NCBI RefSeq assembly: GCF_003967195.1 | Contig: NZ_AP018725.1 | Location: 2,600,001-2,664,000 of the forward strand | Origin: Sulfuriflexus mobilis | GTDB lineage: Bacteria > Pseudomonadota > Gammaproteobacteria > AKS1 | Length of the DNA: 64,000 nt | Direction: 5' to 3' | In this document: positions 1 to 64,000 of the stretch, piece after piece | How the letters are laid out: each line of letters starts with the position of its first letter | Position numbering within the stretch: the stretch's first letter is position 1 | Notes under the pieces: generated by a model | What the model was told of the DNA's origin: nothing | The model's database searches: none | The model's input: the letters and a program-made list of their open reading frames with translations, nothing else | Program-made: the position numbers and the translations under genes

Positions 1-1247
1 CAGATCAATTGCCCTTCGACATTGATCATACACATGATATTCGTCAGTGCACTGGTGACAGCGTGTTGCCGTTTAAACATATCGGCCATCCTGGCCTGTG
101 CCTGCCTTAATTCATGTTCGGTTTTCCTTAACCGGCTCACGTCCCGGATCACCTGTACCATACCGCCCGATTCATCTGCGCCAGAAATGGGCGCCAGGGT
201 ATAAATAAAACATCCCTGAGCATCTTGGTGCTCTACTTCCAGGTAATCCAGTGGGCTTTCGTTTTCTATGTGTTCACAAATCGGACATTCGGCCTTTGCT
301 GCAAAGGCCGAATGAAACAAGGTGTGACAATCCTTGCCCAGCAGGGCCTGTTCGTTTTTTCCCGTCATCTGGGCTGCGGCCTTGTTTACCTGCCGGACAA
401 GTCCTTGCCGGTCGACGACAATCGTCGCATCCGGCACGGCATCAAATGTACTCGCCCCTCGCGCCAACATGGTGAACGGTTCACTCAGGGTATAACGAAT
501 GACGGCAACAAAAATAAGCCAGTAAGAAACAAACTTCAGGATATGCCCCATCGCGTTAGACAGGTCATAGACCCCCACATAGAAGGTGAAGGCGATTTCG
601 GCCAGGATCGTCAGCAACATTGAGGCAATCATCAAATAGACGACTTTGGCCTCCAGCAAGCTACGTTTTTGCCAAACGTGCACAATCGCCAGGGCTATGA
701 TGGCAATGATCAGGTATTCACTGTATATCTTGAACGCTGTGAGACCGGTGCCCTCAATATAACCCGAAGGGAAATGACCAAACCAAACGGAAAGAAAAAT
801 GCCCAGGGCAAGCATGCCAATGCCGGAGAACACCAACTTTCTATGCAGGGGCATGGAGAGGAAAAGCGGCGCCATGAGTAATGTCCCGGCCTCAAGAAAT
901 CTTGCACCGAGCCAGAATTGAACGGACAAGTTTGCCCCGGCGTTGTCGAAGGTTGACATACCCTTGTATGCCAGTGCGTGGGCCAGGTCGATCACCCCAA
1001 CCCAAAAATAACCACAACCCAGAAACATTAAATAACTATTCCTGGTAAATGGGTACGTATGCCACGCCACCAAGCCAACCAGCATCGCAATGATTATGGC
1101 AAAGAATTCTGCCAGGGTGTGAAAAAGAAGAAAATTCTGAAGTAGCGATAGCAGTAACACAATCGCTATGACGAACGGCGCGGCGATAAAAAACAGCCTG
1201 TCACCGCGAAAATTTTTATTTCTCTGCTTGGCAATATCGGTATCCAT
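1..1247 (-). CDS. MASE3-PAS membrane sensor protein, C-terminal part beyond the window
   Basis: Open from an ATG at 1247 (preceded by AAGGGT) to the left edge, about 415 residues, with no stop, so the gene is cut by the window. The first ~240 residues hold about seven hydrophobic segments, and the motif FHTLAEFFAIIIAMLVG is characteristic of MASE3 membrane sensor domains. A PAS domain follows (about 262-375) with several cysteines (CHTLF, CPICEH), and then a short coiled coil. MASE3 proteins end in histidine kinase, GGDEF or HD-GYP modules; the output domain is not visible. It lies 25 bp downstream of a single-domain response regulator on the same strand, which favours a two-component pair (inference). 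Confidence 0.85.
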   Translation of the reverse strand, partial: MDTDIAKQRNKNFRGDRLFFIAAPFVIAIVLLLSLLQNFLLFHTLAEFFAIIIAMLVGLVAWHTYPFTRNSYLMFLGCGYFWVGVIDLAHALAYKGMSTFDNAGANLSVQFWLGARFLEAGTLLMAPLFLSMPLHRKLVFSGIGMLALGIFLSVWFGHFPSGYIEGTGLTAFKIYSEYLIIAIIALAIVHVWQKRSLLEAKVVYLMIASMLLTILAEIAFTFYVGVYDLSNAMGHILKFVSYWLIFVAVIRYTLSEPFTMLARGASTFDAVPDATIVVDRQGLVRQVNKAAAQMTGKNEQALLGKDCHTLFHSAFAAKAECPICEHIENESPLDYLEVEHQDAQGCFIYTLAPISGADESGGMVQVIRDVSRLRKTEHELRQAQARMADMFKRQHAVTSALTNIMCMINVEGQLI

Positions 1248-1272
1248 ACCCTTAAGCTGTGCTGTGCTTAGC

Positions 1273-1641
1273 TTACTCCCGGCGTTCAGAGAGATATCTT
1301 TCTACCACCGCGACAAAAACTTCGACCTCAAAGGGCTTGGATATATAACCGTCACAGCCTGCCGCCAGGATAGCCTCCTTGTCGCCACTCATCGCCTTGG
1401 CAGTTAAGGCTACAATCGGCGCACTGACGCCGGCAGCCTTGATGCGTCTTGTTGCCTCGATGCCGTCCATACCAGGCATTTGTATATCCATCAGGATGAG
1501 ATCAAAATTATCCGCAGAGGCGGTATTAACCGCCTCTTCACCACTTGTTACCTGAACAGTTTCATGGCCGGCATCTTCCAGGAGAAACCTGGCGATATAA
1601 AGGTTGTGCTCGTTGTCGTCAGCGATCAATATCTTGCTCAA
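1273..1641 (-). CDS. Single-domain response regulator (CheY-like receiver)
   Basis: 122 residues, a lone receiver domain. The acidic pair is D8/D9, the phospho-acceptor is D52 in LILMDIQMPG, the switch threonine is in VALTAKAM, and the conserved lysine is in SKPFE. There is no output domain, so it acts by protein contact, as in phosphorelays. The sequence type (MPGMDGIEATRRI, followed by AILAAGCDGYISKP) resembles receivers that partner hybrid kinases. It is first in an apparent two-gene unit with the MASE3 sensor 25 bp downstream. Confidence 0.92.
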   Translation of the reverse strand: MSKILIADDNEHNLYIARFLLEDAGHETVQVTSGEEAVNTASADNFDLILMDIQMPGMDGIEATRRIKAAGVSAPIVALTAKAMSGDKEAILAAGCDGYISKPFEVEVFVAVVERYLSERRE

Positions 1642-2030
1642 AACACTACTCCCCTCAGTAATGAAGCATTAGCAAATAACCAGGCGCATCAACAAGGAGA
1701 CTCTCCCCATTGATACTAGACGCACACGTAGCAAAATAATTTCATCTATAAAGCCTTGCCGTTCACAAGGCCCCTGAACCATTACACGACCCTTGGATAA
1801 AACCCTGTATTTTTTGCGAGTTATTATTAAATTTGTGTCAACGTCTCCACAGTACCCTTCATAGTCGCTAAGAGTATTGTAATCATAGGATATTTATTGA
1901 CATGTAACAGGGGCTCACTGTGTTTTCTGCGCACACAAACTAAAATAATCTTATTTAATAATAAGATAGATGTGGATAAAGACCGCTGCTTTTGTCCCCA
2001 GCCCGGTATGTGTAACCGGACAATCAACCC
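1642..2030. other. Intergenic region, about 390 bp, no gene recognised
   Basis: AT-rich spacer between the response regulator start and the tyrS stop, both on the minus strand. It must hold the response-regulator promoter. An 8-bp perfect hairpin with a TAAT loop lies at 1948-1967 and could be a weak AT-rich tyrS terminator. The short open frames here have no protein-like composition and no ribosome binding site. Confidence 0.5.
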
Positions 2031-3221
2031 TCAGGAAAGCATAATGCGTGCAAAACGGCGTTTCCCCACCTGGAAAACGTGACTAGTACCCGCCACCAGT
2101 ACCCGCTTCGGATCTGCCACACGCTCGCCGTCCATTTTCACCGCACCCTGTTTGAGCATGCGCATGGCCTCCGAGGTGCTCTTGACCAGTTCGGCCTCCT
2201 TGAGCAGGTTGGCAACGGGCGTATCCGCTGGCAGATTGAACTCGGGCATTTCATCCGGCATCGCGCCCTTTTGAAAACGGGCAATGAACGTCTCACGTGC
2301 CTGTTCGGCGGCATGGTGGTCATGAAAACGCGCAATGATCTCCTCGGCGAGCAGGAACTTGATATCACGCGGATTGGTGCCCGCCTCAATATCTTTTTTG
2401 AATTGTCCGATCTCATCCAGTGGACGGAAGCTGAGTAATTCAAAATAACGCCACATGAGGTCATCCGAGATTGACATGATCTTACCGAACATCTCATCCG
2501 GCGCATCACTGATACCGATGTAGTTGTTCAGTGACTTCGACATCTTCTGCACGCCATCCAGACCTTCCAGGATTGGCATGGTCAACACCACCTGCGGCTT
2601 CTGGCCGTAGGCCTCCTGTAGCTGGCGACCGACGAGCAGGTTGAACTTCTGATCCGTACCACCGAGTTCGACATCGGCCTTCATCGCCACCGAGTCATAG
2701 CCCTGGATCAGCGGGTAGAGGAATTCATGGATCGCAATCGGCTGGCCGCCACTGTAACGTTTGTTAAAGTCATCACGCTCGAGCATGCGCGCGACAGTGT
2801 GCTTGGCGGCCAGCTGGATCAACTCACTGACATCCATGCCGTTCATCCAGCTCGAGTTGAACATGACCAGGGTCTTTTCCGGGTCCAGTATTTTGAAAAT
2901 CTGTTGCTCGTAGGTCCGGGCATTTTCGATCACGTCATCACGGGTCAGTGGCGGACGTGTCGCGCTCTTGCCCGTCGGATCACCAATCATGCCGGTAAAG
3001 TCACCAATCAGGAACATGACCTCGTGACCCAGGTCCTGGAACTGCCGTAGCTTGTTGATCAACACCGTGTGGCCCAGATGCAGGTCCGGGGCGGTCGGGT
3101 CAAAACCTGCCTTAATGCGTAGGGGCTTACCGGAGGCCAGGCGCTCCTCAAGCTCTTTTTCTACCAGTATTTCTTCCGCGCCGCGCTTAATCAGCGCCAG
3201 GGATTCCGCCAGCGAAGCCAT
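2031..3221 (-). CDS. tyrS: Tyrosyl-tRNA synthetase
   Basis: Charges tRNA-Tyr with tyrosine in the cytoplasm. Class I synthetase signatures are present: HLGH (the HIGH motif) in [11 protein letters not shown] and the KMSKS loop in [11 protein letters not shown]. An S4-type RNA-binding segment forms the C-terminus ([20 protein letters not shown]). The start at 3221 ([14 protein letters not shown]) has an AGGTAGGC ribosome binding site; the frame is open 20 codons further to 3281, but that stretch does not look like the family N-terminus. The 396-residue length fits the TyrZ-like bacterial form. It is divergent from the M23 peptidase gene, an arrangement common in gammaproteobacteria. Confidence 0.95.
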
Positions 3222-3376
3222 GCCTACCTCTCTATATAGGTCACTACCACAAAATTTCAGGCGCAAGGGTACCACAGGCAATACCCTGCACGCAGGCTGG
3301 TAAAATAATGCCCCTATTGACCGATACTTATATAACCGCTATGGTTAGCAGGATATTAAAAAGTGACTAAATTTCC

Positions 3377-4768
3377 GTGGATTACCGTTCATTCATAAAG
3401 CGTGACTATAAGTCACATGAGCCAGACCAGCGCCGATTGCCTAAATACCTGTCATGGCGCCGGCGGCATATCGTCGCTTTTGCTGTCTCGGTCAGCCTCG
3501 GCGCCCTGTTGATCACCGCCGCACCCTTCGAGGCCGAGGCCACCCGCCACGAGGGGCTCGGCGCTGACGATATGCCGATTACCCAGTCACTGGCGCTGCC
3601 ACAGGCCCAGAAAGACAGTAAACCGTCGATTGTTCGTGCCCCCGCCATCACACCTGCCGAGCAGGAAACCACGGCACAGACCAAGGTCAAACGTGGTGAC
3701 ACCCTGGCCGCGATCTTTGCCCGTTACAAGCTCTCGGCCACCGAGCTACACAACATCATGGCCCTGGGCAAACCCACCCGTGACCTGCGCTATATAAAAC
3801 CCGGTGATAAAATCCACCTGCGCCGTGATGCTGATGGCAAACTGCTGGAACTGACCCACGAGAAGAACCGCCTCGAATCGTTGCGCGTCACCCGCGCTGA
3901 AAACGGCTTCCAGGCCAAGCAAATCCGACGTCAGCCGGAAACCCGTATTACCTATGCCACCAGCAAGATTGATAACTCGCTGTTCGAGGCCGGGCAAAAG
4001 AACGGTCTGCCACAGGCCATTATTATGGAACTGGCCGGGATCTTCGGCTGGGATATCGACTTTGCCCTCGATATTCGCCAGGGTGATGAGTTCCGCCTCG
4101 TCTACGAAGAGCAATTCCTCGATGGTGAGAAGATCCGCAACGGCAATATCCTTGCCGCCGAATTCGTCAATCAGGGCCGTAGTTATCGGGCTGTGCGTTA
4201 CCAGGCCAAAAACGGTCGTGCCGATTACTACACCCCGAGCGGCCAGAATATGCGCAAGACTTTCCTGCGCAGCCCGGTCGATTTTCGTCGTATCAGTTCG
4301 CGCTTCGGTAAACGCCACCATCCGGTGCTCAACCGTATGCGTCTGCACAAGGGTGTCGACTATGCCGCCGCGCGCGGCACGCCGATTCGTGCCACCGGGG
4401 ATGGCAAGATCATCTTCCGCGGTCGTAAGGGTGGCTACGGCAAGACCGTGATCATCCAACACGGCAGCCAATACAGTACCCTGTATGCCCACATGTCCTC
4501 GTATAACCGCAAGGCCGGCAATGGCAGCAAGGTCAAACAGGGACAAATTATCGGTTATGTCGGGGCCACCGGCCGTGCCACCGGGCCACACCTGCACTAC
4601 GAGTTTCGTGTTCATGGTGCGCACCGCAATCCGCTCACGGTCAAACTGCCCAATGCAGCGTCGATCAACAAAACCCTCAAGGCTGATTTTCTTGAACAGA
4701 CCCGTGGCTTGATCGCACAACTTGATGGCTTGCAGCGTATTAACGTTGCCCTTGCCGAAACCCGCTAA
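3377..4768 (+). CDS. mepM: Murein DD-endopeptidase, M23 family, membrane anchored
   Basis: 463 residues from a GTG start with a poor ribosome binding site; no nearby in-frame ATG would keep the N-terminus. One membrane segment lies at about 31-49. A LysM/OapA-like peptidoglycan-binding segment follows (about 103-150, VKRGDTLAAIF), then a Csd3-type middle domain, then the M23 catalytic domain (about 310-415) with zinc ligands in RLHKGVDYA and HLHYEF. Family members cut peptide cross-links in the periplasm during wall growth. It is followed 27 bp later by anmK, which recycles anhydro-MurNAc, so the pair links wall hydrolysis with recycling. The symbol is by similarity of architecture. Confidence 0.9.
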   Translation: MDYRSFIKRDYKSHEPDQRRLPKYLSWRRRHIVAFAVSVSLGALLITAAPFEAEATRHEGLGADDMPITQSLALPQAQKDSKPSIVRAPAITPAEQETTAQTKVKRGDTLAAIFARYKLSATELHNIMALGKPTRDLRYIKPGDKIHLRRDADGKLLELTHEKNRLESLRVTRAENGFQAKQIRRQPETRITYATSKIDNSLFEAGQKNGLPQAIIMELAGIFGWDIDFALDIRQGDEFRLVYEEQFLDGEKIRNGNILAAEFVNQGRSYRAVRYQAKNGRADYYTPSGQNMRKTFLRSPVDFRRISSRFGKRHHPVLNRMRLHKGVDYAAARGTPIRATGDGKIIFRGRKGGYGKTVIIQHGSQYSTLYAHMSSYNRKAGNGSKVKQGQIIGYVGATGRATGPHLHYEFRVHGAHRNPLTVKLPNAASINKTLKADFLEQTRGLIAQLDGLQRINVALAETR

Positions 4769-4795
4769 GTCCCAGCACATCAAGGAGGACACAGG

Positions 4796-5908
4796 ATGGC
4801 TGAGCTTTATATCGGTCTCATGTCCGGCACCAGCCTTGATGGCATTGATGCGGTCCTCGTCGATTTTTCAGCCGACAAACCACAACTGCTCGTCGCGCAT
4901 AACACCCCCCTGCCGGCAGACTTGCGTAAGAACTTATTGGCACTGAATCGCCCGGCTGCCGGGGAGATTGCACGCATGGCACAGGCCGATGTCGAACTCG
5001 GCAGGCTGTTGGCACAGACCGTCAAGCAATTGCTGGCCCTGCACAATATTGATAACACCCAGGTCCGGGCCATTGGTAGCCATGGCCAGACCATCCGCCA
5101 TAATCCGGATGCCGATGTCCCCTATACAGTGCAAATCGGCGACCCCAACACGGTTGCCGAACTCACCGGCATCACTACTGTCGCGGATTTTCGCCGCCGT
5201 GACCTGGTCGCGGCGGGTCAGGGCGCACCGCTCATGCCTGCCTTCCACGCTGCCTACTTGCGCGTCAATGATGCCAGTCGTGTGATCGTCAACATTGGCG
5301 GCATGGCCAATATCACCCTGTTGCCGTCCCATCCGAATAAGGCCGTAACCGGCTTTGATACCGGCCCGGGTAACGTGCTCATGGATGGCTGGTATCAACG
5401 GCATCAAAAGGGCCGCTATGACAAGGGCGGCAAATGGGCCGCCAGCGGCAAAACCGACCCCGCCTTCCTGCAGCGCATGCAAGGCGACAAGTTCTTCAAG
5501 CTCGCCCCACCCAAGTCCACCGGCCGTGATCACTTCGATATGCGCTGGCTGGACAGACTCATCAAACGTCACGGCAAACGCCTGCAACGCAAACATGTGC
5601 AGGCGAGCCTCTGTGAGCTCAGCGCCTGGAGCATTGCCACTGCGATCAACGAATACGCGGCCGATGCCCACGACGTCATTGTCTGTGGTGGTGGCGTGCA
5701 CAACACCGCGCTCATGTTCCGCCTGCAGGCCCTGCTAAACGGCAGACAGGTGTTATCCAGTGAAGATTTCGCTATCGACCCAGATTATATGGAGGCGATT
5801 GGTTTTGCCTGGCTGGCAAAACAAACCATGGATGGCAAGCCGGGCAACCTGCCTTCGGTAACGGGGGCGCGGCATCCTGTGGTGTTGGGTGGGATTTATT
5901 CTGCTTAA
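4796..5908 (+). CDS. anmK: Anhydro-N-acetylmuramic acid kinase
   Basis: 370 residues, the usual family length. Phosphorylates and opens 1,6-anhydro-MurNAc from turned-over peptidoglycan to give MurNAc-6-phosphate. It starts with the family nucleotide-binding motif MSGTSLDGID. Further signatures are GSHGQTIRH, the DFRRRDLVAAGQGAPLMPAFH segment, FDTGPGN and the C-terminal CGGGVHN. The start ATG has AAGGAGG-like sequence upstream. It is co-directional with the M23 peptidase. Confidence 0.96.
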   Translation: MAELYIGLMSGTSLDGIDAVLVDFSADKPQLLVAHNTPLPADLRKNLLALNRPAAGEIARMAQADVELGRLLAQTVKQLLALHNIDNTQVRAIGSHGQTIRHNPDADVPYTVQIGDPNTVAELTGITTVADFRRRDLVAAGQGAPLMPAFHAAYLRVNDASRVIVNIGGMANITLLPSHPNKAVTGFDTGPGNVLMDGWYQRHQKGRYDKGGKWAASGKTDPAFLQRMQGDKFFKLAPPKSTGRDHFDMRWLDRLIKRHGKRLQRKHVQASLCELSAWSIATAINEYAADAHDVIVCGGGVHNTALMFRLQALLNGRQVLSSEDFAIDPDYMEAIGFAWLAKQTMDGKPGNLPSVTGARHPVVLGGIYSA

Positions 5909-5918
5909 TTTTGGTGTT

Positions 5919-6710
5919 TCTTTAAAGAACTTTTAAGTTTTTTAAGAACGGCTGTTCTTTCCGCGCCGGCGCGGTGCGTGTGTCTTTTCTTTGCTTGCCA
6001 AAAGAAAAGGCACCAAAAGAAAGGGCACCCGGATCTCACGCCCTTCGGGTTCCCTGCGTTTCTCGACAAAGCAGGCGCTGCGCGCTCACAGAACCCTAAC
6101 GGGTTCATTATGAGTACCCTAACCTTTGTGCCAAAGGTTCAGGGCAACTCGCGCTGTGCTCCGCACTCTTTAGCGCTCAAACAGTGCTCGCTATGATCCT
6201 GCTTTGTCTGCGATGCTCGGCGAGAGATAACGGGACTTTAAGGGCGCTTTATAAAAAACCAATTCATAGCAATGAACTTGCTCTTTACCTTAAAACCCCT
6301 TCGGGTTTCTCCCTAGAATCTCTTCGAGCTTCATCAGGGATTCCCTGCTCTTGCTCCGCAAGTTCTGGTTATTAGGTATTTCCTACGCTTCGCTACGGTC
6401 ATCCCCTTCGATGCAGCCGAGCCGCGCAGGACATTTCCGGATAGTCACGTGCAGTCGACCCCGTTTGTAGGCGCGACCGTAGCAACGCGAAGGTTACATT
6501 AAGCCGTTAAACAAACGGGCGGAGTTCTGCGTGTGCCGGAAATTTCTAAGCAGTGAGGGGACTTGTTTATTCAGTGATAACTGAATAAACAAGCAAATCG
6601 TGGGGCGTGCTTTCTTTGGTTACTTTCTTTGCACGAGCAAAGAAAGTGACACGCGCCCAGTGGGCGTGTAAGAAACAACTGTTCTTAAAAACTCAAAAAG
6701 CCTTTAATAA
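5919..6710. repeat. Composite inverted-repeat element with homologous, oppositely oriented ends
   Basis: The gap between anmK and gltA holds two related arms. The left arm (5919-6103) begins with TCTTTAAAGAAC, then TAAGAACGGCTGTTCTTT, then a hairpin of TTTCTTTG and CAAAGAAA-like repeats. The right arm (about 6597-6710) carries the same series on the opposite strand. A third copy lies at 58401-58581 in left-arm orientation. The left arm and the 58.5 kb copy share a further long block containing CCCTTCGGGTTCCCTG and CTCACAGAACCCTAACGGGT. Between the arms are GC-rich palindromic patches and a 14-bp perfect hairpin at 6562-6593. No transposase is present. I infer a non-autonomous mobile or dispersed repeat. 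Confidence 0.7.
6562..6593. repeat. Perfect 14-bp inverted repeat with 4-nt loop
   Basis: Arms CTTGTTTATTCAGT and ACTGAATAAACAAG flank the loop GATA. It sits at the inner edge of the right arm of the composite repeat. There is no T-tract, so it is not an obvious intrinsic terminator. Confidence 0.7.
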
Positions 6711-6716
6711 AAAACA

Positions 6717-6740
6717 AATAAAAAACCCGGCAATGCCGGG
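6717..6740 (-). terminator. Intrinsic terminator of gltA
   Basis: Stem CCCGGC-ATT-GCCGGG read on the minus strand, followed by a run of T, 8 bp past the gltA stop codon. Confidence 0.85.
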
Positions 6741-6748
6741 CTTTTCAC

Positions 6749-7906
6749 TTATCTCTTATCCAGCGAGACATACTCACGTGATGGTTCACCGGTATAAACC
6801 TGTGTCGGTCGGAAAATCCGGTTACTGCCTAACTGTTCACGCCAATGCGCCAGCCAGCCGGCTGAACGGGAGATCGCAAAAATAGCCGTAAACTGGTCGG
6901 TCGGTATACCCATTGCCTTATAGAGGATCCCGGAATAGAAATCGACATTGGCATAAACACCCTTGCTCGCCAGTCGTTGCTCTGCCGCCTTTTCAACCGC
7001 CATGGCGATTTCAAAGCTTTTATTGGCCTCATCATCGCGTGACTCAAGCAGGTCTTTAACCAGCTTCTGCAAAATAGTAGCGCGCGGGTCCTTGGTCTTG
7101 TATTCGCGGTGCCCCATGCCCCAGATCACTTCTTTATTATCCAGCTTACGTTCAACGTACTCTTCGGCCTTATCCGGCGAGCCAATCTCATCGAGCATTT
7201 CCAGCACACGCTCATTCGCTCCGCCATGCAGAGGCCCGGATAATGTCGCAATCGCCGAGGCCATCACGCTATTAGGGGTTGCCAGCGTCGAACCACTCAC
7301 CAGCATGGAGAAGGTTGAGGCATTGATCGTATGCTCGGCATGCAGGATCAAACAGACATCAAGAATGCGTGCCATCTCAGGCTCAGGTACCTTGCCAGTC
7401 AGCATGTACAGGAAATTCTCGGCATAGGTTAAATCTTCACGCGGTGGAATCGGGTCATAGCCATTACGGATGTGTTCCCACATCGCCACAATGGTCCCCA
7501 TGCGGGCAATGATCTTGACCGTCATACTGTGCACGTAACCAAGGTCATTACAGACATCACTACCCGTCAGACACTCATTCCCCGGATAGAACATACCCAG
7601 GCTAGCGACGGCCGTTTGCAGCATCTCCATCGGGTGGCCGGTGGAAGGCAAGGTCTTCATCAGTTCACGAATATGGTACTGGACAACACGGTTACGACGT
7701 AACTGGTGATCAAAGTTTGCCAGTTGGCTGCTGGTCGGCAGCACCCCGTCAAGGAGTAACAGGGTGGTCTCTTCAAAGGTACTGTGTTCGGCCAGTTGTT
7801 CAATGGAATACCCGCGGTACGAGAGTATCCCCCGCTCACCATTGATATCAGAAATATTCGATTTTGTGGCAGGAACGCCTTCCAGGCCCGGCAGGTATTC
7901 GTTCAT
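6749..7906 (-). CDS. gltA: Citrate synthase
   Basis: Condenses acetyl-CoA with oxaloacetate, the entry step of the TCA cycle. The chosen start (MNEYLPGLEGVPATKSNISDI) gives 385 residues and matches the N-terminus of the compact dimeric citrate synthases. The frame is open to an ATG at 7969, but the added residues (MRQHRVFLVCLPPC) look non-coding; neither start has a strong ribosome binding site. Catalytic histidines are visible in GPLHGGANE and WGMGHREYK, with the substrate-arginine segment in KDPRA. It is transcribed towards anmK and stands between anmK and erpA, which are closer neighbours in some relatives. Confidence 0.93.
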   Translation of the reverse strand: MNEYLPGLEGVPATKSNISDINGERGILSYRGYSIEQLAEHSTFEETTLLLLDGVLPTSSQLANFDHQLRRNRVVQYHIRELMKTLPSTGHPMEMLQTAVASLGMFYPGNECLTGSDVCNDLGYVHSMTVKIIARMGTIVAMWEHIRNGYDPIPPREDLTYAENFLYMLTGKVPEPEMARILDVCLILHAEHTINASTFSMLVSGSTLATPNSVMASAIATLSGPLHGGANERVLEMLDEIGSPDKAEEYVERKLDNKEVIWGMGHREYKTKDPRATILQKLVKDLLESRDDEANKSFEIAMAVEKAAEQRLASKGVYANVDFYSGILYKAMGIPTDQFTAIFAISRSAGWLAHWREQLGSNRIFRPTQVYTGEPSREYVSLDKR

Positions 7907-7981
7907 GTATTTGGTCCAGATTTCGTCACAAGGTGGTAAGCATACCAAAAAAACCCTGTGCTGACGCATTAACCCTGTAAC

Positions 7982-8019
7982 GACAAGGCGGGAACCTGCT
8001 AGCAGGTTCCCGCCTTGTC
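7982..8019. terminator. Perfect 38-bp palindrome between erpA and gltA, probable terminator
   Basis: Nineteen-base perfect arms, beginning GACAAGGCGGGAACCTGCT, meet without a loop. It lies 27 bp past the erpA stop and upstream of gltA. There is no long T-run on the minus strand. It could stop erpA transcription, protect an RNA end, or bind a dimeric protein. Confidence 0.55.
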
Positions 8020-8045
8020 AGGGAAATTATTATTAATTCAATTCG

Positions 8046-8387
8046 TTATACTGAGAACGAGGAGCCGCAACCACAGGTCGTGGTGGCATTGGGGTTATCA
8101 ATGGTAAAACGTGCGCCTTCCAGGTTGTCGATATAATCGACCGTACCCCCCTCGAGGTACTGGATACTCATTGGGTCAACGACCAGGGAAACACCCTCGG
8201 TCTCAACAATGAGATCACCGTCATTCACGTTTTCATCGAAGGAAAAACCATACTGGAAGCCTGAGCAACCACCACCGGTGATATATACCCTCAGTTTCAG
8301 GTCGTCACGACCTTCATCTGCCATCAGCTTCTTCACCTGATTGGCCGCATTACTGGTAAAACTTAGTCCTGAACTTGCCGCAGTCAT
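8046..8387 (-). CDS. erpA: Iron-sulfur cluster insertion protein ErpA
   Basis: 113 residues, the typical A-type carrier. It accepts Fe-S clusters from the assembly scaffold and delivers them to apoproteins. The three conserved cysteines are present: one in [11 protein letters not shown] and two in the C-terminal TTCGCGSSF. The position beside bactofilin and DUF6776/argC matches the gammaproteobacterial erpA locus. A second, more divergent A-type carrier is encoded at 19.8 kb. Confidence 0.95.
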
Positions 8388-8467
8388 GATGACACTCCGC
8401 TAAAACCAATGACGCTATATATTAGCACTTCATGAATTACGGACAATACCTATCCCGAGTGTTTTAG

Positions 8468-8905
8468 TCAAGAACTCTCGGCCAATTGCGTGGGGGCGGC
8501 CGGATTACTGCTCACCTTGACCGCGCTCACTGACTGGCGCGCATCGGATTCATGCACAAGATTACCGTTGACCTCGGCACCCATGGCCATCTCGATCAGC
8601 TTGTAATAAACATTACCATTAACGCGGGCATGGCTGGCCAGTTCCACACCCTGGCTGGCGTGTACATCACCATTCACCGTGCCATTCAAACTGATATGCG
8701 GGACACGCACTTCCCCTTCAATCCGGCCATGTTCACTCAGGCGCAGCACTGACGAACTGCCCTCTTCTGCGCTCACATTGCCGCGGATAACACCGTCTAC
8801 ATGCAAGCCGCCGCTGAAGTGGATATCGCCCTGTATCTCTGTATTACGGCCTACCAGGGTTTCAACCTTCATAGAATTGCGTTTTTTACTGCCATTTCCG
8901 AACAT
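8468..8905 (-). CDS. Bactofilin (polymer-forming cytoskeletal protein)
   Basis: 145 residues. After a short basic leader (MFGNGSKKRNSMK), the core shows repeated beta-helix rungs (GDIHFSGGLHVDGVIRGNV, GRIEGEVRV, GTVNGDVH, ARVNGNVYY, AEVNGNLV), typical of bactofilins. These form non-polar filaments at the inner membrane and recruit cell-wall enzymes; in several bacteria a partner is an M23 peptidase, and one is encoded 4 kb away here. The C-terminal ~25 residues are low-complexity. It lies 80 bp upstream of erpA on the same strand. Confidence 0.93.
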   Translation of the reverse strand: MFGNGSKKRNSMKVETLVGRNTEIQGDIHFSGGLHVDGVIRGNVSAEEGSSSVLRLSEHGRIEGEVRVPHISLNGTVNGDVHASQGVELASHARVNGNVYYKLIEMAMGAEVNGNLVHESDARQSVSAVKVSSNPAAPTQLAESS

Positions 8906-9123
8906 GAGAATCTCTACTCCCGAATCACGAGGGCACCCCCGCCATATTATCTAACCATAATCACATTATGCGCCTTTCGGTCACTGTCGCAAGTACTCTC
9001 TGCGAGGGCTGTTAAATACTTCACATTAAAGAATATTTACTCGTCTACTGGCCAGTAGGGCTTGTCTTGTGTCACAATTTATCATTAACTTAGTCAAGTA
9101 TATGGTTAACAAGTGTTCAAAGA

Positions 9124-10056
9124 ATGAAAAAACGATATTTTCTGTATTTATTACTGGCCCTCAGCCTGCCCGTCCAGGCGGACCTGCAGGAGGCCCGCAG
9201 CCTGCTGGAACAGGGTCGTCCCGCGGATGCCCTCCGTGAGGTCGAGCTGCAGCTGGCCGGGCAACCAAAGGCATTACAGGCGCGTTTTCTGCAGGCACAG
9301 CTACTCGATAAACTGGGGCGCGACAAGGAGGCTATTGCCGTCTACGAGGACTTGAGCCACGACTACCCGCAACTGCCCGAACCCTATAACAATCTTGCTG
9401 TGCTCTATGCGAAACTTGGCGAACACAACAAGGCCCGCGATGCCCTGCTCAATGCCATCAACACCCATCCCAGTTATGCCACCGCCTATGAAAATCTTGG
9501 CAATATTTACACCAAGATGGCCATAAGCGCCTACAACAAGGCCCTCGAACTAGGTAAACAGAAACAACCTGCGCCGATCACACTGGCGACGATTGAACGT
9601 ATTCAACAGGTCAGCGAGGCCCCTGTCGTAGAAACCAAAACTGCCACGCCAGCCCCGGCATCCCCCCCCCTCGCCGTCTTACCCCCGGTTATCGCCCAAC
9701 CGATAAATATCGATGACGAGGTCAAACTCCTCGTCGATACCGTCAACGGTTGGTCCAATGCCTGGTCTGCCCAGAATGTCGATGGCTACCTTGCCTATTA
9801 TGCCCCGGCATTTATGCCCGCCAATGGGGTATCGCGAAGACGCTGGGAGCAACAACGCCGACAGCGACTCCGTTCACCGCGTTTCATTCGCATCACTATC
9901 AACGAACCCGAAGTCAAGATCCTCGGCAGCACCACCGCACGCATGGTGTTTGAGCAAGGCTATGAATCTGATCGCTTCAAGGATGCGGTGAAAAAGGTGC
10001 TGTTGATGGAAAAGATCGAGGGTCAGTGGCAAATCCTGCGCGAGTATAATAGCTGA
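9124..10056 (+). CDS. Secreted TPR protein with C-terminal NTF2-like (Cds6-type) domain
   Basis: 310 residues. The signal peptide is KKRYFLYLLLALSLPVQA. TPR repeats at about 22-140 (EARSLLEQGRPADALRE, PYNNLAVLYAKLGEHNKARDALL, AYENLGNIYTKM) are followed by a proline/alanine-rich linker and a C-terminal NTF2-like domain (about 200-310, SNAWSAQNVDGYLAYYAPAF). The same C-terminal fold, with the WSAQ/DxYLxxY pattern, occurs at the end of the next gene, an L,D-transpeptidase, 6 bp downstream. Shared domain and tight spacing indicate one operon; a periplasmic scaffold for the transpeptidase is inferred. Confidence 0.85.
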   Translation: MKKRYFLYLLLALSLPVQADLQEARSLLEQGRPADALREVELQLAGQPKALQARFLQAQLLDKLGRDKEAIAVYEDLSHDYPQLPEPYNNLAVLYAKLGEHNKARDALLNAINTHPSYATAYENLGNIYTKMAISAYNKALELGKQKQPAPITLATIERIQQVSEAPVVETKTATPAPASPPLAVLPPVIAQPINIDDEVKLLVDTVNGWSNAWSAQNVDGYLAYYAPAFMPANGVSRRRWEQQRRQRLRSPRFIRITINEPEVKILGSTTARMVFEQGYESDRFKDAVKKVLLMEKIEGQWQILREYNS

Positions 10057-10062
10057 TGCCTT

Positions 10063-11274
10063 ATGATCACCGTGAAGACTAACCACCAAGCCGGCATTCG
10101 GCCCTTGCTCACAGGGCTGTTGCTTTCTGTGTTGTGCTGGCCCGTCAACGCCGACACCACCTCTCATGGAAACAGTTACGAGCACTCGCTGATTCAAAGT
10201 CTTGATGACCTGTCACAGCAACGTATCGAACCGGCCTTTGCGCGAATAGAAAAACTCGTTGAAGACAATCCCAGCTTTCGTCTCGCCCAGCTGATTTATG
10301 CTGACCTGCTGATGGCCAAGGCACAAACACCGACCGATTTTGGCGCCCACCCGAAAGCCCCGAAGGCAGAATTGAAAGGCCTGCGTGACGAGGCACGTAA
10401 ACGTTGGCAACACTATTTAACGCCCCGTCAGCCTGACACACTGCCGGCCAGCATGATCCAACTGGCCCCGGAAACCAAACACGTCCTGTTAGTCGACCTG
10501 AACCATTCACGCCTGTACATCTTTAAAAATAATAAAGGCAGCCCTGAGCTGGTTGATGATTACTATATCTCGATTGGCAAGCGTGGTGCCGACAAGCTGG
10601 TGCAGGGCGACAAAAAGACCCCTATCGGGGTGTATGCCGTCACCCGTTTTATCCCGGATCAAAAACTCCCAGACTTTTATGGCTCAGGGGCCTTCCCGAT
10701 CAACTACCCCAATCACTGGGATCGACGCCTCGGCAAAACCGGCTACGGCATCTGGTTACATGGCACCCCCATCGACACCTACAGCCGTCCACCCCTTGCC
10801 AGTGATGGCTGCGTGGCGATCAGTAATGATGAGTTCACCAAACTCAGACCGTTTGTCGAAATACGTCAGACGCCGGTGATCATCACACAAGAGGTTAACT
10901 GGATCCCCCGCGCCGAATGGCTACAACGCCAGAAATTTTTCTCTACGTTGCTTGATGGCTGGGAACAGGATTGGGAGAGTAAAGACAGTAAGGCCTACCT
11001 CGCCCACTATTCACACCAGGACTTTAGCAGCGGCAATTACAACTACAAGCGCTGGGCAAAACATAAGAATCGTGTAAACCAGGCCAAACAGTACATCGAG
11101 GTTGAGCGTTCGGTGGTGAATGTCTTCACTTATCCCGGGCAGGAAAATATGCTTGAGGTAACCTTCGAACAGCGTTATCGCAGCAACAATTACAATAACA
11201 ATAGTTATAAGCGCCAGTACTGGAAGAAGGAGGTCGATGGCCGCTGGCGCATTATCTATGAGGGTCCGGCCTGA
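10063..11274 (+). CDS. L,D-transpeptidase (YkuD) with C-terminal NTF2-like domain
   Basis: 403 residues. The signal peptide ends near VNADT. An N-terminal helical region (about 30-135) is followed by the YkuD catalytic domain (about 140-285). Active-site residues are visible: HGTP, then SDGCVAIS with the nucleophilic cysteine. The C-terminal NTF2-like domain (about 295-403, DSKAYLAHYSHQDF) matches that of the preceding gene. The enzyme makes 3-3 cross-links or attaches proteins to peptidoglycan in the periplasm. Its last 19 bp overlap the convergent M14 peptidase gene. Confidence 0.93.
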   Translation: MITVKTNHQAGIRPLLTGLLLSVLCWPVNADTTSHGNSYEHSLIQSLDDLSQQRIEPAFARIEKLVEDNPSFRLAQLIYADLLMAKAQTPTDFGAHPKAPKAELKGLRDEARKRWQHYLTPRQPDTLPASMIQLAPETKHVLLVDLNHSRLYIFKNNKGSPELVDDYYISIGKRGADKLVQGDKKTPIGVYAVTRFIPDQKLPDFYGSGAFPINYPNHWDRRLGKTGYGIWLHGTPIDTYSRPPLASDGCVAISNDEFTKLRPFVEIRQTPVIITQEVNWIPRAEWLQRQKFFSTLLDGWEQDWESKDSKAYLAHYSHQDFSSGNYNYKRWAKHKNRVNQAKQYIEVERSVVNVFTYPGQENMLEVTFEQRYRSNNYNNNSYKRQYWKKEVDGRWRIIYEGPA

Positions 11275-12140
11275 TTATCCGCTGCGGTCGCCGGGGCCAG
11301 TAATTGTTCACGACGCGGCGTATTCTTTTTCAGCCAGCGAACCAGGTCCGTCCAGATATGACTGATCTGTTGCTTGCTTGGCATGATCCCCGCGTGAGGT
11401 AATTCAATCGTGATCACCGGGATATTATTCTCGACACCCGCATAATTCCCCAACGAACCCGGATAGGCACCCAGCAGATTCAGATAGAGATGCCCGAGGC
11501 GTTTCGGTGGACGTGGCGGCCCATCGAAATCCAGCACGCCATAGGGGGCATGCACGGCGACGATGGCATCCGGTTTAAATTCTTCAATCAGACCATACAG
11601 CCAGCGTGACTCCGGCTCACTCAGGGGCAGCTTGCCGGGGTAACGACGAGGATTACGATGGGTACGTTTAACCCAGTAGTGCTCGGCCTCCTCAACCCAG
11701 TTACGTGTCGGGAAATTGCGATTCAGGTCGACACCATTGGCGTTCATGCGCATGGACTTACGCTGTAACAGGCCATCCGGGTTCAACAGGGGCACCACCT
11801 TCCAGTGAAACAGACCTGAGTGATGCTGGTTCAGGGTCTTCATCCACTTGAACACCACGCTCACGGATGAGTATTCATCGCCATGAATGCCCCCCACCAG
11901 TAACACACGAGACTGCGGTACACGTGTTGCGACAGGCGGGTATTCTTTCATCAGGATAGGGGTGTGCTTAATAGAACTTGCACCACTCAGTACGAGTCCG
12001 CTATCACACTCGGCATATTTGACACTGGCCAGTTTGTTGGCGATACGCTGGCAGACCTGCTCGATTCCCGTCTCCGCCATGGCCGGACTGGCACTGAACG
12101 CACCGAGGAGAAAGAGGCCATATAGATTTTTCAGGTTCAC
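11256..12140 (-). CDS. M14-family zinc carboxypeptidase, secreted (murein-peptide amidase-like)
   Basis: 294 residues from a GTG start that overlaps the upstream stop (GTGA). A signal peptide (LYGLFLLGAFSASPAMA) directs export. Zinc ligands are in GGIHGDEYS (HxxE) and the later histidine in AVHAPYG. The substrate-binding NRNF motif is in DLNRNFPT, and the catalytic glutamate is in TIELPHAG. Family relatives such as MpaA trim murein tripeptides, though MpaA itself is cytoplasmic. The context (L,D-transpeptidase, bactofilin, M23, anmK) supports a wall-peptide substrate, which remains inference. Confidence 0.85.
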   Translation of the reverse strand: MNLKNLYGLFLLGAFSASPAMAETGIEQVCQRIANKLASVKYAECDSGLVLSGASSIKHTPILMKEYPPVATRVPQSRVLLVGGIHGDEYSSVSVVFKWMKTLNQHHSGLFHWKVVPLLNPDGLLQRKSMRMNANGVDLNRNFPTRNWVEEAEHYWVKRTHRNPRRYPGKLPLSEPESRWLYGLIEEFKPDAIVAVHAPYGVLDFDGPPRPPKRLGHLYLNLLGAYPGSLGNYAGVENNIPVITIELPHAGIMPSKQQISHIWTDLVRWLKKNTPRREQLLAPATAADNQAGPS

Positions 12141-12883
12141 AGGGCTGATATCTTCAAGGCGCCACTGCCACTGCTACTGATACCACCTGACCAGCTAAAG
12201 GTCTTGTCCAGCGTAACGCGGTTCGAGACGAGATTGATATTGACCCGGCTGGGCACAAAGCCCTCCGGCAGGATCAAATCTCCCTCAAAGCTCTGGAAAT
12301 ATTTGAACTTGAACGGTAGCTTGCCAATCTTCTCCACACTGATATCCGACAGCAGCAAGGTACGGAGCTTACCATCCTGCACGCCCTCCAGCTGTATACT
12401 CGCTTCGCCACGCGTAACACGATTATTCTTGATCACCTGTGTCAGTACCAGCTTGTAACGATAGGCGTTTTTCTGTGCAGCGGGTTTGATCTGAAAACGC
12501 TGGATACGCAAACCACGCGCGGACTCACGCGGGGCGACGATACTCCGGTAAAAGGCCACCTCTTCCTTCAATTCCAGTATCTCAGCCTGCAGATTACGCA
12601 ACGACTCATCCACCTCGGAATAGGCACGCTTTTCGATCTCGCCACTGCGTTGTCGGGAAATCAGTTTCTGCCGCAGACCATCGAGTTCACTGTTGAGTAC
12701 AGCGATCTGGTCATGCATGACCTCACGCTCATTCTCCAGAGAGGTGAAGTCAAAATTGGCACGCGAACGACCGTAGTCGTAAATCAAAAAGCCACCGACA
12801 ATCACCGCAAACACGAGTGCCGCGATCAGGATGCCACGCTTGAGCGGGTCATGCTCACTGACAATGAGTTGAGGTGACTTCAT
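12137..12883 (-). CDS. DUF6776 family membrane coiled-coil protein
   Basis: 248 residues. A single N-terminal membrane segment (about 17-35) is followed by a coiled coil (about 48-110, with [20 protein letters not shown]) and a beta-rich C-terminal domain ending in a serine/glycine stretch. I recognise the DUF6776-type protein that sits next to argC and bactofilin in gammaproteobacteria; its function is unknown. ATGA overlap with argC upstream and GTGA overlap with the M14 gene downstream imply translational coupling. Confidence 0.8.
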
Positions 12884-13911
12884 GGCAGCAAGGCAATCCC
12901 GTTAAGCCCGGTCTGTTCATCCAGACCAAACATGATATTCATATTTTGTACCGCCTGACCGGCGGCGCCCTTGACGAGGTTATCGATCACCGACAGCACT
13001 ACCACCGTATCACCAGCCTGTGGCCGGTGTACCGCGATGCGGCAGGTATTGATGCCCCTCACGGTGCGTGTCTCGGGGTGGCCGCCGGCCGGCAGGACAT
13101 CGACAAAACCTTCACTCGCATAGCGCTGCTCAAACAGAGCCTGCAGGTCGACATCCGTGGCCTTCAGGGTCGCGTACAGGGTGGCGTGAATACCGCGGGT
13201 CATCGGCATCAGATGCGGTACAAAGGTCAGGTCAACACCCCCAGCAGCAGCGAGCTCCAGGCCCTGGCGGATCTCCGGCTGGTGACGATGACCCGGCACG
13301 GCATAGGCCTTGACGCTCTCGTTGACCTCGCTCATGAGGATGCCGACGGCCGCCGAGCGCCCGGCGCCACTGACCCCGGACTTGCAGTCAGCAATCAAAC
13401 GCCCGGTATCGATGAGACCCTGCTCGATCAGGGGCAAAAAGCCCAGTTGTACTGCGGTCGGATAACAGCCCGGGTTGGCCACCAGACGTGCCCCACGCAC
13501 GGCCTCACGGTTGATCTCAGGCAAACCGTAAACGGCCTCGGCGACAAGCTCCGGACAGGCATGTGACATGCCATACCATTGCTCCCACACACCAATATCC
13601 CGGATGCGGAAATCGGCGGCCAGGTCGATGACCTTGACCCCTGCCTCGAGCAGGGCCGGGGTATGTTGCATGGCAATGCCATTCGGCGTAGCGAAAAACA
13701 CCACGTCACAATCGCTCAACGAGGCCGCACTGGGGTCACTGAAGCCTATCTCCACATGGCCGCGCAGGTTGGGGAAGATATCGGCCACCGCTGTCCCCGC
13801 CTCGGCACGCGAGGTAATTGCCTGCAGCTCGACGTCAGGGTGCATCGCCAGCAGGCGCAGTAACTCAACGCCGGTGTAGCCGGTACCACCTACTATGCCT
13901 GTCTTGATCAT
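12880..13911 (-). CDS. argC: N-acetyl-gamma-glutamyl-phosphate reductase
   Basis: 343 residues. Third step of arginine synthesis: NADPH reduction of N-acetylglutamyl phosphate. It has an N-terminal Rossmann motif ([17 protein letters not shown]), the catalytic cysteine in VANPGCYPT, and the conserved [10 protein letters not shown] and GHRHQPEI segments. It heads an overlapping unit argC / DUF6776 / M14 peptidase. A long leader with a candidate small RNA or attenuator lies upstream, with a sigma-70 promoter at 14157-14185. Confidence 0.96.
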
Positions 13912-14057
13912 CGCTCTCGTACTCCAAACCCGCTGCCTACAAAGGAACCCGCATAATAAGGACTGCGGCCCACCGAGTGAAGCCCCAGTCTCCCCTTACA
14001 CGGGCACCACACCGAAAAACAGACAAAAAAAAGCGGCCGAAGCCGCAGAGTCTGCAT
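13908..14057 (-). CDS. Candidate 49-codon leader ORF overlapping the argC start
   Basis: Open from ATG at 14057 to a TGA that overlaps the argC ATG (ATGA). It begins MQTLRLRP; the Leu-Arg-Leu-Arg codons lie in the stem of the terminator hairpin. There is no Shine-Dalgarno sequence, and the upstream sequence is an unstructured run of AAC/AAT/TAA triplets. It could be a regulatory upstream ORF whose translation disrupts the terminator, or a chance open frame through a GC-rich leader. No homolog is recognised. Confidence 0.3.
14025..14046 (-). terminator. Intrinsic terminator with UUCG tetraloop ahead of argC
   Basis: On the minus strand GCGGC-TTCG-GCCGC is followed by eight T. It lies 114 bp upstream of the argC start and inside its leader, so it would stop transcripts before argC unless prevented. 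Confidence 0.8.
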
Positions 14058-14150
14058 AGTATTGTTATTATTATTAGGTTGTTGTTATTGTTAGATTTTA
14101 AATCTTAAAAAAAATAATCTTTAAAAAACTGCCACGTACTTCTACGTGTG
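14025..14150 (-). ncRNA. Candidate small RNA or attenuated leader upstream of argC
   Basis: Predicted from the promoter at 14157-14185 (start near 14150) to the UUCG-loop terminator at 14025-14046, about 126 nt. The 5' end can form a 6-bp hairpin (14133-14148). The middle is a long A-rich series of AAC/AAT/ACA triplets (about 14060-14100 on the minus strand), the A-R-N pattern bound by the distal face of Hfq. The 3' end is a GC-rich stem plus eight U. This layout is typical of Hfq-dependent small RNAs. Because argC begins 114 nt past the terminator with no other clear promoter, an attenuator is equally possible. Confidence 0.5.
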
Positions 14151-14156
14151 GGCGCC

Positions 14157-14185
14157 AATTTAGCGAATTACTCAGACAGGGTCAA
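14157..14185 (-). promoter_or_regulatory. Sigma-70 promoter for the argC leader / candidate small RNA
   Basis: On the minus strand, TTGACC (14180-14185), a 17-bp spacer and TAAATT (14157-14162). The start site would fall near 14150. Confidence 0.7.
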
Positions 14186-14575
14186 GTTATTGATTTTATA
14201 TTACTTTATAAGGATATCCTTATTTAGCTCATGGTGCGGCCGGTGCGAGCCCCTATCAAGAAAGCCATCGATTTCCGGTCAGAAAATCATAAAGACCTAA
14301 TGAGAAATGGGAGTTGTGTGTGCAAGTCTTGTGAGCCTTGTTGTGTAGTATTTTTAGATCACCACAGCGGCATGACATCGGCCTATTCAGGTAATAAATG
14401 ATTTAACCCCTGCTCAAATACTGTTTGGTCATTAATGAAATGAGACTTTTATTACTTTGGTGAATGAACCGAGCAATATCAAATAACTGCCCATGTCAGG
14501 TAAAACAGATTACCCACCTATGCAGCATGGGCTCTGGCATAATCAGGGCATGCTGATGGATGGAATCCCCGCGAC
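14186..14575. other. Intergenic region upstream of the ClC channel gene, no gene recognised
   Basis: About 390 bp between the argC leader promoter (minus) and the ClC gene (plus). It must carry the promoter for the ClC gene. I see no protein-like frame and no riboswitch. Confidence 0.4.
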
Positions 14576-16297
14576 ATGAACCGCTGGCTTGATAACTTGC
14601 GCCTGCGACTCGCCAGTGTTGATGCACTGCTGCTGCTTGCCGCCCTCGGCCTGATCGTCGGCCTGTTGGCCGGGGGGGTGACGCTGCTGTTTCGCCTGCT
14701 CGTCGAGGTACTGCAAGGCCGCTTCCTCGCCCACCCGGAAGGCTACGAGGCCCTCGGCTGGCAGGCCCGCCTGTTCCTGCCCCTCGGGGGCGGCGTGGTT
14801 ATCGGCGTGGTCCTGCAACTACTTAAACAGGAAGACCGCAGCACCGGCATCGTCCACGTTATGGAACGTCTGAATTACCACGAGGGGCACTTACCGCTGC
14901 GAAATATCCTTGTGCAGTTTTTTGGTGCAGCCACCAGCCTGGTCAGCGGTCACTCCGTGGGCCGTGAAGGCCCGAGCGTGCACCTCGGCGCCGGCAGCGG
15001 CAGCGTATTGGGACAAGTCTTGCGGCTACCGAATAACAGCATCCGCAGCCTGGTCGCCTGCGGTGCGGCAGCGGCCATTGCCGCCTCCTTTAACACCCCC
15101 CTGGCCGGCGTGATCTTCGCCATGGAGGTGATCCTGCTCGAATACACCCTCAGCGGCTTCGTACCGGTGATCCTCGCTGCGGTCAGCGCCACAGTCTTGT
15201 CACGTGCCGTCTATGGTGCCGACGCCGCCTTTAGCGTGCCTGCCTTTGAACTCGCCTCACTACTGGAGATGCCCTGGATCCTGGTCATGGGCCTGGTCAT
15301 CGGTGGCATCGCCGCCAGTTTTAACGGCCTCCTGAATCGCATCACCACACTCAGCAGCCAATGGCCCATCCTGGTCCGCTGCAGTCTCGGCGGCCTGCTC
15401 ACTGGCCTGCTTGCCTTACTCGCGCCCGAGATCATGGGGGTAGGCTACGATACGATCACGACGGCCATGCTTGGGCAGTTGGGGATCGGTGTGCTGGCCA
15501 GCATCTTGCTGCTTAAGCTCATCGCCACCGCCCTGGCGATTGGCCTCGGCATCCCCGGCGGGCTGATCGCCCCCTCACTCGTCCTCGGCGGCATGGTCGG
15601 TGGTATAGCCGGCATTACCGGCGCGCACCTCATGCCCGGGACAATCGGTGAAAGCGGCATGTACGTCATGATAGGCATGGCAGCCATGATGGCGGCGGTC
15701 CTCAATGCGCCCCTGGCGGCCCTGCTGGCCCTGCTCGAGCTGACGGGCAATCCGAATATCATCCTGCCGGGCATGCTCGCCGTGATCACCGCGACCCTGA
15801 CGCATAGCGAGTTATTTGGCCGTCAGTCGGTCTTCATTATGCTACTGCGAGCCCGTGGCCTCGACTATCGGCATAATCCCTTCGCCCAGGGCCTGCGCCG
15901 GATCGGTATCGCCAGCCTCGCCGACCACAGCTTTGTCCGCCATGCCCAGGCGATCACGACTGAACAAGCCAGAGTACTGCTCACTGAACCACCACGCTGG
16001 GTGCTTGTCGAAAACGAGCAAGGCCCCGTTGCGCTACTACCCGGAGGCGACCTGGCCCATGCGCTCGAGGTGGCCAGTGAGGGGCAAACACTGGACCTGC
16101 TCGCCATCCCCGGCCAGCGTCTGCAACTGACCGGCATACATCAGCAGGCGACCTTGCAGGAGGCCATGGGGCGACTCGATGCCGAGCAGGCCGAGGCGCT
16201 CTATATATGGCGCCCCAGTGCCCCGCAGATCCTGCGCATCGAGGGCGTGGTGACCCGCGAAGCCATTAATAAGGCCTGGCGGGGGGTGCCGGGATAA
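14576..16297 (+). CDS. ClC-family chloride channel / H+-Cl- antiporter
   Basis: 573 residues. About ten or more membrane helices occupy residues 15-425. Ion-path signatures are visible: SGHSVGREGPSV (with the gating glutamate), GIPGGLIAPSLVLGG, and AAMMAAVLNAPLAAL. The C-terminal ~130 residues form a cytoplasmic region with weak CBS-pair character. ClC proteins move chloride and often protons across the inner membrane, for example in acid or osmotic stress. It starts a co-directional run with the DUF4126, TlpA-like and HemJ genes. Confidence 0.92.
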   Translation: MNRWLDNLRLRLASVDALLLLAALGLIVGLLAGGVTLLFRLLVEVLQGRFLAHPEGYEALGWQARLFLPLGGGVVIGVVLQLLKQEDRSTGIVHVMERLNYHEGHLPLRNILVQFFGAATSLVSGHSVGREGPSVHLGAGSGSVLGQVLRLPNNSIRSLVACGAAAAIAASFNTPLAGVIFAMEVILLEYTLSGFVPVILAAVSATVLSRAVYGADAAFSVPAFELASLLEMPWILVMGLVIGGIAASFNGLLNRITTLSSQWPILVRCSLGGLLTGLLALLAPEIMGVGYDTITTAMLGQLGIGVLASILLLKLIATALAIGLGIPGGLIAPSLVLGGMVGGIAGITGAHLMPGTIGESGMYVMIGMAAMMAAVLNAPLAALLALLELTGNPNIILPGMLAVITATLTHSELFGRQSVFIMLLRARGLDYRHNPFAQGLRRIGIASLADHSFVRHAQAITTEQARVLLTEPPRWVLVENEQGPVALLPGGDLAHALEVASEGQTLDLLAIPGQRLQLTGIHQQATLQEAMGRLDAEQAEALYIWRPSAPQILRIEGVVTREAINKAWRGVPG

Positions 16298-16344
16298 GGC
16301 AGACAGGCTAATATAGCTACCACCCTTACAACAGGATAAAGCCG

Positions 16345-17031
16345 ATGGATGTCGCTGCAACCGATCTTGTACAAACCATTGCCCTGACCATGGGTGTGGC
16401 CTGGGCCAGTGGGATTAACCTCTATGCCGCCCTGTTCATGCTTGGCTGGATGGGCAGTAGCGGCAACATGACACTACCTGCCGATATGCAAGTACTCACT
16501 AACCCCCTGGTAATGGGTGCCGCCGGCTTTATGTATTGCGTGGAATTCTTTGCCGACAAGACCCCCGGTATCGACACCGGCTGGGATGCCATTCACAGTT
16601 TTATCCGTATCCCCGCCGGGGCCATGCTCGCCGCGAGCGCGGTCGGTGATGTCGGCCCCGGAGTAGAAATCGCCGCCGCCATCCTCGGCGGCACACTGGC
16701 CACTGGCTCCCACCTCACCAAGGCCGGTAGCCGCGTGCTCATCAACACCTCGCCCGAGCCTTTCTCGAACTGGGTGGCCTCGGTGACCGAGGATGCCCTA
16801 GTCATCGGCGGCCTGTGGACGGCCCTGAATCACCCGTGGCTGTTTATTCTCTTGCTGGTCCTGTTCATCGCCCTGATGATCTGGCTGTTGCCGAAACTCT
16901 GGCGCGGCATTAAGGGTGTGCTCCGTTTTATCGGTCGTGTGCTCGGCATCGTCAAAGACCCTCCCGAGGCAGTCGCCGCGGAGACGGCACCGAAACAGGC
17001 CGAACCGGTAGCGCACCCCCCTGACAACTAA
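16345..17031 (+). CDS. DUF4126 family membrane protein
   Basis: 228 residues with several membrane segments. The N-terminal LTMGVAWASGINLYAALF and central EFFADKTPGIDTGWDAIHS segments are typical of DUF4126, where ADKxPxxDxxWD is the best-conserved stretch. One strongly hydrophobic helix (about 160-180) precedes a basic and alanine/proline-rich tail. Function is unknown. It lies between the ClC channel and a TlpA-like gene, 25 bp before the latter. Confidence 0.85.
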   Translation: MDVAATDLVQTIALTMGVAWASGINLYAALFMLGWMGSSGNMTLPADMQVLTNPLVMGAAGFMYCVEFFADKTPGIDTGWDAIHSFIRIPAGAMLAASAVGDVGPGVEIAAAILGGTLATGSHLTKAGSRVLINTSPEPFSNWVASVTEDALVIGGLWTALNHPWLFILLLVLFIALMIWLLPKLWRGIKGVLRFIGRVLGIVKDPPEAVAAETAPKQAEPVAHPPDN

Positions 17032-17055
17032 AACTTCAATTAAAGACGTGATCCC

Positions 17056-17583
17056 ATGAAAGCTAAAGATTCCCTCATAGCATTGGTCGTACTCGCCCTC
17101 CTCGGGCTGCTCGGCTATCTCTGGTTTGCCCCGGCCGGCCTGCGCCAGGCCCCGGATATCCACCTGACCACCCTCGACGGCGACAAGCTGGCGCTCAATG
17201 ACCTGCGCGGCAGACCCGTGCTCATCACCTTCTGGGCCACCACCTGCCCCGGCTGTATCAAGGAGATGCCTCATCTCGTCGAACTGCACAACGACTACAG
17301 CCAACAGGGTTTCAAGCTGATAGGCATCAGCATGCCCTATGACCCACCGAACCAGGTCTATGAACTCGTCAAACGCCGCGGCCTGCCTTATACCATTGCC
17401 CTCGACATCAATGGCGAGGCGACCCGTGCCTTTGGTGATATTCGCCTGACCCCGACCACCTTCCTCATCGCCCCGGACGGCCGCATTGTGCAACACACGA
17501 TCGGTGACCTGGACATGGCGGCCCTGCGCGCCAGGATAGAGGCCATGTTGCCGACACGGGTTTCATTACGGGGAAATCACTAA
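17056..17583 (+). CDS. TlpA-like thiol-disulfide oxidoreductase, membrane anchored
   Basis: 175 residues. An N-terminal membrane anchor (about 7-25) is followed by a thioredoxin/AhpC-type domain. The redox motif is CPGC (WATTCPGCIKEM), a variant of the usual CPxC, and the cis-proline region is RLTPTTFLI. It faces the periplasm and probably reduces protein disulfides or serves haem/cytochrome maturation, consistent with hemJ starting 1 bp after its stop. Confidence 0.88.
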   Translation: MKAKDSLIALVVLALLGLLGYLWFAPAGLRQAPDIHLTTLDGDKLALNDLRGRPVLITFWATTCPGCIKEMPHLVELHNDYSQQGFKLIGISMPYDPPNQVYELVKRRGLPYTIALDINGEATRAFGDIRLTPTTFLIAPDGRIVQHTIGDLDMAALRARIEAMLPTRVSLRGNH

Positions 17584-17584
17584 C

Positions 17585-18010
17585 ATGTTATGGCTCAAGG
17601 CCTTTCACCTCATCTTCATGGTGACCTGGTTCGCCGGCTTGTTTTACCTGCCACGCCTGTTCGTCTATCACGCCATGAGCGAGGATGCCGTTAGCAACGC
17701 ACGCTTCAAGGTCATGGAACGCAAGTTGTTCTTCGGTATCATGACCCCAGGCGGCATTATCACCATCGCCCTTGGCCTGTGGATGCTTTATGACTATTCC
17801 TGGCAGGCCTACGCCAACAGCGGCTGGTTACAGGGCAAGCTGGCCCTGGTCGCCGTTCTCATTGCCTACCATATCTACTGTGGCAAATTACTCCTCGACT
17901 TCCGTCACGACCGCAACCACCACGGCCATGTATTTTATCGCTGGCTAAACGAATTCCCCGTATTAATCCTGGTTGCGGTGATCATTCTGGTGGTCGTCAA
18001 ACCGTTTTGA
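17585..18010 (+). CDS. hemJ: Protoporphyrinogen IX oxidase HemJ (CopD-like membrane protein)
   Basis: 141 residues with four membrane helices, the HemJ size. The start MLWLKAFHLIFMVTWFAGLF holds the conserved histidine, and further signatures are RLFVYH, the ERKLFFGIMTPGG segment, and WLQGKL with YHIYCGK. It oxidises protoporphyrinogen IX to protoporphyrin IX in haem synthesis. Older annotations call this family CopD. It lies close to argC in many gammaproteobacteria, as here. Confidence 0.88.
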   Translation: MLWLKAFHLIFMVTWFAGLFYLPRLFVYHAMSEDAVSNARFKVMERKLFFGIMTPGGIITIALGLWMLYDYSWQAYANSGWLQGKLALVAVLIAYHIYCGKLLLDFRHDRNHHGHVFYRWLNEFPVLILVAVIILVVVKPF

Positions 18011-18067
18011 TAAGGCTATAATCGCCAACCCGAATTGAAACAACTCCGGCAAGAAGGAAATAGAGTC

Positions 18068-18358
18068 ATGGCAAAAATGGTGCAGTGTGTGGTCCTCAAG
18101 CGCGAGGCAGAAGGTCTCGATAGCCCTCCTCACCCGGGCGAACTCGGGCAACGCATTTTTGAGAATGTTTCCGCCGAAGGCTGGACCCAGTGGCTGGAGC
18201 GCCTGACCACAATCATGAACGAGAATGGCCTGAGTACGGCTGACCCCCGCAGCCTGCAGGTCATCGAGACCCACATGCGTGGCTTCTTCTTTAATGAAGG
18301 CGATGCCGGTCAACTGCCTCCCGGCTACAGCGCCGGTGGCGGTGGTGGCAAAAAGTAA
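18068..18358 (+). CDS. yggX: Fe(2+)-trafficking / oxidative damage protection protein YggX
   Basis: 96 residues from the ATG at 18068, which has an AAGGAAAT ribosome binding site; the frame is open 11 codons further upstream. The conserved VQCVVLKREAEGLDSPPHPG start with a single cysteine, and the RGFFFNEG stretch, identify the family. It protects Fe-S enzymes from oxidation and may carry labile iron. A glycine-rich end (GGGGGKK) is slightly longer than usual. A short stem (AAGCCTT / AAGGCTT) follows the stop. Confidence 0.93.
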   Translation: MAKMVQCVVLKREAEGLDSPPHPGELGQRIFENVSAEGWTQWLERLTTIMNENGLSTADPRSLQVIETHMRGFFFNEGDAGQLPPGYSAGGGGGKK

Positions 18359-18465
18359 GCCTTCTCAAGGCTTCGTTTGAAAGCATCTTAAAGGCTCAAC
18401 GCAAAGAAACAGATTGCTCTTCTATCGGCCAGGAACACTGTCTTTTCGATGTCAATGCGTTGAAT

Positions 18466-19752
18466 TTAAGACCTTGCGTCTCGCCGGTCTTCGATACCAA
18501 ATAATGGTGCGGTAACAATCGTTAATTTGGCATGCGCCGCTCGCAGGGCCTGCTCGGCCTGCGGCGCATCCTCGGCGACGGCATAAATAAAACCGAGATA
18601 ACTCGCGCCATCCGGCACCGGTACCAGTTCGTGACCTTCGCGCACGCTGATGACCAGCTCCTCAATACCCTCAACGGCCTGTGCCGCCAGGGTGCCTTCG
18701 ACGCGTCGCAGGATCCCGGCCTTTGGGATCGGTATCATCAGGACCCCCGCCCCGCCGCTAAATTCTTTTTGTGGAATGACCTGCCCCAGTGCCTGCGCGA
18801 TCACCAGGGTTTCCAGACGCTGACCGGTGGCCAGTTCCACCAGGCGCGCGCACTCACCGCCTATCGTGCGTGCCGCCACCTCCATGACCCAGAGCTTACC
18901 TTCTGCATCCATGCGTAACTCGGCATGCACCGGCCCCTGTTGCAGCCCATAGGCTTGGCAGGCGGCGGCTACGGTTTCATGCGCGGCCTGTTGCAAGGCT
19001 ATCTCATGGCGCGAGGGGGTGATGTAATACGTCTCTTCAAAATAAGGGCCTTGCAAGGCATCCGGCTTGTCGAACAGGGCCAGCTGTTGCAGCAGGCCCT
19101 TATCCAGCATGCCTTCATAGGCGACCTCGAGCCCCTCTATATAGTCCTCGACCAGCACATAGCGCCCTTCTTCTTCGTCTTTGGTATCGCGCAGGAGGGT
19201 CTCGATACGCGCAGCGGCCTTGAGCAGGCCCTCCTCATCATCGACCCGGATCACACCACGACTGGCCGACATGGCCAATGGTTTTAACACGCAGGGATAA
19301 CGCACCGCATTGATCTGCCCGGCTAAAGAGTGGTGCAAATCGAGTTGAAAATGCGCCGGCACCCTGACACCGGCCGACTGCAGGCAGGCCCGCGCCTTAT
19401 CCTTGCGTCGGGCGATCGCGGCGGCCCCGGGTGGATTGTGCGGCAGACCAAGGGCCTCTGCGACCTGGCTGGCCAGTTCAACGCTGTGGTCATCACTACC
19501 CATGACAGCGTCAAAGGGTGTCGCGAGGTGGACGCTATGTAGCAAGGCAATGGCCGCATCGGGGTCGTTAAAATCGATATGCAGGCCTTCACTGATGGCG
19601 GACACCAGCGAGTGTTTACCGGCCGAGGCAATCGTGACCTCAACACCCAGTTCTGCCGCTGCCTGCAGGTAGGGCGCGATACGGTAGCTATTATGGGGGG
19701 CCAGCAACAGCAAACGCCGGGCCAATGACGAAATATTTTGAGACTGACTCAT
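18466..19752 (-). CDS. ATP-grasp domain ligase (carboxylate-amine ligase type)
   Basis: 428 residues. An N-terminal Rossmann-like region (about 12-100, LLLLAPHNSYRIAPYLQAAAELG) precedes an ATP-grasp fold (about 110-330). Visible elements are KDKARACLQSAGVRVP, the lysine in YPCVLKPLAMSASRGV, VEDYIEGLEVAYEG, and the metal-binding HAELRMD and VMEVAARTIGGE. This class includes L-amino-acid ligases and biosynthetic carboxylate ligases, and the substrate cannot be told. No biosynthetic partners are adjacent. Isolated and monocistronic by position. Confidence 0.85.
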   Translation of the reverse strand: MSQSQNISSLARRLLLLAPHNSYRIAPYLQAAAELGVEVTIASAGKHSLVSAISEGLHIDFNDPDAAIALLHSVHLATPFDAVMGSDDHSVELASQVAEALGLPHNPPGAAAIARRKDKARACLQSAGVRVPAHFQLDLHHSLAGQINAVRYPCVLKPLAMSASRGVIRVDDEEGLLKAAARIETLLRDTKDEEEGRYVLVEDYIEGLEVAYEGMLDKGLLQQLALFDKPDALQGPYFEETYYITPSRHEIALQQAAHETVAAACQAYGLQQGPVHAELRMDAEGKLWVMEVAARTIGGECARLVELATGQRLETLVIAQALGQVIPQKEFSGGAGVLMIPIPKAGILRRVEGTLAAQAVEGIEELVISVREGHELVPVPDGASYLGFIYAVAEDAPQAEQALRAAHAKLTIVTAPLFGIEDRRDARS

Positions 19753-19770
19753 ATTAAACGGTACACGATA

Positions 19771-19806
19771 AAAAACGGGGCCAACTCACAATAAGGAGTG
19801 GCCCCG
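19771..19806 (-). terminator. Intrinsic terminator of the A-type Fe-S carrier gene
   Basis: On the minus strand, CGGGGCCACTC pairs with GAGTTGGCCCCG (one bulge), followed by TTTTT. It lies 26 bp past the stop at 19832. Confidence 0.85.
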
Positions 19807-19831
19807 CTCTCAATCTTTTCAGGCTACCGGT

Positions 19832-20224
19832 TTAGGCGCAACCACCGCCGCCACTACCACAACCACCGCAGGAACCACTGCCACCGGTTGAGGCAAAGAC
19901 ATTATTAAACACGAAGCTCGCGCCGTTCATGCCGTTTTCAACATAATCAATCTCGACACCTTTCAGGTAATTGTGGGCAAACGAGTCAACGAAGATCTGG
20001 AAACCTTCGGCCTGCATGACCTTGTCGTGATCGAAACGTTCACCGGTAAAGGTCATGCCATAGGTCATGCCACTACAACCCCCGCCGGAGACAAAGACGC
20101 GGACCGCGGTAATATCATCGTCATCAACATCGGCAAACAGTTTGGCCATGACCTCCGTCGCAGCCGGTGTCAGGCTAATGTCTTCACTGGTTAACTGGTC
20201 TGAAAAATCTATTGCTGCACTCAT
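19832..20224 (-). CDS. A-type iron-sulfur carrier with extra cysteine/glycine tail (IscA/ErpA family)
   Basis: 130 residues from the ATG at 20224 (GGAGAA ribosome binding site); the frame opens 16 codons earlier. The domain shows GGGCSGMTYGM with the first cluster-ligand cysteine and VDSFAHNYLKGVEIDYV. The C-terminus is GGSGSCGGCGSGGGGCA, giving CGGC plus an additional final cysteine and a glycine-rich tail unlike ErpA. It is a paralog of the ErpA at 8.0 kb. There is no isc or suf operon nearby. It probably serves a particular target or growth condition. Confidence 0.88.
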   Translation of the reverse strand: MSAAIDFSDQLTSEDISLTPAATEVMAKLFADVDDDDITAVRVFVSGGGCSGMTYGMTFTGERFDHDKVMQAEGFQIFVDSFAHNYLKGVEIDYVENGMNGASFVFNNVFASTGGSGSCGGCGSGGGGCA

Positions 20225-20349
20225 CGCTGTTCTCCATCTCTCTGCCGCCTGGTGGCGACATTTTTCAAGCATTTATGTGGCCTATTGTACGCCTGTTTGC
20301 CCGGCTGAAAAGGCCTAATTCATCCCTATAAACCGTCCGGACAAATGAC

Positions 20350-21489
20350 TTAAAACTTATAGGTATAACGCAGGTAATAATCGACATCGACACGGTCTTC
20401 CGCCGCACCGTTCTGGCGATCAATGTCCTCGCGGTGACGCAGGCGTGCCTCAAAACTCTGTTTCTTGGCGATCTTCCATTGATAACGTGCCTCAAGGAGA
20501 TTGGTGTTACTACGGAAATCCGGTGACAACAGGTAACCGTCTCCGGCACGACCCAGCACAATACCCACGCTGTGCTTCGGTACGATATCGATAAAGTTAA
20601 AGGTCAGCTGACCGGCAAGGCCATCGGCACGGCCCGAGGTGTCCGTGCGTACTGCCAGTGCCGTCGGGCGGTTCGGCGCATAACCCAGTTCACCGGCGAG
20701 CATGAACTTCATGCCGCTATTGCCCAATGGCCAGCGTGCCGCCATGCGACCGACCACGGCCCAGTAATCATCGATACGTCCGGTGACATTTCCGTCCACG
20801 CGCAGGGCATCGGGCAAATAGGTGACGTCGATGCCACGCTGCACGACCGGCCCCCACTGCTGCTTGTTTTCCAGGGCAACAAAGTAACTGGCCCGGCTGC
20901 CTTCTTCGGTGAAGGCCAGCGGGCTGCGCCGCACCTGGGTCGCACCGGCCTGTGGGTTGTACTGCACGATGCCGTGCACACCCCAACCGTTGCCGGCCTG
21001 GTATTTCACGTAAACGCCATCGGTCCAGGTGATATCGGTATTCGGGCTGTCATTACGATCCAGCGACTTTTTCGCCACCCCCTCGAGTTCGAACTTGGTC
21101 TGCATACGACCGACACGCACCTGCCATTGTTTGCTCGGCCGATAGTTCAAATACAGTTCATCGATGGTCGAGTCCCCGCGACGCAGGCCATCATCGGAAG
21201 GGATCGAGGAGAAAAACTCGAAATGGTTGTGATTGCGATCATCGGTGGAGTAACGCCCTGCCGCGCGGACCTTGGCGCTCAAGGTATCGGTCAGCTCCCC
21301 CCCTAGCCCGACACGCAGGCGCAGGCGGAATTCATCCGTCGTATTTTGACTGCCATCACGATCCTCTCGGTCACTAGAAAAGAATCCCGTACGAATATCG
21401 CCTGAAATATCGACAGGTGAACCGGCACTCTCGGCCAGGGCAAAAGAACTCGTCAGGCAGAGCAGCGACAGCATTGTGGTACGTAACAT
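20350..21489 (-). CDS. Outer-membrane porin-like beta-barrel protein
   Basis: 379 residues from the ATG at 21489 (MLRTTMLSLLCLTSSFALA is the signal peptide); an upstream in-frame ATG at 21525 lies inside the Fur-like site and is less likely. Alternating amphipathic strands, the RVRVGRMQTKFELEG region and the terminal aromatic residue (YLRYTYKF) mark a barrel inserted by the BAM machinery. It looks like the 'putative porin' family. A Fur-box-like sequence at 21507-21521, 18 bp upstream of the start, predicts iron repression. Divergent from the second porin gene. Confidence 0.82.
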   Translation of the reverse strand: MLRTTMLSLLCLTSSFALAESAGSPVDISGDIRTGFFSSDREDRDGSQNTTDEFRLRLRVGLGGELTDTLSAKVRAAGRYSTDDRNHNHFEFFSSIPSDDGLRRGDSTIDELYLNYRPSKQWQVRVGRMQTKFELEGVAKKSLDRNDSPNTDITWTDGVYVKYQAGNGWGVHGIVQYNPQAGATQVRRSPLAFTEEGSRASYFVALENKQQWGPVVQRGIDVTYLPDALRVDGNVTGRIDDYWAVVGRMAARWPLGNSGMKFMLAGELGYAPNRPTALAVRTDTSGRADGLAGQLTFNFIDIVPKHSVGIVLGRAGDGYLLSPDFRSNTNLLEARYQWKIAKKQSFEARLRHREDIDRQNGAAEDRVDVDYYLRYTYKF

Positions 21490-21506
21490 GGTAAATGCCC
21501 TACAAA

Positions 21507-21521
21507 TGAGAATGATTATCA
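21507..21521. promoter_or_regulatory. Fur-box-like operator
   Basis: TGAGAATGATTATCA matches the 7-1-7 Fur consensus TGATAATNATTATCA at 14 of 15 positions (counting N). It lies 18 bp upstream of the minus-strand porin start and about 140 bp before the divergent porin. Confidence 0.75.
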
Positions 21522-21578
21522 ACAACTATATCAGAATTTGTCTATTTATGGAATTAGACTGCATGATGTTAATCTTAA

Positions 21579-21593
21579 TGAGAATGATTTGCA
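21579..21593. promoter_or_regulatory. Second, weaker Fur-box-like site
   Basis: TGAGAATGATTTGCA matches the 7-1-7 consensus at 12 of 15 positions and lies 69 bp upstream of the plus-strand porin start. Confidence 0.5.
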
Positions 21594-21661
21594 TTTAGAT
21601 TACAGTTATGTACAATCCTTCCACTCAAGAATGCATATTGTTCACCCTGTGGAGGTTTTAA

Positions 21662-22888
21662 ATGAAATACCCAGTTTTATTACGCCAGAGTATCGTGCTG
21701 ACGGCACTGACGACGACCGGACTGGTACACGCCGCAGCCGGACCGGCCCCCACTATTGAGGAATTGTGGACCGTTATTCAGGCTCAGCAAAAACAGCTTG
21801 AGGCACTGAAGGCCAAGGCGCAGCAGACTGAAGAAAAGGTTGAGGCGACGGGTGAAATACTCGAGCAGCAGGTCGCCAGCAGCGGTGGTCACGGTGGCAG
21901 CGGCAAGACCACGATCGGTGGCTACGGTGAACTGCATTACAATAACCTTGAAGCCGGTGATGGCACCGATACCAAGGAAATCGACCTGCACCGTTTTGTT
22001 GTGTATTTTGGTCACGAATTCAATGAACGTACTCGCTTCGTTTCCGAACTCGAAGTCGAACACGGTGGGGTGGAGGCCGATGGCAGCCCGCTCGATGGCG
22101 AAGTCGAGGTGGAACAGGCCTATGTCGAGTTTGATATTAATGATGAGGTCAGCGCCAAGGGCGGTGTCTTCCTGCTGCCCGTGGGTATTATCAATGAGAC
22201 CCATGAGCCACCGACCTTCTATGGTGTAGAGCGTAACCCCGTAGAAAGCGTCATTGTTCCGGCGACCTGGTGGGCCGGTGGTGCCGCGGTCACCGGTAAT
22301 TTTGCCAACGGACTCAGCGCCGACCTGGCCCTGCACTCCGGCCTGCAGATCCCGACCACGGGTAGCAGTGCCTTCCGCATTCGCAGTGGCCGTCAGAAAA
22401 TTTCTAATGCCAATGCCAATGACCTCGCCATGACCGGTCGCCTGAAATATACCGGCATCCCCGGGCTCGAACTGTCCGGCTCGGTTCATTACCAGAACGA
22501 TATCAGCCAGGTCAGTGGCGACGGTGCCGACGAGGCCACCCTGCTCGAGGCCCACGCCATCTGGAACCGCGGCCCGTTTACCGCCAAGGCCCTGTATGCG
22601 AGCTGGGATATCGACGGTGATGCCGTTGAAGCCGCCGACGCTGACAAGCAGGATGGCTACTATGTCGAGGGTAGTTACAAACTGACCAAGGAATTCGGGG
22701 TCTTTGCGCGCTTTAATGATGTTGATGGTGTCCGTGTTCAGGACGAGTTCGACCAGGTCGATGTCGGTTTCAACTGGTGGCCGCATGAAGATGTCGTCAT
22801 CAAGGTCGACTACATGGATCGTGAAAACGATAACGACAGTGATCGTGACGTGGATGGGTTTAATGTTGGCATCGGCTATCAATTCTAA
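21662..22888 (+). CDS. Outer-membrane porin with N-terminal coiled coil, probably iron regulated
   Basis: 408 residues. The signal peptide ends at about VHAAA. A periplasmic coiled coil (about 31-70, QAQQKQLEALKAKAQQTEEK) is followed by a beta-barrel with GGYGELHYNN, DLHRFVVYFGHEF and a terminal GIGYQF. The layout resembles OprO/OprP-type and other Gram-negative porins with trimer-forming helices. Fur-like boxes in the divergent promoter region suggest expression under iron limitation. A strong terminator lies between it and the FMN-binding gene, so downstream expression is probably reduced by attenuation. Confidence 0.85.
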   Translation: MKYPVLLRQSIVLTALTTTGLVHAAAGPAPTIEELWTVIQAQQKQLEALKAKAQQTEEKVEATGEILEQQVASSGGHGGSGKTTIGGYGELHYNNLEAGDGTDTKEIDLHRFVVYFGHEFNERTRFVSELEVEHGGVEADGSPLDGEVEVEQAYVEFDINDEVSAKGGVFLLPVGIINETHEPPTFYGVERNPVESVIVPATWWAGGAAVTGNFANGLSADLALHSGLQIPTTGSSAFRIRSGRQKISNANANDLAMTGRLKYTGIPGLELSGSVHYQNDISQVSGDGADEATLLEAHAIWNRGPFTAKALYASWDIDGDAVEAADADKQDGYYVEGSYKLTKEFGVFARFNDVDGVRVQDEFDQVDVGFNWWPHEDVVIKVDYMDRENDNDSDRDVDGFNVGIGYQF

Positions 22889-22926
22889 GTTTATTTTCCT
22901 TAGAAATACTATACTGTAGGCCATTA

Positions 22927-22962
22927 TGTACAGGGTACCTCGGTGCCCTGTACATTTTTTTT
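22927..22962 (+). terminator. Intrinsic terminator between porin and FMN-binding genes
   Basis: TGTACAGGG and CCCTGTACA arms followed by eight T, 38 bp past the porin stop and only 12 bp before the next start codon. Confidence 0.85.
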
Positions 22963-22974
22963 CAGGAAACAACG

Positions 22975-23499
22975 ATGATTCGCATACTTGGCCTGTTACT
23001 CATTAGTCTGCTGCCAATAACAAGCTCGGCACGTGGTGTCTACCAGGAACCGACTGCGTTTATTAATGAGGTCTTCGCCGGCAAGCCGCCGGCGGTCAGT
23101 CGTCTCTGGCTAACCGGGACATTGAAAGAGGATGCCAGCGAAATCCTTGGTCACCCACCCGCCAGCCTGCGCCTGCGCTACTGGGGCCAGGCCAGGCGCA
23201 CGGCCTGGGTATTGGAGGAAATTGGCAAGGAAAAACCGATTACCGTCGGTATTGTCATAAATGCAAATCGCATAGAGCGTATTAAGGTATTAATTTTCAG
23301 AGAAAGTCGTGGCTGGGAAGTTCGTCATGACTTTTTTACCGCGCAATTCAGCAATATTGGTTTGCAAGCTGATCGCGACTTGGACAAGCCCATTGATGGT
23401 ATCAGTGGCGCAACCCTGTCGGTGCGTGCCCTGAAAAAATTATCACGCCTTGCATTGTATCTCCATCAACACACACCGTTCGCCCATGACGCGCCATAA
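22975..23499 (+). CDS. Periplasmic FMN-binding domain protein
   Basis: 174 residues. The signal peptide is MIRILGLLLISLLPITSSA. The FMN-binding domain includes PITVGIVINANRIERIKVL and the covalent flavinylation motif DGISGATLSV, where the threonine in SGAT is the expected FMN attachment site (ApbE-type transfer). Such domains pass single electrons outside the cytoplasm. Its end overlaps the start of the PepSY gene by 14 bp, so the two are coupled; the pair resembles flavin-based membrane-to-periplasm reductase modules. Confidence 0.85.
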   Translation: MIRILGLLLISLLPITSSARGVYQEPTAFINEVFAGKPPAVSRLWLTGTLKEDASEILGHPPASLRLRYWGQARRTAWVLEEIGKEKPITVGIVINANRIERIKVLIFRESRGWEVRHDFFTAQFSNIGLQADRDLDKPIDGISGATLSVRALKKLSRLALYLHQHTPFAHDAP

Positions 23500-24286
23500 A
23501 CATAAAAAACCGTTCGCCATAAAACTACGCTCGTTATATTTGTGGCACCGGTATATCGGCCTGAGTGTTGCACTACTGACAGTCATCCTGGCTGTCAGCG
23601 GGCTGATGTTAAACCACACTGACCGGCTTGGACTTGATCGACAGCATGTCGCATCTGAATGGTTGCTCGACTGGTATGGCATTGAGGCGCCCGCGAGGCT
23701 GTCCAGCTACCCGGTTGCACAAGAGCATGTCAGCCTGGTTGAAGACCGTCTCTACCTGGGGCAACGTGTCCTGCCGGGTCATTACACCCAGCTTGTCGGT
23801 GTGCTGTCTTTTGACAAACTGATCATCATCGCCGTCGATCAACAACTGCTCATCGCAACCAGCGGGGGCGAGATCGTTGAGCGTATCGGTGAGGTTGAAG
23901 GCCTGCCGGCAGCACCACTGGCCATTGGCCGGCTTGGCAACCGGCAACTCGCCCTGCGCACCGCAGACGGGATTTATCTGACCAATGTGGAATTTACGGC
24001 CTGGCAAGCTGGCAGCCTGGCCCCGACGGATATCGACTGGTCAACCCCTGGTACTTTGCCCGACAAACTGGGGCAAACACTCCGACGCCATTACCAGCAA
24101 AGCACTTTGCCAGTCGAACGGGTTGTCCTGGATATTCACAGTGGCCGGATTCTCGGCAGTTTCGGTGTTTATCTGATGGATATAGCCGCCATCCTGCTAA
24201 TCATACTGGCTGCCTCCGGCAGCCTGATCTGGGCGCAACAACTACACAAGCGCCTGACACACCGCAATAAAAAAACCGGCAATTAA
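23486..24286 (+). CDS. PepSY-associated transmembrane protein
   Basis: 266 residues from the ATG at 23486, overlapping the FMN-binding gene. The N-terminal helix (LYLWHRYIGLSVALLTVILAV) carries the conserved histidine, and NHTD follows at its outer end. A large periplasmic domain is followed by a C-terminal helix (YLMDIAAILLIILAASG). This is the short PepSY-TM type found in ferric-siderophore and haem-linked reductases (FoxB/PiuB relatives). With a flavinylated partner and Fur-like sites upstream, I infer a quinol-to-periplasm electron route for iron reduction. Confidence 0.82.
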   Translation: MTRHKHKKPFAIKLRSLYLWHRYIGLSVALLTVILAVSGLMLNHTDRLGLDRQHVASEWLLDWYGIEAPARLSSYPVAQEHVSLVEDRLYLGQRVLPGHYTQLVGVLSFDKLIIIAVDQQLLIATSGGEIVERIGEVEGLPAAPLAIGRLGNRQLALRTADGIYLTNVEFTAWQAGSLAPTDIDWSTPGTLPDKLGQTLRRHYQQSTLPVERVVLDIHSGRILGSFGVYLMDIAAILLIILAASGSLIWAQQLHKRLTHRNKKTGN

Positions 24287-24300
24287 TCTGCCGGTTCATT
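24268..24300. terminator. Bidirectional terminator between convergent genes
   Basis: AACCGGCA and TGCCGGTT arms with an A-run on the left side, which reads as a T-run on the minus strand. It serves the minus-strand DUF5063 gene and possibly the plus-strand PepSY gene. Confidence 0.75.
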
Positions 24301-24343
24301 GCAGCCAGGCCCGTCGGCCTTACTTGGACAGTCAGTTTTCCGC

Positions 24344-24817
24344 CTAGTGGCTCAGGGTCGAGGCCGCCGGGTTGAGCTGACGTTCGGCATCGATCAGGTG
24401 ATGCCGCCAGTGAAATTCATAACTGTGCTGCCAGTCACGCGCCGCCAGCTGCGGGTTGTTATCCAGCAACTTCAGGCCGCGTTTCAGATCGAAATAAATA
24501 TCGGTGATGTCATCGGCGAGGCTGCCGGAGAGACGCTGTCCTTCGAGGCCGTCATATTCATAATTGTAGCCATCACGCTCACCCAGGGCCTTATAGAGTT
24601 GGGTAAATAACTCAAAGCGCTCATCGTAATCGGTGCTCGATTCATAAACCGACATATCCTGGTTATGACCCAGCGCGCTCACGGCCTCTTCCAATTGGGG
24701 TAACAAGACCGACATATCGACTAACCATGGCTCAACAGCCTTTTCATCGAAAGACTCGACCAATTGGCAAAAACGCTCTGCCAGGTCTGCCATTTGCTGT
24801 GTTGTCTCATTCGCCAT
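24344..24817 (-). CDS. DUF5063 domain protein
   Basis: 157 residues, acidic and helical, soluble. The segments LAERFCQLVES, DYDERFELFTQLYKALGERDGYNYEYDG and DDITDIYFDLKRGL fit the DUF5063 family. Members are cytoplasmic and of unknown function. It stands alone, convergent with the PepSY gene and about 100 bp downstream of the peroxiredoxin gene. Confidence 0.8.
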   Translation of the reverse strand: MANETTQQMADLAERFCQLVESFDEKAVEPWLVDMSVLLPQLEEAVSALGHNQDMSVYESSTDYDERFELFTQLYKALGERDGYNYEYDGLEGQRLSGSLADDITDIYFDLKRGLKLLDNNPQLAARDWQHSYEFHWRHHLIDAERQLNPAASTLSH

Positions 24818-24914
24818 CGGTCTTCCCCTCGTGCTTATTGTTCATTTTTACTTATTTCTAAGTGTAGCCAAAAATATGAATATTTATAGGCCACCTGTCA
24901 TACCTTTATTATTG

Positions 24915-25484
24915 CTAATGCCCTGTTTTAACAGACTGTTTTTGCAAGGCCTGTAAATCCCTGAGGATTTCACCGGCATGCTGTCGGGGGCTGACGCGAG
25001 CATAGTGGCGGGCGATACGCCCTTGCGGGTCAATAATAAAGCTCTGCCGACGGGCAAACTTGATAGGACCAAAACCACTGAGCACGCCATAGGCGGCGGC
25101 AAATTTTTTCTCACCATCGGCCAGCAGTGAAAACGGCAGGTGGTACTTGGCGGCAAAGGCCTTGTGTGAGGCTAGATCATCCAGGCTCACACCCATGACC
25201 ACGGCGCCAAGTGCCTTAATCCGGTAATACTCATCACGAAACTGGCAGGCCTCGGCGGTACAGCCGGGGGTATCGTCTTTCGGGTAGAAATACAGCACCA
25301 GCCACTGGCCGCGATAATCTTCAAGACGTTGACGCTGGCTGTTTTGGTCCAGCAGGTCAAAGGCTGGTGCGTCCTCGCCCACCACCGGGCCGGCACTGGC
25401 CGGGGCGCTGCGCAATACCAGTATGGCCAGCAATAGCAAGGCTAATAGGAACAGCCCAATAGGGAGAAAATAACCCGTGCTCAT
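24915..25484 (-). CDS. Membrane-anchored peroxiredoxin (BCP/PrxQ type)
   Basis: 189 residues. An N-terminal hydrophobic anchor (about 5-25) is not found in ordinary Bcp. The AhpC/TSA domain has the peroxidatic cysteine in YFYPKDDTPGCTAEACQFRD, and the second cysteine 5 residues later is the PrxQ-type resolving cysteine. The anchor places it in the periplasm, where it would reduce hydroperoxides at the expense of a thiol system. It lies downstream of the rubredoxin gene, separated by 38 bp, possibly one transcript. Confidence 0.9.
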   Translation of the reverse strand: MSTGYFLPIGLFLLALLLLAILVLRSAPASAGPVVGEDAPAFDLLDQNSQRQRLEDYRGQWLVLYFYPKDDTPGCTAEACQFRDEYYRIKALGAVVMGVSLDDLASHKAFAAKYHLPFSLLADGEKKFAAAYGVLSGFGPIKFARRQSFIIDPQGRIARHYARVSPRQHAGEILRDLQALQKQSVKTGH

Positions 25485-25522
25485 CGTGCGTCGTCCTTGC
25501 GCCCCCTTCCACGAGCAGGGCG

Positions 25523-25687
25523 TTAAATTGCCACCATTTCAAAGTCTTCCTTGCCGGCACCACATTCCGGGCACTTCCAGTTCGGCGGTACGTCTTCCCA
25601 CTTGGTGCCTGCGGCAATCCCTTCCTGGGGATAACCCTGTTCCTCATCGTAGATAAACCCGCAAATCACGCACATATAGGTCTTCAT
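25523..25687 (-). CDS. Rubredoxin
   Basis: 54 residues. Both iron-binding knuckles are present, CVICGF near the start and CPECGA near the end (Cys4 iron site), with the usual YDEEQGYP and the GTKWEDVPPNWKCP segment. A small one-electron carrier. The position next to thiD/thiE/hemL is common in gammaproteobacteria; it is divergent from thiD. Confidence 0.95.
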   Translation of the reverse strand: MKTYMCVICGFIYDEEQGYPQEGIAAGTKWEDVPPNWKCPECGAGKEDFEMVAI

Positions 25688-25807
25688 GAAATTATTTTCC
25701 TTTTTCTAATCCAGTCGGCCTTATTCATACCGACACAGCGACGGGCATGATAACCTAGTTACTTTGTTTCCGGCTTTATTCTAAGCTGCCGATATTGAAA
25801 CCGAATT

Positions 25808-26635
25808 ATGTCACGACAGCAAGCCAGCCCCATCATCCTGTGTTTTTCCGGCCATGACCCGATTGGTGGTGCGGGTATACAGGCCGACATTGAGGCGATC
25901 GCCGCACAAAGTGCCCATGCCGCAACCCTGATCACCGCATTGACCGTGCAGGATACGCGTAATGTGCAACGCATCGAGCCGGTCGCTGCCGAAACCTTGC
26001 GCGAGGCCGCCAGTGCCGTGCTCAAGGACCTGCCCGTTGCCGCCTTCAAGATCGGCCTGCTCGGCAGTGCCGAGATTGCGCAGACCGTCGCCAATATCAT
26101 CCGTCAGCACCCCGGTATCCCACTGGTGTTGGACCCGGTGCTGGCCGCCGGCGGTGGCAAGAAGCTGAGCGATGACAGGCTGCTCGAGGTGATGCGTAAG
26201 CAGCTACTGCCCCTGGCGACCCTGCTGACACCGAACAGCCTCGAGGCACGCCAGCTGAGCGGGGAGGAAGACCTCGACCTGGCGGCACAACAACTCCTCA
26301 GCATGGGTTGTAAAAACGTACTCATCACCGGTACTCACGAAGCGACCGACCGAGTATATAACACCCTGTATACTGCTGCGGGCCAGCAGGTGTTTGAGTC
26401 CGAACGTCTGCCCGGCGATTACCACGGCTCCGGCTGTACCCTGGCCGCCACTCTCGCCGCCCGTCTGGCGCTGGGCGAAGAGGCCACCTCCGCCTGTCAC
26501 CATGCCCTTGCCTATACCGAACACTGCCTGCGCCGTGCCCATTCACCCGGGCACGGCCAGTCGTTACCGGGGCGTATTAAAAAAGACCATGAACAGAATG
26601 CTATTGAAGATTTAAACCCTGACAAAGACTTATGA
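25808..26635 (+). CDS. thiD: Hydroxymethylpyrimidine / phosphomethylpyrimidine kinase
   Basis: 275 residues. Phosphorylates HMP and HMP-P for thiamine synthesis. Signatures are SGHDPIGGAGIQADIEAI at the N-terminus and the ATP/anion-hole motif DYHGSGCTLAATLAA near the end. The stop overlaps the thiE start (ATGA). No TPP riboswitch is evident in the 120 bp upstream. The last 20 residues are charged and extend beyond the core fold. Confidence 0.95.
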   Translation: MSRQQASPIILCFSGHDPIGGAGIQADIEAIAAQSAHAATLITALTVQDTRNVQRIEPVAAETLREAASAVLKDLPVAAFKIGLLGSAEIAQTVANIIRQHPGIPLVLDPVLAAGGGKKLSDDRLLEVMRKQLLPLATLLTPNSLEARQLSGEEDLDLAAQQLLSMGCKNVLITGTHEATDRVYNTLYTAAGQQVFESERLPGDYHGSGCTLAATLAARLALGEEATSACHHALAYTEHCLRRAHSPGHGQSLPGRIKKDHEQNAIEDLNPDKDL

Positions 26636-27261
26636 CTAAAAATACTCTTAAAGGCCTGTATGTCATCACTGATGATCAACTCAGCGGTGAGCACTTACTG
26701 ACACACGTGCAACAGGCGCTGGCCGGCGGCGCCCGCCTCGTCCAGTACCGCAACAAGACCGGCAGCGAGGCCGTGCGTGAACACACAGCGCGTGCCGTGC
26801 TCGAACTGTGCCGTGAACAGCGCGTGCCCTTGTTGATCAATGATGATATCGAACTCGCTGCGAAGATCGGTGCCGACGGCGTGCACCTCGGCCAGGATGA
26901 TGGCCGGGTCACGGCGGCGCGCAAGCGATTGGGGAGTGGCGCCATCATCGGCGTGACCTGCCACGCCTCGCTGGCACTGGCGCAGACGGCAGAGGGTGAA
27001 GGCGCCAGTTACGTGGCCTTTGGCCGCTTCTTTGACTCGCAGACCAAGCCCGAGGCCCCGTCCGCCGAGCTGGACATCCTGCGCGAGGCCCGGGCCGCAC
27101 TGGATATCCCCCTCTGCGCCATCGGTGGCATCACGCCCGACAACGCCCCGGCCCTGCTCGAGGCCGGCGCCGACCTGCTGGCCGTGATCTATGGCGTCTT
27201 TGGCCAGCCGGATGTTGCCGCCGCCGCAGAACGTTACACACAACTATTCAATTTCGAGTAA
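26632..27261 (+). CDS. thiE: Thiamine phosphate synthase
   Basis: 209 residues, TIM barrel. Joins HMP-PP with thiazole phosphate. Conserved segments are GGARLVQYRNK, LLINDDIELA, GADGVHLGQDD, ASYVAFGRFFDSQTK and CAIGGITPDN. Translationally coupled to thiD by a 4-bp overlap. A palindromic repeat follows between it and hemL. Confidence 0.96.
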   Translation: MTKNTLKGLYVITDDQLSGEHLLTHVQQALAGGARLVQYRNKTGSEAVREHTARAVLELCREQRVPLLINDDIELAAKIGADGVHLGQDDGRVTAARKRLGSGAIIGVTCHASLALAQTAEGEGASYVAFGRFFDSQTKPEAPSAELDILREARAALDIPLCAIGGITPDNAPALLEAGADLLAVIYGVFGQPDVAAAAERYTQLFNFE

Positions 27262-27263
27262 AA

Positions 27264-27378
27264 AACGCAGAGGTCGCAGAGGCGCAAAGGCCGCAAAGTT
27301 GTTAAAATAACCTAAAATTATGATCGTAAGCACTCTGGTATTTCTTCGCGCCCTTTGCGCCTCTGCGATCTTTGCGTT
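27264..27378. repeat. Miniature inverted-repeat element, copy 1
   Basis: Arms of about 35 bp (27264-27298 and 27344-27378) are near-perfect inverted copies made of AACGCAGAGG, GCAGAGGCGCAAAGG and GCAAAG units, around a 45-bp AT-rich centre. A related element occurs at 49740-49840. No ORF inside. Confidence 0.8.
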
Positions 27379-27413
27379 ACTAACTCCTCTACTCAAACAG
27401 TCAGGAAATATAA

Positions 27414-28694
27414 ATGTCCCGTTCGCATGATCTATTTGTCGCCGCCCAGCAACATATCCCCGGTGGGGTGAATTCCCCGGTCCGCGCCTTCAAGGGCGTC
27501 GGCGGTGACCCGGTGTTCTTCAAACGTGCAAAAGGTGCCTACCTGTTTGATGAAGACGACAAGCAGTACATTGACTACGTCGCCTCGTGGGGCCCGGCGA
27601 TCCTCGGTCACGCCCAGCCGGATGTGATCAAGGCAGTCCAACAGGCGGCAGAGAATGGCCTGAGCTTCGGCGCGCCGACCGCAATCGAGACCGAGATGGC
27701 CAACACGCTGTGCGAGATCGTGCCGTCGATGGACATGGTGCGCATGGTCAGCTCCGGCACCGAGGCGACCATGAGCGCGATCCGCCTCGCCCGTGGTTAC
27801 ACCGGCCGCGACAAGATCGTCAAGTTCGAGGGCTGTTACCACGGCCATGCCGACTCACTGCTGGTCAAGGCCGGTTCGGGCATGCTGACCCTCGGTGTGC
27901 CGACCTCGCCGGGCGTACCGGCCGGGCTCGCCAACCACACGATTACCCTCACCTACAATGACATCGAACAAGTCAAACAGGTATTTTCTGAGATCGGCGA
28001 TCAGATCGCCTGCATCATCGTCGAACCGGTGGCCGGCAACATGAACTGTATCCCGCCCCTGCCCGGTTTCCTCGAGGGGCTGCGCGAGGTCTGTGATGCA
28101 CACGATTCTGTACTCATCCTCGATGAGGTCATGACCGGTTTTCGTGTCTCGCTCGGTGGCGCCCAGGGCTACTACAACATCACGCCGGACCTGACCACGC
28201 TCGGCAAGGTCGTCGGCGGCGGCATGCCGGTCGGCGCCTTCGGTGGCAAGAAGGCGATCATGGAACACATCGCTCCGCTCGGTCCCGTCTATCAGGCCGG
28301 CACCCTGTCCGGCAACCCGATCGCCATGGCCGCCGGCCTGAAGACCCTGCAGCTGATCAGTGAACCCGGTTTCTACGACGCGCTCGCCGCCAAGGTGGAT
28401 AAGCTGGTCAGCGGCATCATGGCTGCGGCGAAAAACGCCGGCGTGCCGATGACCGAAAACCACGTCGGCGGCATGTTCGGCCTGTTCTTCACCGATGCCG
28501 ACAAGGTCAGTAACTTCGCACAGACCTCAGAGTGCGATGTCGAGCGCTTCCAGAAGTTCTTTCACGGCATGCTCGAAGAAGGTATCTATCTGGCACCGAG
28601 TGCCTACGAGGCCGGCTTCGTTTCCAGCGCACATACCGATGCGGATATTGAGGCGACGATCGCCGCCGCGGCCCGGGTATTGGCCACACTGTAA
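27414..28694 (+). CDS. hemL: Glutamate-1-semialdehyde 2,1-aminomutase
   Basis: 426 residues. PLP enzyme that converts glutamate-1-semialdehyde to 5-aminolevulinate, the C5 route to haem. Signatures are the start [44 protein letters not shown] and the PLP lysine in [16 protein letters not shown]. Length and sequence are standard. With hemJ at 17.6 kb this is the second haem gene in the window. Confidence 0.97.
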
Positions 28695-28702
28695 TAAAAT
28701 AT

Positions 28703-28727
28703 TCACCGCCCTGCATGGGCGGTGAAC
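28703..28727. terminator. Bidirectional terminator between hemL and the SRPBCC gene
   Basis: Perfect 10-bp stem TTCACCGCCC / GGGCGGTGAA with loop TGCAT, 8 bp after the hemL stop and 8 bp after the convergent gene's stop. The minus-strand side is T-rich. Confidence 0.8.
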
Positions 28728-28734
28728 AGTGCCG

Positions 28735-29214
28735 CTATTTCGAGAGGTATTCTTCCAGGCACTCGAGCGTGCCCTGCCAGCCACCCTCGTGTGCGCGGCG
28801 CAGTTCCTCATTCGGCAGGCGCTCATGGGTCAGGACGATATCCGTGCCGGCGGCCGTTGCCGTAAACTCGATCGTCAGCAGCGTCTCGCCGATGTCGGCA
28901 GCGTTTTCGATCCAGCCGAAGGTCATGACAATCCTTTCATCCGGCTTGATCTCAACAAAGCTCCCGGCACAGACGGAGTCCGCCTCCGGGTCACCCTTGC
29001 AGTCATGGTCTTCACGCACGGGGATCATGCGGATCTGGTAGTCACCCCCCTCGCGAAAATCATATTCCTCTACCTTGCAGTCGTGTGAGTGAGGGCCGAA
29101 CCACTGACCGAGTACCTCGGCCTTCGTCCACGCCTCGAATACGCGCTCACGGGGAAACACGTAGGAATGACTGAGTTTTACAACCTCCGTTGCCGTTTCT
29201 GCTGCCATGGTCAT
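28735..29214 (-). CDS. SRPBCC / AHSA1-type protein
   Basis: 159 residues. The START-like fold of the AHSA1 family is shown by the N-terminal FPRERVFEAWTKAEVLGQWFGP, the FREGGDYQIRM strand pair and the end GGWQGTLECLEEYL. Function is unspecified (hydrophobic ligand binding or Hsp90-activator-like). It overlaps the ArsR gene by ATGA; the ArsR/AHSA1 pairing is widespread in bacteria and implies control by the linked repressor. Confidence 0.88.
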   Translation of the reverse strand: MTMAAETATEVVKLSHSYVFPRERVFEAWTKAEVLGQWFGPHSHDCKVEEYDFREGGDYQIRMIPVREDHDCKGDPEADSVCAGSFVEIKPDERIVMTFGWIENAADIGETLLTIEFTATAAGTDIVLTHERLPNEELRRAHEGGWQGTLECLEEYLSK

Positions 29215-29558
29215 TTTTTACCCTCCTTGTTCGAAGTTGTCTCCAGATAACGCCCCAATGCCTCCAGTTGTTGCTCCCAGAAGCGCTGATAGTGTTCAAC
29301 CCAGGACATCGCGGCCTGCATCGGTGCCGGGTTGACGACAAAACGGTGTACCCGACCCTCTTTTTTCCGCTGTATCAGCCTGGCCTTTTCCAACACCCGC
29401 AAGTGCTTGGATACCGCCGGCAGGGACATGCCAAATGGCGCCGCCAGTTCCGTTACCCGTGCCTCGCCCTCTGCCAGACGGGCCAGGATCGCACGCCGAG
29501 TCGGGTCTGAGAGGGCGCCAAAGGTGGCATCCAGCTCGTTGTCTTTATATTTAACCAT
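29211..29558 (-). CDS. ArsR-family winged-helix repressor, apparently leaderless
   Basis: 115 residues from ATG at 29558. The winged helix is clear: FGALSDPTRRAILARLAEGEARVTELA, then the recognition helix SLPAVSKHLRVLEKARLI and the wing RKKEGRVHRFVV. There are no metal-binding cysteines, so it is not a metal sensor of the classic type. A consensus promoter places the transcription start at the start codon, and a 26-bp perfect palindrome covers the -10 element and the ATG, suggesting tight autoregulation together with the coupled SRPBCC gene. Confidence 0.9.
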   Translation of the reverse strand: MVKYKDNELDATFGALSDPTRRAILARLAEGEARVTELAAPFGMSLPAVSKHLRVLEKARLIQRKKEGRVHRFVVNPAPMQAAMSWVEHYQRFWEQQLEALGRYLETTSNKEGKK

Positions 29559-29594
29559 ATGGTTAAATATATGTCGGGTTCTGGCCGATGTCAA
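29546..29594 (-). promoter_or_regulatory. Consensus sigma-70 promoter with palindromic operator over -10 and start codon
   Basis: Minus strand: TTGACA (29589-29594), 17-bp spacer, TATATT (29566-29571); expected start at 29558-29560, the ATG itself. A perfect 26-bp palindrome centred at 29558/29559 (arms TATATTTAACCAT and ATGGTTAAATATA) spans 29546-29571. Confidence 0.8.
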
Positions 29595-29751
29595 GTCCTA
29601 CAGTCATAATAGCTGCCCAGGGATATATGACCGTGAGGGTCAATGCGATAACGGTGAGGGGGCTGACCCTATACGGGTCATAAAGCGGACGTGCCGATGT
29701 CGATATTCGAGGTAAGCCCTTATTACCGGGGATGCCGCCGCCTGGCAGGGT

Positions 29752-31992
29752 TTAACGATTATGCGCTGTCGCCGCTAAGGGCGCATCGTTTCGCAACCAG
29801 CGGGCAAGGTCTTCTGCTGGCTGGGGCCTGGCCATGTAATATCCCTGGCCCCGGCCACAACCCAGCGCCGCCAGGAAATTGAATTGCTGTTCGGTTTCAA
29901 TGCCCTCCGCAACAACATCGAGGCCCAATCCTTGCGCCATGGTGATAATGGTCGATGCGATCTGTGCATCCGATTTATCGTCGGGTATATTCCTAATGAA
30001 TGAACGATCGATCTTTAGTGTATCGATAGGCAGCTGTTTGAGGTAACTGAGACTGGAATAGCCCGTACCAAAATCATCAATCGACAGTTCCACCCCTTCA
30101 CTCTTAAGCTTGTCAAAGACCTCGGCCACTTTATCTGAAATATTCAGGAACATGCGTTCAGTAATTTCCAGTTCCAGCCGCTGTGGGTCAAGTCTGGCAT
30201 TGCGTAATGCCCGCGCCACCGTGGCAAGGAGTTTGTTGTGCTCGAACTGCCTGGAGGAAACATTCACCGCCAAACGCAACGGGCTAAGACCCTGGTCATC
30301 CCATTCACGTACCTGGGCGCAGGCATGTTCCAGCACCCATTCTCCCAGTGGCACAATAAGGCCGGTCTCTTCTGCGAGCGGGATAAAACTGTCCGGGGGC
30401 ACCAGTCCACGCTCGGGGTCTTCCCAACGCATTAATGCCTCCACACCCACTGGGCGTTGATCGGCAATATTAAATATCGGCTGATAATGCAGGCGTAATT
30501 CATCGCGTTCAAGCGCGTGGCGCAGGCGTGTCTCCAGACTCAATCGGTTACGAACCCGATTAGTAAATTCCGCATTATAGAACTGATAATTGTTACCGCC
30601 CTGCTCCTTGGCATGATACATGGCGACATCCGCATCTTGTAACAGACTGTCACTGGTATCATCGTCATCAGGGTACAAGGCCACACCGATACTCGCTGAT
30701 GAATACACATCCGTCACGCCTATATCGAAAGGTGCGCGCATGCTCCTCAGCATACGTTTGCAAACGAGGTCGATATTGGATATATCAATAATGCCCGGCA
30801 GGATAGCGACAAATTCATCGCCACCAAAACGATTAATGGTGTCTTCATCACGCAAACAACCCTTAAGACGCTGGGCAACATGCGTAATAAGTTTATCGCC
30901 CGCATCGTGGCCGAGACTATCATTAATGGTTTTAAAACGGTCCAGGTCAATAAACAACACTGCCAACTTGTAGTCTCTACGGCAGGCACTGGCAATGGCA
31001 ACCTTAAGCGTTTCCGAAAATGAGACCCTGTTTGGCAGGCCGGTAAGCGGGTCGTAGTAGGCCAGGCGATCGAGGTGTACCTGGGTTTTGCGTCGCTCAT
31101 CTACCTCCGCCTGTAGCTCACGGGTGCGTGCCGACACCTGTCGGCGTAGCAATATCGCCAAGCCAGCCATCAGCATCACGATACTGAACAGCCCCAGTAC
31201 GAGCCATAGTAACCAATCAGGGAAATGAGGTTTTATTGACTGGTTCATCCAGCGCTGTAAGGCCGCATAGTAGACCGAATGCGTATCAGCCTTGAATTGA
31301 TTCAGTTGCACATCGATAGTGTCCAGTATCGCTTTATGCCGGGTATGTGGTGCGGCATAGTGAATATTGATGGGATTAAATACGATACCGGTTTCTACCA
31401 GATGATAGGCATTGGCGTTGACTGCACCAAAGAGACGATTGGCCACACCCACATCGGCCTCACCTGCGCGCACACTTTCCATGACATCGCTAAAGTTCTC
31501 ACGCTCTACCAATTCCAGCTTTACGCCGAATTTTTCCACCAGTTCACGGAAAGCTGCCGCGTGTATGTTATTCCGCATTACCGCAACCCGTTTGCCCTCC
31601 AGCTCAAGCAATGAACCAATATTTGAATTGGTGCGGGTATAGATAAGCCCCCAGTTACTGATAAGTGCATTACGGCTAAACGAATACTTTTGGGCGCGTT
31701 TGTCCGAATAGGCAATCGCGGTCAGTATATCGATCTGGTGATTGTCGAGGCCCTTAAGATGATCTGCAAACGAACCCGGCACGAATTCCAGTTGCCAACC
31801 TTGCAGTTCGGCTATGGACCTGAGCGTATCAATGGCAATGCCGCGCCATTGCCCCCCCTCATCCTGCAAGACGATAGGCGGATTGTTCCAGACCCCGACG
31901 CGAATGCTTGTCCCGGGCTTATCCTGTAACGTATGTCCTGAGACAAGGCTTATAGGAAAAACAAGAAATAAAGCCAGAAATATTTTCTTCAT
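29752..31992 (-). CDS. Periplasmic-sensor GGDEF-EAL protein (SBP_bac_3 domain)
   Basis: 746 residues. A signal peptide is followed by an extracellular solute-binding family 3 domain (about 28-255, RVGVWNNPPIV), one membrane helix (about 262-283), and a short coiled coil. The GGDEF domain (about 310-475) has an intact RFGGDEFVAIL, and the EAL domain (about 490-735) has intact VEALMRWEDP, the DDFGTGYSS loop and VVAEGIE. Both cyclic-di-GMP synthesis and hydrolysis signatures are present, so ligand binding in the periplasm may tip the balance. It stands alone on the minus strand. Confidence 0.93.
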   Translation of the reverse strand: MKKIFLALFLVFPISLVSGHTLQDKPGTSIRVGVWNNPPIVLQDEGGQWRGIAIDTLRSIAELQGWQLEFVPGSFADHLKGLDNHQIDILTAIAYSDKRAQKYSFSRNALISNWGLIYTRTNSNIGSLLELEGKRVAVMRNNIHAAAFRELVEKFGVKLELVERENFSDVMESVRAGEADVGVANRLFGAVNANAYHLVETGIVFNPINIHYAAPHTRHKAILDTIDVQLNQFKADTHSVYYAALQRWMNQSIKPHFPDWLLWLVLGLFSIVMLMAGLAILLRRQVSARTRELQAEVDERRKTQVHLDRLAYYDPLTGLPNRVSFSETLKVAIASACRRDYKLAVLFIDLDRFKTINDSLGHDAGDKLITHVAQRLKGCLRDEDTINRFGGDEFVAILPGIIDISNIDLVCKRMLRSMRAPFDIGVTDVYSSASIGVALYPDDDDTSDSLLQDADVAMYHAKEQGGNNYQFYNAEFTNRVRNRLSLETRLRHALERDELRLHYQPIFNIADQRPVGVEALMRWEDPERGLVPPDSFIPLAEETGLIVPLGEWVLEHACAQVREWDDQGLSPLRLAVNVSSRQFEHNKLLATVARALRNARLDPQRLELEITERMFLNISDKVAEVFDKLKSEGVELSIDDFGTGYSSLSYLKQLPIDTLKIDRSFIRNIPDDKSDAQIASTIITMAQGLGLDVVAEGIETEQQFNFLAALGCGRGQGYYMARPQPAEDLARWLRNDAPLAATAHNR

Positions 31993-32399
31993 GCCTTAAC
32001 CCTAATCGCCCATTATCGTCTTTAGAATTTTCTTAATGTCGCGGCCCAGTCATGGTGGTATTGCTGATATAGCCAAGCAGGCGGCACCCGCCACAAGACT
32101 TCAAATTTCGTTGCAACCTGCTGAATTTTCTAATATTAACGACTAAACATCGTCTTTAGAAAAAGCCCATACACTATATATATCGGCTATGATATGGAAA
32201 ACCTTAAGAAAAATATGATATGACTACCCGCGCTACGAGCAGACCGATAAGCCAGGAAAGCATCGGATTCCTTGCTGCCTGGCCCATCATGACAGGTATC
32301 TCGCAGAGGAATACCAGCCCTCCCCTTGGAACCTATGCCTACAAAAACAGCGAGGTTCAGGAGGTGGTAAATGTCGTGGTGACAGTCCTTCAGCCTGGA
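31993..32399. other. Intergenic region, about 400 bp, no convincing gene
   Basis: AT-richer than the surroundings. A short block, ATCGTCTTTAGAA, occurs twice (near 32014 and 32150). A 69-codon plus-strand frame (32220-32429) lacks a clear ribosome binding site and family features. The region must hold the promoter of the SBP-GGDEF-EAL gene. Confidence 0.4.
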
Positions 32400-32576
32400 T
32401 TATTTGTTTTCATCGGTGGTGTTCTGTAACCGCCATTTTGTATAACAGTCCAGACCACAAAAATGACGGACGTAATCGTCTGCCTCCTCATTTACTGCTT
32501 CAGAGACGGGGATCACCTTGAGACATACCTCGCACGGGACGTTTTCTTCTGCGCTCTGTTCTTTTCTATCGGCCAT
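32400..32576 (-). CDS. Small DUF3330-type cysteine protein
   Basis: 58 residues, from ATG at 32576. Two CxxC-like pairs, CEVC and CGLDC (with HFCG), flank an acidic middle (VSEAVNEEADDYVRH), a likely small zinc or iron knuckle. The pattern CEVCLK-IPVSEA-DYV-HFCGLDCY-KW is that of DUF3330, whose function is unknown. It is followed by a gap before the hybrid kinase gene on the same strand. Confidence 0.8.
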   Translation of the reverse strand: MADRKEQSAEENVPCEVCLKVIPVSEAVNEEADDYVRHFCGLDCYTKWRLQNTTDENK

Positions 32577-32747
32577 GGCCTATCCCTATGAATGCAAACC
32601 CTCAAGGATAAGAGATGAACCATTCATCTACGCGTTTACCCTTGTCTTTACTGAGTAAAGAGTAACGAAGGGAAAAGGTCAAGAACGGCAGGGTATTTAA
32701 GGGTGTGCTGATATTTGCGTATGGTTTTAAATTATATGCTGCGAGCC

Positions 32748-35105
32748 TCAACCACGCGAACAAGATCCGCTTTCCGATTCAATCACTGCGTCAATGGTAC
32801 TTAATAACTCTTTAATGTTAAAAGGCTTGGTTAAATACGCATACGCACCGGCGGAGAGCAGCTTCTCGATTTGACGCTTTGTTGCATCGGCGCTGATAAT
32901 CACTACGGGTATTTGCTGGGTTTCCGGGTGCGACTTCAGACGTGCCAGGACTTCATCCCCCATCAGGTCCGGCAAGTGCAGGTCCAATAGGATCAAGGCT
33001 GGCTTATGCTGGAAGGCCAGGTCGATCCCCATCTTGCCCTGCATCGCGGCGATCAATTCAATATGTGGCTTTCTCGATAGCGCGACCTCTACCAGGCGAA
33101 GATTGGCTATATTGTCCTCAATATAAAGCAACGTAACAGGCTTGACCTGTTCCTCATCAGTAGTTGTGGCCAGCCCCTGGTTTTCTTTCCCATCATGATG
33201 TTGCTCGGCCACCCCATCAATCAAAGGCAGTTCTATCCAAAACGTGCTGCCTACACCCAGTTCACTGTCCAGGCCCAGCTTACCGCCCATGGCCACGATG
33301 AGCGCCTTGCTCAGCGCCAGTCCAACACCACTGCCTTCTACCTCACTTTCATCGGCATTGAGGCGCTCGAAGGCCTCGAAAACCCGCTCATGACTTTCCG
33401 CGGCGATACCCGGGCCAGTATCGCTGACGCTGATGCGAATGATCTTATCGTTAGTCGCAGCACATGACAGCTGCACTGTGCCGCCATCATGATTATACTT
33501 AACCGCATTCGACAGTAGATTCAATATGACCTGCTTTAAGCGCTGGAGATCGGCGAACACGCTGACATTACAATCTTTGGGAATATTACCCTTGAGCTGA
33601 ATGTTACGCTCGGCGGCAAGCGGGCGCATCAGGTTCCAGGTATCCTCCAACACACTGTATATGTGCACTGGCTCGGGGGACAGATTCTGGTGGCCGGATT
33701 CGATACGGGCGATGTCCAGCACCTCGTTAATCAAATCAGTCAGATGCCGGCCAGCCTTATGGATGTGCCCGACACTTTCACGCTCCCTTGCTCCGAGTTC
33801 ATCCAGTTCAAGTATCTGCGCAAAGCCCACAATGGCATTCAAGGGTGTACGCAGTTCATGACTCATGCGCGAGAGAAAATCACTTTTCGCGCGGTTGGCA
33901 CTTTCCGAGCTTTCTTTGGCGGCCAATAATTCGTCTCTGGAGGATTTTAACGCTTTGCACATTTTATTGAATGAGATGCCTAATTCGGCAAATTCATCAT
34001 TTGTTTCAATTTTAGATTGCGCATCAAGATTGCCTTTCCCTATTGAGATTGACATAGCCTTCAGTTTTTCTATAGATCTGGTGATTGATCGATATAAACC
34101 ATAACCAAGCAATGAGGCAATAAAAATACATGCAATCACCAAAGCAATAATATTCTTCTGAATTGAAGCCGCCTGCTCTCTGGCTAACTTGGTCTTATTG
34201 GTCTCCCAATCAAAATTATGCAACATCACTTCATTGCTGTATTTTTGCACCAAAGAGGTGGCGGAAGACAAATCCAGAACAGGCCCTCTATACTGCTGAA
34301 TCTGAAAATCCCCATGTACCCTGTTGCCACTATCGTGGGCCTCCAGCAAAGTCTTCCCTGCCTGTAGTATTTTTCTTGCTTCGAATTCCATTTTATCTAT
34401 TATATCGCCGGCCGCAGGATGATTTGTTAAGCGCCTGAGTGTTGTTATCCTCTCTCTTAATGATGCATGCCGTTTGAAAAATTTCTCTTTGTCGGCCGGC
34501 TCATTTAAGGCCAAGTACAACATTAAATGACCTTCCGCCCTTTTAGCATAACTGCCCGTTTCGGCGGCAATCGTAATGGGCTTTTGCCTGTTCAGGAATA
34601 GCGTGTTCTCATCGGCAAGCATAATTCCGATTTTTCTTATAGAGGAACTTCCATCATGAAATTTTCTAAGCTGTTCCCCGTATTGTTTAGTGTTGAATTT
34701 TCCGGTACTGGCCAGATCATTATTATATTCTTCAATCAAAGACATTCCTGTCTGTAAGATATTTTCTAACTCAAATTCCATTTTATAAATGAATTCTTTT
34801 TCTCTGGGTGACGTTAATTTCTCCTTGATTTCCTGTACCCGATTTTGTAGCGATACATAGCCTTCAGAAAGCTGCTCTTTGTCAAATGGGGCGTCCAGTG
34901 TTAGATGTAAAACCAGCTTACTCTCGAGGGTTTTGACCTGCCCGCTGAGTTCCGTCGCGGCTAAAACAATTGACCGAAAGTGTTCATCCTTTCCTTCATA
35001 GGATTTCGCCACATACTTACTCGCCAATGCCCCCAGGTAGCCAATTAACCCCATCAGGGACACCAGGATAAAAAGGATTGCGATGAGTTTATGTTTTACT
35101 TTCAT
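32748..35105 (-). CDS. Hybrid histidine kinase with C-terminal receiver
   Basis: 785 residues from ATG at 35105. A membrane helix (about 8-27), a long helical periplasmic sensor (about 28-320) rich in repeated coiled segments, a second helix, and HAMP (about 340-390). HisKA follows with the phospho-accepting histidine in DFLSRMSHELRTPLNAIVG, then HATPase (N-box LLSNAVKYN, DTGPGI, GSGVGL). A receiver at the end (about 660-780) has its acceptor aspartate in LILLDLHLP. The sensor contains two similar halves (KLVLHLTLDAPFDKEQ and HLMLYLALNEPADKEK), an internal duplication. Confidence 0.93.
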   Translation of the reverse strand: MKVKHKLIAILFILVSLMGLIGYLGALASKYVAKSYEGKDEHFRSIVLAATELSGQVKTLESKLVLHLTLDAPFDKEQLSEGYVSLQNRVQEIKEKLTSPREKEFIYKMEFELENILQTGMSLIEEYNNDLASTGKFNTKQYGEQLRKFHDGSSSIRKIGIMLADENTLFLNRQKPITIAAETGSYAKRAEGHLMLYLALNEPADKEKFFKRHASLRERITTLRRLTNHPAAGDIIDKMEFEARKILQAGKTLLEAHDSGNRVHGDFQIQQYRGPVLDLSSATSLVQKYSNEVMLHNFDWETNKTKLAREQAASIQKNIIALVIACIFIASLLGYGLYRSITRSIEKLKAMSISIGKGNLDAQSKIETNDEFAELGISFNKMCKALKSSRDELLAAKESSESANRAKSDFLSRMSHELRTPLNAIVGFAQILELDELGARERESVGHIHKAGRHLTDLINEVLDIARIESGHQNLSPEPVHIYSVLEDTWNLMRPLAAERNIQLKGNIPKDCNVSVFADLQRLKQVILNLLSNAVKYNHDGGTVQLSCAATNDKIIRISVSDTGPGIAAESHERVFEAFERLNADESEVEGSGVGLALSKALIVAMGGKLGLDSELGVGSTFWIELPLIDGVAEQHHDGKENQGLATTTDEEQVKPVTLLYIEDNIANLRLVEVALSRKPHIELIAAMQGKMGIDLAFQHKPALILLDLHLPDLMGDEVLARLKSHPETQQIPVVIISADATKRQIEKLLSAGAYAYLTKPFNIKELLSTIDAVIESESGSCSRG

Positions 35106-35471
35106 AGGACAAAGCCAGTTTGTAGTTGATAACACCTGTTAAGCGATTAAATAGTTTCCACTGCCTCAGTGCCTTTGCCATTATGTGACATGCACCCTTA
35201 AGCCAGTGACGATTCGTCCCGGCATTACGAGAGAGGGCTCGCTATTGTTAAACAGATCGCAGGTTTACTTATAATGTTAGCAGTAGATGCCCTGCTTTTA
35301 TAAAAACAATACTAATTTTGAGAATAATCAAGGCTTGGAAAAAATATATAAGAAGTTCATTGCCTGCAGATTATTTACTTCCGCCAATGAATAGCACGTA
35401 GATGGAAGTTGACTTAGATCCTCTGCACAAATCAAGTTTGAAGGATATCGGCTACGGTTTTAAACACCCGC
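35106..35471. other. Intergenic region, about 365 bp, no gene seen
   Basis: AT-rich spacer between the hybrid kinase start and the nnrS stop. It must contain the kinase promoter (minus strand). I see no clear terminator for nnrS and no protein-like frame. Confidence 0.4.
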
Positions 35472-36665
35472 CTAGCCATACTTGCCATCAACCCGTCCCT
35501 TCACCAGCATCGGTGCATAGACCAGCACGAAGCCGGTAAAGGCCGCCATCCATAACAACTGCGAAAGCATGATCCACATGGCATAACTGCCCGATGTCAG
35601 GATCGGCATGACTACACGAATAAAGGCACCACTGAACAACAACAGGAACAACACCGGCATCACCCGCGGCGGGGTAAACACATCACGCCCGGTATGGCCG
35701 AGTGTGATACGTGCCATCATGCCGAGTGTGATCATGCCAACGCCACCATAGGCAAAGGCATGGATGGCCAGCATTGGGTTGACCGTACTCCAGTAGGAGA
35801 GGGCCTTGAGGGCAAAACCAGCAACCAGCCAGGCATAGCCGAGATACAAACTCCAGAGCAGGGGCTTACTCCAAATACCGTTGCTGTACCAGCCGACCAG
35901 GCGCCAGGCATGCAGGACGGCTAATGCCGCGGCGGTGATGGCGGCAAGCATCGGTGAGACAACAAACACCTCGACAATGATGAATGCCAGCATCAGTGCC
36001 AAGCTGGTCAGATCCAGCCAGCGGTGGTTGACCAGGCTCACTGGTTGATCGACGCCCTTTTCGATAAAGAACGGGATCACGCGCCGGCCCATGAGCATAA
36101 TGAGCGAGACAATAAGATACAGGGCCGTGTACAGGCCGAGCCGAATGCCGTCATCCAGTTCGTTAACTGCCCCAAGGTAAAACAATATATTACCGACCAG
36201 TAACAATAACACCTTGCTCCAGATCGCCAGGTGCTGCCACTGCCGTACCTTGACTATCGGGTATAACAGGGCGAGGCAAAGCCCGGCATTAAACATAAGG
36301 TCGAACGCCGCCATGAACAGCAGCGACTGCGGCGTATTCATGAATGGCATCAGGCGCGCCAGCAGCCATAACACGGCCAGCAACAACAATGGCATACCGT
36401 GCAGGGTTTGCACGCCGGTCCAGTTACGTTCTGCCGTGAGCAGAAAGCCGGCGATCACGGCCACAACATAACCATAGAGCATTTCATGCGCATGCCAGCT
36501 CACCGGTGACAGGTTCAGGCTGGCCGGCAGGTGCCCCTGATAGGTCAGGATCCATAACCAGCCACCTATCGATACCACGGCGAGGATGCTGGCCAGGAGG
36601 AAAAAGGGGCGAAAGCCGAGGTGCTGAAAACCAATACGATAGTGCCGCGCCTCTTCTATCTGCAT
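35472..36665 (-). CDS. nnrS: NnrS family membrane protein
   Basis: 397 residues from ATG at 36665; the frame opens 28 codons upstream at 36749. About twelve membrane helices. The start HYRIGFQHLGFRPFFLLAS and the motifs SWHAHEMLYGYVVAVIAGFLLTA, MLAIHAFAYGGVGMITLGMMARITLGHTGR are hallmarks of NnrS, a haem/copper membrane protein tied to nitric-oxide tolerance in denitrifiers. Divergent from a LysR regulator with 203 bp between starts. Confidence 0.93.
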   Translation of the reverse strand: MQIEEARHYRIGFQHLGFRPFFLLASILAVVSIGGWLWILTYQGHLPASLNLSPVSWHAHEMLYGYVVAVIAGFLLTAERNWTGVQTLHGMPLLLLAVLWLLARLMPFMNTPQSLLFMAAFDLMFNAGLCLALLYPIVKVRQWQHLAIWSKVLLLLVGNILFYLGAVNELDDGIRLGLYTALYLIVSLIMLMGRRVIPFFIEKGVDQPVSLVNHRWLDLTSLALMLAFIIVEVFVVSPMLAAITAAALAVLHAWRLVGWYSNGIWSKPLLWSLYLGYAWLVAGFALKALSYWSTVNPMLAIHAFAYGGVGMITLGMMARITLGHTGRDVFTPPRVMPVLFLLLFSGAFIRVVMPILTSGSYAMWIMLSQLLWMAAFTGFVLVYAPMLVKGRVDGKYG

Positions 36666-36868
36666 GTCTAGTACACTCCAGTCGAATTCTGTCACCACTT
36701 TATCAGCTTGTGGATTTTTCTGCCCGTACCGGTCGTCAGCGCGAATCACTGGTCACGGGTGCATGGCCGCGAACGGCACACCTTTCACGCCGACATTTTT
36801 CATTCGCCTGCCAAGGTGATTTTCGACCCGGGATCCCCCATAATAATATTCCTAACAGGAATATAACT

Positions 36869-37753
36869 ATGCTTCCGGATACAAACGGCTGGGCGGCCCT
36901 GCGTGCCGTGGTTGAACTCGGCGGGGTCAGCGAGGCGGCCAAGGCCCTGCATGTCGGCCAACCCGCGATCACCAAGCGCCTGCGGACCCTGGAAAAGGTC
37001 TATGGCATCCCCCTGACCGAACGCCGTGGCGGGCGCCTGCAACTCACCGCCGCCGGGGAAAAGGTCTACCTGCTCGCGGTACAGGCCCTCGATCGGCAAC
37101 GGGCGCTGGCTGCGGAACTGCGTGTGCTCGCCAGCGGCCTGGAGAGTATGCGCCTGCAGGTCAACTTCGCCATTGGCGAGCATCTGTTACCGGACCTGCT
37201 GATACGCTTTGATGAGTTATACCCGAACTTTCGCGTCGAGAGCCGCATGGGTTATGGCCGCAAGATCCAGACCGAACTGGCCGCCGGCATTACCGACCTC
37301 GCCCTGCTCGAGCAGGCCCCGGACCACCCCGATGTGCTGGTGCAAAAATGGATGGACGATGAGTTGTGGTTGCTTTGCGGCCCCAGCCACCCCTTAACCG
37401 GTACGGACCTGTTACCCGTAGACGAACTGCGTGGCCTGAAATACGTCCTGCGTGAAAAACACTCTTCAATACGTGATGGCATGGACGAGGCCCTGCAACG
37501 TATCGGTATCGGACAGTTACAGGTCGCCATGGAAGTCGGTTCCAACGAGGCCATCACCGAGATACTCACCCGTGGCAAATATGTCAGCTTCCTGCCACGC
37601 TTTGCCGTGGAGGAGGCGGTCCGTAACGGCGAGCTGTTCCATATCAAGGTCAATGGTTTTCGCATCATCCGTACCCTGTGGATTGCCCGTCACCGTAGTA
37701 AACTCGATCACCCTGTGGCCGAGGCCTTTGTCGGTATGTTGCTGAAAAAATGA
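36869..37753 (+). CDS. LysR-family transcriptional regulator
   Basis: 294 residues from ATG at 36869 with an AGGA ribosome binding site; the frame is open much further upstream, but that sequence lies opposite nnrS. N-terminal HTH: GGVSEAAKALHVGQPAITKRLRTLEK. The rest is a substrate-binding-like effector domain (about 90-290, LQVNFAIGEHLLPDLLIRFDELYP). The divergent layout suggests control of nnrS (inference). The effector is unknown. Confidence 0.93.
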   Translation: MLPDTNGWAALRAVVELGGVSEAAKALHVGQPAITKRLRTLEKVYGIPLTERRGGRLQLTAAGEKVYLLAVQALDRQRALAAELRVLASGLESMRLQVNFAIGEHLLPDLLIRFDELYPNFRVESRMGYGRKIQTELAAGITDLALLEQAPDHPDVLVQKWMDDELWLLCGPSHPLTGTDLLPVDELRGLKYVLREKHSSIRDGMDEALQRIGIGQLQVAMEVGSNEAITEILTRGKYVSFLPRFAVEEAVRNGELFHIKVNGFRIIRTLWIARHRSKLDHPVAEAFVGMLLKK

Positions 37754-37783
37754 CCCACCCGCCTGACCAGGCCATGCTGCATA

Positions 37784-37814
37784 AAAAAGACCGCAACGTT
37801 GCGGCCTTTTTTAT
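37784..37814. terminator. Bidirectional terminator
   Basis: CCGCAACGTTGCGG stem (37791-37804) flanked by A-run on the left and T-run on the right, 31-38 bp from the stops of the convergent LysR and chemotaxis-receptor genes. Confidence 0.9.
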
Positions 37815-37838
37815 TTCTATTCTGAAAGCAACTACGTC

Positions 37839-39755
37839 TTATATCCTGAAGCGGGCAACGATTGCCTGCAACTTGCCTGCCTGAAGATCGAGTTCAGTAC
37901 CGGTTGCCGATGTCTGCTGCGAACCGTTGGAAATAATCGTCGCCATATCACTAATATTGACGATATTGCGATTAATCTCCTCGGCCACCGCAGACTGCTC
38001 CTCTGCAGCACTGGCAATCTGCGTATTCATATCATTGATCGATGAGATGGCCTGGGTAATCGTCGTCAGGGACTCACCCGCATGGCTGGCATGACCCACG
38101 CTCACCTCGGCCTGTTCACGACCATGTTGCATCACTGTCACGGCGTTACGTGAACCCTTTTGCAGGCTCTCAATCATTTCCTGGATTTCTTCGGTCGAGG
38201 CCTGGGTTCGACTGGCCAGGGTCCGTACCTCATCGGCGACCACGGCAAAACCACGCCCCTGTTCACCGGCACGCGCCGCTTCAATCGCCGCATTCAGTGC
38301 CAGCAGGTTGGTTTGTTCGGCAATACCGCGGATCACATCCAGTACCGTACCGATGCGCTCACTATCGCTCTCCACGGTATTGATCACCTCGGCGGCATTG
38401 TCGACCTCACTGGCCAGTGTGCGGATGGCGCTGATGTTCTGCTCGACTACGTTCTGGCCATCCATGGACTGTTCGTTGGCTGTCGCGGCAGAGCCGGCGG
38501 CATCCGAGGCGCTGCGTGCGACTTCCTGCACGGTCGCAGTCATTTCGTTCATGGCGGTCGCCACCTGCTCGATCTCGGCCTTTTGTTGCTGGATACTGCT
38601 GTCCAGTTCAACCGTGACCGCATTCATCTCGCCCGCAGCGGTGCTCAGATAGGCCGTGGAGTCGGCCACATCACTCACCAGCGCATGCACCTTTTCGGCA
38701 AACAGATTAAAACCGTGACAGAGTGCGGCCACTTCGTCCTTGCCATCAACCGCCAGACGTTTCGTCAAGTCGCCATCACCCTCGGCGATTTCCTGCATGG
38801 CGGTGGCGGCATGTTTGATGGGGCTGACAATCCCCCTGGCGATCAGACCTGAGATCAGCAGGCCGATCACGACCGCCACTACACCCAGGACCAGATTGAG
38901 GAGGGTGGCATTGTTCTGCTTCGTCGCATAGGTGCTCCTGTCCATGACGATTTCCAGTACGCCAATGGCATGACCACTAAAGTCCTCGATGGCCCTGGCA
39001 TACGTTGCGACGCTCAATTCCTCGATATGACCATGGGCGAAAATATGATGACCCTTGAGGGCATCTTTCAGGTGGGCCTGAATTAATGTGGTCTTGTTCG
39101 CCAGGGTACTGGCAAAGGGTTCGAGGCCCTCACCTTTGATCACATGCAGGGCCACATCCACACCATAACGCTTTTTAAAACTGTCAAAGAAGGGCTGGCC
39201 GAAAGACATGCCAAACTCGACGGAACCGATATGCTGACCCTCGTGTTTCACCGGCACAATGCCTCGCAGGCCGAGACCGGCCACACCCTTTTCAATACCG
39301 CCCACCGCTTCGACTTTTTGATTGGTTTCCACCACGGTCTTTCTGAATGATGACAGGTCATCGCCGAACTTTTGCGGCTTGTGCACGCGCAGATAGGAGA
39401 TTGCCGGCGGCTCATGGAACTGGAACTGGCGGGCACCATAGTCTTTTTTCAATGTGGCAAACCCCGGCACAAACATGGACGCCAGGGCCTCACGGTCTTT
39501 GTCGGCAAAGGCCTTTTGCACCTGTGGGATCCCCGCAACCACGGCACTCATGGCACGTGCCACGCGAGTTTCTGCACCAATCGAATTCTGGATGTTTTCA
39601 AAAATACTCTGGAGTTCGCGCTGCTCAGCCTCACTAATTATGTCGTTCATACTCTGCTGGACGACAGTCACAATCACCGCGACTGCGAGAACCAGCACGC
39701 CGGCGCTGCCCACGGCGATGCGGGTACCAATGGAAAAGTTCTGTAGAGTCTTCAT
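37839..39755 (-). CDS. Methyl-accepting chemotaxis protein with Cache-type sensor
   Basis: 638 residues. Membrane helix at about 12-30; periplasmic Cache-type sensor (about 31-275) with [20 protein letters not shown], typical of the dCache_3 group; second helix (about 283-305); HAMP ([20 protein letters not shown]). The long cytoplasmic coiled coil carries the tip motif [16 protein letters not shown]. No cheR/cheB-binding pentapeptide is visible at the C-terminus (FRI). No che genes are adjacent. Confidence 0.95.
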
Positions 39756-39885
39756 AGCCGGTGCCTCGTGTCCTCATAGATAAAAAGCTGCTGATGGACA
39801 GGCTATCGACCTGGTGGCAGATATATTTAACACAAAAATAGTGCCGTATTTTCCGCGCAAGTGGGACAGGGACCAGGACGGTCTT

Positions 39886-40485
39886 TCAGGAACGGTCGAT
39901 CTCGGCGAGGATGGCACTCAGGCGTTCGAGGCGTTCAAGCGGGTCATCGAGTTGCAGGAAATACTGCTTTTGTACCAGGGAAATTGGCAGTAGTTCGGCC
40001 AGGCGGTAACTGACCCAGCCAGCCTGATCGTAATATTTCGGCAAGGTGGTATACGGGTGCCCCAACTCCTGCAACATATCCCTGACCATATTCGCCAGCA
40101 TTTCAAAACGCGAGGGAAGTTCAACCACGGGCTCATTTTCAAAAAGCTCCACCCGCGCGGTGGTGAGTTGGTTCTTGCCCACTTCATGGTCGAGAATCCG
40201 GAAACGTTGCTGGCCACGCACGGTAACACCGAGCAGGCCATCCGGTAACTGTTGCCAGTAACTAATGGTGGCGAGTGTACCCTGTTCAAAACTCTCCGCG
40301 GCCTTGCCGGTCTCCTTGCCTTCACTAATCAGGCAGACACCGAAACCACTGTCGGTCTTCAGACAGTCACCCACCATATCAAGATAACGCGGTTCAAAGA
40401 CGCGCAGCGGCAGGGCACCACCCGGGAATAACACCGTGTGCAAGGGGAAGAGCGGGATCTCCAATGTTTGTCCGGTTGCTGTCAT
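39886..40485 (-). CDS. LON-substrate-binding-domain protein (no protease)
   Basis: 199 residues. The Lon N-terminal fold is shown by IPLFPLHTVLFPGGALPLRVFEPRY, followed by GFGVCLI and the RFRILD strand. There is no AAA or protease domain. Such stand-alone proteins are common in proteobacteria, with unclear function. It is the last gene of the run TM protein / mpl / ubiX / LON on the minus strand, 24 bp after ubiX. Confidence 0.88.
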   Translation of the reverse strand: MTATGQTLEIPLFPLHTVLFPGGALPLRVFEPRYLDMVGDCLKTDSGFGVCLISEGKETGKAAESFEQGTLATISYWQQLPDGLLGVTVRGQQRFRILDHEVGKNQLTTARVELFENEPVVELPSRFEMLANMVRDMLQELGHPYTTLPKYYDQAGWVSYRLAELLPISLVQKQYFLQLDDPLERLERLSAILAEIDRS

Positions 40486-40509
40486 CGGTGTCTCCCTGTC
40501 ACGTCTGGC

Positions 40510-41139
40510 TCAAGGCGCATTATCTGAACCCCAGCTGGGCAAGAGGTCATGACCGATACCCAGCTGGTCGAGGATGCGTGCGACGATAAAATCGACCATG
40601 TCATCGATCGTCTGCGGCCCCTGGTAAAAACCCGGGTTGGCCGGCAACATGACCACACCCAAACGGGCCAATTTAAGCATATTCTCCAAGTGAATGGCCG
40701 ACAAGGGGGTCTCGCGCACGACCATGATCAGGGGCAGGCCTTCCTTAATGGCAACATCGGCAGCCCGTTCAATCAGGTTATTGCTCGAGCCACAGGCCAC
40801 TGCCGACAGCGTACCAGTTGTACAGGGACAGATCACAGTGGCATCGGCCGCGCCGCTGCCACTGGCGACCGGTGCCGTCCATTGATCCTTAGCGAAGACC
40901 TGCAACTGCCCTGCCGCCGCGCCATAACGTGCAGTAAAATAGGCCTGCATCTCGGTGGGGCGACCCGGCACATCAAGCACGGTCTCCATCGATAACACCA
41001 CCTGTCCCGGTGGTGAGACCATCAGATACACCTGTGCACCGGCGGCAATCAGGCACTCGAGCAGGCGCAGGCCATAGGGGGCACCCGAAGCACCGGTCAT
41101 GGCCAGGGCAATGGTCTTGTCGCTCGGTTCGATGTTCAT
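40510..41139 (-). CDS. ubiX: Flavin prenyltransferase UbiX
   Basis: 209 residues. Makes prenylated FMN, the cofactor of UbiD in ubiquinone synthesis. Signatures are ALAMTGASGAPYGLRLLE (FMN-binding), VICPCTTGTLSAVACGSSNNLIERAADV and PLIMVVRETPLSAIHLENMLKL. It begins 2 bp after the mpl stop codon, so the two are co-transcribed; mpl-ubiX pairing is frequent in gammaproteobacteria. Confidence 0.96.
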   Translation of the reverse strand: MNIEPSDKTIALAMTGASGAPYGLRLLECLIAAGAQVYLMVSPPGQVVLSMETVLDVPGRPTEMQAYFTARYGAAAGQLQVFAKDQWTAPVASGSGAADATVICPCTTGTLSAVACGSSNNLIERAADVAIKEGLPLIMVVRETPLSAIHLENMLKLARLGVVMLPANPGFYQGPQTIDDMVDFIVARILDQLGIGHDLLPSWGSDNAP

Positions 41140-41141
41140 GG

Positions 41142-42500
41142 CTAAACCTTATTCAATGCGGCGAGCAGTTTTTCGTGGATGCCGCCAAAACCACCATTGC
41201 TCATTACCAGGATAACATCACCGGGCCGGGCCTCAGCGACCACGGCCGCTACCGTTTGCTCGATGTCCTGCCGATGCGCGGCCTTGCCAGGCAGGGCATC
41301 GATCACCACCGCGGGTGACCACGCCAGGTCAGCCGGGGTATAGAGAAAAACCTTGTCGGCCACCTGCAACGAAGCGGCCAGACTGTCACGGTGCACCCCC
41401 ATACGCATGCTATTGGAACGGGGTTCGAGCACGGCCAGCAGACGTCCCGCCCCGTTCATTGCCGCACGCGCACCTTGCAGGGTGCTGGCGATCGCCGTTG
41501 GGTGGTGGGCAAAATCATCATAGACCTTCACACCGGCGACTTCACCTCGTAATTCCATGCGTCGCTTCACACCCTGAAAGCGCCCGAGCGCAGCAATGCC
41601 TTCGGCCACGGGGACACCGGCGTGCCGGGCCGCCGCGAGTGCGGCCAGTGCATTACTGACATTGTGCTCGCCAGTCTGCGTCCAGTCGAGGCGAGCGACG
41701 TGACGGCCTTCACAAATCACATTAAAGGCATGCCCGTCAGCGACCCTATCAGTAGCCTGCCAGCACCCGCCCTCGCCGATGCGTTCAACGGGTGTCCAGC
41801 AACCCATCGCCAACACCTCGTCAATGGCGGAGTCATCTGTCGGCGTAATAATCAGGCCATTACCCGGCACGGTGCGTACGAGGTGATGAAACTGCCGCTG
41901 GATCGCCGCCAGGTCATCGAAGATGTCGGCATGGTCAAATTCGAGATTGTTGAGGATCACGGTACGTGGTCGATAATGCACAAACTTGGAGCGCTTATCG
42001 AAAAAGGCCGTGTCGTATTCATCCGCCTCGACAACAAAAAACGGCGCCTTACCGAGGCGCGCCGAAATGCCGAAGCCCTGCGCCACGCCACCAATGAGAA
42101 AACCCGGGCTGAGACCACAGTCATCGAGAATATGCGCGAGCATACTCGCCGTGGTGGTCTTGCCATGCGTACCGGCCACAGCCAGTACCCAGCGATTCGG
42201 CAGCACGTGCTCGGCGAGAAACTGCGGCCCCGAGGTATAGGCCAGACCACGGTCGAGCATGTATTCCACGGCAGGGTTGCCACGCGACATGGCGTTACCG
42301 ACCACAACCCAATCGGGTGCGGGATCCAGGGGTGCCGGGTCATAACCTTCGTGCAGAACAATGCCGGCCGCCTCAAGCTGGGTGCTCATGGGCGGATACA
42401 CGCCGGCATCTGAACCAGTGACCTCGTAGCCCATCGCCCTGGCGAGCAGGGCTAAGCCGCCCATGAAGGTGCCACAGATACCGAGAATATGAATATGCAT
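41142..42500 (-). CDS. mpl: UDP-MurNAc:L-Ala-gamma-D-Glu-meso-DAP ligase
   Basis: 452 residues. Mur-ligase fold: N-terminal HILGICGTFMGGLALLARAMG, ATP loop AVAGTHGKTTTAS, VVEADEYDTAFFDKRSKF, and DDFAHHPTAI. It attaches recycled murein tripeptide to UDP-MurNAc, which connects functionally to anmK and the M14/M23 peptidases at 3-12 kb. ATGA overlap with the upstream membrane-protein gene. Confidence 0.96.
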   Translation of the reverse strand: MHIHILGICGTFMGGLALLARAMGYEVTGSDAGVYPPMSTQLEAAGIVLHEGYDPAPLDPAPDWVVVGNAMSRGNPAVEYMLDRGLAYTSGPQFLAEHVLPNRWVLAVAGTHGKTTTASMLAHILDDCGLSPGFLIGGVAQGFGISARLGKAPFFVVEADEYDTAFFDKRSKFVHYRPRTVILNNLEFDHADIFDDLAAIQRQFHHLVRTVPGNGLIITPTDDSAIDEVLAMGCWTPVERIGEGGCWQATDRVADGHAFNVICEGRHVARLDWTQTGEHNVSNALAALAAARHAGVPVAEGIAALGRFQGVKRRMELRGEVAGVKVYDDFAHHPTAIASTLQGARAAMNGAGRLLAVLEPRSNSMRMGVHRDSLAASLQVADKVFLYTPADLAWSPAVVIDALPGKAAHRQDIEQTVAAVVAEARPGDVILVMSNGGFGGIHEKLLAALNKV

Positions 42501-43015
42501 CAGCCGCCCCTCGCAAATATCCAGTCACTGACCTGCCAGAACAGCAGGATATACGCAATCGCGACGACAAAGGCATAGGCAAAGTGAATATTAAAACCGT
42601 GGCGGAGGATGTGGGCAAAGACCGTCACGTTCCAGAACACGAGCCCCCACCACACCAGTGCCGCAGCCGGGGCCGTGTCGTTGGCCGCATTCGCGGCAAC
42701 CAGTTGGTAAATCACCGGCATCATCAACATACCGAAGATGACTCCGGTGCCCATCAGGGCAATGAAAATTTGTACAAAGCGTGCGTTAAGACCACGCCAC
42801 TGCAGACCGGCATACAGCAGGGCGCTGAGCAAGAGGATATCGAGGATGACCTCCACCAGGGCGCGGTCAAAACCGCTGACCGGGAAGCTGACCAGGGTCG
42901 CGACGAGGATATTCATGGCCAGCACGATACGCAACAGCAGGGGCGAGGCAGGCAGGTCCTGCGGCCCGGCGCGCAACATACATATATCGAAAAAACGGAA
43001 AATCAGTGCATGCAT
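42500..43015 (-). CDS. Uncharacterised membrane protein upstream of mpl
   Basis: 171 residues with about five membrane helices and no recognisable family motif. The start is uncertain: ATG at 43015 or the internal ATG at 42979 (MLRAGPQDLPASP), neither with a good ribosome binding site. The stop overlaps the mpl start (ATGA), so translation of mpl is probably coupled to it. It is divergent from rnd. The position suggests an envelope role only by association. Confidence 0.75.
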   Translation of the reverse strand: MHALIFRFFDICMLRAGPQDLPASPLLLRIVLAMNILVATLVSFPVSGFDRALVEVILDILLLSALLYAGLQWRGLNARFVQIFIALMGTGVIFGMLMMPVIYQLVAANAANDTAPAAALVWWGLVFWNVTVFAHILRHGFNIHFAYAFVVAIAYILLFWQVSDWIFARGG

Positions 43016-43105
43016 AGCGCGCAGCTTAACCGCTTGCCACGCTCAAGGCCACTCTGTACAGGCGATGCATGGCATGCACGTCCCCTGGCTGCTATGCTGC
43101 GCGAC

Positions 43106-44203
43106 ATGAATGACGCCTTATATATAGACCATGACGCAGATCTACAGCACTTTTGCACACAACTGGCCGGTAGTCAGTGGCTAAGCCTGGATACCGAATT
43201 CGTCCGCGAAAAAACCTATTACCCGAAGCTCTGCCTGATCCAGATCAGCAATGGCGAACACCTCGCCTGTATCGACCCCCTGGCCATCAATGACCTTGCG
43301 CCACTGTTTGACCTGCTCTATGACCCGGCCATTACCAAGGTCTGGCATGCCTGTTCCCAGGATATGGAAATCTTCGCCCATCTGCGAGGCGATATCCCGG
43401 CACCGTTGTTTGATACACAATTAGCCGCCTCCCTGCTCGGTCATGGCAACCAAATCAGTTACGCCGCACTGGTTAAAGAACTTTGTGATATAGAACTGGA
43501 CAAGTCACACAGCCGCACCGACTGGTCACGCCGGCCCCTCAGTGCTGAACAACTCACCTATGCCGCTGATGACGTGCGCTATTTATGTACGCTGTATGAA
43601 ACCTTGCGCGATGAACTGGCCGCCAGTGGTCGCGGCGCCTGGCTGGATGAAGATTTTCATGCCATGACCGACAGCCGTCGTTACCTGGTTGATGCCAGCA
43701 CCATCTGGCAACAGGTCAAGGGACTGGAGGTACTGTACGACGTACAACTGGCCGTGCTGCAGGCCCTTGCCGAGTGGAGGGAAAAACGCGCACAAAAATC
43801 TGACAAACCAAGGCGCTGGATACTCAATGATGAACTGCTTATCGCCCTGGCGCAAAACAGCCCGCAGGATGCCGCGGGCCTGAGTGAGGCCGGTCTGTCT
43901 GACAAGGCCCGGGATCGGTTCGGCAGCGAGTTACTCGTTTTGATTCGCCAGGCACTGGCAACACCGAAGGAACAATGGCCCGTCATTATTCGCCGCGAGC
44001 GCCCCACCGCCGAGGAAAAAAAACTCGGCAACGACCTGATGAAGGTAGTGAAAAGGGTCGCACAGGAACACGCTATCGACCCGGCATTACTGGCCACGCG
44101 CAAGACCCTTAACGCACTGATGACAGGACAACGTGAACTGCCTGTGTTACAAGGCTGGCGGAAAAAAATCGTCGGCGATAAGTTGCTCGAGCTACTGGAA
44201 TAA
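43106..44203 (+). CDS. rnd: Ribonuclease D
   Basis: 365 residues from ATG at 43106 (or 43094, four codons earlier; neither has a strong ribosome binding site). 3'-5' exoribonuclease for tRNA and small stable RNA ends. DEDD-y residues: LSLDTEFVREKTYY (D, E), HACSQDMEIF (D), and YAADDVRYL (Y and D). An HRDC domain follows (about 205-285, EWREKRAQKSDKPRRWILND). Only 12 bp separate it from the convergent signalling gene. Confidence 0.95.
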   Translation: MNDALYIDHDADLQHFCTQLAGSQWLSLDTEFVREKTYYPKLCLIQISNGEHLACIDPLAINDLAPLFDLLYDPAITKVWHACSQDMEIFAHLRGDIPAPLFDTQLAASLLGHGNQISYAALVKELCDIELDKSHSRTDWSRRPLSAEQLTYAADDVRYLCTLYETLRDELAASGRGAWLDEDFHAMTDSRRYLVDASTIWQQVKGLEVLYDVQLAVLQALAEWREKRAQKSDKPRRWILNDELLIALAQNSPQDAAGLSEAGLSDKARDRFGSELLVLIRQALATPKEQWPVIIRRERPTAEEKKLGNDLMKVVKRVAQEHAIDPALLATRKTLNALMTGQRELPVLQGWRKKIVGDKLLELLE

Positions 44204-44215
44204 CCTGCCCGACCC

Positions 44216-45367
44216 TCAGTCCTGGCAACGCAGGATCACGATGGAGATATCATCGTGTGCCATACTTTCCCCGAGGTGCAGACTCATGGCATTGATCAGG
44301 GCTATCAGGCTGCCCTCATCACTCGCGCCCTCCAGGGCCACCACCACCCGTTCCTCACCAAAATTTTCACCCTCGCTGTTTTTGGCCTCTATCAGACCAT
44401 CCGAATAGAGCACCAACTGTTCCTTGCCACAATCTTTATAAACAACGGTTTCGACAAATAACTCATTGTAATCCGTTATGCCCAGGGCCACATGCCGAGA
44501 GGTGAAACGCTGGCTAACACGGTTTTGTTCATCGAGTAATAACATATCGGGGCAACCACCGTTCCAGACCTGCATGATCTTTTTTAACGGGTCAATCACG
44601 ACCAATGCCGCCGCCACAAAACGTTCCACCGGCATGAGTTCCTTGAGACGCCGATTCATTTCCATGACGAGTTCTGAGAGGGGCAGCCCCTTGGCAACCA
44701 TCGCATAAAATATCTGCGACAAGGGCATGAGCGGCAGTGCCGCAGTCAGGCCATGGCCGGTGGAATCGGCCTGTAACACGTACAAACGACCGTCACTGGA
44801 ACGTGATGCGGCAACAATATCGCCACTAAAACGGCTTGCTGGGAAAACCCAGTGCTGGAGCATTTCATCATTGAGTCGCTCCTGATTGATCATGCGCTCC
44901 ATCAGGGCATACGCAGTTTCCTGCTCGGCCTCCGCCTGCTTGTGATAAAGCTGCAATTCTGCTGTGGTCTGTGCGAGTTGTTGTTGCATCTCGACAATGC
45001 GCTGCATCGACATGATCTTGGCATCCAGCACATCGAGGTTCACTGGCTTGGTCAGGTAATCATCGCCACCGGCTATCAGACCCTTAACCTGTTCCTCACC
45101 CTTGGCCAGGGCGCTAAGAAAGATAATCGGTGTCCAGCGGCCATTGGCACGGGCCTTGATCTGCTGTGCGGCCTCGTAACCGTTCATGCCCGGCATCATG
45201 ACATCAAGCAAAATCATATCCGGTTGCTCACTCTCGTACAGGCCCACCGCCTCCTGTCCGTCACAGGCCTCCAGCACCTGATAGCCCTGCTTTTGCAGAT
45301 ATTTACTCACTAACAGTCGGTTGGCGGGTAGGTCGTCGACGACCAGAATTTTCAAACTATCACGCAT
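44216..45367 (-). CDS. Response regulator fused to PP2C/SpoIIE-type serine phosphatase
   Basis: 383 residues. Receiver at 1-125 with the acceptor aspartate in MILLDVMMPGMNG and the lysine in LTKPVN, a coiled-coil linker (about 128-175), then a PPM/SpoIIE phosphatase (about 185-380) with metal-site motifs QADSTGHGLTAALPL, LVLYSDGLIEA and MAHDDISIVIL. Phosphorylation would control dephosphorylation of a partner, usually an anti-sigma antagonist; none is encoded nearby. It lies 24 bp downstream of the large hybrid kinase, its likely kinase. Confidence 0.93.
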   Translation of the reverse strand: MRDSLKILVVDDLPANRLLVSKYLQKQGYQVLEACDGQEAVGLYESEQPDMILLDVMMPGMNGYEAAQQIKARANGRWTPIIFLSALAKGEEQVKGLIAGGDDYLTKPVNLDVLDAKIMSMQRIVEMQQQLAQTTAELQLYHKQAEAEQETAYALMERMINQERLNDEMLQHWVFPASRFSGDIVAASRSSDGRLYVLQADSTGHGLTAALPLMPLSQIFYAMVAKGLPLSELVMEMNRRLKELMPVERFVAAALVVIDPLKKIMQVWNGGCPDMLLLDEQNRVSQRFTSRHVALGITDYNELFVETVVYKDCGKEQLVLYSDGLIEAKNSEGENFGEERVVVALEGASDEGSLIALINAMSLHLGESMAHDDISIVILRCQD

Positions 45368-45391
45368 GCTTATCTCATCACCCTGCTTGCA

Positions 45392-48300
45392 TTACTGCAT
45401 ATCGATATATTCTGAACTGCCTTTATCTGGCAGATATTCATCAAGTACCTGAAATAGCTTACGCGCATCAAGTGGCTTTGTCAGGTACGCCTCAAAGCCG
45501 GCCGCGGCGGCCTTTTCTATATCACCGGGCATGACATTGGCACTTATTGCAACGAGGGGTACATCCTTGGTGAGCCAGTCCCCGCGCAGGATGTCCGCCA
45601 CCTCGATGCCATTGATACCAGGCAGATTGATATCCATCAAGACAATATCCGGGTGTGTGCTCTGCGCCATCCGCACACCCTCCTCGCCGTTTTCGGCAAC
45701 CAGCAATGTATAATCAGAGCGTTGTCGCATCAATAATCTCATCAGTCGCACATTCGCCGGATTGTCCTCAACATAAAGGATCTTATAGGTATTACTGGCA
45801 TCGGCGATATCGTCTGCGGCTTCTTTCTCGGTGGCCGCGGCTGTTGCAGACATGCCCAGCCCTGGCATTTCAATGGCCTCCACGGCGACACAACGCCTTA
45901 ACTCAATCCAGAAGCAGGAGCCTTGTTCCAGTACACTGTCCACACCCATGCGGCCCCCCATCAACTCCACCATGCGTTGCGTGATCGTCAGGCCGATACC
46001 CGAACCCTCAATAGTGGTTTGTTCCGCGCCCAGACGTTCAAAGGGGATAAAGATTTTTTCCTGGTCCTGCCGGGATATCCCCTGACCGGTGTCGGTGATA
46101 CTGATGCGTAACCAATCACTCTCCATCACCTCACAGACCAGCCTGACTTTACCCTGCTGGCGATTGTATTTAATCGCATTGGACAACAGGTTAATAATCG
46201 CCTGCTTCAGGCGCACATGATCGGCCTCGACCCATATTCCCTCCAGGCCATCCATGTCGGCCGTAAACTGAATATCGTACATTTCTGCCAGGGGCTGGGT
46301 CAGGCTGATACATTGTTCAAACACATCATGCATGGCCACCTGTTCACAACGCACTTCCATACGCCCGGATTCAATCCTTGCCAGGTCCAGTATCTCGTTG
46401 ACCAGTTCCAGCAGGTGTTGCCCGGCCTGGTAGATTTCGTTGGTACTCTCTTTCTGCTCTTCAGTGAGCGGCGTGGTGCTATCCTCGGCAAGCAATTGCG
46501 AAAAACCCATGATGGCATTCAGGGGGGTACGCAATTCATGGCTCATATTTGACAGAAATTCGGACTTCGCACGACTGGCGTGCTCGGCATCCAGTTTGGC
46601 ATTCAACAGGTCCTGTTTGGTCTGCTCTTCATGCTTGGCACTGCGCATGGCATGAATGAGAATGCCGTAAGTTGCCTGCAGGGGTTGCAGGAAATCCATC
46701 AATGAATGATCAAAACCGTCCTCGCGGTTGGCCAGGGCAAATATCCCGACCATCTCCTCGCCGTAATATACCGGCACGCCGAGAAAATTTTCGATCCGGG
46801 TGTGTCCAATCGGCACCCCACCACCGCGCGGGTCAATCGTCGCGTTATTACTAATCAATGGCAGGCCGCTATTCAGTACATACGTCAGAAGACTATGCTT
46901 ATCCCGCGACATGAGTTGTCCCTCGGTATAGCGTTCTCGCGAGTCTTCATCCCAGGCGATATTACTCACGGCATGCATGGTGATATACGGCGTGTCTTCA
47001 TCCGTATTCACCTCACCAAGAAAGCCCAGGCTACAATCCGTGACTTGTAACAGGCCCGCCAGCAGATCTTTTGCAACCTCCTGCAGGGAAGGTGTTTGTA
47101 CATAATGCAGTATGGCCTGTCGCAACATATCGAGCAGACGTTTCTGCTTGTCCAGCATCAATTCCATCTGGCTACGCTGAGTAATGTCCTGCACGATACA
47201 CAGCAAGTGTAACGGAGTGCCATCTTCAGCACGGGTGACATTACCCTTTAGCTGTAACCAATGTATGCTCCTGTCTGGCCAGAATATGCGGTGCGTGATC
47301 GAGAGTTCGCGCCCCTCGTGATTGCATGCTTCGATCGCAGTAATCACCCCCTCCCTGTCCATCGGCGGAATGGCCAACAGGTAATTTTCATAACTGGGGC
47401 TATAACTGCGGTTATCGCGCCCGAGCATCTGCGTGACCTGTTCCGACCATTGCATCTGGCCAGTCTGGATATTCCAGTCCCAGCTACCAATGTTGGCGAA
47501 GGCCTGCGTCTGCAGCAGACTCTGTTCACTCTTGACCAGGGCGTCCCGTGTCTGCATGAGTGGCGTAATATCCGTACGCACGGAAATATAGTGCTCCGGT
47601 CTGCCTTTTGCATCGAGAAAGGGCTGGATCGTTGAGTCTACCCAGTACAGACTGCCGTCCTTGCGCTGGTTACAGACAATACCGTGCCATGCCTTACCGG
47701 CACTGATGGTGGCCCATAGCTGTGCGTAAAACTCATCGCTGTGTTCACCTGAGCGCACGATACGATGATTCTGGCCAAGTAATTCTTCACGCCTGTAACC
47801 ACTGACCTCGCAGAACCTGTCATTCACATAGGTAATGTACCCATCCACATCTGCCACGCTGACGATCGAGTGCGCATCCAGCACCTGTTGTTGTTGCGCC
47901 AGTTCGATACCCTGACGCTCCAGCGTATCCGCCTGCTTGCTAATCACCTTCAGTCCCATCTCTGCGCTGACACGCAACGCCGCCAGCCGCTGCGCATAGG
48001 CCTGGTACAACACCATAATTGACAGGGTCAGCAGGACGCCGGCCACCAGGACCAGCGTAATATGCATGGTATCGATATCTGAGAACTGTATCGGGTAGCG
48101 CATTTGCAGGCGGTAATCCTGATTACCGAGCCTCAGCGGGTGCAGCGCCGTGGCTATTGGTAACAGGCTCTCCCTACCCGGCATTTCCCATAGCGTATTA
48201 CTCTCCACCAGTTCAAGCCGCAGACCCGGTTGCCATTCCATCTCGCGCAACAACAGGCGCAGGTCATATTGCAGGGCCAGTACGCCGTGCAGGACCTTCT

Positions 48301-48925
48301 CACGGCTATGTAGCGTTTCATTGATAATGTCTTTGGCGTAAATGGCCTGCAACAAATACAGGTTGTCGTTATGTATGATAGACACTGTCTCGTTGCTATC
48401 ACCGGCCGCCAGCAATTTTTCCTGCAGGCCAACATGGGTCAACCAGTCACGCCCGGGTTGCTGCAGGGCCACTGTCTCAAGGCCGTTACTGTAATGGACG
48501 GCCAGGTGCATAGCCGCCGGGCTGTCCTGATAAAACTCCTCGTCGACGGGGTGAATCCGGTAGTCCTGCTTGCCATTCGCCTGCATCAGGCGCTCGTAGT
48601 CAGCTCGCCGGCCGGCGTTGACCCGACGCAGGAAGGTGACACTGCTCAGGCCGTAGTGGTGGGGCAAATGCTCGTCGGTATAACGGTGAAAGGCCGGTTC
48701 ACTGGGCGCATCACGACTGGAATCAAACCGTGTCTGCAAGTCCTTCAGGAGATGCTCGGCGGCGGCGACATCGTGTTCGAGGCGCTCACTATAGGCAAAC
48801 AGGCCGTTGACATAATCCCTGGCCGCCTCACGTCCGGAGTGTTGAAACTCGGTGATAAAGAACAGCAGGGTTAGCAGCAGGCCAATCACGGCAATGCCGA
48901 ATAACACGTTATTATCTTTATTCAC
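45392..48925 (-). CDS. Large CHASE-PAS-PAS-GAF hybrid histidine kinase
   Basis: 1177 residues from a GTG start. N-terminal helix, CHASE periplasmic sensor (about 40-275, with LPHHYGLSSVTFLRRV and YPIQFSDID), second helix (about 285-307), PAS (about 340-455, DAHSIVSVADVDGYITYVND), second PAS with PAC (about 475-590), GAF (about 610-765). HisKA has the active histidine in EFLSNMSHELRTPLNAIMG, followed by HATPase (LLSNAIKYN, DTGQGI, GSGIGL) and a C-terminal receiver (IVLMDINLPG). Upstream of the response-regulator phosphatase by 24 bp, forming a likely pair. Confidence 0.93.
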   Translation of the reverse strand: MNKDNNVLFGIAVIGLLLTLLFFITEFQHSGREAARDYVNGLFAYSERLEHDVAAAEHLLKDLQTRFDSSRDAPSEPAFHRYTDEHLPHHYGLSSVTFLRRVNAGRRADYERLMQANGKQDYRIHPVDEEFYQDSPAAMHLAVHYSNGLETVALQQPGRDWLTHVGLQEKLLAAGDSNETVSIIHNDNLYLLQAIYAKDIINETLHSREKVLHGVLALQYDLRLLLREMEWQPGLRLELVESNTLWEMPGRESLLPIATALHPLRLGNQDYRLQMRYPIQFSDIDTMHITLVLVAGVLLTLSIMVLYQAYAQRLAALRVSAEMGLKVISKQADTLERQGIELAQQQQVLDAHSIVSVADVDGYITYVNDRFCEVSGYRREELLGQNHRIVRSGEHSDEFYAQLWATISAGKAWHGIVCNQRKDGSLYWVDSTIQPFLDAKGRPEHYISVRTDITPLMQTRDALVKSEQSLLQTQAFANIGSWDWNIQTGQMQWSEQVTQMLGRDNRSYSPSYENYLLAIPPMDREGVITAIEACNHEGRELSITHRIFWPDRSIHWLQLKGNVTRAEDGTPLHLLCIVQDITQRSQMELMLDKQKRLLDMLRQAILHYVQTPSLQEVAKDLLAGLLQVTDCSLGFLGEVNTDEDTPYITMHAVSNIAWDEDSRERYTEGQLMSRDKHSLLTYVLNSGLPLISNNATIDPRGGGVPIGHTRIENFLGVPVYYGEEMVGIFALANREDGFDHSLMDFLQPLQATYGILIHAMRSAKHEEQTKQDLLNAKLDAEHASRAKSEFLSNMSHELRTPLNAIMGFSQLLAEDSTTPLTEEQKESTNEIYQAGQHLLELVNEILDLARIESGRMEVRCEQVAMHDVFEQCISLTQPLAEMYDIQFTADMDGLEGIWVEADHVRLKQAIINLLSNAIKYNRQQGKVRLVCEVMESDWLRISITDTGQGISRQDQEKIFIPFERLGAEQTTIEGSGIGLTITQRMVELMGGRMGVDSVLEQGSCFWIELRRCVAVEAIEMPGLGMSATAAATEKEAADDIADASNTYKILYVEDNPANVRLMRLLMRQRSDYTLLVAENGEEGVRMAQSTHPDIVLMDINLPGINGIEVADILRGDWLTKDVPLVAISANVMPGDIEKAAAAGFEAYLTKPLDARKLFQVLDEYLPDKGSSEYIDMQ

Positions 48926-49067
48926 CCAACGATTTCCTTAAGTTTTATACGGCATTAAGTACCGATGATACCCATACTTTTTTCATAGTCTAGAAGTACT
49001 TATAAGTTATCGGCAAGGCAGGGGCATCCCTTAGGCCATTAGCCGGGCGTTTCACTGCACGCATCAC

Positions 49068-49096
49068 TTGAAAGTTCTCCAAACGTTCTCTATGCT
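49068..49096 (+). promoter_or_regulatory. Promoter of the lexA-like gene with GTTC-N7-GTTC operator inside the spacer
   Basis: TTGAAA (49068-49073), 17-bp spacer, TATGCT (49091-49096). The spacer contains the direct repeat GTTCTC-CAAAC-GTTCTC (49074-49090), which fits the GTTC-N7-GTTC LexA box known from alphaproteobacteria. The transcription start would fall at or next to the ATG at 49103. Confidence 0.75.
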
Positions 49097-49102
49097 CTGG
49101 AC

Positions 49103-49696
49103 ATGCTCACACCCCGCCTGCAAGACACCCTCGACTTTATCCGCGGCTACCTCGCGCAGCATGGCTATGCCCCGCTATTGAGTGAAATCGCCCTCGGTAT
49201 CGGCATCCACTCCAAGGGCGTGGTGCACCGCTACCTGCAGGACCTGCGCCGTGTGGGTTATATCGAGATCCTTGCCGGCAAGCACCGTGGCATACGCCTT
49301 ATCGAGAGTGAGTCCTCACACTCCCTGCCGTTGCTCGGCCGTATCGCCGCCGGGCAGCCCATCGAGGCCATCCCCGACCATGACCGGATCGACCTGGCCG
49401 CATTTTTCATCGGCGAGAACCGTTTTGTCCTCAAGGTGCAGGGCGAGTCCATGGTCGAGGCCGGGATCCTCGATGGCGACATGGTCATCGTCGAGCAATG
49501 TGATCGCGCCAGCGATGGCGATATCGTCGTTGCCCTCATCGACCGGGAAGAGGCCACCCTCAAGACCCTGCGCCACCACGGCGATGGCGCGGTCATGCTC
49601 ATCCCGGCCAATGAGCAGATGACACCCATGATCTACCCCGCCGAACGCATCACCATCCAGGGTATCGTGGTTGGCCAACTCCGCAGTTATAAATAG
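49103..49696 (+). CDS. lexA: LexA-like SOS repressor
   Basis: 197 residues. N-terminal winged HTH (LQDTLDFIRGYLAQHGYAPLLSEIALGIGIHSKGVVHRYL). Self-cleavage site Ala-Gly in GRIAAGQP; catalytic serine in VQGESMVEAGI and lysine in REEATLKTLRH. The DNA-recognition helix (IALGIGIHSKGVVHRYLQDL) differs from E. coli LexA, in keeping with the unusual operator in its promoter. No Shine-Dalgarno sequence precedes the ATG, and the promoter position predicts a leaderless mRNA. Upstream of dinB on the same strand with a palindromic repeat between them. A second, canonical lexA may exist elsewhere. Confidence 0.88.
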   Translation: MLTPRLQDTLDFIRGYLAQHGYAPLLSEIALGIGIHSKGVVHRYLQDLRRVGYIEILAGKHRGIRLIESESSHSLPLLGRIAAGQPIEAIPDHDRIDLAAFFIGENRFVLKVQGESMVEAGILDGDMVIVEQCDRASDGDIVVALIDREEATLKTLRHHGDGAVMLIPANEQMTPMIYPAERITIQGIVVGQLRSYK

Positions 49697-49739
49697 ATCT
49701 GAATGATCATTTCTTCAGGCCTGATTTTTATAAAGGCCC

Positions 49740-49840
49740 AACGCAGAGGCGCGAAGACGCAAAGATCGCAGAGTAAATTACTGCAATCTCAGGATTACAT
49801 ATTTCAGTCCGCCTTTGCGTCCTCCGCGCCTCTCTGCGCG
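49740..49840. repeat. Miniature inverted-repeat element, copy 2
   Basis: Arms about 49740-49773 and 49808-49840, built from AACGCAGAGGCGCGAAGACG and GCAAAG units in inverted order. Related to the element at 27264-27378. It lies between the lexA-like gene and dinB. Confidence 0.75.
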
Positions 49841-49915
49841 ATGTTCAGGATGAATGAGTGTCGCGAAGTGCATGGACGCACGAGAGCGACCCTCTGTGTT
49901 GGGCTTTGATCTTCA

Positions 49916-51181
49916 ATGCCAACACAATGTCCTGTTATCTGGCCACGGGCGATTGTCCACATCGACATGAACGCCTTTTTCGCCTCCATTGAGCAGCGCG
50001 ACTTCCCGACGCTGCGTGGCCTGCCGGTAGCGGTGACCAATGGCGAACGCGGCAGTTGCATCATCACCTGTTCTTACGAGGCCCGTGCCTATGGCATCCA
50101 TACCGGCATGCGCCTGCCCGAGGCAAAAAAACTCTGCCCAAAACTCATTCAGCGCCCGGCACGACCACGTGCCTACATTAAGGTCTCCACGGCGATCATG
50201 CAGGTCCTGCAGGATATCAGCCCGGACATTGAGGTCTTTTCTGTCGATGAGGCCTTCCTCGATGTCAGCCACTGCCAACGTCTGCACGGCAGCCCGGTAC
50301 GTATGGCCCGCATGGCCAAACAGCGGGTACTCGAGGTCTCGGGGATCACCTGCTCGGTGGGTGTGGCCGGCGACAAGACCACGGCCAAGTTCGCCGCCAA
50401 ACTACAAAAACCGGATGGACTGACCGTGATCCCGCCATGGGAGGCGCGCGAACGCCTGCGACACGAGCCCGCCACCGCACTGTGTGGCATTGCCGAGGGC
50501 ATCGGCAGTTTTCTCGCCGAACACGGTGCCTGCACCTGTGGCGAGGTCGGCCAACTGCCCATCAGTGTGCTGGCACGACGCTTTGGTAATCTCGGTCGAC
50601 GCATCTGGCTCATGTGCCAGGGCGAGGACCCGGACAGAGTGACGACCGATATCCCCGCGCCCAAATCGATGGGCCACGGTAAGGTCGTGCCGCCAAACAC
50701 TCGTGACCCCGAGGTGCTGCTCACCTACCTGCGCCACATGAGTGAAAAACTCGCCGCCCGCCTGCGCCGCCATGCCATGCAGGCCCAGCACTATGGCATT
50801 GGCCTGCGCACCCGCGAAGGCTACCTCGGCCTGAAACTAAAACTGGCCAGCCCGGATAATGATGCCGAGGCCATTTTCAGACTCTGCCGTTTTGTCCTCG
50901 CCCATCGCTGGCATGGCGAGGGCGTGTTTCAGGTCCAGGTCAATGCCCTCGACCCGCAACCCGCCGATCAGCAACTGCAATTGTTTTCTGCTGCGGACGT
51001 CACACACGGCGAGGTCAACAAGGTCATGGATCAGATCAATCAGCGCTACGGCGAGTTCGTCCTGGCCCCGGCACGTTTACTTCACCGCTCCGATATGCCT
51101 AACGTGATTGCACCGGCATGGAAGCCGGAAGGACATAGGCAAACGATTGATGATGCCCTGAACCATCGGGACGATGATTAG
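49916..51181 (+). CDS. dinB: DNA polymerase IV (Y-family translesion polymerase)
   Basis: 421 residues. Catalytic motifs are VHIDMNAFFASIEQRD (first aspartate) and VFSVDEAFLDVS (aspartate-glutamate pair), then TCSVGVAGDKTTAKFAAKLQKPDG. A helix-hairpin region follows, and a little-finger domain from about 240. The C-terminus has a QLQLFSAAD motif resembling a beta-clamp-binding QLxLF, at about residue 360. It follows the lexA-like repressor, so SOS control is likely. Confidence 0.93.
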   Translation: MPTQCPVIWPRAIVHIDMNAFFASIEQRDFPTLRGLPVAVTNGERGSCIITCSYEARAYGIHTGMRLPEAKKLCPKLIQRPARPRAYIKVSTAIMQVLQDISPDIEVFSVDEAFLDVSHCQRLHGSPVRMARMAKQRVLEVSGITCSVGVAGDKTTAKFAAKLQKPDGLTVIPPWEARERLRHEPATALCGIAEGIGSFLAEHGACTCGEVGQLPISVLARRFGNLGRRIWLMCQGEDPDRVTTDIPAPKSMGHGKVVPPNTRDPEVLLTYLRHMSEKLAARLRRHAMQAQHYGIGLRTREGYLGLKLKLASPDNDAEAIFRLCRFVLAHRWHGEGVFQVQVNALDPQPADQQLQLFSAADVTHGEVNKVMDQINQRYGEFVLAPARLLHRSDMPNVIAPAWKPEGHRQTIDDALNHRDDD

Positions 51182-51310
51182 GGTTGCCCCAAGCCAGTAC
51201 GGCTGGGGTACGCATAATGAACCTCGAAGAGGTTCTGTGAGTCGGTAGCAACAAACTAGCTTCTAACCGTATCAGGGAACATTTAATCTTTATCTCACTC
51301 TAATATTTTT

Positions 51311-51820
51311 ATGCAGAATAAATACAAAATCGGCCTTCTCACCACCGCACTCAACAGCAGCCTGCTTGTCTCCTTGCCCACACAGGTATTCGCCGCTGAA
51401 ATCCTGCCACCAGTTTGCACAAAACAGCACTTCGACCCCTGGGCCTGTTACTGGCTGGAGGGCAAGATCACCGAGGGCATGTGTGGTGAAGCACTAAGGC
51501 CGGACATTCCCCGCATCCAGGCGGCCGCTGAACAGGGTAAACATGCCGCGGCCTATCGCCTCGGCCAGTTGTATTCCAGTGCTACCTGGGGGGTAAAACG
51601 CGACTACCGGCAGGCCCACTACTGGTTCGAACGCGGTGCCATCGGTGGTAATCGTGATGCACAGGTCGAACTGGCCCGACAGTACGAATTCGGTCGCGGC
51701 GTGAAACGTGATCTGCAACAGGCCCTGCACTGGTACGAACAGGCCGTCAGCCAGGGGCCTTACAAGGGTCTCGATAAAAAGATTAACTACTTGCTACAAA
51801 AAACTCAGATTGATGAATGA
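51311..51820 (+). CDS. Secreted Sel1-repeat protein, copy 1
   Basis: 169 residues. Signal peptide through QVFAA. Two Sel1-like repeats follow, AAYRLGQLYSSATWGVKRDY-type and VELARQYEFGRGVKRDL-type. An N-terminal cysteine pair (CYWLEGKITEGMCG) is shared with the next gene and could form a disulfide. Its paralog begins 119 bp downstream. Sel1 proteins act as protein-binding scaffolds; the partner is unknown. Confidence 0.85.
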   Translation: MQNKYKIGLLTTALNSSLLVSLPTQVFAAEILPPVCTKQHFDPWACYWLEGKITEGMCGEALRPDIPRIQAAAEQGKHAAAYRLGQLYSSATWGVKRDYRQAHYWFERGAIGGNRDAQVELARQYEFGRGVKRDLQQALHWYEQAVSQGPYKGLDKKINYLLQKTQIDE

Positions 51821-51939
51821 TGACCTGCTGCAGCAGTTATCTGTTCAGCAATCATCAATTCTGACGACAAGGTTTTTTGCACCTCGGCGTCGGCTCCGTT
51901 AAAGTCGCCCCCCCTCATTTCACGCTCAAAATGACACTT

Positions 51940-52449
51940 ATGAAAAACCCCTACAATATCGGCACCCTCACCGCCGTGCTGGGTGCCAGCCTGCTAAGCC
52001 CCGTTCCGGGGCTTAAGGCCGAGGGTAAAGACGCCCTCCCCGGCATATCAAGTGAGAGTAAGGCCTCTCGCTGTTACTGGCTCGAAGCCAAACTCACCGA
52101 CGAGGGTTTGTGTGGTGATAAGTTGCGCCCGAATGTGCCGCTGATGATTAAAGAGGCAACACAGGGGAACACGTTTGCCGCCTTTCGCCTGGGACAACTC
52201 TACGCGGCGGGCTCCTGGGGTACCTCACGCGATATAAAGGCATCGCTTAAGTGGTTCCGTGTCGCAGCCCAAGGGGGCCACTGGCCCTCACAGGTAAAGC
52301 TGGGCCTTATGTATCAACTTGGCCGCGATGCCAAACGCGATCTGAAACAGGCCCTTTACTGGTATAAACAAGCGGCTGAACAGGGACTTTATCCGGATCT
52401 CGAAGACAAGATCCTGCAACTACAAGAACAATTATCTGCAAACCAGTAA
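51940..52449 (+). CDS. Secreted Sel1-repeat protein, copy 2
   Basis: 169 residues from ATG at 51940; an ATG at 51931 and a further in-frame one at 51877 exist, with weak ribosome binding sites throughout. Signal peptide (TAVLGASLLSPVPGLKA). It shares the CYWLEAKLTDEGLCG cysteine pair and two Sel1 repeats (FRLGQLYAAGSWGTSRDI, KLGLMYQLGRDAKRDL) with copy 1. Clear tandem paralogs of equal length. Confidence 0.83.
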   Translation: MKNPYNIGTLTAVLGASLLSPVPGLKAEGKDALPGISSESKASRCYWLEAKLTDEGLCGDKLRPNVPLMIKEATQGNTFAAFRLGQLYAAGSWGTSRDIKASLKWFRVAAQGGHWPSQVKLGLMYQLGRDAKRDLKQALYWYKQAAEQGLYPDLEDKILQLQEQLSANQ

Positions 52450-52483
52450 GCATCGTTAACGAACTAAAACGGATATTAAAAAA

Positions 52484-52505
52484 CCCGGTGAGCCGACTCA
52501 CCGGG
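52484..52505 (-). terminator. Intrinsic terminator, minus strand (adk transcript)
   Basis: Nine-bp stem CCCGGTGAG / CTCACCGGG with a 4-nt loop, followed by TTTTTT on the minus strand, 155 bp past the adk stop. It may also serve the Sel1 genes from the other side. Confidence 0.8.
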
Positions 52506-52660
52506 CGATTAGTTTCATAGGGATATTGTTTGCGGCCTTACCCGGGCATAACTACGTCCCACCGCACAATCAGACACCCGCTAAAGCGAATGCCCTGTAG
52601 GACAAACCACCCCTGCAGACCTAATCGTTGTCCGATGTCCGAAAAAACTTCTGACTGCCA

Positions 52661-53914
52661 TTAACGCTTTTTAACGGCCTTCTTTTTTGCCTTCTTTTTT
52701 GCCGTTTTTTTGGCGACTTTTTTCGCCACCTTTTTCTTCGTTACCGCTTTTTTTGTCACTTTTTTCTTTGTTGCCACCTTCTTTTTTGTCGTGGTGGCAT
52801 CACTGACTTTCTTTTTCAGGCCCTTGACGGCCTTGTTCACCTTCTTGCCAATTTCCCTGGCCTCTTTCTTTGCAGCCTTGCTGACCTTTTTACCAATGGC
52901 CTTGGCCTCCTTCTTGATTACCTTCGACTCTTTCTTCGCTGCCTTGGTGACCTTCTTGCCGATGGCCTTGGCTTCTTTCTTGATCACCTTGACCTCTTTC
53001 TTCGCTGCCCTGGTGACCTTCTTGCCGATAGCCTTGGCTTGTTTCTTTATCTCCTTGACCTCCTTTTTCGCGGCCTTGCTGACCTTGTTACTAACCTCTT
53101 TCACTTCCTTGGTGACAACTTTCTCGGCCTTTTGCAAGGCCTCGTCGGCCGGCTCGATCAGGTCCTTGTTGGCGGTGGCCAGCGCCTGCTGTACGGATTC
53201 AAGTACCTTGCGCTCCAGATCATCAAAGGTTGTCGAAATAATGTCCTTGAGCAAGGCCTCTTCACTTGGCAAGGTCTTGAGTTCCTTTTGCAAGGCGGTA
53301 AAGATGTCCTCGATCTCTCCCACACCCTGGATGGTGCGCAACTTATCCTGTTCCCGATAGTAATCGAGCAGTGGCATCGTCTGGGTTTCATAGATACGCA
53401 GACGGTTGCCAATGGTTTCCTCGTTATCATCGGCACGCTGCCGTAGCTCACCACCGCAAACATCACAGTGGTCATACAACCTTGAGGGCGAGGTGTATAG
53501 ATTGTACATCTGACCGCATGCGCTACAGGTCTGACGGCCGCCAAGGCGTTGAATCAGCGCATCGACGTCCACATCAATGAGCAGGGCGCCCTGGACCGGC
53601 AGTCGCAACTGGACGAGTATCTTGTCCAGTTCCTCGGCCTGCGGCAGGGTGCGGGGGAAGCCGTCGAGGATAAAACCCTTGGCCACATCCTCTTCCTCGA
53701 GGCGTTCGCGGATCACGCCGAGCACGATCTCATCAGGGACGAGCTGACCACTGTCCATCAGCGGTTTGGCCTGACGACCCAGCGCCGTACCCTTGTCGAC
53801 GGCATCACGCAGCAGGTCACCCGTAGAAATCTGTACGACCCCAAATTTTTTGACGAGTAACTTGGCCTGCGTGCCTTTCCCTGATCCTGGCGCGCCTAGT
53901 AAAATGATCCTCAT
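52661..53914 (-). CDS. adk: Adenylate kinase with long lysine-rich histone-H1-like C-terminal tail
   Basis: 417 residues from ATG at 53914 (AGGTGG ribosome binding site); a GTG three codons earlier is the other option. Residues 1-215 form a complete adenylate kinase: P-loop LLGAPGSGKGTQ, GFILDGFPRT, and a zinc-type LID with CSAC and CDVC. Normal Adk ends near here. A ~55-residue helical linker follows, then about 150 residues extremely rich in Lys, Ala and Val, with a 22-residue repeat (three copies of AKAIGKKV-x-x-AAKKE-type units, encoded at about 52841-53038), and a final stretch of KKKVAKK-type blocks. The tail resembles bacterial histone-H1-like or AlgP tails and predicts nucleic-acid or polyanion binding. 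The fusion is within one uninterrupted frame. Confidence 0.93.
   Translation of the reverse strand: MRIILLGAPGSGKGTQAKLLVKKFGVVQISTGDLLRDAVDKGTALGRQAKPLMDSGQLVPDEIVLGVIRERLEEEDVAKGFILDGFPRTLPQAEELDKILVQLRLPVQGALLIDVDVDALIQRLGGRQTCSACGQMYNLYTSPSRLYDHCDVCGGELRQRADDNEETIGNRLRIYETQTMPLLDYYREQDKLRTIQGVGEIEDIFTALQKELKTLPSEEALLKDIISTTFDDLERKVLESVQQALATANKDLIEPADEALQKAEKVVTKEVKEVSNKVSKAAKKEVKEIKKQAKAIGKKVTRAAKKEVKVIKKEAKAIGKKVTKAAKKESKVIKKEAKAIGKKVSKAAKKEAREIGKKVNKAVKGLKKKVSDATTTKKKVATKKKVTKKAVTKKKVAKKVAKKTAKKKAKKKAVKKR
52841..53038 (-). repeat. Three tandem 66-bp coding repeats in the adk tail
   Basis: Encodes three 22-residue units starting AKAIGKKV; the units are similar but not identical at the DNA level, so the repeat is old or under selection at the protein level. 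Confidence 0.75.
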
Positions 53915-54158
53915 GCTGCCCACCTGACTTTTTAAGTCTTTATTTATATTGTAGTTTTTATCCCCACCACGCCCTCGGCGCGATTACGCCCAAGCATTTC
54001 CGGGGGAGAAAATGCCGCTTTTTTATCTAACCTACTCTGCCGATGGCCGCCAAGTCAATGAACGGTTATGCATTTTCTGCGCTTTTGCAGTATCCTTTAC
54101 CGCCCGCGGATGGCCCGCGTGGCAATACCAGCAACCAAAATCATCGCAAGACGGCAAA

Positions 54159-54516
54159 ATGAGCAAAAAAATCCCCGATTTCACCGATAGCCAGATATGG
54201 ACCGTCGAGAGTACCCTCGCAGCGCGCTTCAAGAAGAAGATCGAGACCCAAATCATCGACAGTGAAAACCGTCTGCACCCGCATGACCGTGAACTGCCCC
54301 CGGTGACAGGCCTGTACTGTGAGGCCAATGACGGCCATTTCGTGATTTTTCAAACCGACCGAAGTAATACCGCTGCCAGTTTTCTACCGCATTCACCAGC
54401 AATACGGCACCGGTATCGAAGAATACGATGCAATCGAAGACTGTATTATCTCGCTGTTGCGCGTACAGGCCGACCATACGCGCGATACCCGGCAGGAAGA
54501 TGACGCCGCCAACTAA
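54159..54516 (+). pseudogene. Small conserved-looking gene broken by a +1 frameshift
   Basis: From ATG at 54159 (MSKKIPDFTDSQIWTVES) the frame is protein-like up to GHFVIF, then enters a T5 run at 54346-54350. Reading one base later after the run continues sensibly (KPTEVIPLPVFYRIHQQYG, then EEYDAIEDCIISLLRVQADH) to a TAA at 54516. With T4 instead of T5 the product would be about 118 residues. No family is recognised. It is either a sequencing error, a recent mutation or programmed slippage. It lies 48 bp upstream of the PPi-PFK gene. Confidence 0.7.
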
Positions 54517-54564
54517 CTCTATTTATATAAACCTAGCTAACTGACCATCTCAGGAGACTACATC

Positions 54565-55908
54565 ATGGCAACAAAGAAAACTGCCAAAAAGAAAACAGCT
54601 GTAAAAAAGACAGCCGTTAAGAAAACCGCCGCGAAGAAGAAAACGGCTGAGAAACCAAAGAATGCGTTTTACGCACAGTCCGGTGGTGTCACCGCCGTGA
54701 TCAATGCCTCTGCCTGTGGCGTGATCGAGACTGCCCGTGCCAACAAGGCCAAGATCGGCAAGGTCTACGCTGGTCGTAACGGCATTATTGGTGCCCTCAC
54801 CGAAGACCTGATCGATACCAGCAAGGAATCCGCTGCGTCTATCAAGGCACTGCGTCATACCCCTTCCGGTGCCTTCGGTTCCTGCCGCTTCAAACTGAAG
54901 AGCCTCGAGGCCAACCGACGCGAATACGAACGTCTGATCGAAGTCTTTAAGGCCCACAACATTGGCTACTTCTTCTACAACGGTGGTGGTGACTCTGCGG
55001 ATACCTGTTACAAAATTTCACAACTGTCTGAAAAGATGGGTTACCCGATTCAGGCCATTCACGTGCCAAAGACCGTTGATAATGACCTGCCGATTACTGA
55101 CAACTGCCCGGGCTTCGGTTCGGTGGCCAAGTACATCGCCGTCTCAACCCGCGAAGCCAGCTTCGATGTCGCCTCAATGGCCAAGACCTCGACCAAGGTC
55201 TTCATTGTTGAAGTTATGGGCCGTCACGCCGGCTGGATCGCCGCCGCCGGTGGTCTTGCCTCGACTGACGATACGCCGATCCCAATCATTATCCTCTTCC
55301 CTGAAGTTGAATTTAACCAGAAGAAGTTCCTCGCCAGGGTCGATGCCATGGTCAAGAAGCACGGTTACTGCACCGTAGTGGTATCAGAGGGTGTGCACTA
55401 CCCGGATGGCAAATTCCTGGCCGAGACCGGCCTCAAGGACTCCTTCGGTCATGCCCAGCTCGGTGGTGCCGCAACCGTCATTTCCGGCATGGTTCAGAAT
55501 GAACTGGGTCTGAAGAATCACTGGGCCGTCGCCGATTACCTGCAGCGTGCCGCACGCCACATCGCCTCCAAGACCGATGTCGACATGGCCTATGCCATGG
55601 GTAAGGCCGCTGTGCAGTTTGCCCTCAAGGGTCACAACTCCATCATGCCTACAGTTGATCGCATCTCGAACAAGCCGTTCAAGTGGAAGGTTGGCATGGC
55701 CCCGCTGAGCAAGGTGGCCAATGTTGAGAAGATGATGCCGAAGAACTTCATCACCACCGATGGCTATGGCATTACCAAGAAGTGCCGTGAGTACCTTGAG
55801 CCACTCATCAAGGGTGAAGACTATCCGCCCTACAAGAACGGCATGCCACAGTACGTACGTATGAAAAACGTTGGTATTAAACAGAAACTGCCAAAGTTCG
55901 AGCTTTAA
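54565..55908 (+). CDS. pfp: Pyrophosphate-dependent 6-phosphofructokinase with lysine-rich N-terminal tail
   Basis: 447 residues. Residues 1-32 are a basic extension made of KKTA/VKKTA units (TKKTAKKKTAVKKTAVKKTA). The kinase follows: YAQSGGVTAVINA, the nucleotide/PPi loop FFYNGGGDSADT, catalytic PKTVDNDLPITDNCPGFGS and VEVMGRHAGW. The motif GGDSADT, rather than the ATP-type GGDGS, together with PKTVDND indicates PPi use. It interconverts fructose-6-P and fructose-1,6-bisP reversibly. hppA follows, giving a PPi-linked pair. The start ATG has CAGGAGAC upstream. The basic tail echoes the one on the neighbouring Adk. Confidence 0.92.
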   Translation: MATKKTAKKKTAVKKTAVKKTAAKKKTAEKPKNAFYAQSGGVTAVINASACGVIETARANKAKIGKVYAGRNGIIGALTEDLIDTSKESAASIKALRHTPSGAFGSCRFKLKSLEANRREYERLIEVFKAHNIGYFFYNGGGDSADTCYKISQLSEKMGYPIQAIHVPKTVDNDLPITDNCPGFGSVAKYIAVSTREASFDVASMAKTSTKVFIVEVMGRHAGWIAAAGGLASTDDTPIPIIILFPEVEFNQKKFLARVDAMVKKHGYCTVVVSEGVHYPDGKFLAETGLKDSFGHAQLGGAATVISGMVQNELGLKNHWAVADYLQRAARHIASKTDVDMAYAMGKAAVQFALKGHNSIMPTVDRISNKPFKWKVGMAPLSKVANVEKMMPKNFITTDGYGITKKCREYLEPLIKGEDYPPYKNGMPQYVRMKNVGIKQKLPKFEL

Positions 55909-55921
55909 TCCGGTACGGGTT

Positions 55922-55948
55922 CGGGTGCCCCATGTCTCGGGGCACCCG
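55922..55948 (+). terminator. Hairpin after the PPi-PFK gene
   Basis: Perfect 10-bp arms CGGGTGCCCC / GGGGCACCCG, 13 bp past the stop. The T-run is poor, so termination may be partial. Confidence 0.6.
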
Positions 55949-55959
55949 CCTCTGCCCTT

Positions 55960-56232
55960 ATGACTATCGACAAAGCCCGGGAACTCATCCTCACCGAGGC
56001 CCAGAATGTACATGGCCAGGCCGCCGTAGATGGCCTGATCCGCGAATTCGACCTTGAGACCATCTTTGGGCAGGTCTTTCTCACGCCCTGTCTAACCCAG
56101 TTTGTAAGCCGTACTACCGTACTGCGCCTTTTACCCCTCCACATCTGTCCCGACTTGCCCTGTCGCCTGAAAGGCAGTAATAATGGGCGCACAAAAATAG
56201 CTACATCGTCCGACCCTGATAATTACAAATAA
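55960..56232 (+). CDS. Small ORF of uncertain status between pfp and hppA
   Basis: 90 codons. The first ~36 residues (MTIDKARELILTEAQNVHGQ, then AAVDGLIREFDLETIFG) look like a genuine helical protein, but the rest is cysteine- and basic-rich and looks out of frame. There is no good ribosome binding site. It may be a truncated or frameshifted small gene. Confidence 0.35.
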   Translation: MTIDKARELILTEAQNVHGQAAVDGLIREFDLETIFGQVFLTPCLTQFVSRTTVLRLLPLHICPDLPCRLKGSNNGRTKIATSSDPDNYK

Positions 56233-56251
56233 GTAAGGTGGAGGAATTGCA

Positions 56252-58303
56252 ATGTCTACTGGTCTGCTAATCGCGATCGCCTGTTCGTTTATCGCCCTTG
56301 TTTACGGTGCCTGGTCCTATACATGGATCCTCTCAAAACCCTCCGGTAACGACCGCATGCAAGAGATCGCTGCGGCCATACAGGAAGGCGCCCAGGCCTA
56401 CCTGAACCGCCAGTACACGACCATCAGTCTGGTCGGGGCTGTGCTGTTCGTGGCCATCTTCCTCTCCCTCGGTGTCCTCACCGCCATCGGTTTTGCCATC
56501 GGTGCCCTGTGTTCGGCCGGGGCCGGATATATCGGCATGAACATCTCGGTGCGTGCCAATGTGCGTACCGCCGAGGCCGCCAATGATGGCCTCAATGCTG
56601 CCCTGCAGGTCGCCTTCCGTGGCGGTGCCATCACCGGCATGCTTGTGGTCGGCCTCGGCCTGCTCGGTGTCGCCGGTTATTACGCCGTCCTCACCGCCAT
56701 GACACCGACCGGGGGGGCTGTCAGCCTCACACCGCTGGTCGGCCTGGCCTTCGGTGGCTCACTCATCTCTATCTTCGCTCGTCTTGGCGGCGGTATCTTC
56801 ACCAAGGGTGCCGATGTCGGTGCCGACCTGGTCGGCAAGGTTGAGGTCGGGATCCCAGAAGACGACCCACGCAATCCGGCTGTGATCGCCGACAACGTCG
56901 GTGATAACGTCGGTGACTGTGCCGGCATGGCCGCCGACCTGTTCGAAACCTATGCCGTCACCCTCATCGCCACCATGCTGCTCGGCGGCCTGCTGCTGAG
57001 TAACGCCGGTGATGCCGCCGTGCTCTACCCGCTCGTCCTCGGCGCCGCCTCCATTATCGCCTCGGTGATCGGCACCTTCTTCGTCAAGGCCAGAGAGGGT
57101 GGCAAGATCATGAATGCCCTCTATCGTGGCCTCGCCGTTGCCGGCGGCATTTCCGCTATCGCCTTCTACCCCATCACAACCTGGATACTCGGTGACAGTG
57201 TGACGATTGATGGCAGCAGCGTGGCCTCGATAAACCTGTTCTACAGTGCCCTCATCGGCCTCGTCCTCACTGCCGCCATGGTCGTGATCACCGAGTACTA
57301 CACCGCAACTGAATATGCGCCGGTCAGACACATCGCCGAGGCCTCGACCACCGGTCACGGCACCAATGTCATTGCCGGTCTCGGTGTCTCCATGAAGTCT
57401 ACTGCCCTGCCGGTGCTCGCCGTCTGTGCCAGCATCTGGGGAGCTTATGAACTTGCCGGCCTGTATGGCATCGCCATCGCCGCGACCTCGATGCTGTCCA
57501 TGACCGGTATCGTCGTCGCCCTCGATGCCTACGGCCCTATCACCGACAACGCCGGTGGCATCGCCGAGATGGCCGAGCTGGATGACAAGATCCGCAGCAT
57601 CACCGACCCGCTCGATGCCGTTGGCAACACCACCAAGGCCGTAACCAAGGGTTATGCGATCGCCTCGGCGGGTCTCGCCGCACTGGTGCTGTTCGCCGAC
57701 TACACACACGAACTGGCTGCCCACACGAGTCAGACTATTACCTTCGGTCTTTCCGATCACATGGTCATCATCGGCCTGTTCATTGGTGGCCTCGTACCCT
57801 ACCTGTTCGGTGCCATGGCCATGGAGGCCGTCGGTCGCGCTGCCGGTAGCGTCGTCGTCGAAGTCCGCCGCCAGTTCAAGGAGATCCCTGGCATTATGGA
57901 ACGCACGGCCAAGCCGGACTACTCACGCGCCGTCGACATGCTGACCCGCTCCGCGATCAAGGAAATGATGTTGCCATCGCTGTTACCGATACTGGTACCG
58001 ATACTCGTCGGCCTCATCCTTGGCCCCAAGGCACTCGGTGGCCTGCTGATCGGTACCATCATCACCGGCCTGTTCGTCGCCATCTCCATGACCACCGGTG
58101 GTGGTGCCTGGGATAACGCCAAGAAGTATATTGAAGACGGCAACTGTGGCGGCAAGGGCTCTGAGGCCCACAAGGCTGCGGTGACCGGTGACACCGTCGG
58201 CGACCCTTACAAGGATACTGCTGGTCCGGCAATCAACCCGCTGATCAAGATTATTAATATTGTCGCGTTGTTGATTATTCCGCTGCTGCCGATGGCGGGA
58301 TAG
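56252..58303 (+). CDS. hppA: K+-independent H+-translocating inorganic pyrophosphatase
   Basis: 683 residues with about 15-16 membrane helices. Catalytic motifs are [35 protein letters not shown], and the C-terminal [14 protein letters not shown]. The position that sets potassium dependence reads [10 protein letters not shown] (lysine in place of alanine), which marks the K+-independent, proton-pumping subgroup. It couples PPi hydrolysis to proton export, or makes PPi in reverse. GGTGGAGG-type ribosome binding site. Downstream of PPi-PFK, so PPi made or used by glycolysis/gluconeogenesis can be exchanged for proton gradient. Confidence 0.96.
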
Positions 58304-58326
58304 TGTTGGTTGTTTGATTTAATGAG

Positions 58327-58349
58327 AAACGGGCTCCGGCCCGTTTTTT
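58327..58349 (+). terminator. Intrinsic terminator of hppA
   Basis: AAACGGGC-TCCG-GCCCGTTT with a following T-run, 24 bp past the hppA stop. Confidence 0.92.
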
Positions 58350-58400
58350 ATTCCCTCTCCTTCAGGGAGAGGGTTAGGGTGAGGGGTGTTATTAGTTTTT

Positions 58401-58581
58401 TTCTTTAAGAGATTTTAAATTTTAATAAGCAGCTGTTTTTTCGCGCTTACCGCGCGCGAGTTACTTTCTTTGCTCGCACAAAGAAAGCTAACCAAAGAAA
58501 GTGCGCCCAACAACCCCGCCCTTCGGGTTCCCTGTGCTTCTCGACAAAACAGGCGCTGCGCGCTCACAGAACCCTAACGGG
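58401..58581 (+). repeat. Third copy of the dispersed repeat, interrupted by the Mu-like prophage
   Basis: Homologous to 5919-6103 in the same orientation, sharing TTCTTTAA, the CAAAGAAAG hairpin, CCCTTCGGGTTCCCTG and AGGCGCTGCGCGCTCACAGA. Homology stops exactly at ACGGG (58577-58581), where the prophage end begins. Confidence 0.8.
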
Positions 58582-58599
58582 TGTGAGGGGTCACTTGGT

Positions 58600-58763
58600 A
58601 TGCGACAAACAGGGATAGAACGGGAAGGCTAGGGATTTGGTGGGAACGCCTTTAGTGGTGCGGGTTTGAGGGCGGCGGAGGGCGTGGCGAACCGATTGCG
58701 TTTGAATTGCGACAAAATCGAAAAACGGGCCGCTCGCCACTAGAATTGCGACACGACAACAGG
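58600..58763. promoter_or_regulatory. Putative MuA-binding sites at the prophage left end
   Basis: ATGCGACAAACAGG (from 58600), TTGCGACAAAA (from 58707) and TTGCGACACGACAACAGG (from 58746) share the core TGCGACA. Positions relative to the end (about 19, 126 and 165) mirror Mu L1, L2 and L3. Confidence 0.65.
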
Positions 58764-58778
58764 CCATTTAACGGGTAT

Positions 58779-59543
58779 TTACATGCGGCGGCCTGACCAC
58801 ACGACACGGCCTATTACGCCAGCACCTTCACGATCATCCTGATAATCGGCGTTAAACCAGACTTTTTCCATCTCAAAGGGCTCGTAGGCAGGGTTGTCAC
58901 TAGAAATGCGCATGCGCCCACCTGGCAGGCTCTGTATTCGCTTTACCAATAGCGTGCCATCCATCACCAGGACATAAATACCCTCACGGCTTGCCTTGTT
59001 GTCGCTACGGTCCACAAGGATGACATCACCAGCACGTAGTGTTGGCTCCATGCTCTCCCCCTGTACATATATAAGATAGAGGTCGGATGGGTTGATGTGG
59101 AGTTCGTTATGCAGCCATTCTTGCTTAAATGCTAATGAATCAATAACTTGTTCGCTTTCAACGATGGAACCATGCCCTGCAGCGGCGCGAACATCGTATA
59201 GAGGGATGTAGGCGTATTCATCACCGAGCTTATCCGTTTTTACTCCATAGGTGGCTGCCTGCTCTTTGATTTCAGTGATCATCATGGGGCCTTCGCCGGT
59301 GGCCAGCCATTCAATCGAAACACCGCCTGCCTTGGCCATTGAGGCGATTGTCTCAACCTTGGCCTGGCTATCGCCCGCAACAATGCGATGTAGTTGCGAT
59401 TCAGACAAACCAACCCTTGCCGCCAGTTCTTTCTTCCCACCTACGCGATCGGCAGTCGCGGTTATGCGAGTTCCGATTCCGTGCGTTAGAATCGGAACCG
59501 AGTTCCTGTTTTCTATATTTGGTTCTGATTGTCTTTTAGTCAT
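58779..59543 (-). CDS. Prophage repressor: HTH plus S24 peptidase (LexA/CI-like)
   Basis: 254 residues. N-terminal HTH (TADRVGGKKELAARVGLSESQLHRIVAG). C-terminal S24 domain with an Ala-Gly cleavage-type segment (RAAAGHGS), the serine in VQGESMEPTLRAGD, and the lysine in GTLLVKRIQSL. Cleavage under RecA activation would link induction to DNA damage, unlike the classical Mu c repressor. Two operator-like elements lie inside its own 5' coding region and one in the divergent promoter region. Confidence 0.92.
   Translation of the reverse strand: MTKRQSEPNIENRNSVPILTHGIGTRITATADRVGGKKELAARVGLSESQLHRIVAGDSQAKVETIASMAKAGGVSIEWLATGEGPMMITEIKEQAATYGVKTDKLGDEYAYIPLYDVRAAAGHGSIVESEQVIDSLAFKQEWLHNELHINPSDLYLIYVQGESMEPTLRAGDVILVDRSDNKASREGIYVLVMDGTLLVKRIQSLPGGRMRISSDNPAYEPFEMEKVWFNADYQDDREGAGVIGRVVWSGRRM
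59464..59498. promoter_or_regulatory. Operator-like inverted repeats inside the repressor 5' coding region
   Basis: ATGCGAGTTCCGATTC at 59464-59479 is the exact reverse complement of 59592-59607. GTTCCGATTC (59470-59479) and GAATCGGAAC (59489-59498) form an inverted pair 9 bp apart. Confidence 0.65.
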
Positions 59544-59591
59544 AATATTTCAACCACTTACATAATATAAAAAATTCTTACGCATAATTGC

Positions 59592-59649
59592 GAATCGGAA
59601 CTCGCATAAACGCTTGACTTGAGTCGCAAATATGCGATAAGTTTTAACC
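59592..59649. promoter_or_regulatory. Operators and early promoter upstream of ner
   Basis: GAATCGGAACTCGCAT at 59592-59607 repeats the operator seen inside the repressor gene. TTGACT (59614-59619) and GATAAG (59636-59641) form a candidate rightward promoter with a 16-bp spacer that contains the inverted repeat TCGCA-AATA-TGCGA (overlapping the -10). Confidence 0.6.
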
Positions 59650-59937
59650 ATGAGCAAACAACGCAACCCAAAAAAAGCAGTCACAGAGGACTGGCATCGC
59701 GCCGACATTGTCGCCGCACTACGTAAAGCCGGATGGAGTCTGCGTCGTCTTTCTACGCATCACGGGTATAAGAGCCCTACCACCCTGGTGATCGCCCTGG
59801 ACCGCCATTGGCCGAAGGGCGAGCGCCTGATTGCCGAAGCCTTGGACATAAAGCCCGGTGAGATATGGCCTACCCGATACCCCATAAAAGGCAACACTAA
59901 AAGCAATACTAAATGTACCACACCGGAGGCGGCGTAA
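59650..59937 (+). CDS. ner: Ner-like winged-helix / HTH regulator
   Basis: 95 residues. Nlp/Ner family signatures are DWHRADIVAALRKAGWSLRRLSTHHGY and LVIALDRHWPKGERLIAEALDIKPGEIWPTRY. In Mu, Ner represses the early and repressor promoters and drives lytic development. First rightward gene of the prophage. No evident ribosome binding site upstream; the candidate promoter puts the mRNA start very near the ATG. Confidence 0.92.
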   Translation: MSKQRNPKKAVTEDWHRADIVAALRKAGWSLRRLSTHHGYKSPTTLVIALDRHWPKGERLIAEALDIKPGEIWPTRYPIKGNTKSNTKCTTPEAA

Positions 59938-60242
59938 TGGTGCATCAATGCCCATATAAACCATCAGAATATCGATTCAAAAACGAAGGATATCAAGCTG
60001 GCGCACCCATGCCAGGGGCAGCAGAGCCCTCCCCAATAGCAATTCGATACGTTCAGAGAATGAAATGGGAAGCAGTAAACCTGTGGCGGTACTTGTGTCA
60101 TCTACCAAGCCGCTTGCGTGCTTTATGGCCCGGAGCGCACGGCAAATCTGAACGGCAACTATCTGACGACTTCGATCAGTGGCTGAAAGGGCCCATTGGG
60201 TGCAAATATCGCTTTCAGGCAAAGGGCCAAGATAAGCCATGA
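59937..60242 (+). CDS. Small early prophage ORF, function unknown
   Basis: 101 residues from ATG at 59937, overlapping the ner stop (TAATG) with GGAGG upstream, a good coupling arrangement. Tryptophan- and arginine-rich; no family recognised. An opposite-strand frame of 149 codons (59977-60426) covers most of it, and composition does not decide between them. The next rightward frame (60239-60514) starts with ATGA overlap and ends with ATGA overlap at the following gene, but its serine-rich product looks unnatural. Confidence 0.5.
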   Translation: MVHQCPYKPSEYRFKNEGYQAGAPMPGAAEPSPIAIRYVQRMKWEAVNLWRYLCHLPSRLRALWPGAHGKSERQLSDDFDQWLKGPIGCKYRFQAKGQDKP

Positions 60243-60426
60243 AGTCTGAAATGATGTCATTCCACTCATCATCATCGCAGTCATCTAATGGCTCTGTGGT
60301 AGCGGGAAGCTTCATTGCACGACGAATCATTGTGAGTTCTGACTTCATTTCGCTCACTGTAAATATTGCTAAAGGATATTTACGGGCGACCTCTCTGATT
60401 GGTACAGCAGGCTGTGCATTTTTCAT
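59977..60426 (-). CDS. Alternative leftward prophage ORF, uncertain
   Basis: 149 codons with plausible amphipathic helices (DDCDDDEWNDIISDFMAYLG; DRSRQIVAVQICRALRAIKHA) but no ribosome binding site before the ATG at 60426. It is antisense to the rightward early frames. Leftward genes at this place are unusual in Mu-like phages. Kept as an alternative because its composition is more protein-like than 60239-60514 on the other strand. Confidence 0.35.
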   Translation of the reverse strand: MKNAQPAVPIREVARKYPLAIFTVSEMKSELTMIRRAMKLPATTEPLDDCDDDEWNDIISDFMAYLGPLPESDICTQWALSATDRSRQIVAVQICRALRAIKHASGLVDDTSTATGLLLPISFSERIELLLGRALLPLAWVRQLDILRF

Positions 60427-60510
60427 GTCCGAGTTCTCGGTTGTTGGATGCTTAAAGCCTAGGTCCGACAGTGATGCTGTGCAATCTCAAAATTTAGAAC
60501 AGGTGACGTT

Positions 60511-60999
60511 ATGAGACTTCCGAAAACCAAGGCCGCATGGAAACGGTTACAGCCATCCAATCTACGTGATGCGATGCGCCTCTGTAATGAATATGCACGA
60601 TACTTCAATCGCCTCACAGTACCGGCCATCGCAGAGTTAATGGATGTCACAGAATCGGTCTTATACAAGTGGCTTTCAAACGGGCACATGCCCGCCAGTA
60701 AAATACCGGCTTACGAGAACATCTGTGGTATCGACTACGTAACCCAGTATCTCGCTATTCGCTCACACAAACTTCTGATCGATATCCCCACCGGCAAAGC
60801 TGCAGAGGCACTCGATATCAATGAGCTGCAGCTCATTATCGCCCGGGGTATGGGGCTCTTGATGCGGTTTTATACAGATGGCAGCAACGTCGAGGAAACT
60901 GCCGAAGCGCTGACTCAGATCATGGGTGGTGTGGCGTATCACCGGGAAAACATTCAGCGCCAGCCAGAGCTTGACATGTTTGCGGAGGGTGAGGCATGA
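60511..60999 (+). CDS. Prophage early protein with HTH-like segment
   Basis: 162 residues, AGGTGA ribosome binding site. A putative HTH at about 30-60 (LTVPAIAELMDVTESVLYKWLSNGHMP) suggests DNA binding. The later part is helical (AAEALDINELQLIIARGMGLL). This resembles the regulatory proteins found just before the transposase in Mu-like phages. Its stop overlaps the MuA start (ATGA). Confidence 0.8.
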   Translation: MRLPKTKAAWKRLQPSNLRDAMRLCNEYARYFNRLTVPAIAELMDVTESVLYKWLSNGHMPASKIPAYENICGIDYVTQYLAIRSHKLLIDIPTGKAAEALDINELQLIIARGMGLLMRFYTDGSNVEETAEALTQIMGGVAYHRENIQRQPELDMFAEGEA

Positions 61000-63113
61000 G
61001 CAAGGAGTGGTATAGCGCTTCTGAACTGGCTGGGGTGCAAGGCATGCCGACCAGTGTTCGCGGCGTCAACAAAATGGGTGATCGTGGTGATATTACACGA
61101 CAGAAAAGAACAAAAGGTAAAGGGTGGGAGTATCACTTATACAGCCTGCCAACCGATACCCAAGCCGCACTGTTAATTCAGCAGCAACCGGTTGCGACTG
61201 CAAAACCAGCAATAAAAAAGGCCGGGATTCATCACTACGATAGCGAAGGTCTCTGGGCTAATTACGAGAGCAAGTCCGAGACAGCAAAACAACAGGCACA
61301 AGATCGACTCGCTGCCATCAATGCCGCACTCACACTGATTGAAAACGGCACAGCAAAGAGCGTCGCCTGGAATACCGCCGCCAAGACAGCCGGTGTGAGC
61401 AAGGCAACCCTATACCGTCAGTATGGCAAGGTTGAGCACTACCACCGTTCCGACTGGCTTGCTGCCCTGGTCAGCGGATACACCGGACGCACCGCAAAAG
61501 CCGAGTGCAGCGATGAGGCATGGAGCTTCTTTAAGAGTGATTATTTGCGCCTTGAACAGCCTGGTGCTGCAGCATGTTATGACCGGCTACAAAGAACCGC
61601 TGCCGAGCACGGCTGGGCGATACCAAGTCTTCGCACGTTGGAGCGGAAAATAGAGAAAGATATCCCCCCAACAGTTCGAGTACTCATGCGCGAGGGTGAG
61701 TACGCCTTGATGCGTATGTACCCAGCGCAGCAACGTAGTATTCGTGATTTACATGCCTTGCAGTGGATTAATGGTGATGGCTACCAGCACAACGTCTTCG
61801 TTGAATGGCCGAACGGTGACATCGTCCGACCCAAGACATGGTTCTGGCAAGACATATACAGTCGTAAGATACTCAGCTATCGCACAGACATTAGCGAAAA
61901 CACGGATGTGATCCGTTTATCCTTCGGCGATTTGGTTGAGCAGTATGGCCTCTCGGATGATGTCACCATCGATAACACCCGTGCCGCCGCCAACAAATGG
62001 ATGACGGGTGGTGTCGCCAATCGTTATCGCTTCAAAGTAAAGAAAGACGATCCTCTCGGCCTGTTTCCAACACTGGGTATTCAGGTGCATTGGACATCAG
62101 TCCTTGCGGGTAAGGGTCATGGCCAGGCAAAACCGATTGAGCGTTCCTTTGGTGTCGGGGGCCTGGGTGAGTATGTCGACAAGCATCCCGCTTTTGCTGG
62201 TGCCCATACGGGCGCTAACCCAATGGCCAAGCCCGACAATTACGGCAGCAAGGTTGTGCCGCTCGATACGTTTCTTAAAGTACTCGATCAAGAAATATCC
62301 GCATGGAATGCCAAAGAAGGTCGACGCACTGAAATTTGTGACGGCGTGCAATCCTTTAACCAGGCATTTAACGACTCTTATGAAAAAGCCACGATACGCA
62401 AGGCCACCGCCGAGCAACGTCGTCTCTGGCTTTTGACTGCTGAGGCCGTCAACGTCAAAGCAGATGCCACCGTCACACTCGATGCGGGCAAGGCATCCGG
62501 TATCGGCAAGAACCGCTATGGCAGCGACGCGCTTTATGAGTTCGTTGGCAAGAAGGTGGTGGTGCGTTTCGACCCACAGGCACTGCACGATAATGTTCAC
62601 CTCTACACCCTCGACAGTCGCTACATCGGTGAAGCCCAATGCATCACGACCACAGGCTTCGGCGATACCACGGCCGCACGCGAACACACGCGCCAGCGCA
62701 CCGCGATGATCAAAGCGACCAAGATTGCCGCCAAGGCAGAAGATAAGATGGACGCTATCGAAATCGCCGGTATGGTGCCGACCATGCCGGTTGAGCATCC
62801 ACCACAAGCCGGTTCAGTCCGTCTGTTTAATCCGGTGACCCATCAACGAAAGGCCCCGCAGAAGCGCGCACTCACCGCTGCAGAGCAGGCCATCGCCGAG
62901 GAGTTGGCCAGCATCCCGTTGGCTGACGTACAGCAACTCCCTGAACAGCCTCGCCAGCGCTTTCACCGTTGGCTTGAGATAGATGCAGCGATTGCTGCAG
63001 GAGTGGAGGTGGCAGAAAACGACCTTACCTGGCATCAGCGATACCAGGGCACGCCAGAGTATGCGGCGGAGCGGATGGTGCATGAGGAATTCGGGCTGAG
63101 CATCGCCCAATAA
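60996..63113 (+). CDS. Mu-like transposase A (DDE recombinase)
   Basis: 705 residues. N-terminal end-binding domain (WYSASELAGVQGMPTSVRGVN), a central DNA-binding region with HTH (AKTAGVSKATLYRQYGKV), and an RNase H-like catalytic core. The DDE triad is D261 (QWINGDGYQHN), D326 (VTIDNTRAAANKW) and E382 (AKPIERSFG). The C-terminal region would contact MuB. It carries out replicative transposition of the prophage. Full length; no damage seen. Confidence 0.95.
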   Translation: MSKEWYSASELAGVQGMPTSVRGVNKMGDRGDITRQKRTKGKGWEYHLYSLPTDTQAALLIQQQPVATAKPAIKKAGIHHYDSEGLWANYESKSETAKQQAQDRLAAINAALTLIENGTAKSVAWNTAAKTAGVSKATLYRQYGKVEHYHRSDWLAALVSGYTGRTAKAECSDEAWSFFKSDYLRLEQPGAAACYDRLQRTAAEHGWAIPSLRTLERKIEKDIPPTVRVLMREGEYALMRMYPAQQRSIRDLHALQWINGDGYQHNVFVEWPNGDIVRPKTWFWQDIYSRKILSYRTDISENTDVIRLSFGDLVEQYGLSDDVTIDNTRAAANKWMTGGVANRYRFKVKKDDPLGLFPTLGIQVHWTSVLAGKGHGQAKPIERSFGVGGLGEYVDKHPAFAGAHTGANPMAKPDNYGSKVVPLDTFLKVLDQEISAWNAKEGRRTEICDGVQSFNQAFNDSYEKATIRKATAEQRRLWLLTAEAVNVKADATVTLDAGKASGIGKNRYGSDALYEFVGKKVVVRFDPQALHDNVHLYTLDSRYIGEAQCITTTGFGDTTAAREHTRQRTAMIKATKIAAKAEDKMDAIEIAGMVPTMPVEHPPQAGSVRLFNPVTHQRKAPQKRALTAAEQAIAEELASIPLADVQQLPEQPRQRFHRWLEIDAAIAAGVEVAENDLTWHQRYQGTPEYAAERMVHEEFGLSIAQ

Positions 63114-63170
63114 AAAAGCCCGCAGTTGACGCTACGGGCCGTGTTCGAAAACACTTTAGGAGCCATAAGA

Positions 63171-63908
63171 ATGAACCAACAACAAGACCACGTCAACCCA
63201 ACCGTTGCACCACTGGCCAACGTCTCCATCTGCGCGGCAGCGGTACAGCGGACGATGAATCGACCTGAACACCTGCCCGGCATGGTCTGTTTCTACGGGC
63301 CATCTGGCTGGGGAAAGAGTACCGCCGCCGCCTATGTGGCTAACAAACTACGTGCCTACTATGTCCAGTGCATGAGTGCCTGGACAAAAAAAGCCTTCCT
63401 CGAAAATGTGCTGAATGAAATGGGGGTGGTGCCCAACACCACTATCGCCGCCATGACGGCACAGGCAGGCGAGCAGCTCGCGCTCTCCAATCGCCCACTC
63501 ATCATCGACGAAATGGATCACCTGGCCGACAAGAAGGCCGTCGAGATCGTGCGCGACCTTTACGAGGCCAGTCACAGCACCATCTTACTTATTGGTGAAG
63601 AACGGTTACCCGAGAAGCTGCGCAAATGGGAACGGGTTCACGGCCGCGTGCTTGACTGGGTACCCGCACAGCCAGCCGACATTGATGATGCCAAACACCT
63701 GGCAAAACTCTTCGTGCATAAGGTGACTATAGCCAACGACCTGCTCAAGCGCATCGCAGAACTCGCCAACGGCAGTGTCCGTCGTATCTGCGTCAACCTG
63801 GACCGTGTTGAGCAGCATGCCCTCACGCAGGGGCTCGACAAGATAGACCTCAAGGTATGGGGCAACAACGAACTCTTCACCGGCGAAGCGCCGAAGCGGA
63901 GAGTCTAA
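63171..63908 (+). CDS. MuB-like AAA+ ATPase, target-selection protein
   Basis: 245 residues from ATG at 63171 (TAGGAGCC ribosome binding site); an earlier in-frame ATG at 63126 lacks one. Walker A GPSGWGKST, Walker B RPLIIDEMDHL, sensor region ILLIGEERLP. It binds DNA and directs MuA to targets, with target immunity. It lies 57 bp downstream of muA. Confidence 0.93.
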   Translation: MNQQQDHVNPTVAPLANVSICAAAVQRTMNRPEHLPGMVCFYGPSGWGKSTAAAYVANKLRAYYVQCMSAWTKKAFLENVLNEMGVVPNTTIAAMTAQAGEQLALSNRPLIIDEMDHLADKKAVEIVRDLYEASHSTILLIGEERLPEKLRKWERVHGRVLDWVPAQPADIDDAKHLAKLFVHKVTIANDLLKRIAELANGSVRRICVNLDRVEQHALTQGLDKIDLKVWGNNELFTGEAPKRRV

Positions 63909-64000
63909 TGATCCAGAGACAATCTATCAATGATCAAATTAGCCGGAATGCTATGTGGGCAGCGATCAGGAAGCTTCGCAGATTCACTCTGTCTGATATC
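63908..64000 (+). CDS. Start of the next prophage early gene (partial)
   Basis: ATG at 63908 overlaps the MuB stop (TAATG). 31 codons are visible to the edge (MIQRQSINDQISRNAMWAAI, then RKLRRFTLSDI). Similar small regulatory proteins follow MuB in other Mu-like phages; no firm family call from this fragment. Confidence 0.65.
   Translation, partial: MIQRQSINDQISRNAMWAAIRKLRRFTLSDI

Follow-up and report, generated by a model that had tools for sequence, protein, structure and literature searches.

A lysine-rich, predicted disordered N-terminal tail on a PPi-dependent phosphofructokinase looks like one case of a lineage-wide habit of basic tails

The window, by which we mean the whole 64,000-nucleotide stretch of DNA analysed here (G000:C1:2600001-2664000), belongs to a complete genome of 3.11 Mb and carries a gene for a PPi-dependent phosphofructokinase (PPi-PFK) at 54565-55908 on the forward strand, encoding 447 aa from an ATG start. 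Residues 1-32 of its translation, MATKKTAKKKTAVKKTAVKKTAAKKKTAEKPK (54565..54660), form a lysine-rich N-terminal tail, and the family core (residues 33-447, 54661..55905), which opens with NAFYAQSGGVTAV, follows directly. Divergent to pfk, on the reverse strand, lies adk (52661-53923, 420 aa), in which an adenylate kinase (ADK) core with a Cys4-type lid (53273..53923; Pfam ADK 1.1e-52, ADK_lid 5.4e-11, NF001380 above its cut-off) is followed by a lysine-rich C-terminal tail of about 200 aa (52664..53272) that also has tailed counterparts in relatives. Downstream of pfk on the forward strand, hppA (56252..58303; NF001951, E = 0) encodes a membrane pyrophosphatase whose translation carries no comparable lysine-rich tail. 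The earlier note was right that PFK and ADK are adjacent and bear their tails at opposite ends. A small forward-strand frame between adk and pfk (54154-54515, MSKKIPDFTDSQIWTVEST...) seems to be carried on in a different frame (...VFYRIHQQYGTGIEEYDAIEDCIISLL...), which suggests a frameshift, and was not seen at the same place in the two congeners examined. Between pfk and hppA lies another small forward-strand ORF (55960-56232), for which no relative was found among the other PFK loci compared.

Apart from its tail, the window PFK is an ordinary member of its family. The family model NF010675 matches residues 31-444 (3.4e-197, 655 bits against a curated cut-off of 273), and the match to PDB 3hno (7e-222) begins at residue 31; both 3hno and 3k2q align from residues 31-32 and lack the tail, placing the onset of the core at about residues 31-33. 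The core is 79-92% identical to aligned homologs, and GGGDS and PKTVDNDL are invariant across the 12 aligned PFK homologs, so that GG-x-D-S and PKTxDND motifs, which we take to be the PPi-site motifs of the PPi-dependent PFK family, are present. Assignment as a PPi-dependent enzyme is therefore supported by the family model and these motifs. The protein is of the Methylococcus/Nitrosospira type represented by NF010675, 3hno and 3k2q, with which its core aligns end to end, and it shares with that type the pairing with hppA seen in many chemoautotrophs (PMC4949241, PMC4287430); it differs from 3hno, 3k2q and most homologs in its 32-residue tail. That tail comprises 14 Lys, 7 Ala and 6 Thr, and at the lysine frequency of the PFK core at least 14 Lys in 32 residues would arise by chance with a probability of 2.8e-7. 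The observation that started this work, a lysine-rich stretch of 32 residues ahead of a normal PPi-PFK core, is thus confirmed.

A misplaced start codon was considered and rejected. A Shine-Dalgarno-like CAGGAG (54551..54556, forward strand) precedes the ATG, comparable purine-rich sites stand ahead of the tail ATG in relatives, and the next in-frame ATG, GTG or TTG codons are GTG at residues 45 and 53; because both fall within the conserved core, no alternative start keeps the core whole without the tail. The ribosome-binding site and start codon together place the tail in the PFK reading frame; the start reads as unambiguous, and by every sequence criterion available the tail is real. It is also predicted to be disordered: in an AlphaFold2 model built on a shallow alignment of 12 sequences, with a whole-model mean pLDDT of only 75.5, residues 1-27 have pLDDT below 50 and no secondary structure (about 33 for residues 1-20), and the first strand begins at residue 32. 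A Pfam search of the window PFK returned the PFK domain alone, with no curated H1-like family match on the tail.

Among 110 related PPi-PFKs (30 from whole-genome relatives and 80 from named genome contigs), 20 carry an N-terminal, lysine-rich tail of 13-59 aa, and the usual leader before NAFY is 3-9 residues long, for example MAKKNAFY. The claim that such a tail is absent from typical PPi-PFKs therefore stands for most homologs, but the tail is not unique to the window protein. In a tree of PFK cores, 17 of the 20 tailed proteins form one supported group, those of G072 and G073 fall in another, and one from a Thiobacillus MAG (L111) is placed among Betaproteobacteria, amounting to four changes by parsimony. 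The data do not reject a single origin for the 19 tailed PFKs of Gammaproteobacteria (p-AU 0.449), and one event may underlie them all. Within the window genus, where cores are 90-92% identical to the window PFK, tails are 17, 32 and 43 aa long; length varies fast while composition is retained.

Similar tails occur well beyond PFK and ADK. Searching the window genome by the single DNA pattern KK[ATPS][AV]KK read in frame (several matches fall in very short frames), we found C-terminal tails of the same style on ribosomal protein S2, RNase R and ADK, an N-terminal tail on DksA with a match to the HC2 histone-H1-like family (PF07382, E 1.3e-7) below the cut-off, an H1-like protein of 133 aa that stands alone, such a tail near the N-terminus of a globin-PAS sensor, and the PFK tail itself. 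In relatives, tails of this kind also sit on HU, ParC, L17, OadA, S2 and DksA, and at the C-terminus of an RND transporter; those on HU, topoisomerase IV subunit A, the oxaloacetate decarboxylase-type carboxylase and L17 can be seen at L238 (G038), L248/L250 (G072) and L274/L255 (G064). The idea that the tails are particular to enzymes of phosphate-energy metabolism does not survive this comparison. Outside pfk and adk, the median number of pattern matches is 8 in genomes with both tails, 4.5 in those with the PFK tail only and 1 in the rest. The excess in PFK-tailed genomes (Mann-Whitney 6e-7) is uncorrected for kinship, and ancestry may be its cause, as only two supported phylogenetically independent pairs are available. 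Genomes with an untailed PFK can have many matches (14 in G071, 12 in G094, 10 in G095); therefore, a high number does not force a PFK tail. Overall, the PFK tail looks like one case of a lineage-wide habit of basic tails rather than a mark of a special phosphate compartment.

The closest known counterparts are the tails of AlgP, PhaF and other H1-like proteins with KPAA or KKTA repeats, HC2 (PF07382) included, with which the PFK tail shares a disordered, Lys/Ala-rich, low-complexity character. Known members bind DNA, as KPAA-repeat tails do (PMC9239181), and the PFK tail may do likewise; it differs in being short, N-terminal and placed on a glycolytic/Calvin-cycle enzyme, and in having Thr and Val instead of Pro. 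The lysine-rich C-terminal basic domain of RNase R, present on the RNase R of the window genome as well, is a tail of the same kind; in E. coli its S1 plus basic region binds polyphosphate and the basic domain has been linked to ribosome binding (PMC12345225), but PFK has no RNA-binding domain beside its tail. More broadly, lysine-rich low-complexity regions are enriched among DNA/RNA-binding proteins (PMC6821194). Our literature search found no paper tying lysine-rich tails to PPi-PFK or ADK.

On this basis, the reading we favour, and hold to be somewhat likelier right than wrong, is that a genuinely encoded, disordered, H1/AlgP-like extension on an otherwise ordinary PPi-PFK would give the enzyme a weak, sequence-independent affinity for polyanions such as DNA, rRNA or ribosomes, with anionic membrane as a further candidate; a fraction of the PFK pool may then loosely join the nucleoid or a ribosome-rich phase. 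The tail would then belong to a tendency of this gammaproteobacterial lineage that also embraces S2, DksA, RNase R, the H1-like protein and ADK, with no dedicated phosphate-energy assembly. Against this stand the modest size of the tail, whose 32 residues and net charge of about +13 could bind too weakly to matter, the shared ancestry that may underlie the genome-wide excess, and its codon usage. Lysine codons are split evenly in the tail (AAA 7, AAG 7) and skewed in the core (AAA 6/38, AAG 32/38); all four Thr and all four Ala codons are in use in the tail, as against 36 GCC among 46 Ala codons in the core. Tail codons are accordingly more AT-ending and less biased than those of the strongly biased core, to whose level the tail has not come, a difference that may stem from 5'-end effects or from recent acquisition. 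In ADK, tail and core do not differ in this way. Since synonymous codons are mixed while composition is kept, the PFK tail is not the product of recent DNA slippage or a fresh tandem duplication.

Relaxed codon choice bears equally on a serious rival, namely that the tail is nearly neutral, a low-complexity N-terminal extension tolerated in a lineage prone to Lys/Ala repeats and serving no selected function. Tail length, which spans 13-59 aa in a single clade and 17-43 aa in a single genus, the minimal leader of most close homologs, and the presence of similar tails on functionally unrelated proteins all agree with it. However, every one of the 17 members of the supported clade retains a strongly lysine-biased tail no shorter than 13 aa, whereas drift alone would be expected to have worn some of these tails away, and the Lys/Ala/Thr composition has been maintained despite mixed codons. 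We consider near-neutrality unlikely on balance, yet worth a substantial minority of the weight.

The earlier note had gone further and suggested a spatially organised phosphate-energy module that includes HppA. In the form weighed here, the tails would co-localise ADK and PPi-PFK, together functionally with HppA, on a shared scaffold, be it nucleoid or membrane. Lysine-rich ADK C-terminal tails of about 70-320 aa were found in 39 of 102 scored genomes, with ADK tail status in many Betaproteobacteria taken from the adjacent adk only. Across related genomes the two kinds of tail do co-occur, so the case of independent tails that the earlier note named as its refutation is not what is seen: a tailed ADK accompanies 17 of 19 tailed PFKs with a scorable ADK, against 22 of 83 untailed ones. 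Tailed ADKs resemble the tailed PFK in being small phosphotransferases extended at one end by lysine-rich sequence, and their genes often lie beside pfk, but the ADK extension is C-terminal, longer and far commoner across Gammaproteobacteria, with 12 changes on the tree. In several genomes the tailed ADK is a second or third adk paralog. Exceptions are of both kinds: in G069 a PFK with a 26-aa tail adjoins an ordinary untailed ADK, G063, a genome accessed by way of a MAG contig, yielded an untailed ADK only, and the 22 genomes above have an ADK tail without a PFK tail. Phylogenetic tests of co-occurrence rest on few independent events (p-AU 0.449, as above, for a single PFK-tail clade). Because one or a few origins could account for the association and ADK tails are so much wider spread, the co-occurrence, though real, is weak evidence of function; a common basic, disordered character of both tails is plausible, while the functional inference drawn from it is not established.

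Several features of the ADK genes are recorded here in their own right. The window genome has three adenylate kinases, the pfk-adjacent copy (52661-53923, reverse strand) and copies at G000:C1:2497212-2497817 and G000:C1:1129116-1129751; the tail is on the first only, and a Cys-type lid is found in the first and second, not the third. Two or three adk copies occur in several relatives too. ADK tails of the window genus contain a roughly 22-residue unit, KKEVKVIKKEAKAIGKKVTKAA for example, repeated imperfectly; unlike the PFK tail, these repeats have the look of an amphipathic helix. In G065 (L198 / L136), the ADK tail frame closes with acidic repeats, EEKGQEESSQEKGG, which may come from a frameshifted basic repeat or from a genuine change of tail type. 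A comparable EESSQE stretch occurs in L240 (G038).

Gene linkage and DNA comparison also tell against a dedicated module. The pfk-hppA pairing, found at 58 of 71 loci with usable flanks, is already on record for many chemoautotrophs (PMC4949241, PMC4287430). In the window genus adk and pfk also remain neighbours, as the proposal would have it. However, seven genomes (G056, G058-G062 and G065) carry both tails although the two genes are unlinked: the 11-20 kb surrounding the tailed adk, or the sequence up to the contig end where that came first, contains no pfk, and the 4 kb upstream of pfk contain no adk, so that more than 4 kb separates the genes. At eight tailed-PFK loci hppA is missing downstream, although 2.9 kb or more of sequence is available there; tails are therefore independent of the gene cluster. 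Matched PFK and ADK tails resemble each other no more closely than mismatched pairs do (p 0.16-0.22), and in 16 of 17 genomes their longest shared DNA runs are no longer than synonymous shuffling would predict, the window genome being marginal (a run of 15 against a shuffle maximum of 14); gene conversion or a common DNA origin of the two tails was accordingly rejected. With HppA itself untailed and so many unrelated proteins tailed, we regard the module as improbable.

It is still harder to credit that the A-rich 5' coding region serves mainly translation initiation, through low mRNA structure and AAA codons, with the peptide as a by-product: the AT-ending tail codons of a strongly codon-biased gene fit this, but tails reach 59 codons in relatives, far past the initiation region, and the same peptide style recurs at the C-termini of ADK, S2 and RNase R.

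As for polyphosphate, in E. coli it is bound by the lysine-rich parts of RNase R and YihI (PMC12345225). AlgP, whose tail is H1-like, is found on polyphosphate granules and shows global nucleoid association when polyphosphate kinases are absent (PMC9239181). Searches of the complete window genome, positive in control genomes, returned neither PPK1 (PF02503, PF13090) nor PPK2 (PF03976, sought in this genome only). PF13090 was absent from all four genomes of the window genus and from 12 of 21 genomes tested, several of them draft MAGs; PPK1 was present in the other nine, and tail presence does not follow it. Given these absences in the genome and genus, polyphosphate is an improbable target, the proposal that it serves as the common scaffold in this organism is disfavoured, and we give only the slightest credence to tails that bind it or bear lysine polyphosphate modification. 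By analogy with AlgP, nucleoid association would be the expected default here.

Returning to weak polyanion association as the preferred reading, a bolder extension can be put forward, which we think doubtful: in one clade, H1-like tails might tether ribosome and nucleoid factors together with PPi-PFK, ADK and OadA to the nucleoid or a shared condensate, organising carbon and PPi metabolism spatially around nucleic acid.

Two tailed neighbours hint at a special compartment, but comparison points instead to lineage-wide basic tails that have reached metabolic enzymes, and the PFK tail is a real extension of a familiar low-complexity kind, borne by a known enzyme whose lineage tails many proteins. 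Because known polyphosphate kinases are absent, the window genome offers a setting in which DNA/RNA binding by H1-like tails can be told apart from their polyphosphate binding. If such tails do tether enzymes to the nucleoid or to ribosomes, the clade, in which close relatives exist with and without a tail on the same enzyme, would be a natural experiment on how tails organise bacterial metabolism.
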